Assembly (NCBI RefSeq): GCF_014639655.1
Contig: NZ_BMGB01000001.1
Location: forward strand, 2,124,882 to 2,188,881
Reading direction: 5' to 3'
From: Conyzicola nivalis
GTDB taxonomy: Bacteria > Actinomycetota > Actinomycetes > Actinomycetales > Microbacteriaceae
DNA length: 64,000 nt
The notes under the pieces are model-generated. The model did not search any database. It was not told the DNA's origin and saw nothing but the letters and a program-made list of their open reading frames with translations. Each line of letters starts with the position of its first letter. Within the stretch, counting starts at the first letter, position 1. The translations under genes were made by a program, and so were the position numbers. This document shows positions 1-64,000 of the stretch, piece after piece.

Positions 1-420
1 GTCGAGGTTGGTGATGGTGGGCGTTCCGCCCGTGCCGTTTGCGGTACCGAGGTTCGTTTCGCACCACGCCTGGGCCTGGGTCGCCATCGCAGACCCGGGG
101 GTCACGGCGGTGGGCGCGCTGGTCCAGGACGCCAGTTGCGCGTCGGTCAGCTGCCCTGACGCGGAGATGGTAGCGGGGCTTCTGTCGCCAAACACGTGGG
201 GCGCGACGATGAGCGTGCCGAATGCGGCGGCCCCGACGAGCATGGCGCCGACACCGGCGGCCGCCCATTTGTAGGACGCACGAAGCCGCTTCGGCGAGGC
301 GGCCGATGAAGCGAGGATCTGTGCCAGAAGCGCCTCGCGTCGTTCGGCGTCCGCCGCGGTGATGGATGCTGCGGGGGCGGCGTCGAGGGAGCGGAGCTGG
401 TCGAAAATCTGCTGGGTCAT
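1..420 (-). CDS. membrane-anchored partner of ECF sigma factor (partial, C-terminus outside window)
   Basis: The reading frame starts with ATG at 420 and runs leftward out of the window without a stop, so only about 140 N-terminal residues are visible. They comprise a cytoplasmic stretch of about 50 residues, one membrane segment at about residues 51-72 (rich in A, G, V) and the start of an external domain. It begins 11 bp after the sigma factor stop on the same strand. That arrangement, with a single transmembrane span, is typical of anti-sigma factors or their accessory proteins. No zinc-binding anti-sigma motif is visible in the N-terminus, so the anti-sigma role is inferred from context. 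Confidence 0.55.
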   Translation of the reverse strand, partial: MTQQIFDQLRSLDAAPAASITAADAERREALLAQILASSAASPKRLRASYKWAAAGVGAMLVGAAAFGTLIVAPHVFGDRSPATISASGQLTDAQLASWTSAPTAVTPGSAMATQAQAWCETNLGTANGTGGTPTITNLD

Positions 421-431
421 GATGGGTCCGT

Positions 432-938
432 TCAGGAGTGGGCGGAAAGGAGTGAGTCGCTGGAAACGCCCAGCAGTTCGGCGAGGTGGCGCTTGGCCCG
501 TGTGAGGCGCATCGCATAGGCGGCCCGCGTGCAGCCGAGTACGGCCGCCGCTTCCGCTTGGGGAAGGTCTTCCCAGATGCCCAGCGCCAGGATTTCCTGG
601 TCGGGGTCGGACAGGGCGCGCCAGGCGGTTCGCAGGTCGATACGGTCGTCCTGCGTGAGCTCGACGGCCGTCTCGGTTGTAGTCCCGAGCTTCACGGCGA
701 GCGCCTCTTGGCGGTTCGCTCCCCGGTTCGCGTTCATCATGAGATGGCGCGCGGTGGTGAACAACCACGGCCGCACCTCTTGCGGCAGTTCGCCGCGGCG
801 GCGCCAGGCGGCGAGGAAGGTCTCGGCGACGATGTCGTCGACGGCGGCTTCGTCCGCACGACGACGGACGAAGCGGAGGAGGTCGTCGTAGTGCAGGCGA
901 TAGAGAGCAGTGAAGGCGTGCTCTGATCGGATATCCAT
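432..938 (-). CDS. ECF-type RNA polymerase sigma factor
   Basis: A 168-residue sigma-70 family protein of extracytoplasmic-function type. Region 2 covers about residues 5-70 (FTALYRLHYDDLLRFV, then VDDIVAETFLAAWRR) and region 4 about residues 100-160, with the HTH around LPQAEAAAVLGCTRAAYAMRL. The start is the ATG at 938, because GGGGA lies just upstream; a longer frame to 992 lacks such a site. It is probably co-transcribed with the downstream membrane protein that begins 11 bp later. The signal it answers cannot be read from the sequence. Confidence 0.88.
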   Translation of the reverse strand: MDIRSEHAFTALYRLHYDDLLRFVRRRADEAAVDDIVAETFLAAWRRRGELPQEVRPWLFTTARHLMMNANRGANRQEALAVKLGTTTETAVELTQDDRIDLRTAWRALSDPDQEILALGIWEDLPQAEAAAVLGCTRAAYAMRLTRAKRHLAELLGVSSDSLLSAHS

Positions 939-1187
939 AGTTCCCCTTTCGCGGGATTCACTAGTACATGTCCGGGACAGAGGCGTTTGCAACGCGAGGC
1001 ACCGCGAATCATCCGCAGGGATGACGGCGACGGCCGCCGCCCTGCCGGGTTACGTAGTCGCACTGGTTACCCCTCGTCGTCCCTGAGTCATCGTGTGAGC
1101 ATGCTGACGTTCTGCCGCCCCGCGCGTATCGATTCCGGTGCCCTGTGACTCCCCCCCGCTGACACCTTCTCCCCTACGCGCCCGTCG

Positions 1188-2090
1188 TTGCATGACTGGG
1201 TGGCCGGCGCACGATTGCGCACCCTGCCGCTGAGCGCGGTGTCGGTGATCGTCGGCACGGGCGTCGCCGTGGCAGGGGATCCCGCCGGCGCGACCGGGTA
1301 TGCGGTCCGAGACGACCACGCGGCCATCGCTTCTCTCTGCATGGTCGTGGCGCTGTGTCTACAGATCGGCGTGAACTATACGAACGACTACTCCGACGGC
1401 GTCCGCGGCACGGACGCGTTCCGGGTCGGCCCGGCACGGTTGACGGGCTCGGGACGGGCCACGCCGCGCTCGGTGCTCTCGGTCGGGCTGGCGTTCTACG
1501 GCCTCGCGGCTGTCGCCGGGCTCGCCGTCGTGCTGATGACCCAGTATTGGTGGTTGCTCGCGGTCGGCGTCGTAGCGATCGCCGCGGCCTGGTACTACAC
1601 GGGCGGCAAGCGTCCGTACGGCTACCATGCGCTCGGCGAAGTATCCGTGTTCGTATTCTTCGGCCTCGTCCCCGTGCTCGGCACACAGTTCGCGCAGATC
1701 GGCCGCATTACGGTCGACGGTTGGGCCGGCGCCGTCGCCGTCGGCTTCTTCGCCTGCGGCGCGCTGATGATCAACAACATCCGCGATCTGGCCGCCGACC
1801 GGGAAGCCGGCAAACGAACGCTCGCCGTCCGCATCGGCCCGGTTGCGGCCCGCGTGCTCTACGCGCTCTTCTTGAAGCTGCCGTTTCTCGCCCTCCTGCT
1901 GCCGATCCTGCACGTCCCGCTCGCCATCGTCGCGGGCGCCGCGCTCGCCTTGGCGCTGACTGCGGCCCGCATCGGGCTGACCGAGGAGGAGCCGCTCCGG
2001 CTCATCAAGGCACTACAACTGACGTCCCTGTCTTCGCTCGCCTTCGGGGTGCTGCTCGCCGGCTCTCTCGTTTTCGACGCGGCGCGATGA
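1188..2090 (+). CDS. menA: 1,4-dihydroxy-2-naphthoate polyprenyltransferase
   Basis: A 300-residue polytopic UbiA-family prenyltransferase that attaches the polyprenyl tail to dihydroxynaphthoate in menaquinone synthesis at the membrane. The N-terminus (WVAGARLRTLPLSAV) is typical of MenA. The first Asp-rich motif is NYTNDYSDGVRGTD and the second is NNIRDLAADREAGKRTLAVRIG. The start is a TTG at 1188, the only start codon in frame after a stop at 1146; no clear ribosome binding site precedes it. menC lies 12 kb downstream on the same strand, separated by accessory genes. Confidence 0.9.
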   Translation: MHDWVAGARLRTLPLSAVSVIVGTGVAVAGDPAGATGYAVRDDHAAIASLCMVVALCLQIGVNYTNDYSDGVRGTDAFRVGPARLTGSGRATPRSVLSVGLAFYGLAAVAGLAVVLMTQYWWLLAVGVVAIAAAWYYTGGKRPYGYHALGEVSVFVFFGLVPVLGTQFAQIGRITVDGWAGAVAVGFFACGALMINNIRDLAADREAGKRTLAVRIGPVAARVLYALFLKLPFLALLLPILHVPLAIVAGAALALALTAARIGLTEEEPLRLIKALQLTSLSSLAFGVLLAGSLVFDAAR

Positions 2091-2115
2091 CCATTCCTAC
2101 CGACAGGAACCCGCC

Positions 2116-3306
2116 ATGCGAATAGCTTTCAGTGCCAACCCCATGCCGGGGCATATCGTCCCGATGATCCCGCTCATGCGTGCCGCCGTAGGGGCGGGCC
2201 ACGCGGTCGCGCTCATCACGGGCGCGGACGCGGCACCCTTCGTGCGCGCCGAGGTCGGCCTCGGCGTAGACGTGCTCGAGGCCGGCCCGGCCACGCGAGA
2301 AGCGATGTCGCACATGGCGCGGGTCACCGGCTCGAGCCCGCTGAGCGACCCGCGTCCGGCCGTCATCGCCGACTACTTCGCAGCTCGACGCCTCGACGCG
2401 TCTATCGGCGACGCCGTCAGGACGGCGCGGGACTGGGAACCGGACGTCGTGGTGAGCGAGAGCCTCGACTTCGTGGGTCCGGCCGTCGCCGCCGTGCTCG
2501 GGGTGCCGTTCGTCCGACACACACTCGGCCCGGAGCGGCCGGCGCTCGTGCGCGCCGCGCTGTCGGAGGCTGCGACCCGAGCCGCGGCCGCGCACGGCAT
2601 CACGCTTCCCCCGGTGTCGGCCTGGATCGACGGCTACCCCGCCTTCCTCGAAGACCCCTCCGTGGTGCGTTCCGGGCGCCGAATCCCGATCCGGCCCGAG
2701 CCCCACTCCGCCGCCGCCGACCGCCCGAGCCAGGACGCCCCGGTGCACGACCCGTCAAGCCCCACGGTCCTCGTGACGATGGGCACGGTGTTCACCGGGC
2801 AGGAACTGCTCGACGAAATGGTGGCGTCTATCGAGGCGGTGGGAGTGCCGCTGACCCTCCTGATCACTTCGGTCAACGGCATCAGCGCTCGAGGGACAGC
2901 GGATGATTCGCCCGTGCGCATCGTGGACGTGCCGTTTCGCCCGCTCGCCGAACTGCTCGAGGGGGTCGATGCCGTCGTCACCGTGGGCGGCGCGGGCACC
3001 GTCCTCGGTGCGCTCACCTCCGGCGTCCCCCTCGTGGTCATGCCGTTGGGCGCCGACCACGAGATCAATGCCGCCCGCGCGGTGGCGACCGGGGCGGCTG
3101 TCCGCGTCTCTACACCGGGCGAGGTCGGTCCGGCGCTGCTGCGCGACCTGCTCGCCGACGGCGCGCTGCTCCGTGCGGCGCGTTCCACCGCCGACAGGAT
3201 CCGCGTCCTGCCGGCCGCTTCAACCGCGCTCGACGCTCTCGCCGACGTGATCGCCCCATTCGCCGCCACCCCGGCGGCTGCTATCCGATTGGAAACCCAG
3301 CAATGA
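2116..3306 (+). CDS. GT1-family (MGT-like) glycosyltransferase
   Basis: A 396-residue GT-B fold glycosyltransferase resembling macrolide and UDP-glucosyl transferases. The N-terminal acceptor domain begins RIAFSANPMPGHIVPM, where His13 is the likely catalytic base. The C-terminal donor domain carries VTVGGAGTVLGALTSGVPLVVMPLGADHEINA, matching the family signature for nucleotide-sugar binding except that the usual HGG is VGG. A Shine-Dalgarno GACAGGAA precedes the ATG. It overlaps the FAD oxidoreductase by 4 bp (ATGA), so the two are translationally coupled. The acceptor is unknown; a small lipophilic natural product is plausible. Confidence 0.8.
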   Translation: MRIAFSANPMPGHIVPMIPLMRAAVGAGHAVALITGADAAPFVRAEVGLGVDVLEAGPATREAMSHMARVTGSSPLSDPRPAVIADYFAARRLDASIGDAVRTARDWEPDVVVSESLDFVGPAVAAVLGVPFVRHTLGPERPALVRAALSEAATRAAAAHGITLPPVSAWIDGYPAFLEDPSVVRSGRRIPIRPEPHSAAADRPSQDAPVHDPSSPTVLVTMGTVFTGQELLDEMVASIEAVGVPLTLLITSVNGISARGTADDSPVRIVDVPFRPLAELLEGVDAVVTVGGAGTVLGALTSGVPLVVMPLGADHEINAARAVATGAAVRVSTPGEVGPALLRDLLADGALLRAARSTADRIRVLPAASTALDALADVIAPFAATPAAAIRLETQQ

Positions 3307-4685
3307 CATCCGAATCCCGACTCCGCGACCTCTCCGCTGCCGGCCTCGCTTCGAAGCTCGACGGCGACGTGCTGTGGCCCGACGATATGGACTACCCCGA
3401 GGCATCCACCGGCTACAATCTCGCCAGCAATCGCCGTCCCGACCTCGTCGTGATGGCCGAGAGCACGAAGGACGTCGTCGAAGCGGTGAGGTTCGCGAAC
3501 GTCAACGGGCTCGCGGTCGATGTCGTCGCGACCGGCCACCACGGCGTCCGCCCGTCGGCGCACGGCCTGTTGATCAACACGAGCCGCATGAACGACGTGC
3601 ACGTGGACGGTGCGGCGCGCCGGGCCACGGTCGGCGCCGGGGCCCGCTGGAGCGACGTCGTGCCGCTGGCAGCCGACCACGAGCTCAGGCCGATCCACGG
3701 ATCCTCCGGCCACGTCGGCGTCGTCGGCTTCACCCTGGGCGGCGGGCTCAGCCCGGTACTCGGCCGCAAGTACGGCTGGGGAGCGGACCACGTCGTGGCG
3801 CTCGAGGCCGTCACCGCCGCCGGAGCCGTCGTGCGCGCCTCCGCGGCCGAGAACAGCGACCTGTTCTGGGCCCTCCGCGGCGGCCGCAGCAGCATCGGAA
3901 TCGTCACCTCGATGGAGATCGAGCTCTTGCCCGCCAACCGGTTCCTGGGCGGCGGCCTGTTCTTCGACGGCGCGGACGCCGAGCGGGTGCTCGCCGCGTT
4001 CGCGCAGGTCACGGCGACGGCGCCCGAAGAGTTGACGCTGTCGGTCGCATTCCTCCGGATGCCGCCCCTGCCGGGCATCCCCGAACTCCTCGCCGGAAAG
4101 TTCGTCATCCATCTCCGCGTTGCGCTCATCCGCTCCGCGGCAGATCTCGACGTCTTGCTGGCCCCGCTCCGCGAGTCGGCTCCCGTCCTCGTCGACACGG
4201 TGCAGGAGCTCTCCGGCGAGGGTTTCGAGCACATCCACAACGACCCGGTCGATCCGGCTCCGTTCTCAGAAGAGACCGCGATGCTGACCGGGTTGACCCC
4301 CGAGGTCCAGCGGGCACTGCTCGAAGAGGTCGGGCCGCGGTCGACGACCGGCCTGCACATTGTCGAGCTGCGGCACCTCGGCGGCGCCTTGACCAGGGTC
4401 TCCCCGACCGTCCGCTCGATCGCAGCCGAAAACGCGTCGTACGTGCTGTGGGCGGTGTCGATCGGAATGCCGGGCGACAACGCCGCCGGCATCGCCGAAG
4501 CACGCGCGCTCGTCGGCGCCATGGGCGAGTGGAGCACCGGCACGCGCTACCTCAATTTCGCGCCCGACGACGGCCGGCCCGACACCACGTTCTCGGCCGG
4601 GGACTGGGCGCGGCTGCAGCAGATCAAGACGGCGGTCGACCCCGAGAACCGCCTCCGCACCGACGAGCCGCAGCCGCGGTCCTGA
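3303..4685 (+). CDS. FAD-linked oxidoreductase (berberine-bridge/VAO type)
   Basis: A 460-residue protein with an N-terminal PCMH-type FAD-binding domain at about residues 40-220: RRPDLVVMAEST, then VVATGHHGVRPS and FTLGGGLSP. It ends with a C-terminal berberine-bridge-like tail (TAVDPENRLRTD). His79 or His80 sits where the 8-alpha-histidyl FAD link occurs in this family. The position of the second, cysteinyl link reads GSSGHVGVVG with no Cys, so at most one covalent bond is expected. It is coupled to the upstream glycosyltransferase by ATGA overlap and followed after 23 bp by an NTF2-like gene. Such enzymes oxidise alcohols, sugars or ring systems; the substrate is unknown. Confidence 0.82.
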   Translation: MTSESRLRDLSAAGLASKLDGDVLWPDDMDYPEASTGYNLASNRRPDLVVMAESTKDVVEAVRFANVNGLAVDVVATGHHGVRPSAHGLLINTSRMNDVHVDGAARRATVGAGARWSDVVPLAADHELRPIHGSSGHVGVVGFTLGGGLSPVLGRKYGWGADHVVALEAVTAAGAVVRASAAENSDLFWALRGGRSSIGIVTSMEIELLPANRFLGGGLFFDGADAERVLAAFAQVTATAPEELTLSVAFLRMPPLPGIPELLAGKFVIHLRVALIRSAADLDVLLAPLRESAPVLVDTVQELSGEGFEHIHNDPVDPAPFSEETAMLTGLTPEVQRALLEEVGPRSTTGLHIVELRHLGGALTRVSPTVRSIAAENASYVLWAVSIGMPGDNAAGIAEARALVGAMGEWSTGTRYLNFAPDDGRPDTTFSAGDWARLQQIKTAVDPENRLRTDEPQPRS

Positions 4686-4708
4686 TCGAACCCGAAAGGA
4701 ACACCACC

Positions 4709-5203
4709 ATGACTACCCTTCCCACTACCTCCGATCTCTCCGCCGAAGTCGAACGCACCCTCGTCGGGGTCCCGCTCGCTTGGGCGCGGGCTCTCGACAC
4801 CGGCGATGCCGACGTGCTGCGCAGCTTGCTGGCCGACGATGTCGTCGTTGACCTCACGCCCGCGACCACGAAGATCGGTCTCGAGTTCCCCGTCCTCAGC
4901 GGTAAGGACACGGTGATCGCCAACATGATCGGCGCCGTCGGACCACTCGACACGATGCACCTCGTCGGCAATGCGACCTACCGCTCGCACGACGACGGCT
5001 ACCGCATCGAGGCCTATGCCCTCGCGCAGCACTTCCTCCCCGGCGAAGGACCAGACCCGGCCGCCGCCCGGCACGCCCTGATGGGGAACACGTGGACGTT
5101 TTCCGTCCGGTCGACCGCAGACGGCCTCCGCGTCACCAGGTTCGAGATGGACTGCCTGTGGATGCAGGGCGATCCGACCGTTCTGCTCGCCGCCGTCAAC
5201 TAG
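4709..5203 (+). CDS. NTF2/SnoaL-like fold protein
   Basis: A 164-residue protein with the compact alpha+beta character of the NTF2/SnoaL superfamily: ARALDTGDADVLRSLLADDVVVDLTP near the start, then a polar-hydrophobic pocket region and a WTFSVRSTADGLRVTRFEMDC strand pair. GAAAGGA at 4694-4700 precedes the ATG. Members act as small-molecule isomerases, cyclases or dehydratases, or as binding proteins. Its position as third gene after a glycosyltransferase and an FAD oxidase suggests that it acts on the same small molecule, which is an inference. Confidence 0.72.
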   Translation: MTTLPTTSDLSAEVERTLVGVPLAWARALDTGDADVLRSLLADDVVVDLTPATTKIGLEFPVLSGKDTVIANMIGAVGPLDTMHLVGNATYRSHDDGYRIEAYALAQHFLPGEGPDPAAARHALMGNTWTFSVRSTADGLRVTRFEMDCLWMQGDPTVLLAAVN

Positions 5204-5205
5204 CC

Positions 5206-5445
5206 GTGGATCGGGATTCGACCGTGGTCTCGGACGTCGAGATGTGGCACGAGATGTCGCTCGGCGACGACGCCATGGTCGATTTCGACCACCCCGTAGA
5301 CCGGATCATCGCCGGCCTGCTCGCCATGCGCCCGCGCCGGCGGCGGACCGTGCCGCCGGCGCGTCTCGTGTGGGCGGGCGCCGCGTTCGTACTGCCCATC
5401 GCGGGTTCGCTCATCTGGCTCATCGCACGAGGAGAATCGAAATGA
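5206..5445 (+). CDS. small single-span membrane protein, PLDc_N-like
   Basis: About 79 residues if started at the GTG at 5206, immediately after the NTF2-like stop; later in-frame starts are possible. One membrane segment lies near the C-terminus (LVWAGAAFVLPIAGSLIWL), resembling the phospholipase-D nuclease N-terminal (PLDc_N) membrane motif with its conserved Pro and trailing W. It overlaps the next gene by 4 bp (ATGA). The N-terminal half is charged and lacks an obvious domain. Function unknown. Confidence 0.55.
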   Translation: MDRDSTVVSDVEMWHEMSLGDDAMVDFDHPVDRIIAGLLAMRPRRRRTVPPARLVWAGAAFVLPIAGSLIWLIARGESK

Positions 5446-5669
5446 ACATGTTGCACACACTGGTCATTGTCGCGACCGTCGCGGTCGGCATCGCCGGCTG
5501 GGTAACCGCGTTGGCCAGCTTGAGCTCGGGTCGCCTGTCGATCGCGCCTGCCGCGCGCGGGCTGTGGATCGCTGCCGTGCTGGTATTCCCCGTCGTGGGA
5601 TCGGTGGCGTGGTTCGCATGGGGACGACCGCACTTCTCGCCCCGGGCGACCGGGAGCGACCCGTTGTAG
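5442..5669 (+). CDS. PLDc_N-domain membrane protein
   Basis: A 75-residue protein with two hydrophobic segments, residues 3-25 and about 38-58, the second ending FPVVGSVAWFAWGR, which fits the PLDc N-terminal family of short membrane proteins. GAGGAG upstream is a good ribosome site, and ATGA overlap couples it to the preceding gene. PLDc_N proteins are often found beside menaquinone genes in Microbacteriaceae. Here three accessory genes separate them from menA. No enzymatic domain follows, so any role is structural or unknown. Confidence 0.68.
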   Translation: MNMLHTLVIVATVAVGIAGWVTALASLSSGRLSIAPAARGLWIAAVLVFPVVGSVAWFAWGRPHFSPRATGSDPL

Positions 5670-5680
5670 CGGGCGGCCGT

Positions 5681-6598
5681 TCACGCCTCCGGGTGGCCGA
5701 ATAGCCCCGGGAGACCGCCCGTGTGCAAGAAGACGGTGCGCTCTCCCGGGCGGATCTCTCCCGACCGCACGGCACTGATCAGTCCAGCGCCGGCTCTCCC
5801 GGTATAGGTCGGATCGAGCAGTATCCCCTCGGCCTGGGCGAACTCCGTCATGGCCGCGCGCGTCGCCGGCTCGAGACGTGCGTAGCCACGTCCGATCTGG
5901 TTCCCGTCGATTCTGAGTTCCTCCGGAGCGACCGCTGAGCCCATGCCGCGGAGCAGGTCGGCGACGGTCCCGCGTGCGTCATCGACGGCCCCGCAATCGA
6001 CTCCCAACACCCGCTTTGCGCCCAGCACCTTCACGAGGCCGGCCATCGTGCCTCCCGACCCGACGGCGACCACGACGTGGTCTGGTTCGGGGAGTTGTCC
6101 GAGCAGCTCTCGGGCCGCGTCCGCGTAGCCTTCGGCGCTGTGAGCGCTCGTGCCGCCGAACGGGATGAGGTAGGGGCGTTCTCCATCGGCGGCGAGCGCG
6201 GCGACGACACCTGCCGCCGCCGCCGCGAGGTCGTCGTCGCCCGCCCAGACGACGGATGCCCCCAGGTACTTTTCGAGGAGCAGATTGCCTTGCACCTGCG
6301 GCGGTTCCGCCCCCTCTAGCACCAGCACGGCGCGAAGCCCGAGCCTGGCCGCCGCTGCCGCGGTGAGGCGCGCGTGATTGCTCTGCGGCGCCCCGGTGGT
6401 CACCAAGACCGTGGCGGACCCGCCGATCGCCTCAGCGCAGGTGTACTGCAGCTTGCGCACCTTGTTTCCGCCGCCGCCGAGGCCGATGAGGTCGTCGCGC
6501 TTCACCAGGAGGTCGCCGGCACCGAGACCGAGCCGCAGTGCGAGTCGTGGAGCGGCGTGCAGCGGGGTGACTCCGGTCACGAGGTCGATGGGGATCAT
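5681..6598 (-). CDS. PLP-dependent D-cysteine desulfhydrase / ACC deaminase family enzyme
   Basis: A 305-residue fold-type II PLP enzyme. The N-terminal region has TPLHAAPRLA and KRDDLIGLGGGGNKVRKLQY, with Lys46 as the PLP lysine. TGAPQSNHARLTAAAA and VGSGGTMAGLV supply substrate- and phosphate-binding loops. Members open 1-aminocyclopropane-1-carboxylate or release sulfide from D-cysteine, and sequence reading alone cannot separate the two. The ATG at 6598 overlaps the stop of the upstream MBL gene, so the two form an operon. Its 3' end converges on the PLDc_N gene. Confidence 0.8.
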   Translation of the reverse strand: MIPIDLVTGVTPLHAAPRLALRLGLGAGDLLVKRDDLIGLGGGGNKVRKLQYTCAEAIGGSATVLVTTGAPQSNHARLTAAAAARLGLRAVLVLEGAEPPQVQGNLLLEKYLGASVVWAGDDDLAAAAAGVVAALAADGERPYLIPFGGTSAHSAEGYADAARELLGQLPEPDHVVVAVGSGGTMAGLVKVLGAKRVLGVDCGAVDDARGTVADLLRGMGSAVAPEELRIDGNQIGRGYARLEPATRAAMTEFAQAEGILLDPTYTGRAGAGLISAVRSGEIRPGERTVFLHTGGLPGLFGHPEA

Positions 6599-7317
6599 CA
6601 GATTCCTGCCTTCCGAATCGCTCCGTGTCCGGGCATGAGGGTCCATCCAGAGTACGTCCGGGCGAGTGTCGCACCCGCCGACTCGGCAGCGACCGCGTCG
6701 TGATGGAACATCGGGTGCAGGGTCTGGAGGCCCTCGCGGCGGGACACCGCGTGTCCGGTCACGAGGCTGTCGCCGAGTGCGACGGCGTGAGCGTCGGGTA
6801 GCTCGTAGAGCGTGTGGCCGGGCGTGTGGCCGGGCGTGGTGACCGCGCGGATGCGATGGCCGGCAATCGTCATGCTGGCGGGCACCGCCTCCACCTGCTG
6901 GACTCCCACGTCGCCCAGCCCGCCCGCGCGAACGGCATGGACGGCCCACGAGACGAATCTCGGCTTGAGCAGTTGCGGCACCAGGTCGGGCACGCCGACC
7001 TGGTGGAGGACTTCGCGCCGCACGTTGGGCAGTTCGTCGGCTCCCGCGAACACGCGTACACCGGGGTGCGACGCGACGAGGGCATTGGCCGAACCGATGT
7101 GGTCCGAGTGACCGTGGGTGACCACGATCGCCTCGAGCGGAACATCGCCGGCGACGTCTCGGAGGGAATCTTCGACCAGCGGCAGGTCGGCCGGGTAGCC
7201 GGCGTCGATGAGCGCGGAACGCCCGTCGCCGACGAGCACGACCCAGTTGGACGCCGGCCCCTCGACGAAGAAAACGCCGTCGGCGGCTGGGTTGATCGAG
7301 CGGATGGAACGGGTCAT
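6598..7317 (-). CDS. MBL-fold metallo-hydrolase
   Basis: A 239-residue metallo-beta-lactamase fold protein. The metal motif is THGHSDHIG (His68, His70, Asp72, His73). A later His in TTPGHTPGHT and a final LMPGHGA complete the expected di-metal ligands. An AGGAG box precedes the ATG. It is the middle of a four-gene minus-strand group (DUF protein, cupin, MBL, PLP enzyme). Substrates of this broad family include lactones, thioesters and glyoxalase-II-type compounds; none can be assigned here. Confidence 0.85.
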   Translation of the reverse strand: MTRSIRSINPAADGVFFVEGPASNWVVLVGDGRSALIDAGYPADLPLVEDSLRDVAGDVPLEAIVVTHGHSDHIGSANALVASHPGVRVFAGADELPNVRREVLHQVGVPDLVPQLLKPRFVSWAVHAVRAGGLGDVGVQQVEAVPASMTIAGHRIRAVTTPGHTPGHTLYELPDAHAVALGDSLVTGHAVSRREGLQTLHPMFHHDAVAAESAGATLARTYSGWTLMPGHGAIRKAGI

Positions 7318-7350
7318 CTGTGTGCTCCTGGTTGTCTTGTCGTTACCGGA

Positions 7351-7836
7351 TCAGGCGCGGAGAGTCGGCGGCGGCCCGACGATCTCGATTCCGTACTTCG
7401 CCGCGATTTTCGCCAGTCGGTCGGGGCTCCGTTGCACGACGGTATCGGGCTGGTGGGGCTCGCGCTCTCCGTCGACGATCAACGCGGGCCACCCGGCTTC
7501 CGTGACGAACCGGTCGGAACCGGCCGGGCTGTGCAGGGTCAGGAACCTGGCCCGCGGGCTGGCGACGACGAATCCGTGCACCGAACGCCGGGCCAACCAG
7601 AAGGCGGATCCGGCACCGGCGACGTGGAGCTCGCCATCGATGGTGAGTTCCACGTGGCCGTCTATGACGACGAAGGTCACGTCGTCATCGGTGTGCCGGT
7701 GCATGGGGCTGTTATACCCGAGGTGCACCGTGTGCTCGAGCACCGCGAGGGCGTCGCCCGTCGCCGAGCCTCCGAGTCGTTCCTCGACGAGCGCGCCCGC
7801 GAGCCAGGTAGCCCGCTGGGCGGCGAGTCCGCTCAT
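7351..7836 (-). CDS. cupin-domain protein
   Basis: A 161-residue protein with a single double-stranded beta-helix. Cupin motif 1 is visible as NSPMHRHTDDDVTFVVIDGHVELTIDG and motif 2 around RRSVHGFVVASPRARFLTLH. The HxH-type ligands and second-motif His suggest a bound metal. The C-terminal 50 residues form a helical extension (RSPDRLAKIAAKYGIEIV). ATGA overlap couples it to the upstream gene. Such proteins may be quercetinase-like oxygenases or sugar/ligand binders. Confidence 0.78.
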   Translation of the reverse strand: MSGLAAQRATWLAGALVEERLGGSATGDALAVLEHTVHLGYNSPMHRHTDDDVTFVVIDGHVELTIDGELHVAGAGSAFWLARRSVHGFVVASPRARFLTLHSPAGSDRFVTEAGWPALIVDGEREPHQPDTVVQRSPDRLAKIAAKYGIEIVGPPPTLRA

Positions 7837-8165
7837 ACGCTCATCAGTTGTCCGAGCGCATCCGGAACCGGCACGAGCTCGCTGAGGGTGTTGACCTGGT
7901 CGAAGTAGTCGTACCAGCCGGCGGCCGCCACGGCTTCGAAGAACTCGGCGACGGCCGCGGTCGAGGTCATCTGCCAGACGGCGATCCAGTCGTGCTCGGT
8001 CGAGTTCGGCGCCGCCTGCGCGCGGCCCCACCCGAGGCACGTCACACCCGCGGCCTGCAGCTGGGGCATGGCCGCTCCCACCTTCCCGAAGAGGCTTTCG
8101 CGTTCCTGGGCGGATGCTTCGATGAAGAGCTGCGTAGGGGTCCAGTGTTCGACAACTGTGTACAT
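7833..8165 (-). CDS. conserved hypothetical protein, dimeric alpha-beta-barrel-like
   Basis: A 110-residue protein opening MYTVVEHWTPTQLF and containing an alpha/beta pattern with several Trp and Tyr (DWIAVWQM, GWYDYFDQVN). It resembles the family annotated DUF6616, but I assign that tentatively. It heads the minus-strand operon, with 4 bp of overlap to the cupin gene. No catalytic motif is evident. Confidence 0.6.
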   Translation of the reverse strand: MYTVVEHWTPTQLFIEASAQERESLFGKVGAAMPQLQAAGVTCLGWGRAQAAPNSTEHDWIAVWQMTSTAAVAEFFEAVAAAGWYDYFDQVNTLSELVPVPDALGQLMSV

Positions 8166-8256
8166 TTTTGTCTTCCGTCAGAGTGGGTGGCCGCCCGGGG
8201 CGGGCGTCTCCTGACGAGGCTAGAGTCCCTTTCGCGGACCCGGAATAGGTGGTTCT

Positions 8257-8300
8257 ACCGGTATGCCGGAGGCGCGGTTGCGCGCCTCCGGCATACCGGT
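8257..8300. terminator. perfect 20-bp inverted repeat, likely terminator
   Basis: ACCGGTATGCCGGAGGCGCG at 8257-8276 is followed by the 4-base loop GTTG and its exact complement at 8281-8300. The hairpin ends on the last base of the GH81 stop codon (minus strand). There is no T-tract, as is common for actinobacterial hairpin terminators. It separates the GH81 gene from the start of the DUF/cupin operon. Confidence 0.75.
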
Positions 8301-11300
8301 CAGTTGACGGTGATCTCGAAAATCGAGTAGCCGTACGGTGTCGCCCGGTGCACACCCTGCACGCGGATGTAGCGGTAGTCGCCCGTCACGTCGAACGATT
8401 CGAGCCCGCCGGCGCCCGCCTTCTGCGTCGCGAGCGTCGTGAACGGTCCGGTCGCGCTCGCCGAGCCTTGGATCAGGTACTCCGCCGCGTAGGCGCCCTC
8501 CCAGTTCACGGCAACGGTCTTCACCTTGTGCTGGGCGCCGAGGTCGACGGTGATCGACTGGTCGTCGCTCGCCTTGCTCGACCATCGGGAGGAAGCGTGG
8601 CCGTCGACGGCGTTCCCCGCCTTCGTTCCCGGGGCTTCGTCGCTCGTCGAGGTCGCCGAGGCGCCCTCTGCGAGGTTCTTGGCGACGACGGTGCCGTCTG
8701 CCGACCAGACCGAGATGTCGAACAGCGAGTAGCCGTATTGCGTGGCCCGCTCGACGCCCTTCATCCGAACGAACCGGGCGCGGACATCGACGACGTGGCT
8801 GTCGTTCCCACCGTCGCCGGCGTTCTCGGTTACCGCCGTGTTCCAGTCGTCGTTCTCCGAGTCGCGCGTCTGCAGCAGGTACTTCCGGCCGTACGCCGCC
8901 TCCCAGTCGAGGTCGATGCGCTCGATCGATGCCGTCGACCCGAGGTCGACCTCGATCCAAGCGCCGTCGCTGGCAGCGCTCGACCACCGCGACGTCGCCG
9001 AGGCGTCGACCGCGAATCGGGCCGGTGTGCTCGAGTTCTCGGTAGACGACGCCGAAGCCTTTTTGCCGGATGCTACGTTGGCGAGTTCGCGCGGCGTGGG
9101 CTCCCCGGGCTGCTCGGGCTCGGCGGCCGGCGTGTTCGCGCTCACCGTCGCCGTGGACGAACCCGTGACCCCGTCGAACTCGATGGTGACCGGGTAGCGG
9201 CCGGCGGTAGTGCCCGCGGTGTAGGTGCCGTCCGCGGCGATCATGCCGCCCTCGGCGGCCCACGGTCCGGTGACCCGGCCGCCGTTGCCCGCGCCGTCGA
9301 ACGCCCAGGCCGCGAACTTCACGTCGCGACCGCTCACGACCGCCGGGTTCTGCGGGGTGACCAGCAGTTCGCTCGTGTCGATCGCGGAGGTCGACAGGGT
9401 GCCGGTCACGCCGAGGTCCCAGATCGAGTAGCCGTAGCCGGTGAGGCGTTCGAGCCCGAGGATCCGCACGTATCGGCCGGTGGCTTCCACGGCCACGTCG
9501 TCGATCGTGGGGGCGGCCTTCGATACCGTCTTCACGGTCGTCCAGGGGCCGTCCGTATCATCCGAGACCTGGATCTCGTACTTCGCGGCCGCCGCGTCCT
9601 CCCAGTTGATGTGAACCGAGGAGATGTCGTACTGCTTGCCGAGATCGACGCGCAGCCACTGCTCGCCCGCACCGTGCTTGCTCTCCCAACGCGTGGCCGA
9701 CGAGCCGTCGACCGCTGCCTTCGCAGTGTTGGCGCCGTTGGTGGTCGAGGCGACGACCGGTTTACCCCGCGCGATGTCGGTCGCCGCGGCGATTACCGCC
9801 ACGACCGCGGTTCCCGATGCGGCACCCGCCGAGGCGGTCACATAGCCCGCGCCCGTAGCGCTGGTCGTGAGCTTTCCGGCGTCGTCGATGCTGCCCTCGG
9901 CCGTGGTTTTCCAGCTGACGGGGCCCGATTCGATCGGGTCGCCGTACTGGTCGAGTCCGGTCGCCGCGAACGTGGTCGACTGGCCGGAGGTGACGCGCGC
10001 GAACTCGGGCGAAACCGAGAGGCTCGATAGCACCGGCCGAGGCGCCACGCGCAGCTCGTAGCTCGCCGTCGTCGCGCCGTTCGTCGCCGTGACGGTGACC
10101 GGGTCGGCGTTCTTCGTGGCCGAGAACGTACCGGACGCGTCGATCGAGCCACCCCCGTCGACCGACCACTTCAGGTCGTCGAGCGGGATGGTCGCTCCGT
10201 ACTGGTCATAGCCGACGGCCGTGAACCCGCGCGAGTCTCCGCGCTGCACGGTCTTGGCCGAGTCCGGGGTGGTGACGACGATGTGGTCGAGCTTCGCGTC
10301 GAGGTGGTGCTGCACCGTGGTGTGCGCCGGCACCTGGATGGTTCCGATCACGGTGTCGCCCTCGTAGACCTTGTAGCCGGCCTGCGCGTCGGTGCCGTTG
10401 AACACCACGTAGCTGTAGACCTTCGTCTCGGCGTTGTAATACACCTGACTTGTCGGGGTGGCCACGTGGCGGGTGAGGATCTCGCTGCCGAGTGAGCGGT
10501 TCGCCATCGCGTTGTAATAGACCGCCCCGGCCATCGAGTCGCTCGTGACGACGGGATCCTTTGTCTTCGACAGTTCGGCGTACATCTCAGCGTAGAAGTC
10601 GGGATCGCTCTGCGCGGTCAAGCCGAGCACCACGTTGCCGAGCGCGTCTCCCATGCGGCTGTAGACGCCGGCCGCCTGCGCGGTGTCGACGCCGCTTTCA
10701 TAGCCGGACACGTCGTAGTTGTGGATCTTCTGCTGCACGGCTTGGTCGGCCACGTAATCGGTGGAGAGGTAGGAGAACAGCTTCCAGCCGGTGGCCCACT
10801 CCTTCGGGTCGCTGTCGGGCTTGTCTATCGGCGGTACCGCCGGGGCGAAGACGGCCGGCAGGGTTTCCGGTGTCCAGTGCTCGGCGGGGAAGACCAGCTG
10901 CCCGTTCGCGTCGACGGTGAAGTACAGCTCGCCGGTGGCGGAATTGAAGAGCGGGTTCGCTGCCACCTTGGCGCTCGTGTAGCCCGGGTTGTTGAGATAC
11001 GCCTTGCGAACGGCGTCCTTCAGCGTGTTGACCGAATCGGTCGGGCTCTTCGTGACGACCGCGCCGTAGGAGGTACCGACACCGGCCATCTGCTTCGCGG
11101 CGAGCCCGAGCACGCCGCCGATATCACCCTTGACGAACGCGCCGTTCGAGGCGGGGCGTTCGTCGAACATGTCGTTCAGCAGGCTCTTCGAGAACTGGCG
11201 GTCCCACCCGAGGTAGTTCAGCCACGGACCGGTCGGCATCCACTGGATGCCGAAGATCCAGGCGGGGTCGCCGTTGAAGTAGGTGGCGAAGGCCTGTCCG

Positions 11301-13675
11301 GAGTCGAAGAGGATGCCGGTGGTGCTGTGAGCATACGCGTCCGGGAATACTCCGACACCCGTGCCGTCGGCGGCATCCGGATTGCCGTTGTAGTCGAGGT
11401 AGTAGTCCATGACCGCGGCGCGTTCGGTGACGTAGCCCATCGCGCCGGTCGCTTGCATCTCGGTGTTGCCCAGCGCGGAGCCGAGCATGAAGATGCCGGC
11501 CCACGACTGGATCGCCTCGGAGCTCGATTCCTGGTTGTTTCCGTTCGTCGAACTGTAACCACCGGCGTAGGAATGTCCCTCGAACACGTCGAAGGTGCGT
11601 AGGTAGGGGAAGTTTTTGTCGTCCCTGTCCCAGTTCGCGTACTGCTTGGCCACGAGGGTTGCCATCGGGCCGAACTGCGCCGCCCACTCGGGGTCCTCGA
11701 AGGCAAGGAGGCCCGCCGCGAGGGTGAAGTAGCCGTAGTGGAAGTGGTTGTCGGTGAACTCGAGGGAACCGTAGGAGTCACCGAAACCGACCAGGGCCTT
11801 CCAGGTGTCGTACCGGGTGAAGAACTTCTCATTCTCGCCCGGCGTGTAGGTGAACCAGTCGTTGAGCGCGGTCTTGAGCGTGCCCTTGAGCGTCTCGTAC
11901 GACGCGTCGTCGCCGATCTGCTTGGCCATGGTCATGTACTCGGCGAACTGCAGAACGTCTTTGCCACCCCAGTAGGTGTCTCCGCCGTACTCGGTGCGCT
12001 TGGCATAGCTGCTGACGAATTTCTTCATCGCGGCCACGTCATACTCGTTTGCGCCGCCGGTCTTCTGCGGCGCGGGTGCGACGGGGGTGATGCCGGTGAA
12101 CGGGTAGGTCACCGTCCAGCCGCCATGCCCGACAGCCGTCTTCATGACCCCACGCGGAGTCACGTAGGTGGGCTTGGCGAAGTCGATGTTGGTGGTCGTG
12201 CTGTTGTAGGTGTGGGGCAGCCAACCCTGGATCGTGTCGAGATCGGCGCCCTGCAATGCCTCGGTCTCGACATCGTAGGTCTCGACCACTTCGGCCTTGT
12301 CGGCGCTGTAGGTGTACTCCATGGTCGTGTCGCGCGGGATCGCGAAGGCGTGCTTCGACATGGCGTCGAGGTCGGCTCCGCTCGCGGGAAGGGCGCTCAC
12401 GACGAGGTAGTCGGCGGTCAGCGTGGCCTCGATGGAATTGCCGACGAGATCGAACGAACTGCCGGTCGGCGCGTGTACTCCGAAGCTGCGGTCGTCCTGC
12501 GTGATGGTGAAGGCGTCGACGGTTGCGGGAAACTTCAGCGGTGATCCGTCGGCCGCGGCGAAGGTGGCACCGGCGCCCACGGAGATCTTGGGCACCACGT
12601 TCTCGAACTCGAACCAGGTGTAGGGCGTGCCGCGGGCGATGGAGACATCCATGAACTGGGTCGCGGACTGGTGCATCCGCCAGCTCACGTTCCAGTCTCC
12701 CCACCGCAGCGCGTCGGCCTGGGTGGCACGGAACGCCGTACCGAAACGGTCGGCGATGCCTGCCGGCACATCGGTGCGCACGATCTGGTCGACGAGCACG
12801 TGGGCCCAGCCCGCCGGCATGTCGTCCACCACCTGGATTGTGGCGGTCTGGCCCGCGTATGCCGTGACGTCCCACGAGACCCACCGCAGGATCTCGGACT
12901 GTTCTCCGGTGGCGGAGGCGACGGTCTTACCGTCGATCACGAGGCGCACCTCCGTCTGGCCGGGGTGGTTTCCGCCGCCGACCATTAGGGCGATGAAGTC
13001 GCGGTCGACGGTGAATTCGGGAGAGGTGAGCGTACCCTCGGCCTGGTCGCCCTTCTCCGAGGTGAAGGAGTTGACCAATCCCTTGCCGAGGTACTTCTCG
13101 ACGGTGGTCTGGCCCTTGGCTGTGCCGTTGCTCGGTGCGGCGAACGCGTCGCCCGTCGAGGTCCAGCCGGCGTCGAAGGCGGGGCCGTCGAAGCCGGCCA
13201 TGTCGATGTCAGAAGCGTCGGGCTGTGGCGGCACGCTGCCCTGCACCTGGATCGCGGAGTTGTCGAGCATGCTGCTGCCGTCCTTGTTCCACTCCGTCGG
13301 GTAGGCGATGCGTGTGCCCAGCTCGGTATTCGACACGACGAACGGGTCGGCCCAGAGGTTGCCGGAGAATTTGTTCACGATCAGGTCGGACCACCACTTG
13401 TTGGTCGGAACCGGCTCACCGCTCATCGACGAGTCGATGTAGAGCTTCTTGTTCACCACGCCGGTGACGTCACGCCCCGGGCGGTCGAGCGACTTCGGCG
13501 GGGTGGCGGCATACGAGCCGCCGCCGACGGGCACGGGCGTCGAAGCGTTCGGGACCGCGGCGGCTGTGGCGCCCGATGCTGCGGGGGCCGTAGCGGTGAG
13601 TGTGAGGGCGGCCATGGCTGCGGCAACGACGACAGCGGTCGCGCGCAGGCGCGCCCGCGAGGAGGGTCGGATCAT
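8300..13675 (-). CDS. secreted GH81 endo-beta-1,3-glucanase with Ig-like and three discoidin-type domains
   Basis: A 1791-residue exported protein. A signal peptide occupies residues 1 to about 36 (RARLRATAVVV, then a hydrophobic core ending ATAPAASGA). The catalytic GH81 region runs from about 80 to 830, with a beta-sandwich insert at about 150-310. It carries the family motif EGHSYAGGYSSTNGNNQESSSEA, whose acidic residues Glu716 and Glu720 lie in the catalytic cleft region. Two Big-type Ig-like domains follow (about 1125-1295), then F5/8 type C domains beginning near 1300, 1533 and 1667, the first and second separated by another Ig-like domain. The multiple carbohydrate-binding modules suggest attack on insoluble beta-1,3-glucan such as laminarin or fungal wall. 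It is far longer than the usual catalytic module of about 700 residues. Confidence 0.88.
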   Translation of the reverse strand: MIRPSSRARLRATAVVVAAAMAALTLTATAPAASGATAAAVPNASTPVPVGGGSYAATPPKSLDRPGRDVTGVVNKKLYIDSSMSGEPVPTNKWWSDLIVNKFSGNLWADPFVVSNTELGTRIAYPTEWNKDGSSMLDNSAIQVQGSVPPQPDASDIDMAGFDGPAFDAGWTSTGDAFAAPSNGTAKGQTTVEKYLGKGLVNSFTSEKGDQAEGTLTSPEFTVDRDFIALMVGGGNHPGQTEVRLVIDGKTVASATGEQSEILRWVSWDVTAYAGQTATIQVVDDMPAGWAHVLVDQIVRTDVPAGIADRFGTAFRATQADALRWGDWNVSWRMHQSATQFMDVSIARGTPYTWFEFENVVPKISVGAGATFAAADGSPLKFPATVDAFTITQDDRSFGVHAPTGSSFDLVGNSIEATLTADYLVVSALPASGADLDAMSKHAFAIPRDTTMEYTYSADKAEVVETYDVETEALQGADLDTIQGWLPHTYNSTTTNIDFAKPTYVTPRGVMKTAVGHGGWTVTYPFTGITPVAPAPQKTGGANEYDVAAMKKFVSSYAKRTEYGGDTYWGGKDVLQFAEYMTMAKQIGDDASYETLKGTLKTALNDWFTYTPGENEKFFTRYDTWKALVGFGDSYGSLEFTDNHFHYGYFTLAAGLLAFEDPEWAAQFGPMATLVAKQYANWDRDDKNFPYLRTFDVFEGHSYAGGYSSTNGNNQESSSEAIQSWAGIFMLGSALGNTEMQATGAMGYVTERAAVMDYYLDYNGNPDAADGTGVGVFPDAYAHSTTGILFDSGQAFATYFNGDPAWIFGIQWMPTGPWLNYLGWDRQFSKSLLNDMFDERPASNGAFVKGDIGGVLGLAAKQMAGVGTSYGAVVTKSPTDSVNTLKDAVRKAYLNNPGYTSAKVAANPLFNSATGELYFTVDANGQLVFPAEHWTPETLPAVFAPAVPPIDKPDSDPKEWATGWKLFSYLSTDYVADQAVQQKIHNYDVSGYESGVDTAQAAGVYSRMGDALGNVVLGLTAQSDPDFYAEMYAELSKTKDPVVTSDSMAGAVYYNAMANRSLGSEILTRHVATPTSQVYYNAETKVYSYVVFNGTDAQAGYKVYEGDTVIGTIQVPAHTTVQHHLDAKLDHIVVTTPDSAKTVQRGDSRGFTAVGYDQYGATIPLDDLKWSVDGGGSIDASGTFSATKNADPVTVTATNGATTASYELRVAPRPVLSSLSVSPEFARVTSGQSTTFAATGLDQYGDPIESGPVSWKTTAEGSIDDAGKLTTSATGAGYVTASAGAASGTAVVAVIAAATDIARGKPVVASTTNGANTAKAAVDGSSATRWESKHGAGEQWLRVDLGKQYDISSVHINWEDAAAAKYEIQVSDDTDGPWTTVKTVSKAAPTIDDVAVEATGRYVRILGLERLTGYGYSIWDLGVTGTLSTSAIDTSELLVTPQNPAVVSGRDVKFAAWAFDGAGNGGRVTGPWAAEGGMIAADGTYTAGTTAGRYPVTIEFDGVTGSSTATVSANTPAAEPEQPGEPTPRELANVASGKKASASSTENSSTPARFAVDASATSRWSSAASDGAWIEVDLGSTASIERIDLDWEAAYGRKYLLQTRDSENDDWNTAVTENAGDGGNDSHVVDVRARFVRMKGVERATQYGYSLFDISVWSADGTVVAKNLAEGASATSTSDEAPGTKAGNAVDGHASSRWSSKASDDQSITVDLGAQHKVKTVAVNWEGAYAAEYLIQGSASATGPFTTLATQKAGAGGLESFDVTGDYRYIRVQGVHRATPYGYSIFEITVN

Positions 13676-13886
13676 GGTTCTTTCTTGGAACGTGAAGGGA
13701 CGGGGCGTGGATCACCGCCCGGTTTGGTGCGACTAGCCCGAGCAATATTGGCAGAATGCCCGACGCCCGCGGCCGTGGCATCAGTAGTTTCGCTGAAATG
13801 TCATTTCGGCTTCATCTTGCTCCCGCGGCGCCGCGGTGCGGCGACCGTTTCGCCCGCCGACGGCCGAACCTTGCAAGACTGTAGCC

Positions 13887-14867
13887 ATGCTGGCAACGCT
13901 GACGGACATCCTCCACACCGCCCGAGTGGTATCGATCCCGTTGCGGCAGCGCTTCCGGGGCATCGAGACCCGGGAGGTGGTTCTGTTCGAGGGACCGCAG
14001 GGCTGGACCGAGTTCTCGCCCTTCGTCGAGTACGGCGATGAGGAAGCCGCCGCATGGCTCAGCGCCGCGCTCGACTTCGGCTGGAACGCCGCTCCCCCGC
14101 TGCTGCGCGACAGCGTGCGGGTGAACGCCACATTGCCGGCCGTCGTGCCGTCACTCGTCGCCGACGTGCTCGACCGGTTCGCCGGGTGCCGCACGGTCAA
14201 GGTGAAGGTGGCCGAGATCGGCCAGACGCTCGAGGACGACGTGGCCAGGGTCGCCGCGGCGAGGGAGTATCTGGGTGCGGAGGGGCGCATCCGCATCGAT
14301 GCCAACGGAGGGTGGAACGTCGACGAGGCTGAACACGCGATCCACGCCCTGGCCGAGTACGATCTCGAGTACGTGGAGCAGCCGTGCGCCACGGTCGACG
14401 AACTCTGGCAGATCAGGCAGCGGGTGAAGTACATGGGTGTGCCGGTCGCCGCCGACGAGAGCGTGCGCAAGGCGGCCGATCCGCTGCTTGTCGCCCGGCA
14501 GGAGGCCGCGGACATCCTCGTGATCAAGGCGCAGCCGCTCGGCGGCATCCACGACGCGCTCGCGATCGCGGGCGAGGCGGGTCTGCCGCTCGTCGTGTCG
14601 AGCGCGCTGGAGACCTCGGTGGGCATCTCGATGGGGCTGCATCTGGCCGCCGCGCTGCCCGAGCTGCCCTACGACTGCGGGCTCGCGACCGTCAACCTGC
14701 TGTCGCTCGACGTGGCGACCGACCCGCTGGTGCCGGTCGACGGCGCGATCGGCGTGCGGCGGGTGGTGCCCGACGCGGGCGTCCTCGAAGACCACGCCGC
14801 GTCGCCCGAGCGCGAGGCCTGGTGGCTGGCGCGCCTGGAGCGCTGCTACCGGCTCTTGGCCGGCTGA
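13887..14867 (+). CDS. menC: o-succinylbenzoate synthase
   Basis: A 326-residue enolase-superfamily enzyme that dehydrates SHCHC to o-succinylbenzoate in menaquinone synthesis. The catalytic Lys of the second strand lies in CRTVKVKVAE. Metal ligands are in RIDANGG, YVEQP and AADES, and the second catalytic Lys is in LVIKAQPLGG. The ATG at 13887 (start of MLATLTDILHTARV) gives the expected family length; an upstream ATG at 13836 would add unlikely basic residues. It is divergent from the GH81 gene, with 211 bp between them. Confidence 0.9.
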   Translation: MLATLTDILHTARVVSIPLRQRFRGIETREVVLFEGPQGWTEFSPFVEYGDEEAAAWLSAALDFGWNAAPPLLRDSVRVNATLPAVVPSLVADVLDRFAGCRTVKVKVAEIGQTLEDDVARVAAAREYLGAEGRIRIDANGGWNVDEAEHAIHALAEYDLEYVEQPCATVDELWQIRQRVKYMGVPVAADESVRKAADPLLVARQEAADILVIKAQPLGGIHDALAIAGEAGLPLVVSSALETSVGISMGLHLAAALPELPYDCGLATVNLLSLDVATDPLVPVDGAIGVRRVVPDAGVLEDHAASPEREAWWLARLERCYRLLAG

Positions 14868-14884
14868 GTCGCAGAGGTCGCGGG

Positions 14885-15850
14885 TTACAGCCCGCTGTAC
14901 GCGTGCAGGCCCTTGAAGAAGAGGTTGACCACGGTGAAGTTGAACATCACGGCCGCGAAGCCGATGATCGCGAGCCAGGCCGACCGGCTGCCGCGCCAGC
15001 CGCGCGTTGCCCGCGCGTGGATGTAGCCGGCGAAGATGGTCCAGATGATGAACGTCCAGACCTCCTTGGTGTCCCAGCCCCAGTAGCGGCCCCACGCGCG
15101 CTCCGCCCAGACGGCGCCGGCGATGAGCGTGAAGGTCCAGAACACGAAGCCGACGAGGATGAGCCGGTAGGCGAGGTTCTCGAGCTTTTCGGCGTTCGGC
15201 AGGGTGGCGAGGAACTTCATGCCCTCGCCGCCTCGAGCCTCGCGGCGTGACTGGAGGAGCTGAACGACCGACAGCCCGCCGCCGAGGGCGAAGAACGCGG
15301 TGCCGAGAATAGCCACGAACACGTGGATGACGAGCCAGGCCGACTGCAGTGCGGGCGGCTGCGGGGCCACGGCCACGTAGAAGTTGACGGTGGCGAGGCC
15401 GAGGAACGCGAGGCAGAACCCCACGATGTAGGCGCCGAGGAACTTCAGGTCCTGCCAGAACTGCACCAGCAGGAAGACCCCGACGATGATGGCCGTCGCG
15501 GTGATCGCGAAGCCGTACATGTTCGACCACGGCGCGTAGCCGGCGGCGAGACCGCGCAGCACCACCGCGACGACGTGCAGCACCCAGCCGAGGATGGTGA
15601 AGCCCATGGCCAAACGCATCGCGCGCGACACCTTCGCCGTGCCGTCGTCGGGCGCATCCGTCGCGAGCTTTTCGAGAAGCGTCGTACGGGCGGATGACGC
15701 GGCGGACTGCGACATCGAAGCCTCGACGGCAACGGGTGCAGGAGCCGATCGACGCGCGAGGTCGACCGTGAACGCGATGAACGCGAACGTGTAGACCACC
15801 ATCGCGGAGTACACCGCGATGAGGGACATCGTCTCTAGAGTGAGGGTCAC
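14885..15850 (-). CDS. ccsB: cytochrome c maturation protein CcsB (CcsA family)
   Basis: A 321-residue polytopic protein of the system II haem ligation machinery. It contains the WWD-type signature GRYWGWDTKEVWTFIIWTIF and conserved histidines near IHVFVAILGT and YIHARATRG. It works with ResB to deliver haem to apocytochrome c outside the membrane. It is the last gene of a minus-strand operon and overlaps resB by 4 bp (ATGA). Confidence 0.92.
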   Translation of the reverse strand: MTLTLETMSLIAVYSAMVVYTFAFIAFTVDLARRSAPAPVAVEASMSQSAASSARTTLLEKLATDAPDDGTAKVSRAMRLAMGFTILGWVLHVVAVVLRGLAAGYAPWSNMYGFAITATAIIVGVFLLVQFWQDLKFLGAYIVGFCLAFLGLATVNFYVAVAPQPPALQSAWLVIHVFVAILGTAFFALGGGLSVVQLLQSRREARGGEGMKFLATLPNAEKLENLAYRLILVGFVFWTFTLIAGAVWAERAWGRYWGWDTKEVWTFIIWTIFAGYIHARATRGWRGSRSAWLAIIGFAAVMFNFTVVNLFFKGLHAYSGL

Positions 15851-17475
15851 GGTTCCACCTTAAGCCTGAGTTGTTTCGAATGAGACGCCGCGATGTCGGC
15901 CACGGCCGCCTCGAGGCGGGGGTCTTCGCCTCGGGCCAGACCCGCGTACTCGACGGTCACGCTGCCGTCGGCGTTCTCGGTGGCCTTCACCCAGACGCGG
16001 CGGCGCGGGATGAACAGGCCGGTGAAGAGCCCGGCGAGGATGAGGATCGCGAAGGTGAGCACCCACACCTGCGAGGGGTCGCGGTGGATGTCGAACGAAG
16101 CGAACCGCTTTACCTCGGTGAGCTCGATGGTGCCGAGGCCGTTCGGCAGGTCGACTGTCTCCCCGGGCCGCAGCTCGAGGGCGGGCACGTCGGCGTTGCT
16201 GCCCGCGATCTCGGTCATGCCGTCGGTCGCTAGCTGATACACCGACCGAGGTACGCCGGCGTCGAGGCCGAGATCGCCCGTGAACGCGCGCAGCGTGAGC
16301 AGCGGGTCGAGCAGTTCGGGGAAGCCCGAGGTGAGCGCCCCGCTCGGCAGCTTGGCGGCGGTCGGGTAGAAGAAGCCGACGAGCCCGACCTGTTCGGCCA
16401 GGCCGTCGGGCACCTTGATGACGCCGAGCGAGGTGAGGTGCGCATCCTGTGGGAGGAACGGCGTCGAGTCCTCCCAGACCACGGTTCCCTCGGGGTCGCG
16501 GATCACGAGCGTCGGGGCGTAGCCGTTGCCGAGCAGGAACACGTCGGTGCCGCCGATCGCGAGAGGCTCGTTCACCTTGATGTTGGCGTCCTGCTCGTCA
16601 CCGTCGGGCGTGGTCGTCGTGACGTAGGCGGAGTAGTCGGTGGCCTGTCCGATAGCCTGCGTGTTCTCCAGCTCGTAGGTGGCCTCGAACTTGTCGAGAC
16701 TGATGCGGTACGGCTCGAGGAAGTCGCTCTCGAAGAACCGGCCCGGGTTGAACGAGTCGTAGTCGCCGAGCACGTTGACGAACTTCTGCCCCTCGACGAC
16801 CACGCGCTGGCCGCTGTAACCGAAGCTGCCGCCGATCGCGACCGACACGAGGATGCCCACGAGCGCCGTATGGAATACCAGGTTGCCGGTCTCGCGCAGG
16901 TAACCGCGCTCGGCGCTGACGCTGTGCGTGCCGGTCCCTGAGCCTGTCGAAGTGGAGGGATACAGCTCGGTTCGATAGCCGAGCTTCTTGAGCTGCGCGC
17001 GGGCGCTGTCGATTGCGGATGCGGCATCCGTCTCGCTCGCGACCGAGGTATGGCCCGCGAGGCGGTTGAGGCGCGCCGGCGTCTTCGGCGGACGCGAACG
17101 CAGTGCGCGGTAGTGGTGGATGCTGCGCGGGATGATGCACCCGATGAGCGACACGAACAGCAGCAGGTAGATCGACGAGAACCACACCGAGGTGTAGGTG
17201 TTGAACACCTGCAGGGAGTCGAGGATCGGGTAGAGGTCGGGGTGGTCGACCTTGTACTGGATGACACCGTTCGGGTCGCTCGAGCGCTGGGCGACGAGCG
17301 AGCCGGGGATCGCGGCGAACGCGAGCAGCAGCAGAAGGAAGAGCGCGGTGCGCATGCTGGTGAGCTGGCGCCAGAAGAACCGCAGGTAGCCGACGACGCC
17401 GAGCTTCGGCTGGGCTATCGCCGAATCGCCGGGCTCGGGAGAGTCGATGTGGTCAGAGGGGCGTGACGAAGACAT
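15847..17475 (-). CDS. resB: cytochrome c maturation protein ResB
   Basis: A 542-residue ResB/Ccs1 protein with three N-terminal membrane segments (TALFLLLLLAFAAIPGSL, VWFSSIYLLLFVSLIGCII and TALVGILVSVAIGGSFG), a large external domain and a final transmembrane span (WVLTFAILILAGLFTGLFIP). It is the haem-binding partner of CcsB. At residues around 175-181 the sequence STSTGSGTG is encoded by a copy of the dispersed 20-bp repeat (16933-16952), an insertion in a linker between membrane segments. The start overlaps the end of ccdA by 23 bp. Confidence 0.92.
   Translation of the reverse strand: MSSSRPSDHIDSPEPGDSAIAQPKLGVVGYLRFFWRQLTSMRTALFLLLLLAFAAIPGSLVAQRSSDPNGVIQYKVDHPDLYPILDSLQVFNTYTSVWFSSIYLLLFVSLIGCIIPRSIHHYRALRSRPPKTPARLNRLAGHTSVASETDAASAIDSARAQLKKLGYRTELYPSTSTGSGTGTHSVSAERGYLRETGNLVFHTALVGILVSVAIGGSFGYSGQRVVVEGQKFVNVLGDYDSFNPGRFFESDFLEPYRISLDKFEATYELENTQAIGQATDYSAYVTTTTPDGDEQDANIKVNEPLAIGGTDVFLLGNGYAPTLVIRDPEGTVVWEDSTPFLPQDAHLTSLGVIKVPDGLAEQVGLVGFFYPTAAKLPSGALTSGFPELLDPLLTLRAFTGDLGLDAGVPRSVYQLATDGMTEIAGSNADVPALELRPGETVDLPNGLGTIELTEVKRFASFDIHRDPSQVWVLTFAILILAGLFTGLFIPRRRVWVKATENADGSVTVEYAGLARGEDPRLEAAVADIAASHSKQLRLKVEP
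16933..16952 (+). repeat. dispersed 20-bp repeat copy inside resB
   Basis: GGTCCCTGAGCCTGTCGAAG lies in frame within the resB coding region. The same core occurs at 21141-21201 (inverted pair), 25667-25680 and as variants at 32268-32335. The others are intergenic, so this copy is unusual in being translated. Confidence 0.8.
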
Positions 17476-18193
17476 TGATCACCGCTCCTAACTCGCTCAT
17501 CCAGAGCGACCACAAGCCTGACACCATCAGCACGCCGACGATGACCAACAGCGAGCCGCCGACGATGTTGACGACGCGGATGCGCTTCTTGATCCAGGCG
17601 ACGGAGGTGGTCACCCAGCCGAAGCCGAAGGCGACGAGCACGAACGGGATGCCGAGGCCGAGCGAATAGACGATGCCGAGGATGACGCCCTGCCAGGCCG
17701 AGCCGCCGGAGAGGCTGATCGCCGTGATGGCGGCGAGCGTCGGGCCGAGGCACGGGGTCCAGCCGAGGCCGAACAGGATTCCGAGCAGGGGCGCTCCGGC
17801 GAGGCCGGTCGCCGGCGTCCAGGAGGGTTTGAAGCTGCGCTGCAGGAACGTGAACTGGCCGATGAACACCAGACCGAGCAGGATCACGAACACGCCGGCG
17901 AAGCGGGTGATGGTGTCGCTGTAGACGATGAGCCAGGTGCCGACGGCCCCGAACGCCGCGTTGGTGGCGACGAAGACGAGGGTGAATCCGAGCACGAAAA
18001 GCGAGACGCCGATCACGAGGCGGGAACGGTCGCGTCGACCACCGGTGCCGCTCAGGCCGCCGACGTAGCCGAGATACCCGGGAACGAGCGGCAGGATGCA
18101 GGGCGAGAGGAACGACAGCAGTCCGGCGAGCAGTGCGATGGGCAGCGCTATGACGAGTTGCCCGTCGCCGACGAGCTCACCGACTCCTGGCAT
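17453..18193 (-). CDS. ccdA: thiol-disulfide transmembrane carrier CcdA
   Basis: A 246-residue, six-span DsbD/CcdA family protein that passes reducing equivalents across the membrane for cytochrome c maturation. The two redox cysteines are visible: Cys32 in FLSPCILPLVPGY and the second in LGWTPCLGPTL. It sits between the TlpA/ResA-like gene (2 bp upstream) and resB (overlapping), the standard order. Start ATG at 18193. Confidence 0.92.
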   Translation of the reverse strand: MPGVGELVGDGQLVIALPIALLAGLLSFLSPCILPLVPGYLGYVGGLSGTGGRRDRSRLVIGVSLFVLGFTLVFVATNAAFGAVGTWLIVYSDTITRFAGVFVILLGLVFIGQFTFLQRSFKPSWTPATGLAGAPLLGILFGLGWTPCLGPTLAAITAISLSGGSAWQGVILGIVYSLGLGIPFVLVAFGFGWVTTSVAWIKKRIRVVNIVGGSLLVIVGVLMVSGLWSLWMSELGAVINVFVTPL

Positions 18194-18195
18194 CG

Positions 18196-18789
18196 CTAGT
18201 TGCCCTCGGCGAGCGTGTCGTTGATGATCGTGCGCAGGCTCGACGGGCCGTCGATTGCGCCGAGGAAGCGCGCGGCTACGCGGCCCTGCTTATCGATGAC
18301 GAGGGTCGTGGGAACCGCGTTCGGTGCGACCTTGCCGGCGAAGGCCAGCAGCAGGTTTCCGTTGTCGGCGTCCATCACCGAGGGGTAGGTCACACCGAGC
18401 GTCTCGGCGAAACTCAGCGACTGCGCCGCCTGGTCGCGCACGTTCACGCCGAGGAAGGCGACGTCCTGGCCGGCGAAGGCCTGGTTCACCTCTTCGAGCT
18501 CGGGCGCTTCTACGCGGCACGGCGGGCAGCCGGCGTACCAGAAGTTGAGCACCAGCACCTTGCCGGCGTAGTCGTCCGAGCTGACCGGCTCCCCCGAGTC
18601 GGTCTCGCCCTGGAAGGCCACCGGCTCGCCGCGGTCGGCGACCTTGTACTCGCTGATCGTGCCTTCACCCGAGATGTAGTTCTTGGTGGTGCCGGCCGAA
18701 TACTGCTCGGCGAGCGGATCGCTCGCGCAGCCCGCCAGGAGGGTCAACGCGACGGCCGCTGCTGCGGCGGAGAGAAAGGCGCGCTTCAC
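18196..18789 (-). CDS. TlpA/ResA-like thioredoxin lipoprotein
   Basis: A 197-residue exported thioredoxin-fold protein. The lipobox is LTLLAGC (Cys21), predicting membrane anchoring. The active site is FWYAGCPPC with Cys88 and Cys91. It probably reduces apocytochrome c haem-binding cysteines using electrons from CcdA. The GTG start at 18789 overlaps the stop of the histidine phosphatase gene (GTGA), which fixes the start; an open frame continues upstream but only as antisense of that gene. Confidence 0.88.
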   Translation of the reverse strand: MKRAFLSAAAAAVALTLLAGCASDPLAEQYSAGTTKNYISGEGTISEYKVADRGEPVAFQGETDSGEPVSSDDYAGKVLVLNFWYAGCPPCRVEAPELEEVNQAFAGQDVAFLGVNVRDQAAQSLSFAETLGVTYPSVMDADNGNLLLAFAGKVAPNAVPTTLVIDKQGRVAARFLGAIDGPSSLRTIINDTLAEGN

Positions 18790-19442
18790 ACTGCTCCAAA
18801 ATCGACGGATGCTGCCAGCAAGTCTTTCGCAGGATCCTGATAGTTGACCTCGACGAACTTTCCCCACGCGCCATCCGGCCCCTGAGAGCGTCGGAGGGTG
18901 GTGATGCTCGAGAGGTTGCAGCGCCGCTTGCGCGGGTCGTGGTACAGCTTCATGTTCTTCACCGAGCGGGCGACCATCACGATGGGCATCTGGTGGCTCA
19001 CCATCACGACCTCGCCGCCGTCGGCCTTCTGCCAGGCGTCGGCGACCGCGGCGAGCATTCGCTCCTCGACGCTCACGAACGGCTCGCCCCAGCTCGGCTT
19101 GGTCGGGTTGATCACCCACGGCCAGACCTGGGGGCGCAGCAGCACGCCGGGCCCGAACTCGAACTTCTTGCCCTCGAATTTGTTCCACGGCTCGATGATG
19201 CGGTCTTCGGTGACGATCGGCAGGCCGAAGTCGGCCGACCACGGTGCCGCGGACTCCTGCGCGCGCTGCAGCGGGCTCGCGTAGAGGGCCGTCACGTTGC
19301 GCCCGGCGAGACTCGATGCTGCGGAGGCCGCCATCTTGTGACCCAGCTCCGACAGGTGATACCCGGGGATGCGTCCGTAGAGGATCCCGTCGGGGTTGAA
19401 GACTTCGCCGTGGCGTACGAGGTGGATCAGGTCTGCTGGCAC
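18786..19442 (-). CDS. histidine phosphatase family protein
   Basis: A 218-residue phosphoglycerate-mutase-like protein. The RHG motif is LIHLVRHGE (His11), and the second catalytic His lies in VMVSHQMPIVMVA. It heads the cytochrome c maturation operon and overlaps the TlpA-like gene by 3 bp. Its substrate is not evident. It is divergent from aspS with only 39 bp between them. Confidence 0.85.
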   Translation of the reverse strand: MPADLIHLVRHGEVFNPDGILYGRIPGYHLSELGHKMAASAASSLAGRNVTALYASPLQRAQESAAPWSADFGLPIVTEDRIIEPWNKFEGKKFEFGPGVLLRPQVWPWVINPTKPSWGEPFVSVEERMLAAVADAWQKADGGEVVMVSHQMPIVMVARSVKNMKLYHDPRKRRCNLSSITTLRRSQGPDGAWGKFVEVNYQDPAKDLLAASVDFGAV

Positions 19443-19469
19443 CGGACAAGTCTAAGTACGTCAGCGCTG

Positions 19470-19482
19470 TAAACTCGCGGGG
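19470..19482 (+). promoter_or_regulatory. leaderless -10 box of aspS
   Basis: TGTAAACT places a TANNNT-type -10 hexamer (19470-19475) six bases before the GTG start at 19482. Transcription starting at the usual distance would begin on the start codon. No Shine-Dalgarno is present. No good -35 was seen. Confidence 0.5.
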
Positions 19483-20810
19483 TGACTGAACGCACCCTCA
19501 TCAAAGACCTGGCCGCGGCATCCGACGGCCCCATTTCCGTATCCGGCTGGGTCGAGACGGTGCGCGACCAAAAGAAGGTGCAGTTCGTCGTGTTGCGTGA
19601 CGAGTCCGGCGCCGTGCAGCTGGTCCATCCGCGCAATTTCAACGAGGACAAGACTCCCGCCGACGACCCGATCGCCGACATCATCTCCGGCCTCGCGCAG
19701 GGCACGTTCCTCACCGCGACCGGCGAGCTCAAACACGACGAGCGCGTGAAGCTCGGCGGCGTCGAGATCAAGCTCGACGCGCTGACCATCGCCGCCGAGG
19801 CGATCCCCGAGACGCCGATCGCCGAAGACTCCAGCGGCGACAAGCGCATGGACTGGCGCTTCCTCGACCTGCGGGTTCCGAAGAACGCACTCGTCTTCAA
19901 GATCCAGACCACGTTCCTGCACGCGCTGCGCACCTACTGGGTCGAGCACGACTTCATCGAGATCCACACCCCGAAGCTCATGGCCTCGGCGAGCGAGTCG
20001 AAGGCCGAGCTGTTCGAGGTCGACTACTTCGAGGGCAAGGCCTACTTGGCGCAGAGCCCGCAGTTCTTCAAGCAGATGGCGCAGCCCGCCGGTTTCGGCA
20101 AGATCTTCGAGGTCGGCCCGGCCTTCCGCGCCGACCCCAGCTTCACCAGCCGCCACGCGACCGAGTTCACCTCGGTCGACACCGAGTTCAGCTGGATCGA
20201 CAGCCACGAAGACGTGATGAAGCTCCACGAGGAACTGTTGGTGGCCGGCTTCCAGGCCGTGAAGGACAAGCACGGCGACGAGATCAAGGCGCTGTGGGAT
20301 GTCGAGATCACGGTTCCGACGGTTCCGTTCCCGCGCGTACCCCTCGCCGAGGCCAAGCGCATCGTCGCCGAGCGCGGCTACGAGGTGCCCCGCGCCGACG
20401 ACGACATGGACCCGGAGGGCGAACGCCAGATCGCCGCGTGGGCACAGGACACCTACGGTCACGAGTTCGTCTTCCTCACCGACTACGCCTCGAGCATCCG
20501 GCCGTTCTATCACATGCGCCACGAGGGCGACTCGAGCGTCACGAACTCGTACGACCTCATCTTCAACGGCGTCGAGATCTCCACGGGAGCCCAGCGTGAG
20601 CACCGCATCGACGTGCTCATCGAGCAGGCCAAGGAGAAGGGCCTCGACCCCGAGGAGCTCGACTTCTACCTCGACTTCTTCCGCTACGGCGTGCCCCCGC
20701 ACGGCGGGTTCGGCATGGGCCTCAGCCGTGTGCTGATGCTGATGTTGCACCTGCCGAACATCCGCGAGGCGACCTACCTGTTCCGCGGCCCTACCCGACT
20801 TCTGCCCTGA
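19482..20810 (+). CDS. aspS: aspartate-tRNA ligase, archaeal/non-discriminating type
   Basis: A 442-residue class IIb synthetase. The N-terminal OB-fold anticodon domain covers residues 1 to about 110. Motif 2 is FEVGPAFRADPSFTSRHATEFTSVD and motif 3 is GFGMGLSRVLMLMLHLPNIRE. The length lacks the GAD insertion of the roughly 590-residue bacterial form, so this is the archaeal-type enzyme, often able to charge both tRNA-Asp and tRNA-Asn. The residue in the OB-fold loop thought to decide specificity reads Glu (GWVETVRDQ), so discrimination cannot be called. GTG start, probably leaderless. Confidence 0.88.
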   Translation: MTERTLIKDLAAASDGPISVSGWVETVRDQKKVQFVVLRDESGAVQLVHPRNFNEDKTPADDPIADIISGLAQGTFLTATGELKHDERVKLGGVEIKLDALTIAAEAIPETPIAEDSSGDKRMDWRFLDLRVPKNALVFKIQTTFLHALRTYWVEHDFIEIHTPKLMASASESKAELFEVDYFEGKAYLAQSPQFFKQMAQPAGFGKIFEVGPAFRADPSFTSRHATEFTSVDTEFSWIDSHEDVMKLHEELLVAGFQAVKDKHGDEIKALWDVEITVPTVPFPRVPLAEAKRIVAERGYEVPRADDDMDPEGERQIAAWAQDTYGHEFVFLTDYASSIRPFYHMRHEGDSSVTNSYDLIFNGVEISTGAQREHRIDVLIEQAKEKGLDPEELDFYLDFFRYGVPPHGGFGMGLSRVLMLMLHLPNIREATYLFRGPTRLLP

Positions 20811-20857
20811 TCCACACGCGGCTGAAAAGTTAACCTTCATAAGGCAGGATGTCGAGC

Positions 20858-21133
20858 ATGTCCAAGAAAATTGACTCCGCTCGTAAGGACCTCACGAAGG
20901 CTCTCAAGAAGCACGCCGCGATCGTCGGATCGTCGGCCGTGTCGATGAAGAAGGCCCAACGCGCGGCAGCCGAGGTTCACCTCGCCGCAATCAAGTACGC
21001 GGCAGAGGTCGAGGCCAAGACCGGGCTCACGAGCCCGTTCGGCGACGCGCTGCAGCCCGGACTGGACACTTCGACCCTCGCCTCGCTGACCGCCGAGCGC
21101 GACGCGATCGCGAAGAAGCCGCGCAAGAAGTAG
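20858..21133 (+). CDS. small basic conserved hypothetical protein
   Basis: A 91-residue Lys/Ala-rich protein with a predicted long helix (SARKDLTKALKKHAA, then KKAQRAAAEVHLAAIKYAAEVEAKTG) and a Lys-rich tail. AAGGCAGG lies 8 bp before the ATG at 20858; an ATG at 20849 is too close to that site. It follows aspS by 47 bp and ends before an inverted repeat. Function unknown. Confidence 0.62.
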   Translation: MSKKIDSARKDLTKALKKHAAIVGSSAVSMKKAQRAAAEVHLAAIKYAAEVEAKTGLTSPFGDALQPGLDTSTLASLTAERDAIAKKPRKK

Positions 21134-21140
21134 CGCCGTT

Positions 21141-21201
21141 CGGCCCCTGAGCCTGTCGAAGGGCGCTGGCACTCGCGGCGCTTCGACAGGCTCAGCGACC
21201 G
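21141..21201. repeat. inverted pair of the dispersed CTGAGCCTGTCGAAG repeat
   Basis: CGGCCCCTGAGCCTGTCGAAG (21141-21161) and its near-complement ending CTCAGCGACCG (21181-21201) form a large hairpin between two converging genes. It is both a REP-like element and a plausible bidirectional terminator. Confidence 0.7.
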
Positions 21202-21207
21202 AACTGG

Positions 21208-21507
21208 CTAGACCTCGAAGTCGACGTTCGAGCGGCTCGCCACGAGGGGCTTGATCACGTGCGTCGCCGCCACGTGGTCGGGGTGCACCTGGTATGCCTC
21301 GAGCGCCTCGAGCGAGGCATAGTCGGCGATGAGCACGACGTCCCAGTTGCTCTCGGGGTAGGCGACGTTCGTGCCGACCTGCAGCGCGCCAATCTCGGGG
21401 ATCAGCGCGGGCAGGGCGGTGAGGGTGGCCGTGATCGTCGCGGCCTGTTCGGCGCGAGCCGCGGCATCCGCCCCGTTGAGCTTCCAGCTGACTACGTGAC
21501 GGATCAT
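21208..21507 (-). CDS. Dabb-family (stress-responsive A/B barrel) protein
   Basis: A 99-residue single-domain ferredoxin-like barrel. It opens MIRHVVSWKLNG, as in Dabb proteins, with LQVGTNVAYPESNWDVVLIADY in the middle and YQVHPDHVAATHVIKPLV near the end. These proteins dimerise; the role is unknown. It overlaps the glutaredoxin-like gene upstream by 4 bp. Confidence 0.78.
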   Translation of the reverse strand: MIRHVVSWKLNGADAAARAEQAATITATLTALPALIPEIGALQVGTNVAYPESNWDVVLIADYASLEALEAYQVHPDHVAATHVIKPLVASRSNVDFEV

Positions 21508-21767
21508 TCGGTGATCTCCAGTATTGCGGTCTTGAGGCGCACCGGATCGATGCGCCAGATGTTGTGAACCTTGCCGTTGAGCAGCACGACCGGGATCTCT
21601 TCGACGTACTTCTCGTACAGGTCGGGATGCTCGAGAATCGACAGCTCTTCGATGCTTACGGATGTCTCGGGGCCGAGCTCCGCGACGACACCGTCGACCA
21701 CTTCGCGTGCTGCCTCGCAGAGGTGGCAGTCGGGCTTACTGACGAAGGTGAGCTGAATCTGGGGCAC
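21504..21767 (-). CDS. glutaredoxin-like protein
   Basis: An 87-residue thioredoxin-fold protein with the redox motif PDCHLC (Cys14, Cys17) and cis-Pro region EIPVVLLNG. The GTG at 21767 gives the usual compact length; a TTG at 21791 would add eight residues and read into the terminator of the next gene. ATGA overlap couples it with the Dabb gene. It likely reduces disulfides in the cytoplasm. Confidence 0.75.
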   Translation of the reverse strand: MPQIQLTFVSKPDCHLCEAAREVVDGVVAELGPETSVSIEELSILEHPDLYEKYVEEIPVVLLNGKVHNIWRIDPVRLKTAILEITE

Positions 21768-21786
21768 GCGGCCCAGTCTACTTAAA

Positions 21787-21834
21787 TGCAAAAAGCGCCA
21801 GATCCTGTTTTGACGAACACAGGAACCTGACGCT
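21787..21834 (-). terminator. rho-independent terminator of the bS22-type gene
   Basis: On the minus strand an interrupted stem (AGCG, CAG and CCTGT segments pairing across a GTTCGTC-type loop) is followed directly by TTTTTGCATTT. It starts 17 bp after the stop at 21851. Confidence 0.75.
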
Positions 21835-21850
21835 GATGCGTAAGAAGTGG

Positions 21851-21949
21851 TTACTTCTTGTTGCGACGCTGGTGGCGCGTCTTACGAAGCAGCTTGCGGT
21901 GCTTCTTCTTCGCCATACGCTTGCGGCGCTTCTTGATGACTGAACCCAT
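21851..21949 (-). CDS. 30S ribosomal protein bS22 / AURKAIP1-COX24 domain protein
   Basis: A 32-residue, extremely basic peptide that starts MGSVIKKRRKRMAKKKHRKL and ends QRRNKK. This matches the small actinobacterial ribosomal protein called bS22 and the AURKAIP1/COX24 domain. GAGGT precedes the ATG at 21949. It lies 95 bp downstream of the HTH gene on the same strand, the same pair seen in mycobacteria beside proC (here proC is 8.5 kb away). Confidence 0.88.
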   Translation of the reverse strand: MGSVIKKRRKRMAKKKHRKLLRKTRHQRRNKK

Positions 21950-22044
21950 GGGTACCTCACTGGTTACTGAATTAGACCGACCCGGTCCGATTCGGAACCG
22001 CGGAAAAATGTACTGCACAAGTCTAGCGCATAGCGCCGCAAGCG

Positions 22045-22239
22045 CTAACCGGTGTGCGAAATCGGCTTCTGGATGAGGGCGACGACGGCGGATTCGGGGA
22101 TGCGGAACGAGCGGCCGAACCGGATCGCCGGCATCTCCCCAGCGTGCACCATGCGGTACACGGTCATCGTGGAGACACGCATCATGTCGGCCACTTCGGC
22201 GACCGTGAGAAAACGCACATCGGAGAGATCCCCTGACAT
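22045..22239 (-). CDS. BldC/excisionase-like helix-turn-helix protein
   Basis: A 64-residue MerR-like winged HTH. FLTVAEVADMMRVSTMTVYRMVHAGEMPAIRFGRSFRIPESAV is the DNA-binding unit; no sensor domain follows. It resembles BldC and the conserved mycobacterial HTH gene that pairs with bS22. Upstream lie several AACACT/AGTGTT half-sites (22263-22305) that may be its own operator. Confidence 0.85.
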   Translation of the reverse strand: MSGDLSDVRFLTVAEVADMMRVSTMTVYRMVHAGEMPAIRFGRSFRIPESAVVALIQKPISHTG

Positions 22240-22262
22240 GTCTGTGCCCCTTGCGATTCTGG

Positions 22263-22305
22263 AACACTCGTTACCAGTGTTACTGGAGTGCTGAAACGTA
22301 ACACT
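22263..22305. promoter_or_regulatory. cluster of AGTGTT/AACACT half-sites upstream of the HTH gene
   Basis: AACACT (22263-22268), AGTGTTAC (22276-22283) and GTAACACT (22298-22305) form overlapping inverted and direct repeats between the HTH start and the ArsR stop. The outer pair is a perfect 8-bp inverted repeat. A binding site for the HTH protein or another regulator is an inference. Confidence 0.4.
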
Positions 22306-22327
22306 AGGGGCTGGTGTGACTCGCTGT

Positions 22328-22807
22328 CTACGGCTTCTTCGCCCAGCGACGCGTGACGGTCTCGGGCAGCGCCTGCGTCACCCGGTCGGAGGCCCCTTGG
22401 AAGGCGGTGCGCGCCTGATGCGAACGGTCGGCGAGCGCGCGGCCGAGGTGGGCGCCCACGTCTGCGCCGGCCCAGGCGTTGAAGGCCGCGACCTCGAGGG
22501 CGACGTCGGTTGCGGATGACACGGGGGCGACGTCGTACGCGTCGTCGACGAACGGCGCCAGCCACGCCTGCAGTGCGTCGAACGGCGCCAGCTCGAGGCG
22601 GAAGTACCTCGTGCGGCCCTCCTGGCGCGCACCGACGAAGCCCTGCTCGCGCAGCACGCCGAGGTGCTTCGTGGCGGTCGGCACGGTGACGCCGAGCAGT
22701 TCGGCGAGTTCGGCCGCGGCGATTTCACCCGCGCCGCCGCGTTCGAGCAGGATGTGCAGGATCTCGCGCCTGGTGGAGTCGGCGATTGCGTCGAAGGTGT
22801 CGGCCAT
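22328..22807 (-). CDS. ArsR-type winged-helix transcriptional regulator
   Basis: A 159-residue protein with an N-terminal winged HTH (ADSTRREILHILLERG, then AAELAELLGVTVPTATKHLGVLREQGFVGARQEGRTRYFRLE). A C-terminal region of about 80 residues is Ala-rich and unassigned. No metal-binding Cys pair is present, so it is probably not a metal sensor. It is divergent from trkH with 78 bp between them. Confidence 0.82.
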   Translation of the reverse strand: MADTFDAIADSTRREILHILLERGGAGEIAAAELAELLGVTVPTATKHLGVLREQGFVGARQEGRTRYFRLELAPFDALQAWLAPFVDDAYDVAPVSSATDVALEVAAFNAWAGADVGAHLGRALADRSHQARTAFQGASDRVTQALPETVTRRWAKKP

Positions 22808-22885
22808 CCCGAAAGGCTAGCGAGGGCGCGCGGGTAGTACCATGACAACCTGTTCCGACAGAAACAGTGTAAGGCGATCGGCGAG

Positions 22886-24322
22886 ATGGGGTCCGGCATG
22901 CGCACGAAGCCCATTCGGCGCACCTCTGCCCTCGGCCGCGTACGCGACAATCTCGAGGGATTCGCGGCAGCGACCCCCGCCCGTTTCGCGATCCTGATCT
23001 TCGCGGCGCTCGTGCTGGTCTTCACCCTGCTGTTCTCGCTCCCCATCGCGACATCGTCGGGCAGCGTGCCGCCCTTCGCCGACGCGTTCTTCACCGCCGT
23101 CTCGGTGATCTGTGTCACCGGCCTCTCGACCGTCGACATGGGTTCGTACTGGTCGCCGCTCGGACACGTGTTCATCCTCGTCGGCGTGGAGATCGGCGGC
23201 ATCGGCGTGCTGACGCTCGCGTCGATTCTCGGGCTGATCATCTCCCGCAAGCTCGGCCTGCGCCAGCGCCTGCTCGCGGCCGGCGACACCAATCCGCTGC
23301 GTATGCACAAGGGGTCGATGGCCGAGAGCCAGGCGGTGCGCCTCGGCGAGGTCGGATCGCTGCTCGTCACCGTCGCCGTGAGCGTCCTGGTCATCGAGGT
23401 CGGCATAGCGCTGCTGCTGTTCCCCCGGCTCCTGCTCGCCGGCCACCCGCCGCTGACGGCCGCCTGGGAGTCGTTCTACTACTCGACCATGGCGTTCACG
23501 AATACGGGCTTCCAGCCCACCACGAACGGCCTGGTGCCGTTCGCCACTGACTATTGGTTCCTCAGCGTGCTGATGGTCGGCGTGTTCCTCGGAGCGGTCG
23601 GCTTCCCCGTGATCTACGTGCTCATGCGCAACCTCAAGCGCCCGAAGAAGTGGTCGCTGCACGTCAAGCTGACCCTCACCACCACGATCCTGCTCTTCGT
23701 GCTCGGCGGGCTCGCATTCTTCGTGCTCGAGCTCGGCAACGCCAAGACCTTCGCGAACATGGACCTCGGTCAACGCATCTTCCAGCCGTTCTTCCTGTCG
23801 ATGATGACCCGCTCGGGCGGCTTCAACACGATCGATATCGGCGAGCTGAACGGCGCCAGCCTGCTCGTGGGCGACATGCTCATGTTCATCGGCGGCGGAT
23901 CCGCGTCCACCGCCGGCGGCATCAAGGTCACGACGCTCGCGATCCTGTTCCTCGCGGCGTTCGCCGAGGCGCGCGGCAACGAGGGCATGGAGGCCTTCGA
24001 CCGCCGCATACCCTCGGACGTGCTGCGGCTGGGCGTCAGCGTTGTGCTCTGGGGCGCGACCACGGTGGCCGCGTCATCCATCATCATCTTGCAGATCTCC
24101 GGGGCCAGTCTCGACTACGTGCTGTTCGAGGTCATCTCGGCGTTCGCGACGTCCGGGCTCAGTACCGGACTCACGGCCGAACTGCCCGATTCCGGCGTCT
24201 ACGTGCTCGCCGCGACCATGTTTCTCGGTCGAGTCGGTACGGTGACTCTGGCGGCCGCACTCGCGGCCACCCAGCGGCGCCAGTTGTTCAGGCGAGCAGA
24301 AGAGAGGCCCATCGTTGGTTGA
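22886..24322 (+). CDS. trkH: Trk/Ktr potassium uptake channel subunit (first copy)
   Basis: A 478-residue TrkH/KtrB protein with pore-loop motifs typical of the four-repeat fold: FFTAVSVICVTGLSTVD, FTNTGFQP, MTRSGGFNTID and SAFATSGLSTGL. It moves K+ with a TrkA-type regulatory subunit encoded next. The start may be 22886 or 22898; neither site has a strong Shine-Dalgarno. It overlaps trkA by 8 bp. Confidence 0.92.
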   Translation: MGSGMRTKPIRRTSALGRVRDNLEGFAAATPARFAILIFAALVLVFTLLFSLPIATSSGSVPPFADAFFTAVSVICVTGLSTVDMGSYWSPLGHVFILVGVEIGGIGVLTLASILGLIISRKLGLRQRLLAAGDTNPLRMHKGSMAESQAVRLGEVGSLLVTVAVSVLVIEVGIALLLFPRLLLAGHPPLTAAWESFYYSTMAFTNTGFQPTTNGLVPFATDYWFLSVLMVGVFLGAVGFPVIYVLMRNLKRPKKWSLHVKLTLTTTILLFVLGGLAFFVLELGNAKTFANMDLGQRIFQPFFLSMMTRSGGFNTIDIGELNGASLLVGDMLMFIGGGSASTAGGIKVTTLAILFLAAFAEARGNEGMEAFDRRIPSDVLRLGVSVVLWGATTVAASSIIILQISGASLDYVLFEVISAFATSGLSTGLTAELPDSGVYVLAATMFLGRVGTVTLAAALAATQRRQLFRRAEERPIVG

Positions 24323-24986
24323 CAGGATTGCGCACAACGCGCCGGTACTCGTGATCGGCCTCGGACGCTTCGGCGCCGCCACGGCGGGCCAGCTCGACCG
24401 CCTCGACCGCGAGGTGCTCGCCGTCGACGCCGACGAAGCTCTCGTGCAGAAGTGGTCGGAGCGCGTGACCCACGCGGTGCAGGCGGATGCGCGCAGCATC
24501 GACGCCCTGCGCCAGATCGGCGCCCAGGAGTTCTCGATCGCCGTCGTCGCCGTCGGATCGTCGATCGAGGCGAGCGTGCTCATCACGGCGAACCTGGTCG
24601 ACCTCAAGATCCCGCAGATCTGGGCGAAGGCGATCAGCCAGTCACACGGCAAGATCCTTTCGCGCATCGGTGCAAACCACGTGATCTACCCCGAAGCCGA
24701 GGCCGGCGAACGCGTCGCGCACCTCGTCTCCGGCCGCATGATCGACTTCATCGAGTTCGACGACGACTTCGCGCTCGTGAAGATGTACCCGCCCAAGCCG
24801 ATCCGCGGTATCCCGCTCTCCGAGTCGCAGGTGCGCCGCAAGTACGGCATCACCGTGGTCGGGGTGAAGGCACCGGGCAAGGACTTCACATACGCGGCGC
24901 CCGAGACCGTGATCTCCAACCACGACCTCATCATCGTGAGCGGCAACTCGTCGGATATCGAACGGTTCGCGAGCCTCTCGAGCTGA
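24315..24986 (+). CDS. trkA: Trk/Ktr regulatory subunit with RCK domains (first copy)
   Basis: A 223-residue protein with an RCK_N Rossmann domain (VLVIGLGRFGAATAGQL, residues 10-130) and an RCK_C domain (GIPLSESQVRRKYGITVVGV). The TTG start at 24315 is preceded by GAGAGG and lies inside the trkH end, implying translational coupling. It binds nucleotides and gates the TrkH channel. Confidence 0.9.
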   Translation: MVDRIAHNAPVLVIGLGRFGAATAGQLDRLDREVLAVDADEALVQKWSERVTHAVQADARSIDALRQIGAQEFSIAVVAVGSSIEASVLITANLVDLKIPQIWAKAISQSHGKILSRIGANHVIYPEAEAGERVAHLVSGRMIDFIEFDDDFALVKMYPPKPIRGIPLSESQVRRKYGITVVGVKAPGKDFTYAAPETVISNHDLIIVSGNSSDIERFASLSS

Positions 24987-24990
24987 CGCT

Positions 24991-25003
24991 TACACTCGCT
25001 GAG
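24991..25003 (+). promoter_or_regulatory. leaderless -10 box of the glycosyltransferase gene
   Basis: TACACT at 24991-24996 lies six bases before the GTG start at 25003, in a 16-bp gap after trkA, and no ribosome site is present. Confidence 0.42.
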
Positions 25004-25671
25004 TGGTAAAAGTCATCATTCCGTGGCGCCCGCAGCCTTCGCGGCTCGCGGCGTTCGAGGCGACCCGTGCGTGGTACCTCAAAAACCTGCCCGGCGCCGA
25101 GATCATCACCGTCGATTCGGGCGATGTGCCGTTCAATCTGGCCCGCTGCCGCAACGTCGGCATGGCGTCGGTCCTCGATTCCGACGAGGTCGTGATCATC
25201 GGTGACGCCGACACGATTCCGAGCCTGGAGCCGCTGCTCGAGGCGGTCGCCGCAGCCGCCAGCTCGGGACTCGTGCACCTGCCGTACACCCGCTACCAGT
25301 GGCTCGGCCGGGAGGGCACCACGGCGTTCTTCGCCGGTACCGACCTCGCCACGGTCGAGGCGACCCTGGTCGTCGGCGCCTGCTCAGGCGTCTACGTCAC
25401 CACACCGCGCACGTGGGCATCGCACGGGGGCCAAGACGAGCGCTTCCGCGGCTGGGGCTTCGAAGACTCCGCCTGGTTCGCCGCGCACACCACCCTGCTC
25501 GGCTCGCAGCCGCGCCGCCACGACGGCAATGTCTACGCGCTGCACCACGAGACGCAGGTGCGCGAGGGCGAGCAGTACGACGCCAACGCGGCGCTGCGCG
25601 AACGCTACCGGGAGGCCGAACCGTCCGCCGAGGCGATGCGCGCGCTCGTCTTCGGCCCGCCCGCGGCCTGA
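25003..25671 (+). CDS. glycosyltransferase, GT-A fold with galactosyltransferase-like C-terminus
   Basis: A 222-residue protein opening VKVIIPWRPQPSRLAAFE. It has a DxD-type motif IIGDADTIPSLE and the C-terminal acceptor motif FRGWGFEDSAWFAA, which matches the GWGxED signature of the GT7/GT27 C-terminal domain. It lacks membrane segments and should act in the cytoplasm. Related short enzymes occur in actinobacterial genomes and phages. It is next to two more glycosyltransferases on the other strand. Confidence 0.8.
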   Translation: MVKVIIPWRPQPSRLAAFEATRAWYLKNLPGAEIITVDSGDVPFNLARCRNVGMASVLDSDEVVIIGDADTIPSLEPLLEAVAAAASSGLVHLPYTRYQWLGREGTTAFFAGTDLATVEATLVVGACSGVYVTTPRTWASHGGQDERFRGWGFEDSAWFAAHTTLLGSQPRRHDGNVYALHHETQVREGEQYDANAALRERYREAEPSAEAMRALVFGPPAA

Positions 25672-25680
25672 GCCTGTCGA
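25667..25680 (+). repeat. partial copy of the dispersed CTGAGCCTGTCGA repeat
   Basis: CCTGAGCCTGTCGA overlaps the end of the glycosyltransferase gene (its TGA stop is within the repeat) and lies in the convergent gap before the next gene. Confidence 0.6.
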
Positions 25681-25689
25681 CACGCGCGT

Positions 25690-26076
25690 TCATTCGGCCG
25701 ACGTGCTGAGCCGAGCGATCATGCGTCGGGCCGAGACGACAGTGAGTTCGCCCTCCAGTGCCGGATTCGCGAGTTCGAAAAGCACGCCGCCGGTCGACTG
25801 CGTGTCGAAAGAGATATCTTCCCGGGACTCAATGGACTCGGCCCAGTGCTGGACCGCGGTCGCGGAGATAGTCCCCGCCGTGAACCGTCCGAGCATGCGG
25901 ACGACGTCAACCGACCGAAGGCAGACAAGCGGCTCCGCGTCCCACCCGAACGTTTGGAGCGCCCTGGCGGCTTCGGAGCTCGACATGCTGCCGTCGATCA
26001 GAGCAGATAACAGCTCGCGGCGACCCCGCGGCGGCGCCGTCACCGTAGCCTCGAAGGAGCGCTGATCCCCGCGCAC
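25690..26076 (-). CDS. conserved hypothetical protein
   Basis: A 128-residue, mostly helical protein (RRELLSALIDGSMSSSEAARALQTFGW, then ATAVQHWAESIESREDISFD and FELANPALEGELTVVSARRM). No domain recognised. The GTG at 26076 overlaps the upstream gene by 37 bp, and another GTG at 26046 is possible. It lies second in an unknown two-gene unit and its 3' end faces the GT-A gene. Confidence 0.6.
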   Translation of the reverse strand: MRGDQRSFEATVTAPPRGRRELLSALIDGSMSSSEAARALQTFGWDAEPLVCLRSVDVVRMLGRFTAGTISATAVQHWAESIESREDISFDTQSTGGVLFELANPALEGELTVVSARRMIARLSTSAE

Positions 26077-26261
26077 TTTTCTGCCGTTATCCGGCCGTCT
26101 TCGTGCAGCAAGCCCTCGTCGTCAAGACCACCGTCCGGAATCCGAAATCGCGCCGCCACCCCCGGTATCGCCGTTGATGACTTCGCCAGCACGACGAATA
26201 TCGTCTCGCCCGGTTCGAGGCGCGGCAACGTCTTCTTGAAGTCGGTCTTCTCGTACTGCAC
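26040..26261 (-). CDS. small hypothetical protein with strong ribosome site
   Basis: A 73-residue protein starting at GTG 26261, which is preceded by GGAGGGAG at ideal spacing. It reads VQYEKTDFKKTLPRLEPG, then ETIFVVLAKSSTAIPGVAAR, and so on. The normal residue composition and the ribosome site support real coding, although a much longer frame continues upstream as antisense of the GT1 gene. Probably coupled to the 25690-26076 gene. Function unknown; no toxin-antitoxin motif could be recognised. Confidence 0.55.
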   Translation of the reverse strand: MQYEKTDFKKTLPRLEPGETIFVVLAKSSTAIPGVAARFRIPDGGLDDEGLLHEDGRITAEKCAGISAPSRLR

Positions 26262-26410
26262 GCGCTCTCCCTCCGCAGATAGGTCGCACTCTAGCGCGGC
26301 CGCCGCGACGCAGATGAGCCGGTAGTGGGCGGATGACGCGACCGTGGCGGGCTCATCGCGCCGAAACCGGCTCGCGAACCACGCGGGTCGAGCCCGCCCA
26401 AACCGACCCG

Positions 26411-27697
26411 CTAGCCGAGCCGCCGGTGTGCGCGCTCGCGACCGGGCGTCTCCAGCAGCGACGCGCTCAGCGCGTCGAGCCGGGCGCGCGGCAGGGCGAG
26501 CACCCGTTCGAGACCGTCGCGCAGCTCGTCGACGGTGGCCGTGTTCGGTGCGAGGGAGACGCCGAAGCCCTCCCGTTCGAGCGCGGCCGCGCCGGCGAAC
26601 TGGTCGGTCGAGAACGGCAGCACGAGCAGCGGCACGCCGTGGGTCATCGCCTCGGTGACGCTGTTGTTCCCGCAGTGGTTCACGGCCGCCGTCGCCCGCA
26701 ACAACAGGCGCACCTGCGGCAGGAACCCGCGCACCAACCAGTCGCCCGGCAGCTCCCCCAGCTCGGCGCGGTCGGCCGAGCCGGTCGCCACGGCCACGCG
26801 CAGCCCGAGTCCGGCGAGCGCCGCGAGCACGCGCGCCAGCACGTCGCCGCGCACCGACAGGAAACTGCCGAAGCTCACGTAGACGAAGGGTTCGTCGCTC
26901 GCCGCGAGCCACTCCTCCACCTCCGCGTCCACGGGCTCGGAACGCACCGCCGAACCGATGAACTCGTGCGCGGGCAGCAGCGCCGTGCGGGCCCGCTCGT
27001 GCAGTTCGCCCGGGTAGTTGTAGAGCAGCAGGTCGCCGTGTTCGGCGAACGCGCTGGCGCTGTGCAGGTGGGACGCGCCGAGGCCGTCGAGGGCGGCGTT
27101 CCATTCCGCCGTGAACGACGCGCTCACGTCGTCGCAGAGCGCGCGAAGCGCGGCGAGAGCCGCGTCATCCGGATCAAAGGCCGCAGGCCACGACGGCGGG
27201 AACCCGTAGACCTCGCCGCCCACGGGCAGCGCGGACGGGTGCCCGAGCACGACGTCGGCGTACGGCGTTCCGTGCGCGAGCAGGGCGAGCCGGGCGCTGA
27301 ACGCGAGGTGGTCGACGATCACCCGGTCGGGGCGCACCTCGTCGACGACCCGCTGCACGGCACGGGCGGTGTTCACCGGGTCCCAGAGCAGGTCGTTCTT
27401 GCGCGCGTCGGCCTGGAACGCGAGGGTCTCGACCATGCCGAGCCGGGTGGCGGCGAAGAAGCCGCGCAGCGCGTCGTCCTCGCCCTTGGGCTGGTCTTCG
27501 GCCTTGATGATGCCGGGGTTCGAGCCGCGCCCGAGTTGCAGGTGCGCGCGTTCGAAGCCGAACGACTCGACGATCGACGCCGTCGCCTCGCCCGTCGCGA
27601 CCACGACGCGCTCCCCCGCGTCGCGCCAGGCCGTGCCGAGCGTGGCGAGGGGCAGCAGGTGCGAGGCGTAGTCGGGCGAGATGATGAGCAGCGTCAC
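26411..27697 (-). CDS. GT1-family (MGT-like) glycosyltransferase
   Basis: A 428-residue GT-B enzyme. The start, TLLIISPDYASHLLPLATL, forms the N-terminal Rossmann domain. The donor-site signature is AVNHCGNNSVTEAMTHGVPLLVLPFSTDQFAGAAALE. The GTG at 27697 overlaps the stop of the upstream HEAT-glycosyltransferase gene (GTGA), so the two are co-translated. The acceptor is unknown. The active-site position usually His in the first loop reads Ser-His-Leu. Confidence 0.82.
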   Translation of the reverse strand: MTLLIISPDYASHLLPLATLGTAWRDAGERVVVATGEATASIVESFGFERAHLQLGRGSNPGIIKAEDQPKGEDDALRGFFAATRLGMVETLAFQADARKNDLLWDPVNTARAVQRVVDEVRPDRVIVDHLAFSARLALLAHGTPYADVVLGHPSALPVGGEVYGFPPSWPAAFDPDDAALAALRALCDDVSASFTAEWNAALDGLGASHLHSASAFAEHGDLLLYNYPGELHERARTALLPAHEFIGSAVRSEPVDAEVEEWLAASDEPFVYVSFGSFLSVRGDVLARVLAALAGLGLRVAVATGSADRAELGELPGDWLVRGFLPQVRLLLRATAAVNHCGNNSVTEAMTHGVPLLVLPFSTDQFAGAAALEREGFGVSLAPNTATVDELRDGLERVLALPRARLDALSASLLETPGRERAHRRLG

Positions 27698-29892
27698 AGG
27701 GCGGCCACGCTGCCCGCGTGCGACTCGGTCGCCGCGTCGCTCACGTCGGAGTAGACGACCGAGAGCGCACGGGCCATCGCCTGGATGGTGAAGTCGCGCA
27801 ACACCGTCTCGCGCGACCGGTGCGGGCGAGCGTCGGTCGTCGCGGTCTGGGCCGCCTCGCGCTCCATGGCGTCGAGTGCGTCACTCATCGACGCCGCGAG
27901 CAGCGCCGCGTCTGAGGTGCGCGTGAGGAACCCGGTCACGCCGTCTTCGACGTAGGTGGCAGGACCACCACCGGCCGGGGCGACGACGAGCAGTCCGGCC
28001 GCCATCGCCTCCAGGATCGCGATGCCGAACTCTTCCTTCAGGCTGCCGCACACGTACACGCCGCCGGGTCCGGCGAGGTCGGGCACGCCGAAGCGGGTGG
28101 CCGCCACCCAGCGTGCGACGGTGTCGTTGGGACGGTGGCCTGAGAGCAGAAGTCCGGATGCCGCGGCCTGCGCCCTCGGAACGATGCGGTCGATGCGCTC
28201 GAGCTGTTCGCGCTCGTCGGCGGACGGGTTCTCGAGGTCGCCGCCCACGAGCAGAAGGTTCGCCCTGTCGCGCAGCGGGCCGTTCGCCCACGCGGACGCG
28301 ATCGTCGCCATGCCCTTGATGCGGTGGAACCGTCCGACCGAGGTGATGAGCGGCAGGTGCCGGCGTTCCTCGGGCAGTTGGGCGAGGAGGGTTCGCAGCG
28401 CCTCGAGCGGGGCGGTGGCGGGTGCCCCTGTCGCGTGGTCGGCGGCCTCGAGCACGGCGCGGTCGACCACCTCGAGGTCGATGCCCTCGGGCACGATCGA
28501 GTGGCGTTCGGGGTGCGCGGTGATGTCGATGCCGACGAGCTCGCGCATGTCGGCCTCGAGGTTCGGGCGCGGGAAGAGCACGGTGTGCGCGGCGTCGGCC
28601 GCCAGCCGCTGCACGAGCCGGGCGCGGAACCAGAAGTGCTCCCGCTCGTCGACTTCTCCGAAGTTGGCACGGGTGAGGTCGCCCGACTGGTCGAGCGTGC
28701 GGATGACGGCGTGCGGGTCGGGCGCGACGGTGAACACGACGGGGATGCCGAGGTCACGCGCGACGTTCGCGGCGGCGAGGCTGCCGACGTCGGCCATGCG
28801 CAGGTGCAGCACGTCGACGGTGCCGATGGCGCGCAGAACCCGGCGGATGCCACGTTCCGCCGCGACCCGCAGCTGCCACGCGTCCGCCGACGACACCGGC
28901 TCGCTCAGCAGCGGCACCGAGGCGTACGCGTGTCCGCGCACGGTCGAGCCGACCGACGAGAGGCTCTCGAGGGCCTCGGCCGCGCTGCCGCGGGAGAGCG
29001 TGACGACCCGCTGCACCGTGCTGGCTTCCGCCGCGGCATCCGAGGCCCCCGGCGTCGCCGAGGCGAGCGCGTCGCCGAGGCGCACGAGCAGGGTGGCGAT
29101 GCCGCCGTTGTCGCCGCTGCCCGCCCGGGTGAGCTGCGGGTCGATGTCGGCGTGCAGGAAGAGCTGGGCGACGGTGAGGCCGGTCTGCCAGGGGGCGCGC
29201 ACGGCGCTCGACGCGGTCAGGTCGACGAGGGCGAGGCGTGCGGCTTCGGCGACGAAGTCGTCGCCGGCGGCGAGGCGAGACACCAGGTCGACGCTGCGGG
29301 CGTCGGCCTCACGGTCGCCGAGACCGGCGACGGCGGCGACGCGCACCGAAACCGGCTCGCTGTCGTCGGAGGCGATGCGCAGCAGGGACGCGGTGGCGAT
29401 CCGTCCGCGCGCGACGCCGAGGGTCTCGACGAGACGGGTGCGCGACCTCGGCTCGGTCACGCCGACGAGGGCACTCTCGAGGCCGATCGCCACCTGGTCG
29501 GGGGCCGACGACGCCCACTGCTGCAGGGTGCGCTGCGCGAGCATGCCGCTGAAGTTCCCGCGGCTGACGAGCCCGATGAGGCGCGCGATCGTGTCGAAGC
29601 GGGGCAACCGTGCCGAGAACGCCCACGCGGCGTGCTCGCGCAAATAGGCGCGGTCGCTCGAGAGCAGCCCGGCGAGCACGTCGTCGGCGTCGTCGTCGAA
29701 GACCTGGGCGAGCGCGTGCACCGCGGCGATCGCGGTGAGCTGGTCGTCACCGTGCAGCGTCGCGGCCAGAACGCGCGTGGTGCGGGTGCCGCCATTGCGG
29801 CTGGCGACGAACGCCAGCTCGTCGGCAACCCGCATTGCGTCGACAATGTGGTTCGTGCCGCGCAGCTCGTCTAGAGAGGTCTGAATTCCCAC
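27694..29892 (-). CDS. HEAT-like repeat / GT4 glycosyltransferase fusion
   Basis: A 732-residue protein. Residues of about 15-240 form helical HEAT-type repeats (TAIAAVHALAQVF, YLREHAAWAFSARL, SVRVAAVAGLGDREAD). Residues of about 310-715 form a GT-B fold GT4 glycosyltransferase with VTSVGRFHRIKGM-like donor entry and the E-x7-E motif KEEFGIAILEAMAAG (Glu621, Glu628). GTG start at 29892, preceded by GGACGGAAG. The N-terminal repeats are not part of standard GT4 enzymes and may bind a partner. It is followed by a coupled GT1 gene. Confidence 0.75.
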   Translation of the reverse strand: MGIQTSLDELRGTNHIVDAMRVADELAFVASRNGGTRTTRVLAATLHGDDQLTAIAAVHALAQVFDDDADDVLAGLLSSDRAYLREHAAWAFSARLPRFDTIARLIGLVSRGNFSGMLAQRTLQQWASSAPDQVAIGLESALVGVTEPRSRTRLVETLGVARGRIATASLLRIASDDSEPVSVRVAAVAGLGDREADARSVDLVSRLAAGDDFVAEAARLALVDLTASSAVRAPWQTGLTVAQLFLHADIDPQLTRAGSGDNGGIATLLVRLGDALASATPGASDAAAEASTVQRVVTLSRGSAAEALESLSSVGSTVRGHAYASVPLLSEPVSSADAWQLRVAAERGIRRVLRAIGTVDVLHLRMADVGSLAAANVARDLGIPVVFTVAPDPHAVIRTLDQSGDLTRANFGEVDEREHFWFRARLVQRLAADAAHTVLFPRPNLEADMRELVGIDITAHPERHSIVPEGIDLEVVDRAVLEAADHATGAPATAPLEALRTLLAQLPEERRHLPLITSVGRFHRIKGMATIASAWANGPLRDRANLLLVGGDLENPSADEREQLERIDRIVPRAQAAASGLLLSGHRPNDTVARWVAATRFGVPDLAGPGGVYVCGSLKEEFGIAILEAMAAGLLVVAPAGGGPATYVEDGVTGFLTRTSDAALLAASMSDALDAMEREAAQTATTDARPHRSRETVLRDFTIQAMARALSVVYSDVSDAATESHAGSVAAL

Positions 29893-30010
29893 TGTCGTAC
29901 TTCCGTCCTTGATTGACCGAGATCATTATGAACGGGAAGCATGACGCGCAGCACTCAGGTTGCGGATGCCGCGGGGTTCCGGTCCCCCGTGGGCGTCGGG
30001 TCGGCCCCCG

Positions 30011-30397
30011 CTAGCCCTGCTGCGTGTCGTCTTGCGTCTCCGTGTCGTCGGTGTTCGGAGCCGTGGGATCGGACTGATTGGAATCGCCGCGGGGCAGGGT
30101 CGGGGGCGTCCCGTTTTCGCCCTGCTGGCCGCCGGGACCGCCGCCGGGGAACCCACCCTGGCTGGTTCCTCCAACCTGGTCGCCGACGGGGAGGGCGATG
30201 CCGAGGGCGACGCCGCCGCCGAAGAGCAGGCCGGCCACGAGCACGGCGGCGACGGCGATGCCGGCGATCGCGATGCTCGGCAGCCCGCGTGACGGCGGCG
30301 TTCCCGGGTGTTCCGCCGCGGGGGTGGCGTTCGGGCGCTCGGCCGCGGGCACGGGCGTGGTGTTCGGGTCTCGGGAAACTTCGAGGGAATCGGTCAT
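30011..30397 (-). CDS. single-span membrane protein with Gly/Pro/Thr-rich outer tail
   Basis: A 128-residue protein. A Pro/Ala-rich cytoplasmic N-terminus of about 40 residues is followed by one membrane segment (IAIAGIAVAAVLVAGLLFGGGVALG) and a low-complexity external tail (GGFPGGGPGGQQGE, then PTLPRGDSNQSD). No family recognised. Confidence 0.6.
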   Translation of the reverse strand: MTDSLEVSRDPNTTPVPAAERPNATPAAEHPGTPPSRGLPSIAIAGIAVAAVLVAGLLFGGGVALGIALPVGDQVGGTSQGGFPGGGPGGQQGENGTPPTLPRGDSNQSDPTAPNTDDTETQDDTQQG

Positions 30398-30449
30398 ACG
30401 ACCACGATGGCCGCCCCGGTTATGGAGGCCCTATGACCGGGCTGGTAAT

Positions 30450-31280
30450 TCAGGCGCCCTTGGCGAGTTCGGCGCTTCGGGCGAGTGCCGCGGCCGTGGC
30501 CCGGTCGAAGAGGCCGGTGAGGTCGGCCGCGTCGAGTTCGGCGACGGCCCGCTCGGTCGTGCCCTTGGGGCTGGTCACTTTCACCCGCAGTTCGGTGGGC
30601 GTCGATTCGGATGCTTCGAGCAGTGCGGTCGCGCCGATGAACGTGCCGTTCACCATCGTGGCCGCCTGCTCCTCGGTGAAGCCGAGGTTTACCGCGGTGC
30701 GCGTGAGTCGCTCGATGAGGAAATACACGTAGGCGGGGCCGGAACCCGAGATGGTGCCGAGCGCGTCGATCTGGCTCTCGGGGATGACGAGCACGTCTCC
30801 CACCGTCTCGAACAGCGCTCGGACGACGGCGAGGTCGTCGTCGCTCGAGCGTGTTCCGGCGGCGAGGCCGGTGACGCCCTTGCCCACCACCGACGGGGTA
30901 TTCGGCATCGCGCGCAGCACGGCGCCGGGAACGAGGGACTCCATGGTCTCGATCGTGACACCCGCCGCGACGCTCACCACGATCGCTCCCGGCTCGAGGC
31001 TGTCGGCGACCTCGCGCAGAAGATCGGGCACCATGGCGGGCTTCACACCGATCAGCACGATGCGCGCGCCCGTCACGGCGACCCGGTTGGCGTCCGGATC
31101 GACGTTCGTCGCGAGCGAGGTCACCGTCTCCGACTGGAGCGCCGCAGCCTTCTCCGCAGATCGGTTGGTGACCCGCACGCCCCCCTCGACCACGACGTTC
31201 GGGTTGAGCAGGCCGGCGAGAATCGCGCCGCCCATCGACCCGGTTCCGAGAATGGCAATGGTGGGGAGAGTCACGGTCAT
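30450..31280 (-). CDS. proC: pyrroline-5-carboxylate reductase
   Basis: A 276-residue enzyme for the last step of proline synthesis. The Rossmann motif is IAILGTGSMGGAILAGLL. The conserved C-terminal dimer region is GSGPAYVYFLIERLTRTAVNLGF and VTSPKGTTERAVAEL. It is divergent from the CDF transporter with only 23 bp between the starts; a TAGAAT box lies six bases before its ATG, suggesting a leaderless transcript. Confidence 0.92.
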   Translation of the reverse strand: MTVTLPTIAILGTGSMGGAILAGLLNPNVVVEGGVRVTNRSAEKAAALQSETVTSLATNVDPDANRVAVTGARIVLIGVKPAMVPDLLREVADSLEPGAIVVSVAAGVTIETMESLVPGAVLRAMPNTPSVVGKGVTGLAAGTRSSDDDLAVVRALFETVGDVLVIPESQIDALGTISGSGPAYVYFLIERLTRTAVNLGFTEEQAATMVNGTFIGATALLEASESTPTELRVKVTSPKGTTERAVAELDAADLTGLFDRATAAALARSAELAKGA

Positions 31281-31303
31281 AGGAGCATTCTAGGATTGCT
31301 CCT
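31281..31303. promoter_or_regulatory. palindromic back-to-back promoter of proC and CDF gene
   Basis: The entire 23-bp gap reads AGGAGCA, a central TTCTAGGAT, then TGCTCCT, a near-perfect palindrome. It contains TAGAAT (minus strand) and TAGGAT (plus strand) at 6 and 7 bases from the two start codons, so both genes may be leaderless and share one control element. Confidence 0.5.
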
Positions 31304-32266
31304 ATGAGCGCATCGGGTGGGAACAAGGCAATAGTCGCGGCACTGCTAGCAAACCTGGGAATCGCGGTCACCAAATTCATCGCGTTCGCCTTCTCCGGGT
31401 CGAGCTCGATGCTCGCCGAGGGTGTGCACTCCCTCGCAGACACGGGCAACCAGGGCCTGCTCCTGCTCGGCGGACGTCAGGCGAAGAAGAAGGCCACCGC
31501 CGACCACCCGTTCGGCTTCGGCCGCGAACGTTTCGTCTACGCGTTCGTCGTGTCGATCATCCTGTTCTCCATCGGTGGCGTCTTCTCGATCTACGAGGGT
31601 GTCGAAAAACTGCAGCACCCGCACGAACTCGAGAACGCCTGGCTGCCCATCGTGGTTCTGCTCATCGCCATCGGGCTCGAGAGCTTCTCGTTCCGCACCG
31701 CGATCCGGGAGTCGAACCACGTGCGCGGCAAGCAGGGCTGGGTCGAGTTCATCCGCCGGTCGAAGGCGCCCGAACTGCCCGTCGTGCTGCTCGAGGACTT
31801 CGCCGCGCTCATCGGCCTCGTGCTCGCTCTCCTCGGCGTCGGTCTCACGATCATCACCGGCAACTCGGTCTTCGACGCTCTCGGCACCCTGGCCATCGGC
31901 ATCCTGCTCGTGCTCGTCGCGATCGTGCTGGGCATCGAGACCAAGAGCCTCCTCGTGGGTGAGGGCGCATCCGTCGCCGACACCGAGGCAATCCGCGCCG
32001 CGATCAACGCCCAGCCGCAGGTCGAGGCGCTCATCCACATGAAGACGCTCTACCTCGGACCCGACGAGCTGCTCGTCGGCGCGAAGGTAGCGTTCGCCCG
32101 TTCGCGCAAGCTCGCCGACATCGCCACCGACATCAACGAGCTCGAGCTCAGCATCCGCGCGGCGGTACCGATCGCGCGCGTGATCTACATCGAGCCCGAC
32201 GTGTACATGCCACCGAACGAGGCGAACCCCGCCACCGACTCCTTCGTGATCAAGGCCGCCGACTGA
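31304..32266 (+). CDS. cation diffusion facilitator family transporter
   Basis: A 320-residue CDF exporter, six spans plus a cytoplasmic dimer domain. The metal site in span 2 is EGVHSLADTGNQ and in span 5 VLLEDFAALIG; the HxxxD/ExxxA pattern resembles the SLC30A9-like group rather than classical zinc exporters. The C-terminal domain (EALIHMKTLYLGPDELLVGAKV) is the ZT_dimer fold. Likely exports Zn2+ or a related metal using the proton gradient. Confidence 0.85.
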   Translation: MSASGGNKAIVAALLANLGIAVTKFIAFAFSGSSSMLAEGVHSLADTGNQGLLLLGGRQAKKKATADHPFGFGRERFVYAFVVSIILFSIGGVFSIYEGVEKLQHPHELENAWLPIVVLLIAIGLESFSFRTAIRESNHVRGKQGWVEFIRRSKAPELPVVLLEDFAALIGLVLALLGVGLTIITGNSVFDALGTLAIGILLVLVAIVLGIETKSLLVGEGASVADTEAIRAAINAQPQVEALIHMKTLYLGPDELLVGAKVAFARSRKLADIATDINELELSIRAAVPIARVIYIEPDVYMPPNEANPATDSFVIKAAD

Positions 32267-32267
32267 C

Positions 32268-32335
32268 CCTTCGGTCCCTCAGCCTGTCCTTCGGTCCCTG
32301 AGCCTGTCCTTCGGTCCCTGAGCCTGTCCTTCGGT
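32268..32335 (+). repeat. 3.4 tandem copies of a 20-bp unit
   Basis: CCTTCGGTCCCTGAGCCTGT repeats at 32268, 32288 and 32308 (first copy with one change) and a partial fourth runs into the tadA stop codon. The unit is a rearranged form of the dispersed repeat, with TCC in place of TCGA. It lies between converging genes. Confidence 0.85.
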
Positions 32336-32787
32336 CACCGTTTCGCAGCGAAGAACTCGAGCAGCAGGTCGGCGCACGCCTCGGCCTGCACGCCCGCGAC
32401 GACCTCGACCCGGTGGTTGAGGCGCCGGTCGCGCAGCAGGTCGTAGACGCTGCCGACCGCGCCGGCCTTCTCGTCCCATGCGCCGAACACGACGCGCGGA
32501 ATGCGCGAGTTCAGGATCGCGCCGGCGCACATGATGCACGGCTCGAGCGTCACCACGAGGGTCGTGCCGAGCAGGTGCCAGTCGTCGAGCGCGGCGGCCG
32601 CTTCGCGGATCGCCAGCACCTCGGCGTGCGCCGTCGGGTCCTTGTGCAGCTCGCGCTCGTTGCGGCCCGATCCGATGCGCTTTCCGTCGGCGTCGAGAAC
32701 GAATGCCGCGACCGGAACATCCCCCGTATCGAAAGCGAGTCGCGCATCCGCGATCGCGTCGTGCATCCAGTCGTCGTACTGAGCCAT
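32335..32787 (-). CDS. tadA: tRNA adenosine(34) deaminase
   Basis: A 150-residue zinc deaminase converting A34 to inosine in tRNA-Arg. The zinc/catalytic motifs are PTAHAEVLAIREAA (His54, Glu56) and TLEPCIMCAGA (Cys84, Cys87). The ATG at 32787 gives standard length; an open frame upstream is antisense of upp. Its stop overlaps the tandem repeat. Confidence 0.92.
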   Translation of the reverse strand: MAQYDDWMHDAIADARLAFDTGDVPVAAFVLDADGKRIGSGRNERELHKDPTAHAEVLAIREAAAALDDWHLLGTTLVVTLEPCIMCAGAILNSRIPRVVFGAWDEKAGAVGSVYDLLRDRRLNHRVEVVAGVQAEACADLLLEFFAAKR

Positions 32788-32835
32788 AGCAGCGAGCCTA
32801 GGCCCGGTGCACCGAAGCAGGGCACCGCACTGAAG

Positions 32836-32848
32836 TAGATTGGGCACA
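32836..32848 (+). promoter_or_regulatory. leaderless -10 box of upp
   Basis: TAGATT at 32836-32841 ends six bases before the ATG at 32848; no Shine-Dalgarno lies between. Confidence 0.48.
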
Positions 32849-33483
32849 TGCGAGTTCACGTAGCCGACCACCCGCTCATCACGCACAAGCTGACCGTGCT
32901 GCGCGACAAGACCACGCCGTCGCCCACGTTCCGTGCGCTCGCCGAAGAACTCATGACGCTGCTCGCCTACGAGGCGACGCGCAACGTGCGCACCGAGGTC
33001 GTCACGATCCAGACCCCGGTCGCCGAAACCCAGGGTCTCGCGATCAGCACCCCCCGACCGCTCGTCGTGCCGATCCTGCGCGCGGGTCTCGGCATGCTCG
33101 AGGGCATGGTCAAGCTCGTGCCGACGGCCGAGGTCGGCTTCCTCGGCATGGTCCGCAACGAAGAGACCCTGCAGCCCGAAACCTACGCCGAGCGCCTGCC
33201 GGACGACCTCTCGAACCGCCAGTGCTTCGTGCTCGACCCGATGCTGGCGACCGGCGGCTCGCTCATCGCGGCGATCGATTTCCTGCTTGCCCGCGGCGCC
33301 AAGGACGTGACGGCCGTCTGCCTGATCGCGGCACCCGAGGGACTCGCGGCCGTCGAGAAGGCCATGGAGGGTCGCGGCGACGTCACCATCGTGCTCGGCG
33401 CCCTCGACGAGCGCCTCAACGAACTCGGCTACATCGTGCCCGGTCTCGGCGACGCCGGCGACCGCTTGTACGGCCTCGTCTGA
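32848..33483 (+). CDS. upp: uracil phosphoribosyltransferase
   Basis: A 211-residue type I PRTase that makes UMP from uracil and PRPP. The PRPP loop is [21 protein letters not shown], the N-terminal family marker is [12 protein letters not shown], and the uracil-binding C-terminus is [16 protein letters not shown]. It is divergent from tadA, with 60 bp between them. Confidence 0.93.
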
Positions 33484-33559
33484 GAGAGCGAAACCCCCAG
33501 CGCATTGTGAGTTTCGGGGCGTAAATTCACGGGTGACGTGCCAAGAAAGGTCGCTCGCC

Positions 33560-34612
33560 GTGAAGAAAAACATCCAGCGCTGGATCCCCGCCGCGGTCGT
33601 GCCCGCGGTCATCATCACCGCCGCCGTCGCCGTTCCCGCCGTGGCGAACGCCGCACCCTCACTTCCCGAGAAGAGCGCGCAGCAGCTGCTCGAACTCGTC
33701 GCTGAAAGCCGTGGCACCCCGTTCTCCGGAACGATCGAGCAGACCTCGGCGCTCGGCCTGCCCGACGTCTCCGCTCTCTCCCCCGCGGGCGGCGGCGACT
33801 CCGGATCATCCGCCCTCGAACTCCTGTCCGGCTCGCACACGGCGAACGTCTTCGTCGGCGGGCCCTCCACTCAGCGCGTCCAGCTGCTCGAGGGCTTCGC
33901 CGAGCGAGACGCGATCCGCAACGGCGACAGCGTCTGGCTCTACGACTCCGACGCGAAAGAGGCCACCCACGTCACGGCGAGCGCGCCGGCCGACCTCCCC
34001 GCCGGCCCGACGCTCACCCCGTCGGAGGCCGCCGAGAAGCTGCTCGCCGCGGTCGGCACATCGACCGAGATCGAGGTCGTCGACACCGCTCGAGTCGCCG
34101 GCCGCGCCGCCTACGAACTGCGGCTCACCCCCGACGACGCCGACACTCTCGTCGGCTCCGTGGTGCTCAGCGTCGACGCGGAGACCGGCCTCCCCCTCGC
34201 GGTGAGCGTGACCGCCGAGGGCCAGAAGTCCCCCGCTTTCTCAGTGCGCTTCAGCAAGATCGACTTCGACGCCCCCGACGCGAGCGTCTTCGAGTTCGCG
34301 CCGCCGAGCGACGTGACGGTCGAAGAGGAAACCCTCGACGGCGACACCCTCGGTGCCACACTTCCGGATGCCGCGGCCACCGACCACCCGCGCCCGACGA
34401 TCGTCGGCGACGGATGGGACGCCGTGGCCGTGTTGCCCGCCGGCGCACTGCCCGCCGACCTGTCCGGCGCCGGCCTGGAACAGCTGACGACCGAGGTCAA
34501 CGGCGGACGCCTGCTCACCACGAGCCTCGTCTCGGTGCTGCTCGCCGACGACGGCCGGGTACTCGTCGGCGCCGTCACCCCGCAACTGCTCCAGGCCGTC
34601 GCCGCGCAGTGA
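33560..34612 (+). CDS. exported LolA-like lipoprotein-carrier fold protein
   Basis: A 350-residue secreted protein. A signal peptide occupies about residues 1-31 (KKNIQRWIPAAVVPAVIITAAVAVPAVANAA). The following region has the repeated antiparallel strands of the LolA/LolB-like fold (SGTIEQTSALGLPD, VWLYDSDAKEATHV and AFSVRFSKIDFDAPDASVFEF). GTG 33560 is favoured because AAAGG precedes it. GTGA overlap couples it to the ABC ATPase. It may bind lipid or sense envelope state. Confidence 0.75.
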   Translation: MKKNIQRWIPAAVVPAVIITAAVAVPAVANAAPSLPEKSAQQLLELVAESRGTPFSGTIEQTSALGLPDVSALSPAGGGDSGSSALELLSGSHTANVFVGGPSTQRVQLLEGFAERDAIRNGDSVWLYDSDAKEATHVTASAPADLPAGPTLTPSEAAEKLLAAVGTSTEIEVVDTARVAGRAAYELRLTPDDADTLVGSVVLSVDAETGLPLAVSVTAEGQKSPAFSVRFSKIDFDAPDASVFEFAPPSDVTVEEETLDGDTLGATLPDAAATDHPRPTIVGDGWDAVAVLPAGALPADLSGAGLEQLTTEVNGGRLLTTSLVSVLLADDGRVLVGAVTPQLLQAVAAQ

Positions 34613-35550
34613 GTTCCGCCGAACTCGCGATCGAGACGCACTCCCTAAGCAAGAAGTTCGGCCACCAGGCCGCCGTCTCCAACCTCGCCCTCGCTGTTCC
34701 GCGCGGGTCGGTGTTCGGCTTCCTCGGGCCCAACGGGTCGGGAAAAACAACCACGATCCGCATGCTGCTCGGTCTCTCGGCGGCGACCGCCGGGGAGATC
34801 GCCGTTCTCGGACGCTCGATTCCGGATGCCGCGGCTCACGTCCTCCCGCGGGTGGGCGCCCTCGTCGAGGGGCCGGCCTTCTACCCGTTCCTCTCCGGCC
34901 GCGAGAATCTGCGGCGGTTCGACACGGCCAACCGCCATGCGCCGTCGTCCACCCGGTCCGCCCGGGTCGAAGCTGCTCTCGACCGCGTTGGTCTGAGCCA
35001 CGCCGCGGGCAAGGCGGCTCACGCCTACTCGCTCGGCATGAAGCAGCGCCTCGGTCTGGCGAACGCCCTGCTCACCCCGCGCGACCTGCTGGTGCTGGAC
35101 GAGCCCACGAACGGCCTCGACCCGCAGGGCACCCGCGAGGTGCGCTCGCTCATCCGCTCGCTCGCCTCCGACGGCACCACGATCTTCCTCTCCAGCCACC
35201 TCCTCGCCGAGGTGGAGCAGGTCTGCAGCCACGTCGCCGTGATGAGCACCGGCCGCCTCGTCGCGCAGGGCTCGCTCGACGAACTCCGGGCACAGGGTTC
35301 CGAGCGGGTCGCGGTAAACACGCCCGACGTCGCCGAGGCCCGGCGTGTGTTCGCTGTGCTCGGGCTCTCCCCCGATTCCGACCGCGACGACCACCTGAGC
35401 GCCGAACTTCCCCGCGGTGTCCCCGCCGAGGCCGTGACAGCGGCCCTCGTGCGTGCCAATGTGCGCGTGCGCGGCCTGACCGTGGAAGGCGCCTCGCTCG
35501 AGGACCGCTTCGTCGCCCTCACCGGGGAGGGCTTTGATGTCGCAGAGTGA
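34609..35550 (+). CDS. ABC transporter ATP-binding protein
   Basis: A 313-residue ATPase. Walker A is GPNGSGKTTT, the signature is YSLGMKQRLGLANAL and Walker B is LLVLDEPTNGLDP. The C-terminal extension of about 90 residues is as in drug/lipid or antibiotic exporters (CcmA/DrrA type). It starts at GTG 34609, overlapping the LolA-like stop, and overlaps the permease gene by 14 bp. Confidence 0.9.
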   Translation: MSSAELAIETHSLSKKFGHQAAVSNLALAVPRGSVFGFLGPNGSGKTTTIRMLLGLSAATAGEIAVLGRSIPDAAAHVLPRVGALVEGPAFYPFLSGRENLRRFDTANRHAPSSTRSARVEAALDRVGLSHAAGKAAHAYSLGMKQRLGLANALLTPRDLLVLDEPTNGLDPQGTREVRSLIRSLASDGTTIFLSSHLLAEVEQVCSHVAVMSTGRLVAQGSLDELRAQGSERVAVNTPDVAEARRVFAVLGLSPDSDRDDHLSAELPRGVPAEAVTAALVRANVRVRGLTVEGASLEDRFVALTGEGFDVAE

Positions 35551-36388
35551 GACCCGCGAGACGGCGTCCTCGCTCGGGCTGGCGCTGCTCGGCTCCGAAC
35601 TCCGGGTACTGTTCCGCCGTCGCCGCACTTGGGCGATGCTCGCGGCCCTGGCGGCCGTTCCCGTGCTCATCGCGGTGGCGGTGCGGCTCTCCGACTCCCC
35701 CGACACCCCGGGCGACGGACCCGCGTTCCTATCGAACATCACCCAGAACGGCCTGTTCGTCGGGCTGACCGCCCTCATCGTGTCGGTTCCGCTCTTCCTG
35801 CCGCTCACCGTGGGTGTCGTCGCCGGCGACACCATCGCGGGCGAGGCAAACCTCGGCACGCTGCGCTACCTCTTGGTCGCGCCCTCCGGACGCGTTCGGC
35901 TACTGCTGGTGAAGTTCGCGGGCGCCGCCGTCTTCTGCGTCGTGGCGACACTCGTCGTTGTGCTCGTGGGAGCCACCATCGGCGCCGTCCTGTTCCCCAT
36001 CGGTCCGGTCACGCTGATCTCGGGCGACACGGTCGGTGTCGGCGGCTACGCGCTGCGCGCCGCCCTCTTCGCCGCCTACGTGAGCATCTCCATGCTCGGG
36101 CTGAGCGCGATCGGGATGTTCATCTCGACGCTCACCACGGTGCCCGTCGGCGCGATGGCCGCGACGATCGTGTTGTCGGCGGTGAGCCAGATCCTCGACG
36201 TATTGCCGCAGCTCAGCGCAATCCACCCCTGGCTGTTCAGCCACCACTGGCTCGGCTTCGCCGACCTGCTGCGCACCCCGATCGACTTCACGGTGTTCGG
36301 CGAGAACGCCCTGCTACAGCTCGGCTACATCGCCGTTTTCGGCGCCCTGGCCTACGGACGATTCGCCACCAAAGACATTCTGACTTGA
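35537..36388 (+). CDS. ABC-2 type permease
   Basis: A 283-residue protein with six predicted spans (RTWAMLAALAAVPVLIAVAV, NGLFVGLTALIVSVPLFLPLTVG, FCVVATLVVVLVGATIGAVL, YVSISMLGLSAIGMFIS, others). The GEANLGTLRYLL stretch is typical of ABC-2 permeases. It pairs with the ATPase immediately upstream; with the LolA-like protein it forms a three-gene unit. Cargo unknown. Confidence 0.85.
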   Translation: MSQSETRETASSLGLALLGSELRVLFRRRRTWAMLAALAAVPVLIAVAVRLSDSPDTPGDGPAFLSNITQNGLFVGLTALIVSVPLFLPLTVGVVAGDTIAGEANLGTLRYLLVAPSGRVRLLLVKFAGAAVFCVVATLVVVLVGATIGAVLFPIGPVTLISGDTVGVGGYALRAALFAAYVSISMLGLSAIGMFISTLTTVPVGAMAATIVLSAVSQILDVLPQLSAIHPWLFSHHWLGFADLLRTPIDFTVFGENALLQLGYIAVFGALAYGRFATKDILT

Positions 36389-36414
36389 CACACCGCGTAA
36401 CCATGAAACATAGT
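36385..36414 (+). promoter_or_regulatory. sigma-70-type promoter of the cysteine leader ORF
   Basis: TTGACA (36385-36390), an 18-bp spacer, then CATAGT (36409-36414). The predicted transcription start coincides with the ATG of the short ORF at 36422, giving a leaderless mRNA. The -35 overlaps the end of the permease gene. Confidence 0.65.
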
Positions 36415-36421
36415 TGCCCCT

Positions 36422-36490
36422 ATGACTTTCCACGCGCAGACGACCGGCCTCATGCCGTCGAGCGCGATGTGTTGTCGAATGTGCGCCTAA
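36422..36490 (+). CDS. cysteine-rich leader peptide (22 residues)
   Basis: ATG to TAA, reading MTFHAQTTGLMPSSAMCCRM and then C-A-stop. Three of the last six sense codons are Cys (two adjacent). It begins 7 bases after the -10 box and has no Shine-Dalgarno, so it should be read from a leaderless transcript. Known cysteine-responsive attenuators in mycobacteria use leaderless short ORFs with Cys codons near the end. Annotated leader peptides of other actinobacteria also share an SSA-x-C ending. The downstream RNA can sequester the ribosome site of the regulator gene. Confidence 0.65.
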   Translation: MTFHAQTTGLMPSSAMCCRMCA

Positions 36491-36506
36491 CGGCCAACAC
36501 CTCGCC

Positions 36507-36649
36507 GAGTTCAGCTCTTCATCCTTGAGCGCCTGAACTCCCGGTTGTCTCCTTTCATTACGGGGCCATCCTGCACCTCAGCACTACCAAGAAATACCCA
36601 GAAGGAATCACACCCTCATCATTAGAGGCCCTTCACCCCTTTCAAGGAT
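36507..36649 (+). promoter_or_regulatory. putative attenuator: hairpin and anti-Shine-Dalgarno element
   Basis: GAGTTCAG (36507-36514) pairs perfectly with CTGAACTC (36533-36540). Within the loop region, ATCCTTGA (36521-36528) is exactly complementary to TCAAGGAT (36642-36649), the Shine-Dalgarno region of the winged-helix gene starting at 36660. Ribosome stalling at the Cys codons could decide which pairing forms. The mechanism is inferred; the complementarity is directly visible. Confidence 0.55.
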
Positions 36650-36659
36650 CTTCCGACTC

Positions 36660-37403
36660 ATGTCTCTGGCAACTATTGACCGTCCGACCACCTCTTTTTC
36701 GGCTCCTTCCGTTCGTTCGCTCGTCGCGACGAACCGCCAGCCCGAAGCCCCGGCAGCAGACATCCGTGAGGATGCGGCCCAGCCCCGACTGCGCGCCGTT
36801 CCCGCCGGCACCGAGGCTCGCGGCTTCGTCCTCTACGTCGGCCTCGACGAACTGAAGGCCGAACTCGCCGGCACCGACCTCGGCCAGATCGTGGCCCAGC
36901 TGAAGAGCCTCGTCTCCGAGCTGGTACCCACCGCCGAGACCCACGCGGCCGTCGCCCTCGCCCCCCAGGGTGCGGGCGGCCGCGACGTCGACGTGGTGCG
37001 CCTCGCCCTGCAGGATCCGGCCGCCCTAGCCCGCCAGCGCCAGACCCCCGCGGTCGAGGCGAAGCCGCGCGGCGGAGTCGTGATCGACATCTCCCGCAAG
37101 CGCCTGCAGCTCGACGGCGAGACGGCCCCGCTGACCTACAAGGAGTTCGAGCTGCTGCAGTACCTCGTGCTGCGCGAGGGACGCACGATCGACCGCGCCG
37201 AGCTCATCTCGTCACTGTGGAACGCGAACGACGACGAGATCCCGAACGAGCGCACCATCGATGTGCACGTGCGCCGCCTGCGCTCGAAGCTCGGCGCCTA
37301 CGAAGACATCGTGCGCACCGTGCGCGGCGTCGGCTACCGCTTCGACCGTCACGCCGACGTGTCGATCCGCCAGGCGACCACGCCGAGCCCCGACTTCATC
37401 TGA
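36660..37403 (+). CDS. winged-helix transcriptional regulator without a receiver domain
   Basis: A 247-residue protein. The C-terminal OmpR/PhoB-type winged helix covers about residues 135-240 (LTYKEFELLQYLVLREGRTIDRAELISSLW, then RTIDVHVRRLRSKLG and VRGVGYRF). The first 45 residues are low complexity, and residues of about 55-110 form a small alpha/beta domain (RGFVLYVGLDELKAELAG) that is not a CheY-like receiver: no phospho-Asp pocket is visible. It probably senses a ligand or acts constitutively. It is preceded by a cysteine-type leader, suggesting a link to sulfur or cysteine supply. Confidence 0.8.
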   Translation: MSLATIDRPTTSFSAPSVRSLVATNRQPEAPAADIREDAAQPRLRAVPAGTEARGFVLYVGLDELKAELAGTDLGQIVAQLKSLVSELVPTAETHAAVALAPQGAGGRDVDVVRLALQDPAALARQRQTPAVEAKPRGGVVIDISRKRLQLDGETAPLTYKEFELLQYLVLREGRTIDRAELISSLWNANDDEIPNERTIDVHVRRLRSKLGAYEDIVRTVRGVGYRFDRHADVSIRQATTPSPDFI

Positions 37404-37410
37404 GCGACAG

Positions 37411-37512
37411 CCGGTCGAGTAGGCCGCCTGTGGCCGTAGAACGACCTACTCAACCGGCGATAGTGCAGTTGCGCATAGTGCGGATGCGCCCGCACCCACC
37501 ACAACTGCACTA
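37411..37512. repeat. two adjacent inverted repeats (REP-like)
   Basis: CCGGTCGAGTAGG (37411-37423) pairs with CCTACTCAACCGG (37445-37457), one mismatch. TAGTGCAGTTG (37461-37471) pairs perfectly with CAACTGCACTA (37502-37512). The pair fills the gap between two converging genes and resembles the dispersed CTACTCGACC-type palindromes of Microbacteriaceae; it may also terminate both transcripts. Confidence 0.65.
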
Positions 37513-37557
37513 CCGCGCGGCGGGCGGGCTCGATCGACGTGAGCGCCCGGGTACGGT

Positions 37558-39063
37558 TCAGTTCTGCGGGAACCCCAGGTTGATGCCGCCGTGGCTCGGG
37601 TCGAGCCACCGGGCGGTGATCGCCTTCTCCCTCGTGAAGAAGTGGAAGCCCTGCAGCCCGTACGCCTTCGAGTCGCCGAAGATCGAGTCCTTGAACCCGC
37701 CGAACGAGTAGTACGCCACGGGCACCGGGATCGGCACGTTGATGCCGATCATGCCCACCTCGATCTCGTTCTGGAATCGCCTCGCCGCCCCGCCGTCGTT
37801 CGTGAAGATCGCCGTTCCGTTGCCGAAGGCTCCGTTGTTGATGAGCGCGACGCCGTCTTCGTAGCTGTGCACACGGACGACCGACAGCACGGGGCCGAAG
37901 ATCTCCTCTGTGTAGACGCGGGAGTCGAGCGGCACCTTGTCGATGAGGGTCGGGCCGAGCCAGAAGCCTTCGGATGCACCGTCGACGTCTATTCCGCGGC
38001 CGTCGACCACGACGTCCGCCCCGTCGGTAATGGCCAGGTCGATGTAGCCCGCCACCTTGTCGCGGTGCGCCTCGGTGATGAGCGGGCCCATGTCGCACGA
38101 GCGGCGACCGTCGCCGACGGTGAGCTGCGACATCCGCTGCCTGATTTTTTCGACCAGCTCGTCGGCGACGGGCTCCACCGCCACGACCACCGAGATGGCC
38201 ATGCAGCGTTCGCCGGCCGAGCCGAATCCCGCGTTGATCGCGGAGTCGGCGACGAGGTCGAGGTCGGCGTCGGGCAGCACCAGCATGTGGTTCTTGGCGC
38301 CACCGAGTGCCTGCACCCGTTTGCCGTTGCGGGAGGCGGTCTCGTAGATGTACTTGGCGATCGGGGTGGATCCGACGAACGAGATTGAGCGCACGTCGGG
38401 GTGCTCGAGGAGGCCGTCGACGGCCTCCTTGTCGCCGTGCAGCACGTTGAAGACGCCGGACGGCAACCCGGCCTCGGTGAACAGCTCGGCGAGCCAGTTG
38501 GCGGCCGACGGGTCCTTCTCGCTCGGCTTCAGCACGACCGTGTTGCCCACCGCGATGGCAATCGGGAAGAACCACATCGGCACCATGGCCGGGAAGTTGA
38601 ACGGGCTGATGATGCCGACTACGCCGAGCGGCTGCTTGGTCGAGTAGACGTCGACGCCGGTGGAGACCTGCTCGGAGTACTCGCCCTTGATCAGGTGCGG
38701 GAAGCCGGTGGCGAGCTCGACGACCTCGAGGCCGCGGGTGATCTCGCCGAGCGCGTCGGAGAGCACCTTGCCGTGCTCGGCGGTGAGGATCTCGGCGAGT
38801 TCGCCCTTGCGCTCATTGAGCAGCTCGCGGAAGCGGAACAGCACCTGCTGGCGCTTCGTGATGGAGGTGTCGCGCCAGGCCGGGAACGCCGTCTTCGCGG
38901 CGGCGACCGCGGCGTCGATCTCGGCGCCGTTTGCCAGCGCCACCCGCTTCGTCTGTTCGCCCAGCGCCGGATCGAAGACGGGGGCGGTGCGCCCGCTCGC
39001 GCTCACGACGGTCTGTCCATCGATGTAGTGCTGCACGATCGGCAGCGTGCTCGGTTCGCTCAT
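37558..39063 (-). CDS. mmsA: CoA-acylating methylmalonate-semialdehyde dehydrogenase
   Basis: A 501-residue aldehyde dehydrogenase converting methylmalonate or malonate semialdehyde to propionyl- or acetyl-CoA with NAD+, in valine or inositol breakdown. The MmsA-type N-terminus is VQHYIDGQTV. The catalytic Cys lies in FGSAGERCMAIS, and ALGGAKNHMLVLPDAD is diagnostic for MmsA rather than other ALDHs. The ATG at 39063 gives the family length; the frame extends upstream only as antisense. Confidence 0.92.
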   Translation of the reverse strand: MSEPSTLPIVQHYIDGQTVVSASGRTAPVFDPALGEQTKRVALANGAEIDAAVAAAKTAFPAWRDTSITKRQQVLFRFRELLNERKGELAEILTAEHGKVLSDALGEITRGLEVVELATGFPHLIKGEYSEQVSTGVDVYSTKQPLGVVGIISPFNFPAMVPMWFFPIAIAVGNTVVLKPSEKDPSAANWLAELFTEAGLPSGVFNVLHGDKEAVDGLLEHPDVRSISFVGSTPIAKYIYETASRNGKRVQALGGAKNHMLVLPDADLDLVADSAINAGFGSAGERCMAISVVVAVEPVADELVEKIRQRMSQLTVGDGRRSCDMGPLITEAHRDKVAGYIDLAITDGADVVVDGRGIDVDGASEGFWLGPTLIDKVPLDSRVYTEEIFGPVLSVVRVHSYEDGVALINNGAFGNGTAIFTNDGGAARRFQNEIEVGMIGINVPIPVPVAYYSFGGFKDSIFGDSKAYGLQGFHFFTREKAITARWLDPSHGGINLGFPQN

Positions 39064-39201
39064 GTCATTCCTCGATTGTCGTCGCAACGGGATGACACCC
39101 ACCTTATGAGGTGGAGCGACGCAGTGACAGGTTGCGCGCACCGCGCACGCGAGCGCCCCCGGTGGCAGAGTTGAGCGCACACCCCCCCACGAAGGAGAAC
39201 C

Positions 39202-39504
39202 ATGGCCGTCACATCCCTGCTCGACCTGCACGTCGCCGCCGAGTCCGTCGCCGATGCGCCGACGGTCATTGCCGAGGTCCTCACCGCGACCCGCGCGTTC
39301 GAGGGCAACCTGGGCGTGGAAGTTCTCGTCGACACCGACGACTCCGCCCACTTCATGGTCGTCGAGACCTGGCAGTCGATCGGACACGACGACGCCTACC
39401 GTGCTTCGCGTGCCACCCCTGAGGGTGCGAGCGCGCTCGGCGGCATTCTGGCAGGCCCGCCGACCCTCACCCGTTTCGAGCCCGTCGCGCCCACCGCCGG
39501 CTAG
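39202..39504 (+). CDS. antibiotic-biosynthesis-monooxygenase-fold protein
   Basis: A 100-residue ABM-type ferredoxin-like barrel (VAAESVADAPTVIAEVLTATRAFEGNLGVEV, then ETWQSIGHDDAYRA). GAAGGAG precedes the ATG. Such dimers may be quinol monooxygenases or haem-degrading-like enzymes; no haem ligand could be identified. Its 3' end overlaps that of the VOC gene by 4 bp. Confidence 0.75.
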   Translation: MAVTSLLDLHVAAESVADAPTVIAEVLTATRAFEGNLGVEVLVDTDDSAHFMVVETWQSIGHDDAYRASRATPEGASALGGILAGPPTLTRFEPVAPTAG

Positions 39505-39929
39505 CTTCGGCCGCGTTTCTCGAGCACCTCGAGGTAGTGCGGGTTGGTCATGATGCCGAGCACGTTGCCGAACGGGTCGATCACCGCGGCACCGACGAAG
39601 TTCTCGCCGAAGTCGCGCGGCGGCTGGTGCGGCGTGGCGCCGAGTTCGATGAGCCGGTCGTAGGCCGCCCGCGCATCGTCGACGTGCCAGTAGACGATCG
39701 CGCCGCCGGGAGCGCCAGACGACTGACCGCCGTCGCCCGGCTCGGCGCTCAGGTCGGGCAGGTATCTGCTGTCGAGGATCCCGAACTCGTGCTCGTAGTC
39801 GCCGATGCGGAACTCGATGTATTCGGTGCGGGTGAAATAGGGCTCGATGCCCAGCACCTCGGTGTACCACTTCTTCGCCGCCTCGAGATCGCTCGACTGG
39901 TAGGCAACTGTCGTGAGCCCGCGCAACAT
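39501..39929 (-). CDS. VOC-family (glyoxalase-fold) protein
   Basis: A 142-residue protein with the two beta-alpha-beta-beta-beta units of the vicinal oxygen chelate fold: TVAYQSSDLEAAKKWYTEVLGIEPYF and IVYWHVDDARAAYDRLIELGA, ending DPFGNVLGIMTNPHY. Likely metal-dependent lyase, dioxygenase or resistance protein; substrate unknown. Confidence 0.82.
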   Translation of the reverse strand: MLRGLTTVAYQSSDLEAAKKWYTEVLGIEPYFTRTEYIEFRIGDYEHEFGILDSRYLPDLSAEPGDGGQSSGAPGGAIVYWHVDDARAAYDRLIELGATPHQPPRDFGENFVGAAVIDPFGNVLGIMTNPHYLEVLEKRGRS

Positions 39930-40070
39930 GGTGATTCCCTTCGCCGTCGTAGGTCGTACCGTGTGTCAACGGTATGGCCGGCCACCGACACCCGACGGGC
40001 GGCTTGACACACCACCCCTGTTGCCGACGCGCGGAGAGGCGTACGGTCGAACACCAGCGAAGGGGGCCGC

Positions 40071-40352
40071 ATGAAGGTCGCAAAAATCCGCATCGGCGGC
40101 AGGATGTTCATCGTCGACCCGGCAGAAGACCTCGATGCGCTCCGCAGCGATATCGTCGCGGCCGCGGCATCCGGGGCCGGTTTTGTGCACTTTCACACCG
40201 CCGGCCACATCGCCGTCTCGGCCCTCGTCACACCCCACCTGCCCGTGCGCATCTCGGAGTTCGAATCGGCCACCGACAGCGCCCCGTCCGACCAGGCGGC
40301 CCCAATCGCCGAAGAGCCGCCGTTCGCGGTCGGTTCGCACTTCGACGGCTAG
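40071..40352 (+). CDS. small conserved hypothetical protein
   Basis: A 93-residue protein opening MKVAKIRIGGRMFIVDPAED, with alternating strands and a helix, then HFHTAGHIAVSALVTPHLPV and an acidic disordered tail. GAAGGGGG precedes the ATG. No family could be named. Its stop overlaps the end of lepB by 4 bp (convergent). Confidence 0.6.
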   Translation: MKVAKIRIGGRMFIVDPAEDLDALRSDIVAAAASGAGFVHFHTAGHIAVSALVTPHLPVRISEFESATDSAPSDQAAPIAEEPPFAVGSHFDG

Positions 40353-41053
40353 TCGGCGTTTCCGACCGCTTCGCGGAACACGAAGGGGTAGTTGCCGAGG
40401 AACGACCAGCGGTTCGTCGGCCAGGTGATCACGAACGCGGTTCCCACGACGTCAGCGACGGGCACGAATCCGCCCGCGGGCTCGTCGCGGTGGAACACCG
40501 AGTCTTTCGAGTTGTAGCGGTTGTCGCCCATCACCCAGATCATGCCGTCGGGCACGGTGACCTCGAACGTCGCGGGTGCCGACGCACTATTCTCGGTCGG
40601 CAGGGCGATGTACGGCTCCTCGAGCGGTACGCCGTTGACCGTGAGGTGGCCGAACGGGTCGCAGCAGGCCACCACGTCTCCCGGCAGGCCGATCACGCGT
40701 TTGATCAGGTGGTTGTTGGGGTCCGACGCCGCGAGGCCGACCGCCGAGAGCACCGTCTCGAGCGGATTCGTCTCGACCTCGGCCGTCGGCAACCAGCCGC
40801 CCGGGTCCTCGAAGACGACGACGTCGCCATTGGCGAGCGGCACAAGGTCGGGCGCCAGCTGGTTCACGAGGATGCGGTCGTCGACCATCAGCGTGTTCTC
40901 CATCGACCCGGACGGGATGAAAAACGATCGCACGAGAAAGGTCTTGATGAGGAAGGACGCCAGGAGTGCCACGGCGAGAATGATCAGGATGTCGCGGAAG
41001 AGGCGGGCCCCTCCGCGCCGCGAACGCGCGGGCGCCTGCTCTGTCACATCCAT
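40349..41053 (-). CDS. lepB: signal peptidase I
   Basis: A 234-residue type I signal peptidase with one N-terminal membrane anchor (ILIILAVALLASFLIKTFLV). Catalytic Ser50 lies in FIPSGSMENTL and Lys118 in NNHLIKRVIGLPGD; later boxes are GMIWVMGDNRYNSKDS and GTAFVITWP. I favour the ATG at 41053; a longer start at 41179 adds a basic extension and would leave only 5 bp to ectB. Confidence 0.88.
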   Translation of the reverse strand: MDVTEQAPARSRRGGARLFRDILIILAVALLASFLIKTFLVRSFFIPSGSMENTLMVDDRILVNQLAPDLVPLANGDVVVFEDPGGWLPTAEVETNPLETVLSAVGLAASDPNNHLIKRVIGLPGDVVACCDPFGHLTVNGVPLEEPYIALPTENSASAPATFEVTVPDGMIWVMGDNRYNSKDSVFHRDEPAGGFVPVADVVGTAFVITWPTNRWSFLGNYPFVFREAVGNAD

Positions 41054-41184
41054 GCCCGCCCGTTTCGTTCGCTGGAATACCTGTTTCGGCGGCGTGCTCC
41101 GCTTACCCAACCGAGAAGGCTCAGCATAGGGGAGCCGACTGGGCGAGTGACGGCGGCGTGACGCGACCGTGGTTACCATAAAGG

Positions 41185-42459
41185 ATGACGAATGACATGA
41201 ACCTCGATATTTTCTCAGACATCGAGTCTGACGTACGGGGTTACATCAGGTCGTTCCCCGTCGTCTTCGAACGTGCCGTCGGCTCGATCATGACCGACCA
41301 GCAGGGCACCGAGTACATCGACTTCTTCGCCGGTGCGGGCGCGCTCAACTACGGGCACAACAACCCGAGCATGAAGAAGCGGCTGCTCGAGTACATCGAG
41401 AGCGACTCGATCTCGCACTCCCTCGACATGGCGACGGTCGCGAAGAAGGGCTTCCTCGAGGCGTTCCAGAGCATCATCCTCGAGCCGCGCGGCCTCGACT
41501 ACAAACTGCACTTCACCGGACCGACCGGCACCAACGCCGTGGAGGCCGCGCTGAAGATCGCGCGCCTCTCCACCGGCCGTTCGACCGTCGTCGCATTCAC
41601 CCGCGCTTTCCACGGCGTGAGCGGCTCGTCGCTCGCCGTTACCGCCAACCAGCACTTCCGGCAGGCGGCCGGGTACACCCTCGACAACGCGGTCTTCGTG
41701 CCGTTCGACGGCTACCTGCCCGGGCTCGACACGCTCGCCTACCTCGAACAGATGCTGAACGACCCGAGCAGCGGACTCGACAAGCCCGCCGCGGTCATCG
41801 TCGAGACGATCCAGGCCGAGGGCGGCATCAACGTCGCGAGTCCCGAGTGGCTGCAGGGCCTCCGCGAACTCACCACCCGCCACGGCATCGTGTTGATCGT
41901 CGACGACATCCAGGTCGGGTCGGGACGCACCGGCGAGTTCTTCAGCTTCGAGTCATCCGGAATCGTTCCCGACATCGTGACGCTTTCGAAGTCCCTGTCG
42001 GGCTACGGACTGCCGATGTCGCTCGTGCTGCTCAAGCGCGACCTCGACGTACTGAAGACCGGATCGCACAGCGGCACCTTCCGGGGCAACAACATGGCCT
42101 TCGTCTGCGCCACGGTCGCGCTCGAAGAATACTGGGCGGATGACGCGCTGACGCGGGAGGTACACCGCAAGGAGGCTCTCGTGAACGCGCGTCTCGCCGA
42201 GATCGCGGCGCTCTACCCGCAGGCACAGCTCGAGGTTCGCGGGCGTGGCTTCATCTTCGGATTCGCCAGCACGGCGATGCCCGAGCTGGCGCAGGCCATC
42301 GCCGCCGAGGCGTTCACGCGCGGTCTCGTGGTCGAGGTTTCAGGCCCCGTAGACGAGGTCCTCAAGCTGCTGCCCGCGCTCGTGATCGACGACGAGACCC
42401 TGAACCGTGGGCTCGACATCATCGCCGCGAGCGTCGAAGCCGTGCTCGCTAGGGCGTAA
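41185..42459 (+). CDS. ectB: diaminobutyrate-2-oxoglutarate aminotransferase (EctB type)
   Basis: A 424-residue class III PLP aminotransferase. Strong EctB markers are SFPVVFERA, FFAGAGALNYGHNNP, LHFTGPTGTNAVEAALK, VDDIQVGSGRTG and LSKSLSGYGLPMSLVLLK, with the PLP lysine in the last. It makes 2,4-diaminobutyrate from aspartate semialdehyde, the first step to ectoine or to diaminobutyrate-based siderophores. No ectA or ectC lies nearby: neighbours are lepB and panD. The alternative start 41197 is possible. Confidence 0.85.
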   Translation: MTNDMNLDIFSDIESDVRGYIRSFPVVFERAVGSIMTDQQGTEYIDFFAGAGALNYGHNNPSMKKRLLEYIESDSISHSLDMATVAKKGFLEAFQSIILEPRGLDYKLHFTGPTGTNAVEAALKIARLSTGRSTVVAFTRAFHGVSGSSLAVTANQHFRQAAGYTLDNAVFVPFDGYLPGLDTLAYLEQMLNDPSSGLDKPAAVIVETIQAEGGINVASPEWLQGLRELTTRHGIVLIVDDIQVGSGRTGEFFSFESSGIVPDIVTLSKSLSGYGLPMSLVLLKRDLDVLKTGSHSGTFRGNNMAFVCATVALEEYWADDALTREVHRKEALVNARLAEIAALYPQAQLEVRGRGFIFGFASTAMPELAQAIAAEAFTRGLVVEVSGPVDEVLKLLPALVIDDETLNRGLDIIAASVEAVLARA

Positions 42460-42462
42460 CGC

Positions 42463-42870
42463 TCAGACCGAGAGCGGCGGCCGCTGCGTGCCTTCGACGG
42501 GCGCGGCCGGGTCGTCGCCGATCTCGACGATGCGGTTGTCGCCGTCGACGTGCACGACCGTGGGCGCGAAGTCGACGGCTTCGTCGCGCGTCATCTGCGC
42601 GTAGGTGATGAGGATGACAGTGTCGTCGATGTGCGCCTTGTGCGCCGCCGCTCCGTTGACGCCGATGACGCCGGATCCGCGTTCGCCGGCGATCAGGTAG
42701 GTCTCGAAACGCTCACCGTTGTCGACGTCGACGACGCTCACCTGCTGGCCCGGCAGCATCGAAGCCGCGTCGAGCAGGTCGAGGTCGACGGTGAGCGAGC
42801 CCACGTAGTGCAGGTCGGAATGGGTGACGCGGGCGCGGTGGATCTTGGAAATGAACATCGTAAGGAGCAC
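42463..42870 (-). CDS. panD: aspartate 1-decarboxylase
   Basis: A 135-residue pyruvoyl enzyme making beta-alanine for pantothenate. The self-cleavage site Gly24-Ser25 lies in [11 protein letters not shown], exactly at the position usual for PanD when translation starts at the GTG at 42870. The substrate region [14 protein letters not shown] is also conserved. It converges on ectB, 3 bp away; both use aspartate-derived substrates. Confidence 0.92.
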
Positions 42871-42912
42871 CCGTCAACGCTAGTCGTCGGCGGTCGCCCC
42901 CGCTGAACACCG

Positions 42913-43242
42913 TCAGTGCGGCCAGAGCTCGTCGGGGTCGCGAGGCGGGGGCTCCGGCGGGATCACCAGACCGAGCGCGCGGTTCGCCGAGGCGGACATC
43001 TCTTCGAGCCAGGTCAGGTTGATATCCGGGTCCTTGCTGCCGAGAAACTCGAAGTGGAGCGACAGGGCGGAATGGAACCAGACAGTGCCGTGCCCGCTGC
43101 CGTCGGTGCTCTTGCGTTGCCACGAGTACGCGAAGCTCTCGTTGCGCCGGAGTTTGGTGAGAACGATGATTTTCAGGTGCGCGAGCGTTCGATCGTCGAG
43201 GATGATCGCGTATCGTGCGTCGCCGTAATAGAGCGTGCCCAT
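42913..43242 (-). CDS. DUF7882-like small protein
   Basis: A 109-residue protein starting MGTLYYGDARYAIILDDRTL, with LAHLKIIVLTKLRRNESFAYSW. This family is common in Microbacteriaceae and often wrongly labelled ATP-dependent DNA ligase; no ligase motif is present. GGAG precedes the ATG. It is 42 bp upstream of panD. The name DUF7882 is from memory. Confidence 0.7.
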   Translation of the reverse strand: MGTLYYGDARYAIILDDRTLAHLKIIVLTKLRRNESFAYSWQRKSTDGSGHGTVWFHSALSLHFEFLGSKDPDINLTWLEEMSASANRALGLVIPPEPPPRDPDELWPH

Positions 43243-43346
43243 GGTGCTCCTTCGCCGAGTGGCGGATTGGAATTCGCCGCGGGTCTGGGCGGCGATGCCA
43301 TTTCAGACTATCGGGGTACGGTCGGAGCGTCGAGAAGGAGCCGATC

Positions 43347-44255
43347 GTGAGAGTGAACGTTCTGGGAGTGCCGAGCAGTGCCGGCGCGTACTGCGTCGGC
43401 GTCGAAAAGGCGCCGGCCGCCCTGCGACGAGCCGGGCTCGGCGATGTGCTGGTTGCCGGCGGCGCCGAGGTCATGGACGCGGGCGACCTCACCACGCGCA
43501 GGTGGAAGCCCGACCGCGAACACCCGCACGTGCAGAATCTCGGTGAAGAGGTGGCGTCGATGCGGGAACTCGCCGACGTGGCATCCATTCTTCTCGCCGA
43601 AGGCGAACTCCTGCTCGTACTGGGCGGAAGCTGCACGGTCGCGTTCGGCGTCTGCGCGGCCGTCGCGCGGCGGGGAGGCAGCCCGAGCATCGTCTACATC
43701 GACCGGCACCTCGATCTGAACACGCCCAGCTCGACGACCGAGGGGTCGCTCAGCTGGATGGGGATGGCCCACGCGCTCGGCCTCGACGGCGCCGCGAGCG
43801 AGCTGGTCGAAGCCACCCAGGACACCGCGATTCTCGAGCCCTCCCGACTGGTCTACCTCGGAGTCGACGCGGCGACCGAGTGGGAGCGCGACCGGGTGAG
43901 AGACCTCGGCATCACCGTCGTTCCGCAGGCCGAGCTCACCGACCATCCCCGGCGGGCGGCACTGGCTGCGTGGAAGGCGCTCCCGACCGGTCCGTTCGTG
44001 GTGCACCTCGACGTCGACGTGCTCGATTTTCTCGACGCCCCGCTCGCCGAGAACGTCAACGGACGAAACAGCGGGCCGACGCTGGCCCAGCTCGAGCCCG
44101 CGCTGTCGGAGCTGCTGCGGCACCCCGACTGCGTGGCCCTGTCGATCGGTCAGCTCGATCCGGCGCACGCGGTTTCGGATGACACGGCGCTACCGCGACT
44201 CGTCGCGGTGCTCGCCTCGGCTATTGCCGCGCGTCAGCTCACCGAAGCTGGCTGA
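43347..44255 (+). CDS. arginase/ureohydrolase family protein with altered metal site
   Basis: A 302-residue ureohydrolase-fold protein. The three signatures are recognisable but modified. The first, normally GGDHS, reads LGGSCTVAFG (Ser95, Cys96), so the first Mn-ligand His is replaced. The second is YIDRHLDL (Asp119, His121, Asp123), and the third is VVHLDVDVLD (Asp222, Asp224). GAGAAGGAG precedes the GTG at 43347. It may bind one or two metals but need not be an arginase. Its end overlaps trkA by 17 bp (convergent). Confidence 0.75.
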   Translation: MRVNVLGVPSSAGAYCVGVEKAPAALRRAGLGDVLVAGGAEVMDAGDLTTRRWKPDREHPHVQNLGEEVASMRELADVASILLAEGELLLVLGGSCTVAFGVCAAVARRGGSPSIVYIDRHLDLNTPSSTTEGSLSWMGMAHALGLDGAASELVEATQDTAILEPSRLVYLGVDAATEWERDRVRDLGITVVPQAELTDHPRRAALAAWKALPTGPFVVHLDVDVLDFLDAPLAENVNGRNSGPTLAQLEPALSELLRHPDCVALSIGQLDPAHAVSDDTALPRLVAVLASAIAARQLTEAG

Positions 44256-44931
44256 ACGACTCGACCTTGTTGTTCTGCCCGGCGATGAGGATGAGGTCGC
44301 CCGCCTCGATCACCGTCTCGAGCGTCGTGTAGTCCCAGCCCTTGCCCTCGCGGTAGAAGGCGGTCACGGTGACCCCGTAGGTCGCACGCACTCGCGACTG
44401 CCCGAGGGGGATTCCGACGATGGCCTTCGGCGGGGTCGTCTTTACCAACGCGAAGTCGTCGCCGACCTCCACGTAGTCCTGCATGGCACCGCGAACGAGG
44501 TGGGCGACCCGCTGCCCCATGTCCTTCTCGGGGTACACGATGTGGTGCACTCCGAGCTGCCCGAGGATCTCGCCGTGCGGATCGCTGACCGCCTTCGCCC
44601 AGATGGTGGGGATCTTCATCTTGAGCAGGATGGAGGCGGTGAGGATGCTGGCCTGGATGTCGCCGCCGATGGCGACCACCACCCGGTCGAACTCGTGCAC
44701 GGCGAGCTGGCGGAGGGTCTCCTCCTTCGTGGAGTCGGCCCGCACGACGTGGGTGAGCAGGCCGTTGTGGGCCTGCACGATGTCTTCCGAGCCGTCGATG
44801 CCGAGAACCTCGGTGCCCTTGGCCATCAACTCGAGCGCGAGGGCGCTGCCGAATCGGCCGAGCCCGATGACCGCCACCGAGTCCGCTTCTGCGATGCGGG
44901 TCGACGGCGGACGGAGCGAAAACTTAACCAA
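44239..44931 (-). CDS. trkA: Trk/Ktr regulatory subunit with RCK domains (second copy)
   Basis: A 230-residue RCK protein. VAVIGLGRFGSALALELM is the nucleotide-binding loop, and GIPLGQSRVRATYGVTVTAFYREGK starts RCK_C. The first 15 residues are a short polar leader. It overlaps trkH by 8 bp. It is homologous to but distinct from the copy at 24315. Confidence 0.9.
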   Translation of the reverse strand: MVKFSLRPPSTRIAEADSVAVIGLGRFGSALALELMAKGTEVLGIDGSEDIVQAHNGLLTHVVRADSTKEETLRQLAVHEFDRVVVAIGGDIQASILTASILLKMKIPTIWAKAVSDPHGEILGQLGVHHIVYPEKDMGQRVAHLVRGAMQDYVEVGDDFALVKTTPPKAIVGIPLGQSRVRATYGVTVTAFYREGKGWDYTTLETVIEAGDLILIAGQNNKVESFSQLR

Positions 44932-46324
44932 TGATCGGCCTTTCCTTGGGGAGCTCGTAGGTGATGCGGCGATCGGCGAGGGCCAACCCCGAGGCGAAGG
45001 TGATCGGTCCGAGCCGGCCGATGAACATGAGCAGGATGAGGATGACCTGCCCGGCGGGCGGCAGGTCTGCCGTGATGCCGGTGGAGAGGCCGACTGTTCC
45101 GAACGCGGAGACCACCTCGAAGAGGAGGCGGTCGAGCGTGACGTCGGTGATCAGCATCAGCGTGACCGTGGCGGTCACGACCACGCCGACCGCCAGCAAG
45201 ACGACCGTGATCGCCTCGCGATGCACCGAGCGCGGAAGCCTCTTGCCGAAGACGTTCACGGCGCCCTCGCCGCGCAGCTCGGTGACGAGAATGAAGAACA
45301 GCACGGCGAAGGTGGTGATCTTGATGCCGCCGGCGGTGCCGGCGGGACCGCCACCGATCAGCATGAGCACGTCCATGCCGATCCAGCTGGCGGGATCCAT
45401 GGCGCCGATGTCGATGCTGTTGAACCCCGCGGTGCGGGTCTGCACCGAGGTGAAGAAGCCGGCCAGCAGCTTCTGCGGCCACTCCATGGCTCCGAGCGTG
45501 GCCGGATTCGACCACTCGATGGCGGTGATGTACACGGTGCCGGCGACCAGGAGCGTGATCGTGCCGGCGAGCACGATCCGGGTGTTCATGGTCCACTTCA
45601 GCGTGTGACGGAGGTGCTTGCGCAGCTGCATGATGACCGGGAACCCGATACCGCCGAGGATGATCGCCGCGGCGATCGGCAGGCAGATGAACGGGTCGAG
45701 GGCGTAGGGCACGAGGTTATCGCTGAACAGCGAGAATCCGGCATTGTTGAACGCCGATACGGAGTGGAAGACCGCGAGCCAGACGGCCCGCCCGATCGGC
45801 TCACCGTAGCCCAGCGAGAAGCGGAGGAACAACAGCACCGCCACGGCGCCCTGGATCACGAGCGTGATGCGCGCCACCCGCCCGAGCAGTCCCGACACGT
45901 CGTCGAGGCCGAAACTGTGCGCCTCGGTCGCCGTGGTCAGCCGCGAGCGCAGCGAGATTTTGCGCAGAACGGCGAGGCCGACGAGCGAGGCGAACGTCAT
46001 GATGCCGAAGCCGCCCACCTGGATGAGCGCGAGAATGACCACCTGGCCGAACGGCGTCCAGAAGGTGGCCGTGTCCACCACGACGTGTCCCGTCACACAC
46101 ACCGCGGAGGTGGCGGTGAACAATGCCTCGAGGAACGAGGCTCCGCCCTCACCGACCTTGGAGATCGGCAGCATGAGCAGCGCCGTTCCTAAGGCGATCG
46201 CCAGCCCGAATGCCGCGACGATGGTCCTGGCGGGGCGAAGCCGGGAGCGGCGCACCGCTGATGCGGCTTCGGTTCGATTGGCGGATGACACGCCCACCAC
46301 CTTATGTGCGCCGGAGACCTTCAT
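44924..46324 (-). CDS. trkH: Trk/Ktr potassium uptake channel subunit (second copy)
   Basis: A 466-residue TrkH/KtrB protein with pore motifs LFTATSAVCVTGHVVVDT, FNNAGFSLF, QTRTAGFNSIDIG and SAFGTVGLSTGI. The basic N-terminal 40 residues precede the first span. It is translationally coupled to trkA downstream and 30 bp from nhaA. Together they form a second K+ system near a Na+/H+ antiporter. Confidence 0.92.
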   Translation of the reverse strand: MKVSGAHKVVGVSSANRTEAASAVRRSRLRPARTIVAAFGLAIALGTALLMLPISKVGEGGASFLEALFTATSAVCVTGHVVVDTATFWTPFGQVVILALIQVGGFGIMTFASLVGLAVLRKISLRSRLTTATEAHSFGLDDVSGLLGRVARITLVIQGAVAVLLFLRFSLGYGEPIGRAVWLAVFHSVSAFNNAGFSLFSDNLVPYALDPFICLPIAAAIILGGIGFPVIMQLRKHLRHTLKWTMNTRIVLAGTITLLVAGTVYITAIEWSNPATLGAMEWPQKLLAGFFTSVQTRTAGFNSIDIGAMDPASWIGMDVLMLIGGGPAGTAGGIKITTFAVLFFILVTELRGEGAVNVFGKRLPRSVHREAITVVLLAVGVVVTATVTLMLITDVTLDRLLFEVVSAFGTVGLSTGITADLPPAGQVILILLMFIGRLGPITFASGLALADRRITYELPKERPIIG

Positions 46325-46354
46325 CCGCGCGAACCGCGAACCGCGCGCCCACGA

Positions 46355-47626
46355 TCAGCGGAGCGCGCGATAGTGCCTGTCGCGCAGCGCGAGCATGGTC
46401 CCGCCGATCGTGGCGGCGATCAGCGACCCGGCGAGCACTCCCACCTTCACGTGGTCGTCGGACTCGCTGCCTGCCCCGAACGAGAGCTCGCCCACCAGAA
46501 GCGACACGGTGAACCCGATGCCGGCCACGAACGCCATGCCCACCATGTCGATCCACTTGATCGACGGGTCGATGCGCAGGCCCGGGATCCTGGTGACCAG
46601 GAAGGTCGTCGCGGTGATCCCGATGGCCTTGCCGAGCACGAGTCCGGCGATGATGCCGAGGGCGATGGTGTCCTGCAGCGAATCCACCAGCCCGCCGATG
46701 CCGCCGACGGCGACTCCCGCGGAGAAGAACGCGAAGAGCGGCACGGCGACGGCCGTGGACACGACGCTCCATCGGTCGGCGAAGTGTGCTGCGAGACCGT
46801 CGTAGAGCTGGCGGCCCGACGCGTCCACACCGGCTTTCACACGGGCGCGCTTCGTGGCGACCACGGGAACCATAAAGCCGAGGAGCACGCCGGCGACAGT
46901 GGCGTGGATTCCGGACGCGTGGATCAGCGCCCAGGTGATGACTCCGAGCGGGATGAGGAGCCACCACGACCTCACGCCGCGCTGCACGGCCACCGCGAAC
47001 GCGGCGAGCGGGGTGAGCGCGAGGCTCAGGGGCACGAAGGCGATTTCGTCCGTATAGAAGACGGCAATGATCGAGATAGCGAGCAGATCGTCGACGACGG
47101 CGAGGGTGAGCAGGAACGTGCGCAGCGCCGGGGGGAGGTTGCGACCGACAACCGCGATGACGGCCACCGCGAACGCGATGTCGGTCGCGGCCGGAATAGC
47201 CCACCCCCGCAGTGCATCGCCGCCCGATTGGAGGTTCACGAGCACGTAGATCAGCGCGGGTACCGCGACACCGCCCGCTGCCGCGGCGATTGGCACGATC
47301 GCCGTCTGGAAATCGCGGAGTTTGCCGACGACGAACTCTTCCTTCAACTCCAGCCCGACGACGAAGAAGAAGATCGCGAGCAGCCCGTCGGCCGCCCATG
47401 CCCCGACACTGAGGTTGAGGTGCAGCGCCTCGGGCCCGAAGGTGAAGTCGCGCAGGCCGTTGTAGAAACCGACTGCGCCGGTGTTGGCGAGGATGAGCGC
47501 GAGCACGGTAGCGCCGAGCAGCAGAGCCCCGCCGACGGTGTCTTTGCCGAGGGTTTGGTGGATGCCGCGCCAGATGGAATGGGGCGCCTGGTCTTCGGGG
47601 AGCGCGTTCGGGTTGTGGTGGGTCAC
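46355..47626 (-). CDS. nhaA: Na+/H+ antiporter
   Basis: A 423-residue NhaA with about 12 spans. The conserved core is [18 protein letters not shown] (with the paired aspartates region [18 protein letters not shown]). [26 protein letters not shown] is the dimer hairpin. It exports Na+ for H+ at high pH or salinity. It lies upstream of trkH on the same strand. Confidence 0.92.
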
Positions 47627-47733
47627 ACTGCTGCCTTCGCTGGGAATTCACGGGTCGGTCGTATCGTGAGCGGTCGAAAAACCCACCCGCCGACCAGACT
47701 TCCCGGCACACCAGCAGCAACATTACCGCCGTT

Positions 47734-47746
47734 TAGGCTGGAGTTA
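47734..47746 (+). promoter_or_regulatory. leaderless -10 box of the cupin gene
   Basis: TAGGCT at 47734-47739 ends six bases before the ATG at 47746, and no Shine-Dalgarno is present. Confidence 0.4.
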
Positions 47747-48123
47747 TGGATCTTCTCGAGCCGACCAGCATCCGATCCGAACTCGACCAGGTCTCCGACT
47801 ATTGGACGCCACGGGTGGTGGGCCGCGTCAATGACCAGTACGTCAAGGTGGCAAAGCTTCTGGGCGAGCTGGTGTGGCACGCTCACGACAACGAAGACGA
47901 GATGTTCATCGTCGTCTACGGCAACCTCCGCATCCAGCTCGAAGGTGATCGCGAGGTGGCGCTCGGCGCGGGCGATTTCTACGTCGTGCCGAAGGGCGTC
48001 CAGCACAATCCCGTCGCCGCGGAGGAGGTCGGAATCGTGCTCATCGAGACGGTCACCACCGCCCACACCGGCGACGTCGTGGTCGAGGGAACCGTGCCGA
48101 TCGAGCGGCAGCTCGGCGCCTGA
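47746..48123 (+). CDS. cupin-domain protein
   Basis: A 125-residue single cupin. Motif 1 is LVWHAHDNEDEMFIVVYGNLRIQLEG (HxH and Glu ligands) and motif 2 is FYVVPKGVQHNPVA. This form is common among small mannose-6-phosphate-isomerase-like cupins. It stands alone between nhaA (divergent) and the XRE gene. Confidence 0.82.
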   Translation: MDLLEPTSIRSELDQVSDYWTPRVVGRVNDQYVKVAKLLGELVWHAHDNEDEMFIVVYGNLRIQLEGDREVALGAGDFYVVPKGVQHNPVAAEEVGIVLIETVTTAHTGDVVVEGTVPIERQLGA

Positions 48124-48226
48124 TATCGCGACGCACTCCGCGTCGAGAAGGTGGGCAACGACCTGATCGCGCCGGTCGCGCGCCCGGGGCGGTGCGGGCG
48201 TGCGACCCGGATCCGGTGATCTCTGC

Positions 48227-48267
48227 GTCAAGGATCCTTGACATTGAATGTCAAGGATCCTTAACAT
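48227..48267 (+). promoter_or_regulatory. promoter with tandem palindromic operators upstream of XRE gene
   Basis: GTCAAGGATCCTTGAC (48227-48242) is a perfect 16-bp palindrome. A second near-copy, GTCAAGGATCCTTAAC, occupies 48250-48265, 23 bp centre to centre. They overlap a -35 TTGACA (48238-48243) and a -10 TAACAT (48262-48267) that ends six bases before the ATG at 48274. The arrangement predicts autorepression of a leaderless mRNA. Confidence 0.7.
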
Positions 48268-48273
48268 TGGGTC

Positions 48274-48507
48274 ATGGCTTCCCATCGTGTCATTCCAGCT
48301 GCGGAGAACCCGATACGCGAGCGCCGCAGAGAACGCCGTGTCACGCAGGCCGAGCTCGCTGACTTCGTGGGCGTCAGCCGGCAGACGATTATCGCCATCG
48401 AGCAGGGCGACTACGCCCCGTCGGTGTACCTCGCGCTGCGTATCGCCCGATCGCTGGGCGGCACCGTCGAAGAGCTATTCACGAAAGAGACCGGAGAAAA
48501 CACATGA
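48274..48507 (+). CDS. XRE-family HTH regulator
   Basis: A 77-residue Cro/CI-type DNA-binding protein: IRERRRERRVTQAELADFVGVSRQTIIAIEQGDYAPSVYLALRIA. No sensor domain. It has ATGA overlap with a membrane-protein gene; such XRE/membrane pairs are common and often autoregulated. Tandem palindromes on its own promoter support this. Confidence 0.88.
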   Translation: MASHRVIPAAENPIRERRRERRVTQAELADFVGVSRQTIIAIEQGDYAPSVYLALRIARSLGGTVEELFTKETGENT

Positions 48508-49058
48508 CCACCAATCGAAAGCTCTTGGACCGGTTCACCGAACGGGTCATGGATCTCGACAGCCCCGCCTACGGCGACGAGCGGGAACGCGCCGTGTCCA
48601 TGGAGGCGAGCACCTTCGGCCTGACGGCGGGCCTCTACGTCGGACTCCTTGCCGCGGCACTGTTCTCCTTCTTTGGACTCGTGCTCCTTCCCGTGGTCCT
48701 CCTCGTCTTCTCCGTTCTGCCGTCCGCCGTAGCCACCTGGTACGCGCGCCGACAGGGCGTCAACCTGCACAAGCTCGCCGAGAACGCCGGATCCCGATCG
48801 ACCATGGTCGCCATCGCCATCTACGGTGTGGCCCTGATGCTCACCTTCGCCGCGATGGCGTACACCGTCTTCGCCGGCCAACCGCTCATCTCTGCGCCGC
48901 CGATCGAGGTAACGCCAGGCGAAGGTTTTCTCGGGGGCATGGCCCAGGGCGCAGTCATAGGCGGGATGGTCGGCGGGCTCGCCGCCATTGTTGGCGGCGC
49001 ACTCTCGTTCCGCCGGGCCAACCGCCGTCGCAGGTCGGGTTCCTCCACGGAGTCCTGA
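48504..49058 (+). CDS. multi-span membrane protein partnered with XRE regulator
   Basis: A 184-residue protein with a polar N-terminus and four hydrophobic segments (LTAGLYVGLLAAALFSFFGL, VLLPVVLLVFSVLPSAVATW, TMVAIAIYGVALMLTFAAMAY, GMVGGLAAIVGGALSF). Coupled to the XRE gene by 4-bp overlap. It resembles small DUF membrane proteins found with such regulators; function unknown. Confidence 0.65.
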   Translation: MTTNRKLLDRFTERVMDLDSPAYGDERERAVSMEASTFGLTAGLYVGLLAAALFSFFGLVLLPVVLLVFSVLPSAVATWYARRQGVNLHKLAENAGSRSTMVAIAIYGVALMLTFAAMAYTVFAGQPLISAPPIEVTPGEGFLGGMAQGAVIGGMVGGLAAIVGGALSFRRANRRRRSGSSTES

Positions 49059-49290
49059 CCCGGGCGGACCGCCGCCCAGGCGTCGCGTCTGTCATTGTCC
49101 CTTGCCATTCAACTTGGCGTTGTGCCAGTTAGCTAGTCGCAGAACATCCCCGGAATTCCGGGCCGATGCGCCAATGTTCAGCGACGGACACAGCGGGTGG
49201 TTTCGATCCATTCCGTCATCGCGTCCAGATTGTGGGACCACCAGAGGGTGAGCCCACAATCCTGCGCGGGTTGCAGCTCACGTGGTCAGA

Positions 49291-50850
49291 TCAGCTGACC
49301 GACTGAATGCCTTCGCTGTTTCCGCGACGGCGGCGAACCACCAGCAGAACTCCACCGGCGAGCAGCATCAGTCCGGTGCCCAGCGCCCCAGCCGCGATCT
49401 CTCCGCCCGTAGCGGCTAGCGCGCCAGCCGCCACGGGCGCCACCTCGTTACCGGCGGCGACCTCGGCTGCCGATGAGGGATTCGCAGCCTCGGTCGGGGG
49501 GATGTCGCCCACCGGGTTCGTCGTGCACTCCGGAAGCCCGCCTTCACCGGGCGTGCACTCGGTTCCGGGGGGCGGGGCCGGTGTTCCGAAGGGCGGGGTG
49601 CCGGGAGGCGGCGTCGGGGTTCCAGGGTCGATCGCCACGGTCACCAACGTCGTGACCGCACTCTCGACGGCGGCGGTTTCGGCTGAACGGGCCGAACCCG
49701 TGTTGATGATCTGACGAGCATCTACGTCTGTCTGCGAAACAACGAGAGACGCGGTCAGCACGCAGGCGGCATCCGGCGCAACTGTCGCGCAGGTCTCCGA
49801 GTCTCGGGTGAGCACGTCGTCGACGACGACATCTGTCAGGGCCAGCTCGCCTGTGTTCAACGCCGTCAAGGAGTAAGTCAGCGTGTCGCCGAGGGTGACG
49901 GACCCCGAGCCATCGGCGTCGGCGTTGCCGATGAGTTCCTTGGTGAAGGTCAGGGCCGCTACGGGACAGATGCCGGAGTCCTGTCGCGAGGTCGCGCCGT
50001 AAAGGGCCAGATCGGACGCGGCCTCGACGGTGACCGGCACCGGCGCCTCTGACGGGTCGGTCGGTATCTCGTCGATCGAGAGGATCTCGCCGGTGGCCGA
50101 CGCGAGATAGATGCGCCCTCCCGACTGCGCAGCACCGAACGAGAGTGGTACTTCTCCGACGATCGAGCTGGTGCCTGCGGCGAGATCGAAGAGCACCAGG
50201 AAGCTGCGCGAGTTGCCGTCGTGGCCGATCCCCAGGATCAGACCCGAGTCCAGCGTGAGGAAGTCACCAGACGATGCGAGATACGAGACGCCGTCCGCCA
50301 GCATCGGGAACTCGGCGGCGGCGGAGAGCTCGGCCGTCACCGGGTCGAGATACCAGATGCTTGTGTACGCGTTGCCGGAGGTGAGCAGACGCCCGTCTGC
50401 GGTCGCCGAGAGCGAGTTGAGCCAATTGTCTTCGAAGGGCGGCGTGCCGTCGTCGAACATTACCGGACCGACATCGGTGGATGCTCCCGTCGTGGGGTCG
50501 ATAGTGAACAGATGCTGCGATGCCTCCCAGTCGACGCCGTAGAGCAACGTCTCGTCGGCATTCCAGGCGAGGTCACCGAACGGTCGGTCGAGGTAGATCG
50601 TGTTCTCTAGCGTGAGCGCACCCGTCAGAGGAGCGACACCATACCTTTGCAGCTCGAGCGGATCCTCACCGCTGTTGACGAAGATGTCGGCCGCTACACA
50701 GTTCTCGGCGACAGCGGCGGGCTGCACCGCAGCGGCGGCTGGTGTCACAGCGGTCCCGGCAGCAACGAGTGCGATCGACGACGCGATCAACTGGGCCGTC
50801 GCCGTCCGCCGCGCGTGTCCGAAACGCGATGGGTGAGTTGTCTTGGGCAT
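49291..50850 (-). CDS. surface protein with propeller-like and DUF11-type domains, LAATG anchor
   Basis: A 519-residue exported protein. The signal peptide covers about residues 1-41. Residues of about 60-300 show repeated blades (LAWNADETLLYGVDW, LSATADGRLLTSGN, GRIYLASATGEILSI). Residues of about 305-410 resemble a DUF11/DUF7507 beta-sandwich (LTYSLTALNTGELALTDVVV). A Pro-rich spacer, LAATG, a hydrophobic span and VVRRRRG make a sorting signal, so sortase anchoring is likely. A related protein lies at 52108-55347, with an AraC regulator between them. Confidence 0.75.
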   Translation of the reverse strand: MPKTTHPSRFGHARRTATAQLIASSIALVAAGTAVTPAAAAVQPAAVAENCVAADIFVNSGEDPLELQRYGVAPLTGALTLENTIYLDRPFGDLAWNADETLLYGVDWEASQHLFTIDPTTGASTDVGPVMFDDGTPPFEDNWLNSLSATADGRLLTSGNAYTSIWYLDPVTAELSAAAEFPMLADGVSYLASSGDFLTLDSGLILGIGHDGNSRSFLVLFDLAAGTSSIVGEVPLSFGAAQSGGRIYLASATGEILSIDEIPTDPSEAPVPVTVEAASDLALYGATSRQDSGICPVAALTFTKELIGNADADGSGSVTLGDTLTYSLTALNTGELALTDVVVDDVLTRDSETCATVAPDAACVLTASLVVSQTDVDARQIINTGSARSAETAAVESAVTTLVTVAIDPGTPTPPPGTPPFGTPAPPPGTECTPGEGGLPECTTNPVGDIPPTEAANPSSAAEVAAGNEVAPVAAGALAATGGEIAAGALGTGLMLLAGGVLLVVRRRRGNSEGIQSVS

Positions 50851-50961
50851 CTATTTTCCTTCTGTACGGCACTGGCGGATTCGAAGTGGTCGACCCGTCC
50901 GTCGCTCCACGGATTCAAACTGACGGATAAGCGGGTGAGTCCTCTGTCATACTCAGCGAGT

Positions 50962-51001
50962 CCGCGGCGCCTTTCGCTTCCCCTAGCTCGGGGCGCCGCG
51001 G
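50962..51001. terminator. GC-rich inverted repeat after the AraC gene
   Basis: CCGCGGCGCC (50962-50971) and GGCGCCGCGG (50992-51001) pair perfectly across a 20-base loop, about 70 bp after the AraC stop and 110 bp before the start of the next minus-strand gene. No T-tract; terminator role is likely but unproven. Confidence 0.45.
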
Positions 51002-51070
51002 CATTCCGTGCACTAAGGGGTCCAAGCGAAAGCGGCGGACGGACACGTCCGCTGCAGACTGTCAGCCGGG

Positions 51071-51919
51071 CTACTCCGCGGGATTCTCTGTTGTGGCTCT
51101 GCTGCGCGCGCGGTTGAGTTGCCGTGCGGAGGTGAAGCCCACGCGTTCAGCTAGGTCTGAGGCCGACATCGTTTCGATCGCGGATACCTGGTCGGCTTCG
51201 GTCACACGCCGACGTTCGATCTCGCGTCGTGGTGTGGTGCCCATGCGACTGAAGGCGTCCTGCAGCGTGCGGATGCTCACAGTCGTTTCTTTGGCCAGAC
51301 GAACCGCTGTGAATGCAGGGTCGCGGAATTGGGCTTCGATTGCGACTATCGCGGCCATGAAGAGTCCGTCCCGGTGCTGCGCCATGTTGTCGTGGCGCCC
51401 GGTGCCGTGTTCCAGCACGGCACCGAAGAGGTTCTCTAACGAGAGAGCGAGGTGACGTCGCGCCGTCTCGCTGGTAGGCGCCGGGGCTTTGACCAGGGCG
51501 TTCGTTATGGAGGTGAGTGCCTCCACTGGTGCGCCGCCGGTCGGTATCGGTTCGCCGTACCGAAACTTGGACCGTCCCGGGTGCAGGAACGTGGGCTCGA
51601 GGTGCCAGACGAAGCGGGCGGTTTCCGTGAGGGTGCGCGCCGTGGTGGGTGCTTCACCGTCCAGGAGGATGAGCGAGCCCGCCTCGGTCGTTACCGTGTT
51701 CCCGTCGACGTCGAGCTCGAAGCCTCCCTCCATAGTCAGGACCGCGTAGGTCCGCGTGGGTGCCGTGGTCAGGGCGTAGCCTGCCGACCGGGACCACGCG
51801 TGTCCCAGACCGAATCGGGGATGCTGCGCGATCTCCGCTACCAAGGACGGGTCTATGTGCCCGCGAGGATGCCATCCGAAATCGTCGCACTTCTCTGCGG
51901 CCGCAATCCCCATCGTCAT
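51071..51919 (-). CDS. AraC-family transcriptional regulator
   Basis: About 282 residues from the ATG at 51919, chosen because a GGGGGG run lies six bases upstream; ATGs at 51925 and 51913 are also possible. The N-terminal half has a cupin-like ligand-binding pattern (YAVLTMEGGFELDVDGNTV). The C-terminal AraC HTH covers about the last 100 residues (FTAVRLAKETTVSIRTLQDAFSRMGTTPRREIE, then VSAIETMSASDLAERVGFTSARQLNRA). It lies between two surface-protein genes and may control them. Confidence 0.8.
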   Translation of the reverse strand: MTMGIAAAEKCDDFGWHPRGHIDPSLVAEIAQHPRFGLGHAWSRSAGYALTTAPTRTYAVLTMEGGFELDVDGNTVTTEAGSLILLDGEAPTTARTLTETARFVWHLEPTFLHPGRSKFRYGEPIPTGGAPVEALTSITNALVKAPAPTSETARRHLALSLENLFGAVLEHGTGRHDNMAQHRDGLFMAAIVAIEAQFRDPAFTAVRLAKETTVSIRTLQDAFSRMGTTPRREIERRRVTEADQVSAIETMSASDLAERVGFTSARQLNRARSRATTENPAE

Positions 51920-52107
51920 ATTCATCCCCCCACTTACGATCATGCACCAACCCGCGTCGAACTGGATAAACAAGGGGGTGAAGAGCCATTTCGCGCAGGG
52001 ATCGAAGCCATTAAGCGCAGGATTCGCCGGACGCATCTGAATAACACTCGTTCTAACGCAACACTGATCTTTGCGGCGGTTATGCCGTTGACGAGCTAGG
52101 GGATCAG

Positions 52108-55100
52108 ATGAATTTCAGTTGGACAGGAGTGCGCGCGCGCACGAGAGACGACAGCGTCCGCGCTCTTCCGGGATTGAGGTCGAAGACCCTTCGCGTCGTT
52201 GCTTCGCTCGGAGCTCTCGCTCTGACCGTGTCCGCGCTCGGCGCGACGTCGATGCTCGCCGCTCCTGCGGCCTACGCGGCGCCCGGGGATCCGTTCCCCG
52301 CGGCCGACCCGCTGGTGTTCGTCGCACAGCAGACCCCTACGCAGCTGTTCCGAGCGGCTACGGACGCGGCGGGTAATGTGGTCTTCGCCCCGGAGGGCGG
52401 TCCAGCCCCGGTCGGGTACAACGCGATCTCATACAACACGGCCGACAACTACCTCTACGGCATCGTTAGCACGCTATCGGGAACTACCGCGTTCCCCGAC
52501 CAATCGCTTGTGCGCATCGGCCAGGGCGGGGTCCTGACTCGTGTTGGAACCGGCACTGTCGCACCGCCAAGCACCGCCACGTCGCAGAATGTGGGCGTGT
52601 TCGGCCCGGACGGCAACCTCCATCACATGAGTAGCGCCTCGACCACGATGTACGTCACTAACCCCACCACGGGTGCGAACGTGCGGACGATCACACTCAG
52701 TGAAGCTCTGAACGCGGCGGACCTCGCTTTGAACAACGGCTATTTGTGGGCCATCTCGTCGGGTACCGCCACTGTCCCGGCGGTGATGAGGCGGGTCGAC
52801 CTCGCCACGGGCGCGGTCACTTCGTTCCCGCTTCCCGTCGGCGTGAACTCCGCGCAGCCCTACGGTGCGGCATGGACGTTCGGTAACGGCAACCTCGGTT
52901 TCTCCGGAAACACGACCGGAACCGTCTACCAGATCGCTGTCGCCAACGCCGCGTCGGCGAACCCGACCTTCACCTTGGTCGCAACCAGCGACGGCCCCGC
53001 CAGCCAGCAAAACGACGGTGCTGCATCGCCCGGTCTGCCGACCGACCTGTCGATAGTGAAGACCGGGCCGGCCGCGCTCATCGCGGGTGACACGGCCACC
53101 TACACGCTCACCGTCACGAACAACGGCCCCGGCAACTCGAGCGGTTTCGTCGTCAACGACACGGTGCCCGCACCGCTCACTAACGTCACCTCCCCTGACG
53201 CCGCGTGCACAGTGACGGGCAACGCCGTCCAGTGCATCGGCGGACGTCTCGTCGCAGGCGCGACGGTGACCTACACGATCACAGCGTCGATCCCGGCGAA
53301 CATCGCCTCCGGGGTCGCGAACACCGCCACCGTCACATCGAATGAGCAGGACCCGACCCCCGGCAACAACACCTCGACCACGACCGCTGGTCTCCCCGGC
53401 ATCGGCATCGTGAAGAACGCTGGAACGCCGGTCGACGTCAACGGCAACGGCCTCACCGACGCCGGCGACACCATCCAGTACACCTTCGACGTCACCAACA
53501 CCGGCCAGGTCCCACTGACCGGTGTCGCCGTCAACGACCCGAAGGTCGGCGCTGTCACCTGCCCGCAGACCAGCCTCGCGGTCGGCGCGACCGAAACCTG
53601 CTCGGCCACCGCCGCGTACACGATCACCCCGGCCGACGTCACGACCGGTGCGGTCGACAACACCGCGACAGTCACCGGCACCACGCCCGACGGCGACGTC
53701 ATCACGTCGACCCCGTCGACCACCTCGACTCCGACCACGGCGGCTGCCCCGGGCATCACGATCGTAAAGTCCGCGAGCGGCCCGGCCAGCTACACGGCAG
53801 GCGAAGTGGTGACCTACACCTTCGTCGTCACCAACACCGGCAACGTGCCGTTGAACACGGTGACCGTGGACGAGACCGCCTTCACCGGAACCGGAGGCTC
53901 GCCTGCCATCACGTGCCCGGCGACGACGATCGCGGTGGGGACGCAGCTGGTCTGCACGGCCACCTACACGCTGACCGCGGCCGATGTGAACGCCGGTACC
54001 GTCACGAACTCCGCGACGGCCACGGGCACCCCGACGGGGTCTACGACGCCGATCACCTCGACGCCGTCGACCGTGACGATTCCCATCACCCCGGCCCCCG
54101 CCCTCACGGTCCTCAAGACGGTAAGCCCGAGCGTGGTCGCCCTGGCCGGGCAGACCGTGGAGTACTCCTTCCGCGTCACCAACATCGGCAACGTCACCCT
54201 CACCGGCGTGACCATCGACGAGACCGCGTTCACCGGCAGCGGCACAGTCTCGGCGATCGACTGCCCGGTGACGACTCTCGCCTCGGGCCAGTTCACCACC
54301 TGCACCGCCACCTACACGGTGACCCAGGCCGACGTCGACGCTGGCGGGACCGTGTCGAACACGGCGACGGCCGTCGGTACCCCGCCGACCGGCCCAGCCG
54401 TGACGTCGACCCCGTCGACGGCCGTCGTCACGCCTACCCAGTCGCCGGCCCTGACGGTCGTCAAGACCGCCGACGCCACGGTGGCCGAGGTCGGACAGGT
54501 CGTTACCTACTCGTTCCGGGTGACCAACACCGGCAACCTGACGATCACCGACCCAGAGGTCGCTGAAGGAACCTTCACCGGATCCGGCGACCTGTCGGCC
54601 ATCGCCTGCCCGGCGGGTAGCCTCGCACCCGGCGACGACGTCACCTGCACCGCCACCTACACGGTGACGCAGGCCGACATCGACTCCGGCGCGATCAGCA
54701 ACACCGCGACGGTCGCCGGTACCACGCCCGGCGGCGGCACCACCGATCCTTCGGATCCGTCGACCGTGATCGTGCCCACCGACCCGGAGTCGGCCCTCAC
54801 CGTCGTCAAGACCGCCGACAGGCAGACCGTCACCGCCGTCGGCCAGATCGTGACGTACTCGTTCCGGGTGACCAACACCGGAACCGCGACCATCACCGAC
54901 CCGGCCGTCACCGAGGGAGCATTCTCAGGCAGTGGCACGTTGTCGCCGCTCGAGTGCGCCCCGGGCAGCAGCCCGCTGGCACCCGACGCATCGTTCGTTT
55001 GCACCGCGACCTACACCGTCGTGGCCGCAGACCTCGAGGCCGGCAACCTGACGAACACCGCCACGGTGTCGGGCACCACCCCCGGCGGCGGACCGATCAC

Positions 55101-55347
55101 GTCGGTCCCGTCGACCGCGACCGTCACGAACGGGTTTGCCCCCGTCCCGCCGACCCCGACACCCGCACCGACTCCGGCAACGCCAGCAACACCGGCGGTT
55201 CCCGCCGCTATCGCTGGCGTGCTGGCCCACACGGGTAGCGACGGCGTTATGCCCGCCGCGGGCGCGGCCGTGCTGCTGATGCTGCTCGGCGGCGCGTTCC
55301 TGGTGGTCCGCCGCCGAAAGCACCACCGCCAGCACGACGCCGCATAA
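52108..55347 (+). CDS. large surface protein with six DUF11/DUF7507-type repeats, LAHTG anchor
   Basis: A 1079-residue exported protein. The signal peptide ends near AAPAAYAAPG (residue 58). A propeller-like N-terminal domain covers about 65-305 (ISYNTADNYLYGIV). Six tandem beta-sandwich repeats of about 115 residues start near 314, 432, 551, 666, 782 and 897 (each begins like LTVVKTADATV and contains VTYSFRVTNTGN). A Pro/Thr-rich spacer, LAHTG at 1039-1043, a membrane span and RRRKHHR form the sorting signal. Repeats 4 to 6 are nearly identical at DNA level, which favours copy-number change. Confidence 0.82.
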   Translation: MNFSWTGVRARTRDDSVRALPGLRSKTLRVVASLGALALTVSALGATSMLAAPAAYAAPGDPFPAADPLVFVAQQTPTQLFRAATDAAGNVVFAPEGGPAPVGYNAISYNTADNYLYGIVSTLSGTTAFPDQSLVRIGQGGVLTRVGTGTVAPPSTATSQNVGVFGPDGNLHHMSSASTTMYVTNPTTGANVRTITLSEALNAADLALNNGYLWAISSGTATVPAVMRRVDLATGAVTSFPLPVGVNSAQPYGAAWTFGNGNLGFSGNTTGTVYQIAVANAASANPTFTLVATSDGPASQQNDGAASPGLPTDLSIVKTGPAALIAGDTATYTLTVTNNGPGNSSGFVVNDTVPAPLTNVTSPDAACTVTGNAVQCIGGRLVAGATVTYTITASIPANIASGVANTATVTSNEQDPTPGNNTSTTTAGLPGIGIVKNAGTPVDVNGNGLTDAGDTIQYTFDVTNTGQVPLTGVAVNDPKVGAVTCPQTSLAVGATETCSATAAYTITPADVTTGAVDNTATVTGTTPDGDVITSTPSTTSTPTTAAAPGITIVKSASGPASYTAGEVVTYTFVVTNTGNVPLNTVTVDETAFTGTGGSPAITCPATTIAVGTQLVCTATYTLTAADVNAGTVTNSATATGTPTGSTTPITSTPSTVTIPITPAPALTVLKTVSPSVVALAGQTVEYSFRVTNIGNVTLTGVTIDETAFTGSGTVSAIDCPVTTLASGQFTTCTATYTVTQADVDAGGTVSNTATAVGTPPTGPAVTSTPSTAVVTPTQSPALTVVKTADATVAEVGQVVTYSFRVTNTGNLTITDPEVAEGTFTGSGDLSAIACPAGSLAPGDDVTCTATYTVTQADIDSGAISNTATVAGTTPGGGTTDPSDPSTVIVPTDPESALTVVKTADRQTVTAVGQIVTYSFRVTNTGTATITDPAVTEGAFSGSGTLSPLECAPGSSPLAPDASFVCTATYTVVAADLEAGNLTNTATVSGTTPGGGPITSVPSTATVTNGFAPVPPTPTPAPTPATPATPAVPAAIAGVLAHTGSDGVMPAAGAAVLLMLLGGAFLVVRRRKHHRQHDAA

Positions 55348-55369
55348 CCCGGCACGGCAGTAATGACAC

Positions 55370-55409
55370 GGCTGGGGCCGGTTCCTACGGGGACCAGCCC
55401 CAGCTTTTT
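55370..55409 (+). terminator. rho-independent terminator of the large surface protein
   Basis: GGCTGGGGC...GGTTCC pairs with GGGACC...GCCCCAGC across the loop TACG, followed by TTTTT. It begins 23 bp after the stop. The remaining 200 bp before the next stop hold nothing recognised. Confidence 0.85.
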
Positions 55410-55610
55410 CTGCATACGTTCGTCATTGCATGCTTGACCGCGCTCGAGGCTCCAGTGGTGCGCGTCCCCCGTTCCTGTAGAGATCATTTGCCCCGGCTCG
55501 ACGGAAGAGCGGCACGCGACCCGTCTCAACAGGGCCAGATGAGTGACGCTAGACCCACCGCCCCAGGGACAGCCTGCCCTTCGTGCTGCACAACCAACTC
55601 CGTTGAGGAG

Positions 55611-56594
55611 CTATTCGGGGCGTATCTGCACGCCCGCTCCCGCCTGGGTGAATGCGGCGGCGAAGAAATCGAGCGAGCGTGAGACTTCGGGCAGGGCCGG
55701 TGTTCGGTTCAGGTGCCCGTGCAGCATCCCTTCCGCGAGCCGGGTTTCTACCGGCACGCCCGCCTCGGCTAGTTGCAGTGCGAACAGTTCGCCCGAGGGC
55801 CTGAAGTCGTCGTATTCGCTGATCAGGATGCGCGTGGCGGGGAAGCCGTGCACGTTTGCGTGCCCGGGGACCACCTCGTGCGGCAGGTCAGAGATTCGGC
55901 CGGCGTAGTTGGCGAACATCGCGCGTATCGCCGACGCACCGGCCCGAAGAACGGGCGGCAGCCCGGCCATCACCGAGTGCACGTCGTCATCTACGGCGGG
56001 AAGCGGAAAATGCAGGGCCGGATAGGCGAGGAGCATCAGCGCTGGTAGCGGGCGGTCGGCGGCGCCCAACCTGACAACGGTCGCGGCGGCCAGGTTGGCC
56101 CCTGCGCTACCGCCACCGATCGCGAGCCGTCGGGCATCCGCCCCCAGCGCGTCTGAATTGGCGACGAGCCACTGCCATGCGGCCTCGACGTCGTCGAGCG
56201 GAACCGGGTAGCGCACACCGTCGGTGGCGAGCCGGTAGCCGACGGCCACGACGAGCGCGCCCGAGCGGGCGGCGATCTCGGCGCTCGTGACGTGCGACTC
56301 GTTCATGTCGAGATCCCCGCCGGCGAAACCGCCGCCGTGCATCCAGAGCAACGCCGCAACCGGGCCGTGGGCGTTGGTCGCGCGGTAGATGCGCACCGGG
56401 ATCGGATCGTGCGGCCCGGGCACCACATCGTCGCTAATGACGACCGCCCCGGGTAGTTCGTAGGCGGTGGGGTCGGTGAAGTACTCGGCATAGATCCGGG
56501 CGTTGTCGGGGTTGGTGCGGTCGGGATCCCAGCCGGGGTCGGTCGGGATCCGGCGCGTTCGACCGAGAAGGTACGGGTCGAGGGGCACGCTCAC
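55611..56594 (-). CDS. alpha/beta hydrolase, hormone-sensitive-lipase type esterase
   Basis: A 327-residue esterase. The oxyanion motif is LLWMHGGGFAGGDLDM, the nucleophile elbow is GGGSAGANLAA, the acid region is ILISEYDDFRPSGE and the catalytic His is in EGMLHGHLNR. It is the last gene of a minus-strand operon and overlaps the GH1-phosphatase gene by 4 bp. It could remove acyl groups from a glycoside imported by the same operon. Confidence 0.85.
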   Translation of the reverse strand: MSVPLDPYLLGRTRRIPTDPGWDPDRTNPDNARIYAEYFTDPTAYELPGAVVISDDVVPGPHDPIPVRIYRATNAHGPVAALLWMHGGGFAGGDLDMNESHVTSAEIAARSGALVVAVGYRLATDGVRYPVPLDDVEAAWQWLVANSDALGADARRLAIGGGSAGANLAAATVVRLGAADRPLPALMLLAYPALHFPLPAVDDDVHSVMAGLPPVLRAGASAIRAMFANYAGRISDLPHEVVPGHANVHGFPATRILISEYDDFRPSGELFALQLAEAGVPVETRLAEGMLHGHLNRTPALPEVSRSLDFFAAAFTQAGAGVQIRPE

Positions 56595-58759
56595 ACCACC
56601 AGCTTTCGACGCAATTCGCTCAACTCGTCATACGAGAATCCGTGTGCAGCCAGATAGGCCGCGACCGTGCCGTGGTCGTGGCGAATGCCCGCCAGCACGT
56701 CTTCGATGAGCTCGGCAGGCGAGGCGAGCAGTTCGTCGAGGGTGTCTTCGGCGATTGTGGCCCCTCCGTGTAGGCCGAGGAGCCCCGACACCTCGGAGCG
56801 GAACTCCGCCCCGAGCCGCTCGACCGACTCGGCGTAGGTGCGGACGATTTGGTCGTCACGCACGCCGATCGCGGCCAGCAGCAGCGCGACGAAAACGCCG
56901 GTGCGGTCTTTGCCCGCTGTGCAGTGCGCGAGGACGGCGCCCTCCGCCGAGGTGATCGCGCGCAGTCCGGCCACGATCTCAGCCCCCCGCGTCAGCGCGA
57001 TCTCCCGGTAAACTTCGCGCAACGCCGGACCGCCGGACGCGCCAGCCACGGCACCCAGCACGATTCCCGCTTCGGGGTCCGAGGGTTCGTGTAGCGGAAG
57101 AGACACGACCCGCACGCCCGGGAACTGGTCAGGCTCTTTCTCTGTCTCCGTCGTACCGCGCAGGTCGAGGATCGTGCTGACGCCGAGCCCGGCAAGCTGC
57201 TGGCGGCCCGCCTGGGTGATGGCGTGCAGGCCGGCGCTGCGGAAGACGAGACCGTCGCGTACTAATCGTCCGTCGAGCGTTTGCAGCCCTCCGATTCCGC
57301 GCGCGTTGCGCACCCCTGAAATGTCGATACCGACGTGGTCACCACCGGGTGTCGTTGATGCTGGCGCGGTCACCGCGCCGGTTCGCACGACCTCGCGGTA
57401 CCAGTCGAACGAGGCCTTCGGTGTGCGCACGAGCGTGTCGGGATCGACGTGGATAAGCCCGAAACGCTGCGTGAACCCGGCCATGTACTGCAGATTGTCG
57501 TGGCTCGACCACGCGTGATAACCCCGCACCCGTGCGCCGTCGGCGATCGCGTCGGCGACCTCCTGGATGGCCCAGGCAAGATACTCGATGCGCAGTTCGT
57601 CATGGATGACACCGCTCGCGTAAGGCACGTCCGGGTAGCCGATCCCGTTCTCGGTGATCGTCACGTCGGGATGTTCGGGGTAGGTGGCAGCTAGCCAGTC
57701 GAGCGCACCGCGCAGCCCGCCGGGAGTGAGCTGTCTGTGGGCGCCGCCCCACGGCAGGCCCGGGGCGGGCACGATGGCGAAGCCGAGGCCGGCGGTGACC
57801 GGCGCGAAGCCCAGGAACATCGATGCGCGAGGTGGAAGCTCGGCGAGGTGCACCGCTGCCCGCTCGGCCGAGGCCACGGTGTACGTCGAATACCAGTTCA
57901 CCCCGAGGACGTCCATCGGCTGCGCAATCGTCTCGAGGTCGCCGTCGCGCACCGTGTCGCCGAGTACTGCGGCAAGTTCGGGCAGGTGCCCGCGTCCCAG
58001 CATCGGGTCGAGGAAGAGCCGGCCGTCGAAGTACTCCGCGCGTTCGGCCGCCGCGATGTCGTCGGGGTGCGTGGTCGCCGGCACGACCCCGTTCATGCTG
58101 AGGATGGTGCCGATCTGCCCAGACACGCCCGCGGCGCGGAGCGCGCTGATCGATGTGCCGTGGGCGAGTAGAAGGTAGTGCACTGTCGCCATACCGGCCA
58201 CACCTTCGCGGCGGGCGGGCGGCAGGAATCCGGCGACGTAGCCGGCCAGCGAGGGATGGGTCGGCTCGTTCATGGTGAACCATTGCGCGACCCGGTCGCC
58301 CATGCGCTCTCCTACCACTGCGGCCAGATGACCGAAGTGTTCGGCGAAGTCGCGGGTCATCATGCCGCCGAGGTCTTCCATCCACTGCGGGGTGTCCCAG
58401 TGGTAGAGATTCAATGCGGGAGCGATGCCGCGTTCGAGTAGGCCGTCGACGAGCCGTTCGTAGTAGTCGAGCCCGGCCTGGTTCACGGTGCCGGTCGCAT
58501 CGGTCACGATCCGCGGCCATGCCACGGAGAAGCGGTGGGCACCGGCTCCGAGGTCTTTTAGAAGGGCTAGGTCCTCGTCGAGACGGTGGTATTGGTCGAT
58601 TGCACGATCGCCGCTCGTGCCGTCGGGAGTGCGCAGCGTGGAGTGCATCGCGGTGTCCCATACCGACGGCACCTTGCCGTCGACGTCCCATGCCCCTTCG
58701 ACCTGGTACGCGGATGTTCCGGTGCCCCAGACGAAGCCTTCGGGAAACGTGTTCGTCAT
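56591..58759 (-). CDS. GH1 beta-glucosidase fused to a tyrosine-phosphatase-like domain
   Basis: A 722-residue protein in one uninterrupted frame. Residues 1 to about 468 form a complete GH1 barrel: FVWGTGTSAYQVEGAW, acid/base Glu165 in FTMNEP, nucleophile Glu370 in ITENG, and the C-terminal GYHAWSSHDNLQYMAGFTQRFGLIHVD. After a short Thr/Gly linker, residues of about 483-722 form a Tyr_phosphatase3-type domain (NARGIGGLQTLDGRLV). Its P-loop is HCTAGKDRTG, with Cys613 and Arg619. GH1 enzymes usually stop near residue 470. No signal peptide, so cytoplasmic. It overlaps both neighbours by 4 bp. The phosphatase may act on a sugar phosphate, a protein, or an imported phosphoglycoside. Confidence 0.85.
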   Translation of the reverse strand: MTNTFPEGFVWGTGTSAYQVEGAWDVDGKVPSVWDTAMHSTLRTPDGTSGDRAIDQYHRLDEDLALLKDLGAGAHRFSVAWPRIVTDATGTVNQAGLDYYERLVDGLLERGIAPALNLYHWDTPQWMEDLGGMMTRDFAEHFGHLAAVVGERMGDRVAQWFTMNEPTHPSLAGYVAGFLPPARREGVAGMATVHYLLLAHGTSISALRAAGVSGQIGTILSMNGVVPATTHPDDIAAAERAEYFDGRLFLDPMLGRGHLPELAAVLGDTVRDGDLETIAQPMDVLGVNWYSTYTVASAERAAVHLAELPPRASMFLGFAPVTAGLGFAIVPAPGLPWGGAHRQLTPGGLRGALDWLAATYPEHPDVTITENGIGYPDVPYASGVIHDELRIEYLAWAIQEVADAIADGARVRGYHAWSSHDNLQYMAGFTQRFGLIHVDPDTLVRTPKASFDWYREVVRTGAVTAPASTTPGGDHVGIDISGVRNARGIGGLQTLDGRLVRDGLVFRSAGLHAITQAGRQQLAGLGVSTILDLRGTTETEKEPDQFPGVRVVSLPLHEPSDPEAGIVLGAVAGASGGPALREVYREIALTRGAEIVAGLRAITSAEGAVLAHCTAGKDRTGVFVALLLAAIGVRDDQIVRTYAESVERLGAEFRSEVSGLLGLHGGATIAEDTLDELLASPAELIEDVLAGIRHDHGTVAAYLAAHGFSYDELSELRRKLVV

Positions 58760-59505
58760 TGGTTCTCTTTCAGCCGGGGAAGTCGTGGCGCTGCGTCGAG
58801 CAGCTGCCGGGTGTATGGGTGTCGGGGGTTGGAGATGACCTGTTCGGTGTCGCCGCTCTCGACGATGCGCCCCTCGGAGAGCACCGAGACGGAGTCGGCG
58901 ATCATGCGCACCACAGCAAGATCGTGGGAGATGACGAGGAGGCTGAGCCCTGTCTCCTCGCGCAAGTCGGCGAGCAGATTGAGCACGCGGGCCTGCACGG
59001 AGACGTCGAGCGAGGAGACCGGTTCGTCGCAGAGCAGTAGCGTCGGACGGGCGACGAGCGCGCGGGCGATCGCGACCCGCTGGGCCTGGCCGCCGGACAG
59101 GGTTGCGGGGCGCGCGTCCCCGAATCTGTGGGGATCGAGGCCGACGCGGGCGAGCAGCTCGCGGGCGGTGTCGCGGCGCTGCCGTCGCGTGCCTTCCCCG
59201 CGGATTGCGAGCGGTTCAGCGACGATGTCGAGGGTCGACCGGTGCGGATTGAGCGACGAGATCGGGTCTTGGAACACCATCTGTACCGGATGGTCTGCCT
59301 CGCCCCCTGCTATTTCGATGGATCCGGAGCGCGGCTTCTGGAGGCCGAGGATCGCCCGGGCGAAGGTCGATTTACCGGACCCTGATTCTCCGACTAGACC
59401 GACGCTTCCGCCGGCCGGCACGCTCAGGCTCACGCCATCGAGGACGACCCGTTCGCCGTAGCCGACTACGAGGTTGTCGACCGTGAGCACGTCAGGTGTG
59501 GTCAT
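58756..59505 (-). CDS. oligopeptide/oligosaccharide-type ABC ATPase (DppF-like)
   Basis: A 249-residue ATPase. Walker A is GESGSGKSTFA, the signature is LSGGQAQRVAIARAL and Walker B is LLLCDEPVSSLDV. It ends with RHPYTRQLLDAAPRLPRL, typical of the DppF/OppF group. It is translationally coupled on both sides. Confidence 0.88.
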   Translation of the reverse strand: MTTPDVLTVDNLVVGYGERVVLDGVSLSVPAGGSVGLVGESGSGKSTFARAILGLQKPRSGSIEIAGGEADHPVQMVFQDPISSLNPHRSTLDIVAEPLAIRGEGTRRQRRDTARELLARVGLDPHRFGDARPATLSGGQAQRVAIARALVARPTLLLCDEPVSSLDVSVQARVLNLLADLREETGLSLLVISHDLAVVRMIADSVSVLSEGRIVESGDTEQVISNPRHPYTRQLLDAAPRLPRLKENQ

Positions 59506-60347
59506 GAGAGTGCTCCGTCTGCCGAGGTGCGAAGACGCCGGAGACGGGGGCCGTCGAGACGCGGGATGCTGTCGAGAAGAGCGCGGGTGTAGTGGTGCGC
59601 GGGGGATGCGATTACCTCGGCGGTGATCCCCTCCTCGACAATGCGACCGGCCCGCATCACGACGATCTCGTCGCAGCGCTCGGCAGCGACACCGAGATCG
59701 TGGGTGACGAGCATCATGCTCGAGCCAGTTCGAGAGCGTGTGTCATCCATCAGATCGAGCACTCTTTTCTGCACGGTGACGTCGAGAGCCGTCGTCGGTT
59801 CGTCTCCGATGAGTAGGGCCGGCTCGGTGAGCGAGGCTGCGCCGATTCCGATACGTTGGCGCTGCCCGCCGGACAGCTCGTGGGGGTAGCGCCGCGACTC
59901 GGATTCGGGGTTGCGGAACCCGACGCTGCGCATCAGCTCGATGCCGCGACGTGTGCGTTCCCGGCGGCCCGCGGTGCCCGTAAAGGTCAGCGTCTCCGTG
60001 AGCTGATTACCCACCCTGATCGTAGGGTTGAGCGATCGCAGCGGGTCTTGGTGGATCATGCCGACGCTGGTGGCGAGGGCCCTACGGCGCTCGCGTCCGC
60101 GAAGGGAGAGCATGTCGTGCCCGTCGAGTCGCACGCTTCCGGTCACGCGCATGGTTACTCCGGGCGGGTGCACGCCGAGGATCGAGCGGATGAGCATCGA
60201 TTTGCCCGCGCCGGATTCGCCGACGATTCCGAGGGAGCGCCCGCGCGCGAGGGAGAACGACACGCCATCGACGACTGTGCGTTCGGTGCCGCGGCTCAGC
60301 ACGGTGGCGGTGAGGTCGCGCACCTCGAGGATCGGTTGGGAGTTCAT
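59502..60347 (-). CDS. oligopeptide/oligosaccharide-type ABC ATPase (DppD-like)
   Basis: A 281-residue ATPase. Walker A is GESGAGKSMLI, the signature is LSGGQRQRIGIGAA and Walker B is LLIGDEPTTALDV, with the DppD-type C-terminus HHYTRALLDSIPRL. The ATG at 60347 overlaps the permease stop (ATGA); the frame upstream is antisense-like. It needs two permeases and a binding protein, of which only part of one permease is visible. Confidence 0.88.
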   Translation of the reverse strand: MNSQPILEVRDLTATVLSRGTERTVVDGVSFSLARGRSLGIVGESGAGKSMLIRSILGVHPPGVTMRVTGSVRLDGHDMLSLRGRERRRALATSVGMIHQDPLRSLNPTIRVGNQLTETLTFTGTAGRRERTRRGIELMRSVGFRNPESESRRYPHELSGGQRQRIGIGAASLTEPALLIGDEPTTALDVTVQKRVLDLMDDTRSRTGSSMMLVTHDLGVAAERCDEIVVMRAGRIVEEGITAEVIASPAHHYTRALLDSIPRLDGPRLRRLRTSADGALS

Positions 60348-60991
60348 CGTTTTGCCTCTCTGAGGTGCTCGCCGAGCACGTTGATCGACAGGATGGTGGC
60401 GCAGAGCAGCAAGGCGGGCAGCAGGGTGACCCACGGGGCGAGGGCGAGCTGGGTGCGGCCCTCGGCGATGAGCCCACCCCAGGAGGGCTCTGGCGGTCGC
60501 AGTCCGAATCCGAGGAAGCTGAGAGCACCCTCGGCGACGATCGCGGTGGCCAGTGTGGTCAGCACGAACGGCATCATGACGGGCAGCCCGCCCGGCAACA
60601 CTTCGCGGGTGAGAATGCGCCAGCCGCTCGCGCCGAGCGTGCGGGCGACGATGACGTGGTTTTCAGTGGCGATGGAGAGTGTCGCGCTGCGGCTGAGTCG
60701 GGCGAAGACGGGGATGGCGAAGGCGGCGATGGTAAGGGAGATGGTCGGCAGGCTGGGGCCTGCGAGAGTGACGATCGTGGCCACGATGATCAGCGACGGC
60801 AGGGCGATCGTGACATCGGTCAGGAGCCCCGTGATGGCATCCGCGATGCCACGGCGTAGGCCCGCCCAGACGCCGAGCAGGATGCCGACTCCCCCGCCGA
60901 CTATCACTGTCACGAGTGCGACCACGGCGCTGGCGCCCGCCCCGTGCAGGGATCGTGAGAACACGTCGCGGCCGAGGTTGTCGGTACCGAA
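60344..60991 (-). pseudogene. ABC permease of DppC type, 5'-truncated
   Basis: About 215 residues match a DppC/OppC permease from the FGTDNLGRDVFSRSLHG motif to the C-terminus, including the EAA loop ARTLGASGWRILTREVLPG. The normal protein has about 75 more N-terminal residues, with the first membrane span and periplasmic start; they are missing. Upstream the frame continues to an ATG at 61159, but that stretch is antisense to the TetR gene and not permease-like. The truncation point coincides with the start of TetR homology near 60,985-60,995. Confidence 0.75.
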
Positions 60992-61549
60992 CGCACCCGA
61001 GAAGACATCCGGGCCGCGGCCCTCGATCTGTTCGAAAGCCGCGGCTTTGACAACACGACCATCGACGACATCGCGGCTGCGGCGTCGGTCGGGCGACGCA
61101 CGTTCTTTCGCTATTTCTCGTGCAAAGAGGCCGTCCTGTTCAGCGGCGGAGTTTTCCACGACGTAGCCGACGACCTCGATCAGGCGCTGACCTCCGGCCT
61201 CGCCCCCGTGCGCGCCCTCATCTGGGCGATAGAAAAAGATGCCTACGGCGCCGAAGACCCGGATGACATCACGATCCGCCGCCGACGCATTCGAGTAGCT
61301 CTATTAGAAAAGCCCAGCGTGGCCGCCTACTACAGGGGAGAGGTCGCCCGGATGGCTCAAGTAGTGACAGCCGTGATCTACCAGCACCCGGAGCATGCCA
61401 CTGTTCGGTTCTTGCCCGAACTGGTAGGTGGACTGCTTCACACCATGACCCTCGAGCACCTAGAAAGCGGCGAAACACACCACTTCTCCGTCGACGCCGA
61501 CGCTTGGCGAACCGCCCTCCGCGCGCTTGAGCGCGGCTTCGACACCTAG
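60986..61549 (+). pseudogene. TetR-family regulator lacking its start codon
   Basis: The frame reads TERTREDIRAAALDLFESR, then GFDNTTIDDIAAAASVGRRTFFRYF, a complete TetR HTH, followed by a C-terminal ligand domain of about 140 residues. No ATG, GTG or TTG is available between the in-frame stop at 60956 and the HTH; the first start, GTG 61208, lies after the HTH. Some 10-20 N-terminal residues and the start are missing. It is broken at the same spot as the divergent permease. Confidence 0.72.
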
Positions 61550-61715
61550 GAGCGTTCCCCCAGCGATCTTGCCCTCAAGTGATTGGGCGAATGACATCCT
61601 CACTCGATTGCTACGGCACCGCATTGTCTCTATGACGCCGGCTGCCAAGCCATGTGACGAACCCTTGCTTGTTATGTTCCCGAACAGTCGGCTGCACCCC
61701 GAAGACGCCTGTGGG

Positions 61716-62591
61716 TTACCGGCCGGCTTGGATCTGCGCTCGGACAGCCCCGACACGGAGAAAGTCAAGTTTCTGCGCGTCGGGACTTCTCTCGGTTGCG
61801 GAATAGACGACGAGTTTGATGTCCGAGTCGGGGACGGTGACGACGTCACAGTCGAGGGTGATGTCTCCGACGACGGGGCTGTGCACGGTTTTCACCATTG
61901 ATTGATGAGCGGCCGCGCGCCCTTCATCCCAGAGAACTGCGAAGCGAGGACTTTGCCCTCTGACCTGGGCGACGAAGGCTTGGAAGCGCATGTCGCCGCT
62001 GAGGGCTACTGCAGTTCGGCGGAGGTCCGCAACGAGGGCACGTTCGAAGGCATCGGGGCCGCCGTGAGCAGTGGCGATGTCGACGATGCTGTTCTCCACG
62101 AACGTCTGCACGATGAGATTCTGGGAGGGATCGCTCAGTACGGACGGGGCACCAAAAAGGGCCCGCCAGAGCGGGGTCGAGTGCAATAACGTCCAATCAG
62201 CGGCGAATACCGCGAGAGGAAGGTCGGACATCCTCACCAGCATTCGGTGCACGCCCGGAGGGATGTGGTGGGAGACGGCCCCTGCTCCGGGTGGTGCCAA
62301 ACCTGCGGCACGGTAGAAGACATCAGTCTCCGTGCGGTCGAGTTGAAGTGCTCTAGCGAGGGCTGTCACAATCTGGGCTGATGGTGTGCGGGAGCGCCCC
62401 TGTTCAAGTCGCATTACGTAGTCGACGCTGACACCGGCGAGCTGGGCAAGCTCTTCCCGACGCAGCCCCGCTGTCCGTCGCCGCCCGTAGGACTCCAACC
62501 CGACGTCCTTGGGAAGCAATCGTCCCCGCCAAGCGCGCAACAGGCCAGCGAGAGTATCGGCGTCGGCTGGCAAGGCCCTATTCTGCGCCAC
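61716..62591 (-). CDS. XRE/MmyB-type transcriptional regulator
   Basis: A 291-residue regulator. The N-terminal XRE HTH covers about residues 12-85 (RRRTAGLRREELAQLAGVSVDYVMRLEQGRSRTPSAQIV). The rest is a PAS-like MmyB ligand-binding domain (VFAADWTLLHSTPLWRALFG, then DIKLVVYSATERSPDAQKLDFLRV). GTG 62591 is the start that gives family length, without a clear ribosome site. It is divergent from a monooxygenase/SDR pair, which this class of regulator often controls. Confidence 0.85.
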   Translation of the reverse strand: MAQNRALPADADTLAGLLRAWRGRLLPKDVGLESYGRRRTAGLRREELAQLAGVSVDYVMRLEQGRSRTPSAQIVTALARALQLDRTETDVFYRAAGLAPPGAGAVSHHIPPGVHRMLVRMSDLPLAVFAADWTLLHSTPLWRALFGAPSVLSDPSQNLIVQTFVENSIVDIATAHGGPDAFERALVADLRRTAVALSGDMRFQAFVAQVRGQSPRFAVLWDEGRAAAHQSMVKTVHSPVVGDITLDCDVVTVPDSDIKLVVYSATERSPDAQKLDFLRVGAVRAQIQAGR

Positions 62592-62738
62592 CCGGTGATT
62601 TTCAGCATAGGAACACCTTTCCCACGCTGGCCGCCAGACCGACTTGCTCCTGCGGTTGGGTAGCACAATCCTTCTCTGGCTAGCCCCTTTGTCGACGCGC
62701 AGGCTGAGACCCACAACCGACAAAGAAGGAACACAAGA

Positions 62739-63062
62739 ATGACTGCCACACCGAACGGATACGTCACCGTCATCTGGGAAACCAAAGCGAAGCCCGGGAA
62801 GGAAGCCGACCTCAAGGCGTTCATCACCGCCGCCGTCACCCCGTCCCGGAATGACGCCGGAAACATCGACTACGAAGCGCACGAGGTCGACGGTCGGCCA
62901 GGCGCGTTCGTGATCTACGAGCGGTGGGAGACCCGGGAGCACCTTGATGCGCACCTGAGCGCGCCTCGGATGCAGGACCTCGTCCCGCAGATGCTTGAGC
63001 TCATCGAGGGATCTATCGAAGACGGCATCACGCTTCTTCGTCCCTTCCGCCCCACGCACTGA
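62739..63062 (+). CDS. putative quinol monooxygenase (ABM fold)
   Basis: A 107-residue ABM-type protein: VTVIWETKAKPGKEADLKAFI, then HEVDGRPGAFVIYERWETREHLDAHL. GAAGGA precedes the ATG. It is followed after 21 bp by an SDR gene and divergent from the MmyB-type regulator. It probably oxidises a small quinol-like compound; substrate unknown. Confidence 0.82.
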   Translation: MTATPNGYVTVIWETKAKPGKEADLKAFITAAVTPSRNDAGNIDYEAHEVDGRPGAFVIYERWETREHLDAHLSAPRMQDLVPQMLELIEGSIEDGITLLRPFRPTH

Positions 63063-63083
63063 GACTAGAACTAGGAACAAGTT

Positions 63084-63776
63084 ATGACCATCACCCTCAT
63101 CACCGGCGGCAACAAAGGCGTTGGCTACGAAACTGCACGCCGCCTCATCGCGGAAGGGCAAACCGTGTGGATCGGCGCCCGCGACATGGAACGTGGCCGC
63201 CAGGCTGCCGAGACGCTGGGCGCCTCGTTCGTGCAGCTCGACGTGACTGACGACTCCTCTGTCGGCGCGGCAGTCGACACGATTCGGGCTCAGGCCGGCC
63301 ACCTCGACATCCTCATCAACAACGCCGGAATCCTCGGCAACGTCACGGCTCCCGAAGACATGACTGTCGACCAGCTCCGCGCGGTCTATGAGACGAACGT
63401 GTTCGGCGTCGTCCGTGTCACCAACGCTTTTCTACCCGTCCTCCGACAAGCGGCGACGCCGTCGGTCATCAACGTCACCAGCGGACTGGGATCTTTCACG
63501 TTGATCCACGACCCCGAGCGTGTCGAGTCCCAGTACGCGCTCGCTGCGTATGGATCGTCGAAGACGGCCGTGACGATGCTGACGATGCAGTACGCCAAGG
63601 CCACGCCGGATGTGCGCTTCAACGCCGTCGACCCCGGCCAGACCGCAACCGAGTTCACCGGCCACCTTGGGCACAGTGTCGAAGACGGTGCAGCAGCAGC
63701 CGTCCACATTGCAACCCTCGGCCCTGACACTCCGACCGGAACGGTGACCGATAGCGACGGAGCGCTGCCCTGGTAA
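63084..63776 (+). CDS. short-chain dehydrogenase/reductase
   Basis: A 230-residue classical SDR. The cofactor motif is LITGGNKGVGYETA, the structural motif is INNAG, the catalytic Ser lies in INVTSGLGS, and Tyr/Lys lie in AAYGSSK. The residues after beta-2 (GARDMERG) favour NADP+. It is the second gene of the pair divergent from the MmyB regulator. Confidence 0.9.
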   Translation: MTITLITGGNKGVGYETARRLIAEGQTVWIGARDMERGRQAAETLGASFVQLDVTDDSSVGAAVDTIRAQAGHLDILINNAGILGNVTAPEDMTVDQLRAVYETNVFGVVRVTNAFLPVLRQAATPSVINVTSGLGSFTLIHDPERVESQYALAAYGSSKTAVTMLTMQYAKATPDVRFNAVDPGQTATEFTGHLGHSVEDGAAAAVHIATLGPDTPTGTVTDSDGALPW

Positions 63777-63859
63777 CGACGCGATCGCGTATCTAGTTCT
63801 GAGTACCCGCCTCGGGCGGTGAGCCCCCCGCCAGTGATGCGGGTGTCCGGTCACGTGTC

Positions 63860-64000
63860 ATTACGGCCGAGATCGGACACCCGGACGACGGATATGAATC
63901 GTCGGCGCTCGACGCTGTCCTTCGTGAATGGTCAACTCTTCGGGATTTCTTGCGTAACTACCAAAGGCTCGGGCACGTGATCATGAGTCGCGGGACGTTG
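63860..64000 (+). other. possible coding fragment at the right edge
   Basis: An open frame without any ATG, GTG or TTG near its beginning reads ITAEIGHPDDGYESSALDAV, then LREWSTLRDFLRNYQRLGHV, with ordinary protein composition, and runs off the window. It may be a gene remnant or the start of a gene using an unusual start. No family recognised. Confidence 0.25.

Follow-up and report, generated by a model that had tools for sequence, protein, structure and literature searches.

The window analyzed here, a 64,000-nucleotide stretch of the Conyzicola nivalis genome, harbors a short open reading frame (ORF) that carries cysteine codons close to its stop and lies between a promoter and the gene of a winged-helix regulator. 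The ATG of this leader, at 36422, follows the -10 element CATAGT by seven bases on direct reading of the sequence, and a third cysteine codon (TGC, 36482-36484) accompanies the tandem pair listed in Table 1. A promoter of the form TTGACA-18-CATAGT, an ATG 7 bases on, and an ORF of 22 codons had been described in a first-pass annotation of this DNA, and all three are present as described. The pattern TGYTGYCGNATGTGY has a single exact match in the 3.34-Mb genome. Rfam covariance models give no match up to E 1 within 36000-37000, and neither Pfam nor NCBIfam matches the window leader or three longer leaders.

The downstream gene had been called a winged-helix regulator at 36660, and the match to PF00486 bears this out. 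The domain occupies the C-terminal part of the protein. The N-terminal part matches no Pfam family, and besides PF00486 the protein shows just a sub-threshold GerE hit. An AlphaFold2 model has a mean pLDDT of 79.8, with the first 40 residues near 50, and the solved structures closest to its DNA-binding domain are those of GlnR and PhoB. In the structure comparison, the domain resembles regulators of the GlnR/PhoB type, at 47% identity to the domain of S. erythraea GlnR; unlike in GlnR, a receiver-like N-terminal domain is not found by Pfam. The genome encodes a separate protein (L235) that looks like GlnR.

Table 1. Positions of the leader, the predicted RNA elements and the regulator gene within the window
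Feature	Position	Strand	Detail or basis
Leader promoter	36385..36414	+	-35 TTGACA 36385-36390; spacer 18 nt; -10 CATAGT 36409-36414
Leaderless-type short ORF MTFHAQTTGLMPSSAMCCRMCA	36422..36490	+	22 codons, stop TAA
TGT TGT, adjacent Cys codons proposed as the sensor	36470..36475	+	Sequence reading
CGA ATG invariant codons	36476..36481	+	79/79 leaders of the window's family
Region 1, uORF tail UGUGCGCCU, predicted to pair with region 2	36480..36488	+	RNAalifold consensus, alignment A1
Hairpin P2	36507..36540 (36507-36514 / 36533-36540)	+	Both-sided changes in 4/5 scored pairs
ATCCTTGA in P2 loop, anti-Shine-Dalgarno match	36521..36528	+	Exact complement of 36642-36649
Hairpin P3, conserved loop	36550..36565 (36550-36553 / 36562-36565)	+	Both-sided changes in 3/4 pairs
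Hairpin P4	36601..36634 (GAAGG 36601-36605 / CCTTC 36630-36634; CCTC 36614-36617 / GAGG 36625-36628)	+	98-99% of cells paired; both-sided changes in 2/9 pairs
Regulator Shine-Dalgarno AAGGA, region 4	36644..36648	+	Sequence reading
Winged-helix regulator (247 residues, no Cys, no internal Met)	36660..37403	+	PF00486, E 3.9e-22

Conservation of the leader within and beyond the family

Relatives of the regulator were collected in a one-genome-per-species scan, which gave 193, and the best 80 of the 193 were examined; the names of these loci are mostly those of Microbacteriaceae, with some MAGs under broader labels. With one mismatch to TGTCGAATG allowed in the search, a short ORF ending x-Cys-Arg(CGA)-Met-x-x-stop lies upstream of the regulator in 78 of the best 80 loci, and the two misses, L065 and L066, have no such leader ORF. 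The codons CGA ATG are present in 79 of 79 leaders, the window counted, always two codons ahead of the stop. The codon immediately 5' of CGA encodes cysteine in every leader (76 TGT, 3 TGC), and the cysteine codons on which the first-pass annotation built its proposal are thus kept in relatives. CGA accounts for 5.8% of the arginine codons in the regulator genes. Leaders range from 22 to 45 residues and contain on average 2.7 cysteines and 4.4 internal methionines per 32 residues. Three cysteine codons are found in 55 of the 79, two in 17, four in 3, and one in 4; the single-codon leaders are the four from Clavibacter, and they count against reading the leader as a cysteine-responsive attenuator. 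Among 42 leaders of equal length, pN/pS is 0.27 over the last six codons and 0.73 over the first 27.

The promoter is also retained. With leader starts picked by a score that favors promoter-like spacing and ATGAC (that of L063 is wrongly called), 66 of 79 leaders, including that of the window, have TTGAC no more than 45 nt from the start so chosen, a -10 element of the form [CT]ANNNT, TANNNT or GATA[GC]T is present in 61 (GATA[GC]T alone in 32), and the start codon is ATG in 78. The conserved promoter-to-ATG spacing, with the ORF right behind the promoter, is an arrangement of the leaderless type as judged from sequence. The recurrence of the ORF tail at the orthologous loci and of the TTGAC element before the leaders places the proposed promoter and ORF above chance.

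The regulator is also found in two further families, f6 and f7, which from the look of the sequences we take to be Micrococcaceae and Brevibacteriaceae. A match at E<=1e-30 is present in all 80 sampled f6 genomes (32 genera) and in all 41 sampled f7 genomes, where it often covers the DNA-binding domain alone. At the same threshold, a class-wide sample gives 23 matches in 296 genomes, and class and family sampling found the regulator in 14 genomes of the window's family. The 85 f6 loci scanned, which include four that recur between two sets, yield 43 different leaders in which two codons separate CGA-ATG from the stop (one spurious leader row of 44 was left out). In these leaders the cysteine positions shift, as in CCCRM, CCYRM, CCFRM, CGCRM, CRCRM and CCRRM. 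CATTCG, the exact complement of CGAATG, occurs within 160 nt downstream in 32 of the 43 and begins 75-89 nt past the leader stop in 31 of these 32; in f6, the recurring cysteine codons adjoin a stretch able to pair downstream. In f7, a cysteine-bearing short ORF by the criteria used here precedes the regulator in 16 of 26 loci (15 of 25 genomes), and three genera (L130, L131, L143/L231) have the plain polycysteine tails CCCL, CGCCCCL and CGCCCCLSIK, each running to the stop codon. The position of the cysteine codons and the residues around them vary across the families, and therefore it is cysteine codons that recur, not one peptide. In the pattern search, many f6 and f7 loci are without such a leader, which is against an attenuator.

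Twenty hits of the leader pattern inside or outside the family were inspected. Seven are leaders of this regulator (L110-L115, L129), and the genes in or beside which the others lie are unrelated to it. For another family, f20, a connection of its CCRMC ORFs (L120-L122) with sulfur was dropped, as the ABC transporter there may serve nucleobases.

Repeated TGTTACG, as a candidate binding site of the regulator, has no match in this genome. Of 12 f6 genomes, 11 contain a single copy of the form TRTTAC-N14-TRTTACG, which always lies a short way upstream of the regulator. Being limited to the regulator's own upstream region, it yields no regulon, and it would fit autoregulation only.

The invariance of CGA-ATG exceeds the needs of a mere cysteine counter, which is against an attenuator. 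Base pairing may account for it in f6 and in part of the window's family, although not in the window. It could also be the mark of a ribosome-arrest peptide, in which the fixed x-Cys-Arg-Met-x-x-stop of the nascent chain would stall the ribosome in response not to the charging of Cys-tRNA but to something else, for instance translation stress or a small molecule. Codons that never change two places before the stop and a tail pN/pS of 0.27 would suit such a peptide. However, invariance at the level of the codon, although CGA makes up 5.8% of arginine codons, points to the RNA rather than to the peptide. In addition, the f6 residue ahead of Arg-Met varies (Cys, Tyr, Phe, Arg, Leu, Ser), and the f7 leaders found end otherwise than in Cys-Arg-Met, yet retain their cysteine codons. 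An arrest peptide would also leave the sulfur-free regulator unexplained, and we regard it as decidedly improbable.

RNA structure between the leader and the regulator gene

Three hairpins, P2 to P4, are predicted between the leader and the regulator gene. In alignment A1, made of 24 sequences from the window's family, their pairing is kept in 95.6% of cells. Nine of 18 pairs are changed on both sides, and such changes fall in 58 cells, compared with a mean of 21 after shuffling; none of 500 shuffles reaches this count, and sliding the partners abolishes the signal. Two of the hairpins, P2 and P3, covary. P2 is a perfect 8-bp inverted repeat in the window, as the first-pass annotation had noted, and it shows compensatory changes in relatives. 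P3 contains two G-U pairs among its four pairs in the window. The 5' strand of P4 is designated region 2 and its 3' strand region 3. P3 and P4 are not recognizable by eye in several clades, which is against an attenuator. Taken whole, the RNA of the window is no more stably folded than its own shuffles (z -1.10 and -1.17), a further point against an attenuator. Of the 106 bases at positions 36545-36650, 37 are C and 16 are G.

RNAalifold predicts an alternative on the same alignment, in which the two strands of P4 would have other partners, the 5' strand in the uORF tail and the 3' strand in the Shine-Dalgarno sequence. The tail/P4 pairing has 96.9 and 97.2% of cells paired and zero compensatory change, the latter being against an attenuator. 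Regions 2 and 3 thus have two mutually exclusive predicted foldings, the alternative excluding the lower P4 stem, and because both are near-invariant among the 24 sequences, the alternative is without covariation support.

A stalled ribosome was mimicked by masking the uORF tail. After removal of 21 near-duplicates, 68 of the 80 loci left were computed and 12 were skipped (>260 nt or core not found). In 29 of 51 family loci, against about 8 expected, the ribosome site is predicted to open beyond what shuffled tails achieve, with no more than 1 of 12 shuffles doing as well; the count is not a strict test because the loci are related. In the window, masking does not open the site (ddG -0.6), and only 1 of 17 f6 loci passes, both of which count against an attenuator. 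A perfect complement of the uORF core GTCGAAT starts 8-10 nt 5' of the start codon in 24 loci out of 76, the window not among them. A universal duplex of the uORF core with the -60..+12 region was rejected, since such duplexes are not generally better than shuffles (mean z -0.29; p<=0.05 in 15 of 101 loci), again a point against an attenuator. Covariation in f6 between the codon after CGA-ATG and the downstream element looked good in the first sequences (L170) and was lost in the larger set (L175, L179, L191).

The first-pass annotation had proposed that the P2 loop sequence ATCCTTGA sequesters the Shine-Dalgarno sequence and that ribosome stalling frees it. The exact complementarity of ATCCTTGA to TCAAGGAT (36642-36649), which contains the regulator's ribosome site, is confirmed, but its conservation is restricted to a clade: among 24 relatives, the 8-nt match is found only in the window, L002, L003, L004 and L050, and in the remaining 19 the match falls below 7 nt. 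Matches of at least 7 bp number 5 of 24 versus 2.4 by swapping of partners (p 0.024), which favors the switch, whereas the mean length of the loop-to-ribosome-site match in the 24 relatives is no greater than with swapped partners (p 0.11). A universal anti-Shine-Dalgarno switch in the P2 loop was dropped given this restriction. The switch is improbable in the form proposed; clade-specific pairings of the uORF tail with other downstream elements look more likely. The earlier interpretation is thus supported in part: its conserved leaderless-type cysteine-codon ORF before a winged-helix regulator stands, and its ATCCTTGA/TCAAGGAT switch is not supported as proposed.

The output of the leader might instead be transcriptional, with the cysteine codons controlling termination, either by Rho or intrinsic, in the stretch from 36545 to 36650, which is rich in C and poor in G. 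Such a mechanism has its sensor in common with the attenuator that we prefer and differs in the output step. The composition of the region and the small effect on the ribosome site at f6 loci agree with it, and Rho has been proposed for mycobacterial cys leaders, in the portion of the source available (PMC1262725). Against it, inspection by eye shows no U-tract terminator, the Shine-Dalgarno sequence is where the alternative consensus pairing ends, and tail masking opens the predicted ribosome site at the 29 of 51 loci. Transcriptional attenuation is possible, although we consider it rather unlikely.

Sulfur in the regulator, the leader and the genome

The regulator is practically devoid of sulfur amino acids. 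The 76 family orthologues with a called start contain no cysteine and one internal methionine in total, or 0.05 per 1000 residues, and 75 of the 76 have neither. Over the folded part, cysteine plus methionine amounts to 2.3 per 1000 in f6 (32 distinct sequences) and 2.5 in f7 (15 distinct); full-length counts, made with guessed starts, are higher at 4.3 and 4.7. Ten PF00486 paralogues from the same genome, with approximate starts, range from 8.4 to 40.7 per 1000, the neighbor upp has 33 (60 copies), and the 39 coding-like ORFs of the window, the regulator among them, have a median of 18. Two other ORFs of the window are also sulfur-poor, at 2.8 and 5.5 per 1000, which counts against an attenuator. 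The leaders contain 222 cysteines and methionines per 1000 residues. The evidence from the regulator's sulfur content, and from the PF01507 enzymes described next, is absent from the first-pass annotation and independent of the leader.

PF01507 is the family of APS/PAPS reductase and CysD. Of 60 genomes of the window's family, 53 lack it, this genome among them, as do 49 of 56 near-complete family genomes; it is present in 14 of 14 controls. The link to sulfur state suggested in the first-pass annotation is backed by the sulfur-free regulator, the sulfur-rich leader and the lack of PF01507 in the majority of family genomes. Pathways of sulfur assimilation have been described as having sulfur-poor proteins, as given in the part of the source consulted (PMC5513900, citing Baudouin-Cornu 2001).

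Strong sequence conservation could also arise from a feature that senses no amino acid, for example a short peptide with a function of its own or an mRNA element to which a protein binds. The variation of leader length from 22 to 45 residues, the recurrence of cysteine codons at the regulator gene in three families, and the opposite sulfur content of regulator and leader all argue against such a feature, and it is highly improbable.

Because the leader and its promoter are conserved, the hairpins covary, the tail is complementary to downstream elements in certain clades, and the regulator is depleted of sulfur, the leader probably acts as a cysteine-responsive attenuator that controls a sulfur-starvation regulator, and would be a variant of the mycobacterial polycysteine attenuators. 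The transcript would start at the leader ATG, as the promoter suggests. When charged tRNA-Cys is plentiful, ribosomes would traverse the leader, its 3' tail would pair downstream, and the regulator's ribosome site would be closed. When cysteine, and possibly also methionine, is short, a ribosome would stall at the cysteine codons and cover the tail; the downstream hairpins would then refold, the ribosome site would open, and the regulator would be produced. A regulator practically without sulfur amino acids can therefore be made during the very shortage that it reports. We infer the start site, the stalling, the induction on starvation, the translational mode and the sulfur regulon, and the predicted details of pairing differ between clades.

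A sulfur-rich sensor peptide and a sulfur-free factor in one transcript could constitute a dedicated sulfur-starvation switch in three families of the order, a broader claim that we see as evenly balanced. Low charging of tRNA-Cys, perhaps of tRNA-Met, would switch on a regulator that costs almost no sulfur. If so, ribosome stalling would reach a transcriptional regulon rather than a single operon, and the switch would explain how a shortage of reduced sulfur is sensed in a family that mostly lacks the sulfate-reduction enzymes of PF01507. A function would also be given to a regulator found in 80 of 80 f6, 41 of 41 f7 and 14 window-family genomes, which would show with unusual clarity how a regulator can evolve to do without the element whose shortage it signals.

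Relation to known cysteine leaders

Mycobacterial leaderless polycysteine ORFs reportedly act as cysteine-responsive attenuators (Canestrari et al. 2020, Mol Microbiol 114:93, as cited in later papers). Cysteine-metabolism operons follow these ORFs. The window leader resembles them in its leaderless-type start, its cysteine codons, and a downstream gene expected to respond to cysteine limitation. It differs in preceding a sulfur-free transcription factor instead of a cysteine-metabolism operon, and leaders of its type have the invariant CGA-ATG after the cysteine codons along with covarying hairpins. Because the downstream gene is that of a winged-helix regulator, the leader is best regarded as a variant, not a member, of the leaderless polycysteine attenuators. 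Searches of the open-licence literature listed no description of this leader or regulator.

Candidate cys leader peptides were predicted in 2005 in Mycobacterium, P. acnes and B. longum, according to the available portion of PMC1262725. They are, like the window leader, actinobacterial short ORFs with runs of cysteine codons near the stop, but in that portion they lie upstream of cys operons or cbs. The uORFC-8-2 motif, found upstream of cysS in Rhodobacterales, is similar in combining tandem cysteine codons in a uORF with conserved RNA structure; in the excerpt at hand (PMC8632094) it differs from the window leader in ending with an intrinsic terminator and in controlling a tRNA synthetase.

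Upstream neighbourhood of the leader

The cysteine-codon leader lies downstream of a gene that we take to be upp, from which it is separated in the window by ABC transporter genes and a gene for a sulfur-poor protein. In relatives, such as loci L012, L016 and L017, the end of upp lies directly 5' of the leader promoter, and the same junction is found at loci L130-L133 of f7, a family that from the look of its sequences we take for Brevibacteriaceae.

Features upstream of the leader in the window
Feature	Position	Remark
upp (assumed)	32848-33483	5' of leader
Sulfur-poor protein gene	33533-34612	between upp and leader; 2.8 Cys+Met per 1000
ABC transporter genes and sulfur-poor protein gene	33533-36388	separate upp from leader
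-35 hexamer TTGACA	36385-36390	overlaps TGA stop of ABC permease gene

Palindromes and repeats in the promoters

Centred on the -10 region in a number of relatives (e.g., L007, L011, L049, L055) is the palindrome TGCAA-GATAG-TTGCA or a variant of it, a placement that suggests a putative operator for a repressor. Promoters of f6, which likewise resembles Micrococcaceae, carry the repeat TRTTAC-N14-TRTTACG (L110-L114, L152-L174, and further loci of f6 genomes), and 11 of 12 genomes of this family contain a single copy of it. Repeats resembling GTTAC/GTCAC also precede some leaders of f7 and some in Microbacteriaceae, the family of the window.

Sulfate reduction in Microbacteriaceae

Most sampled genomes of Microbacteriaceae are probably unable to reduce sulfate by the usual route, because PF01507, the domain of APS/PAPS reductase and CysD, is absent from 53 of the 60, among them the genome of the window.

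Unusual leaders and related frames

The leader of L063 contains a tandem expansion, VLMMPVLMMPVLMMPVLMMP, that adds many Met codons 5' of the Cys tail. By eye, the leader end CGTTCGCGAC of L132 and L133 (f7) is perfectly complementary to a stretch 16-21 nt downstream, and the resulting hairpin begins directly 3' of a single Cys codon. Cys-rich frames with CCRMC also occur at three loci of a further family, f20 (L120, L121, L122), 5' of other gene sets, presumably an ABC ATPase/permease/amidohydrolase-like set and a glutathione-transferase-like gene.
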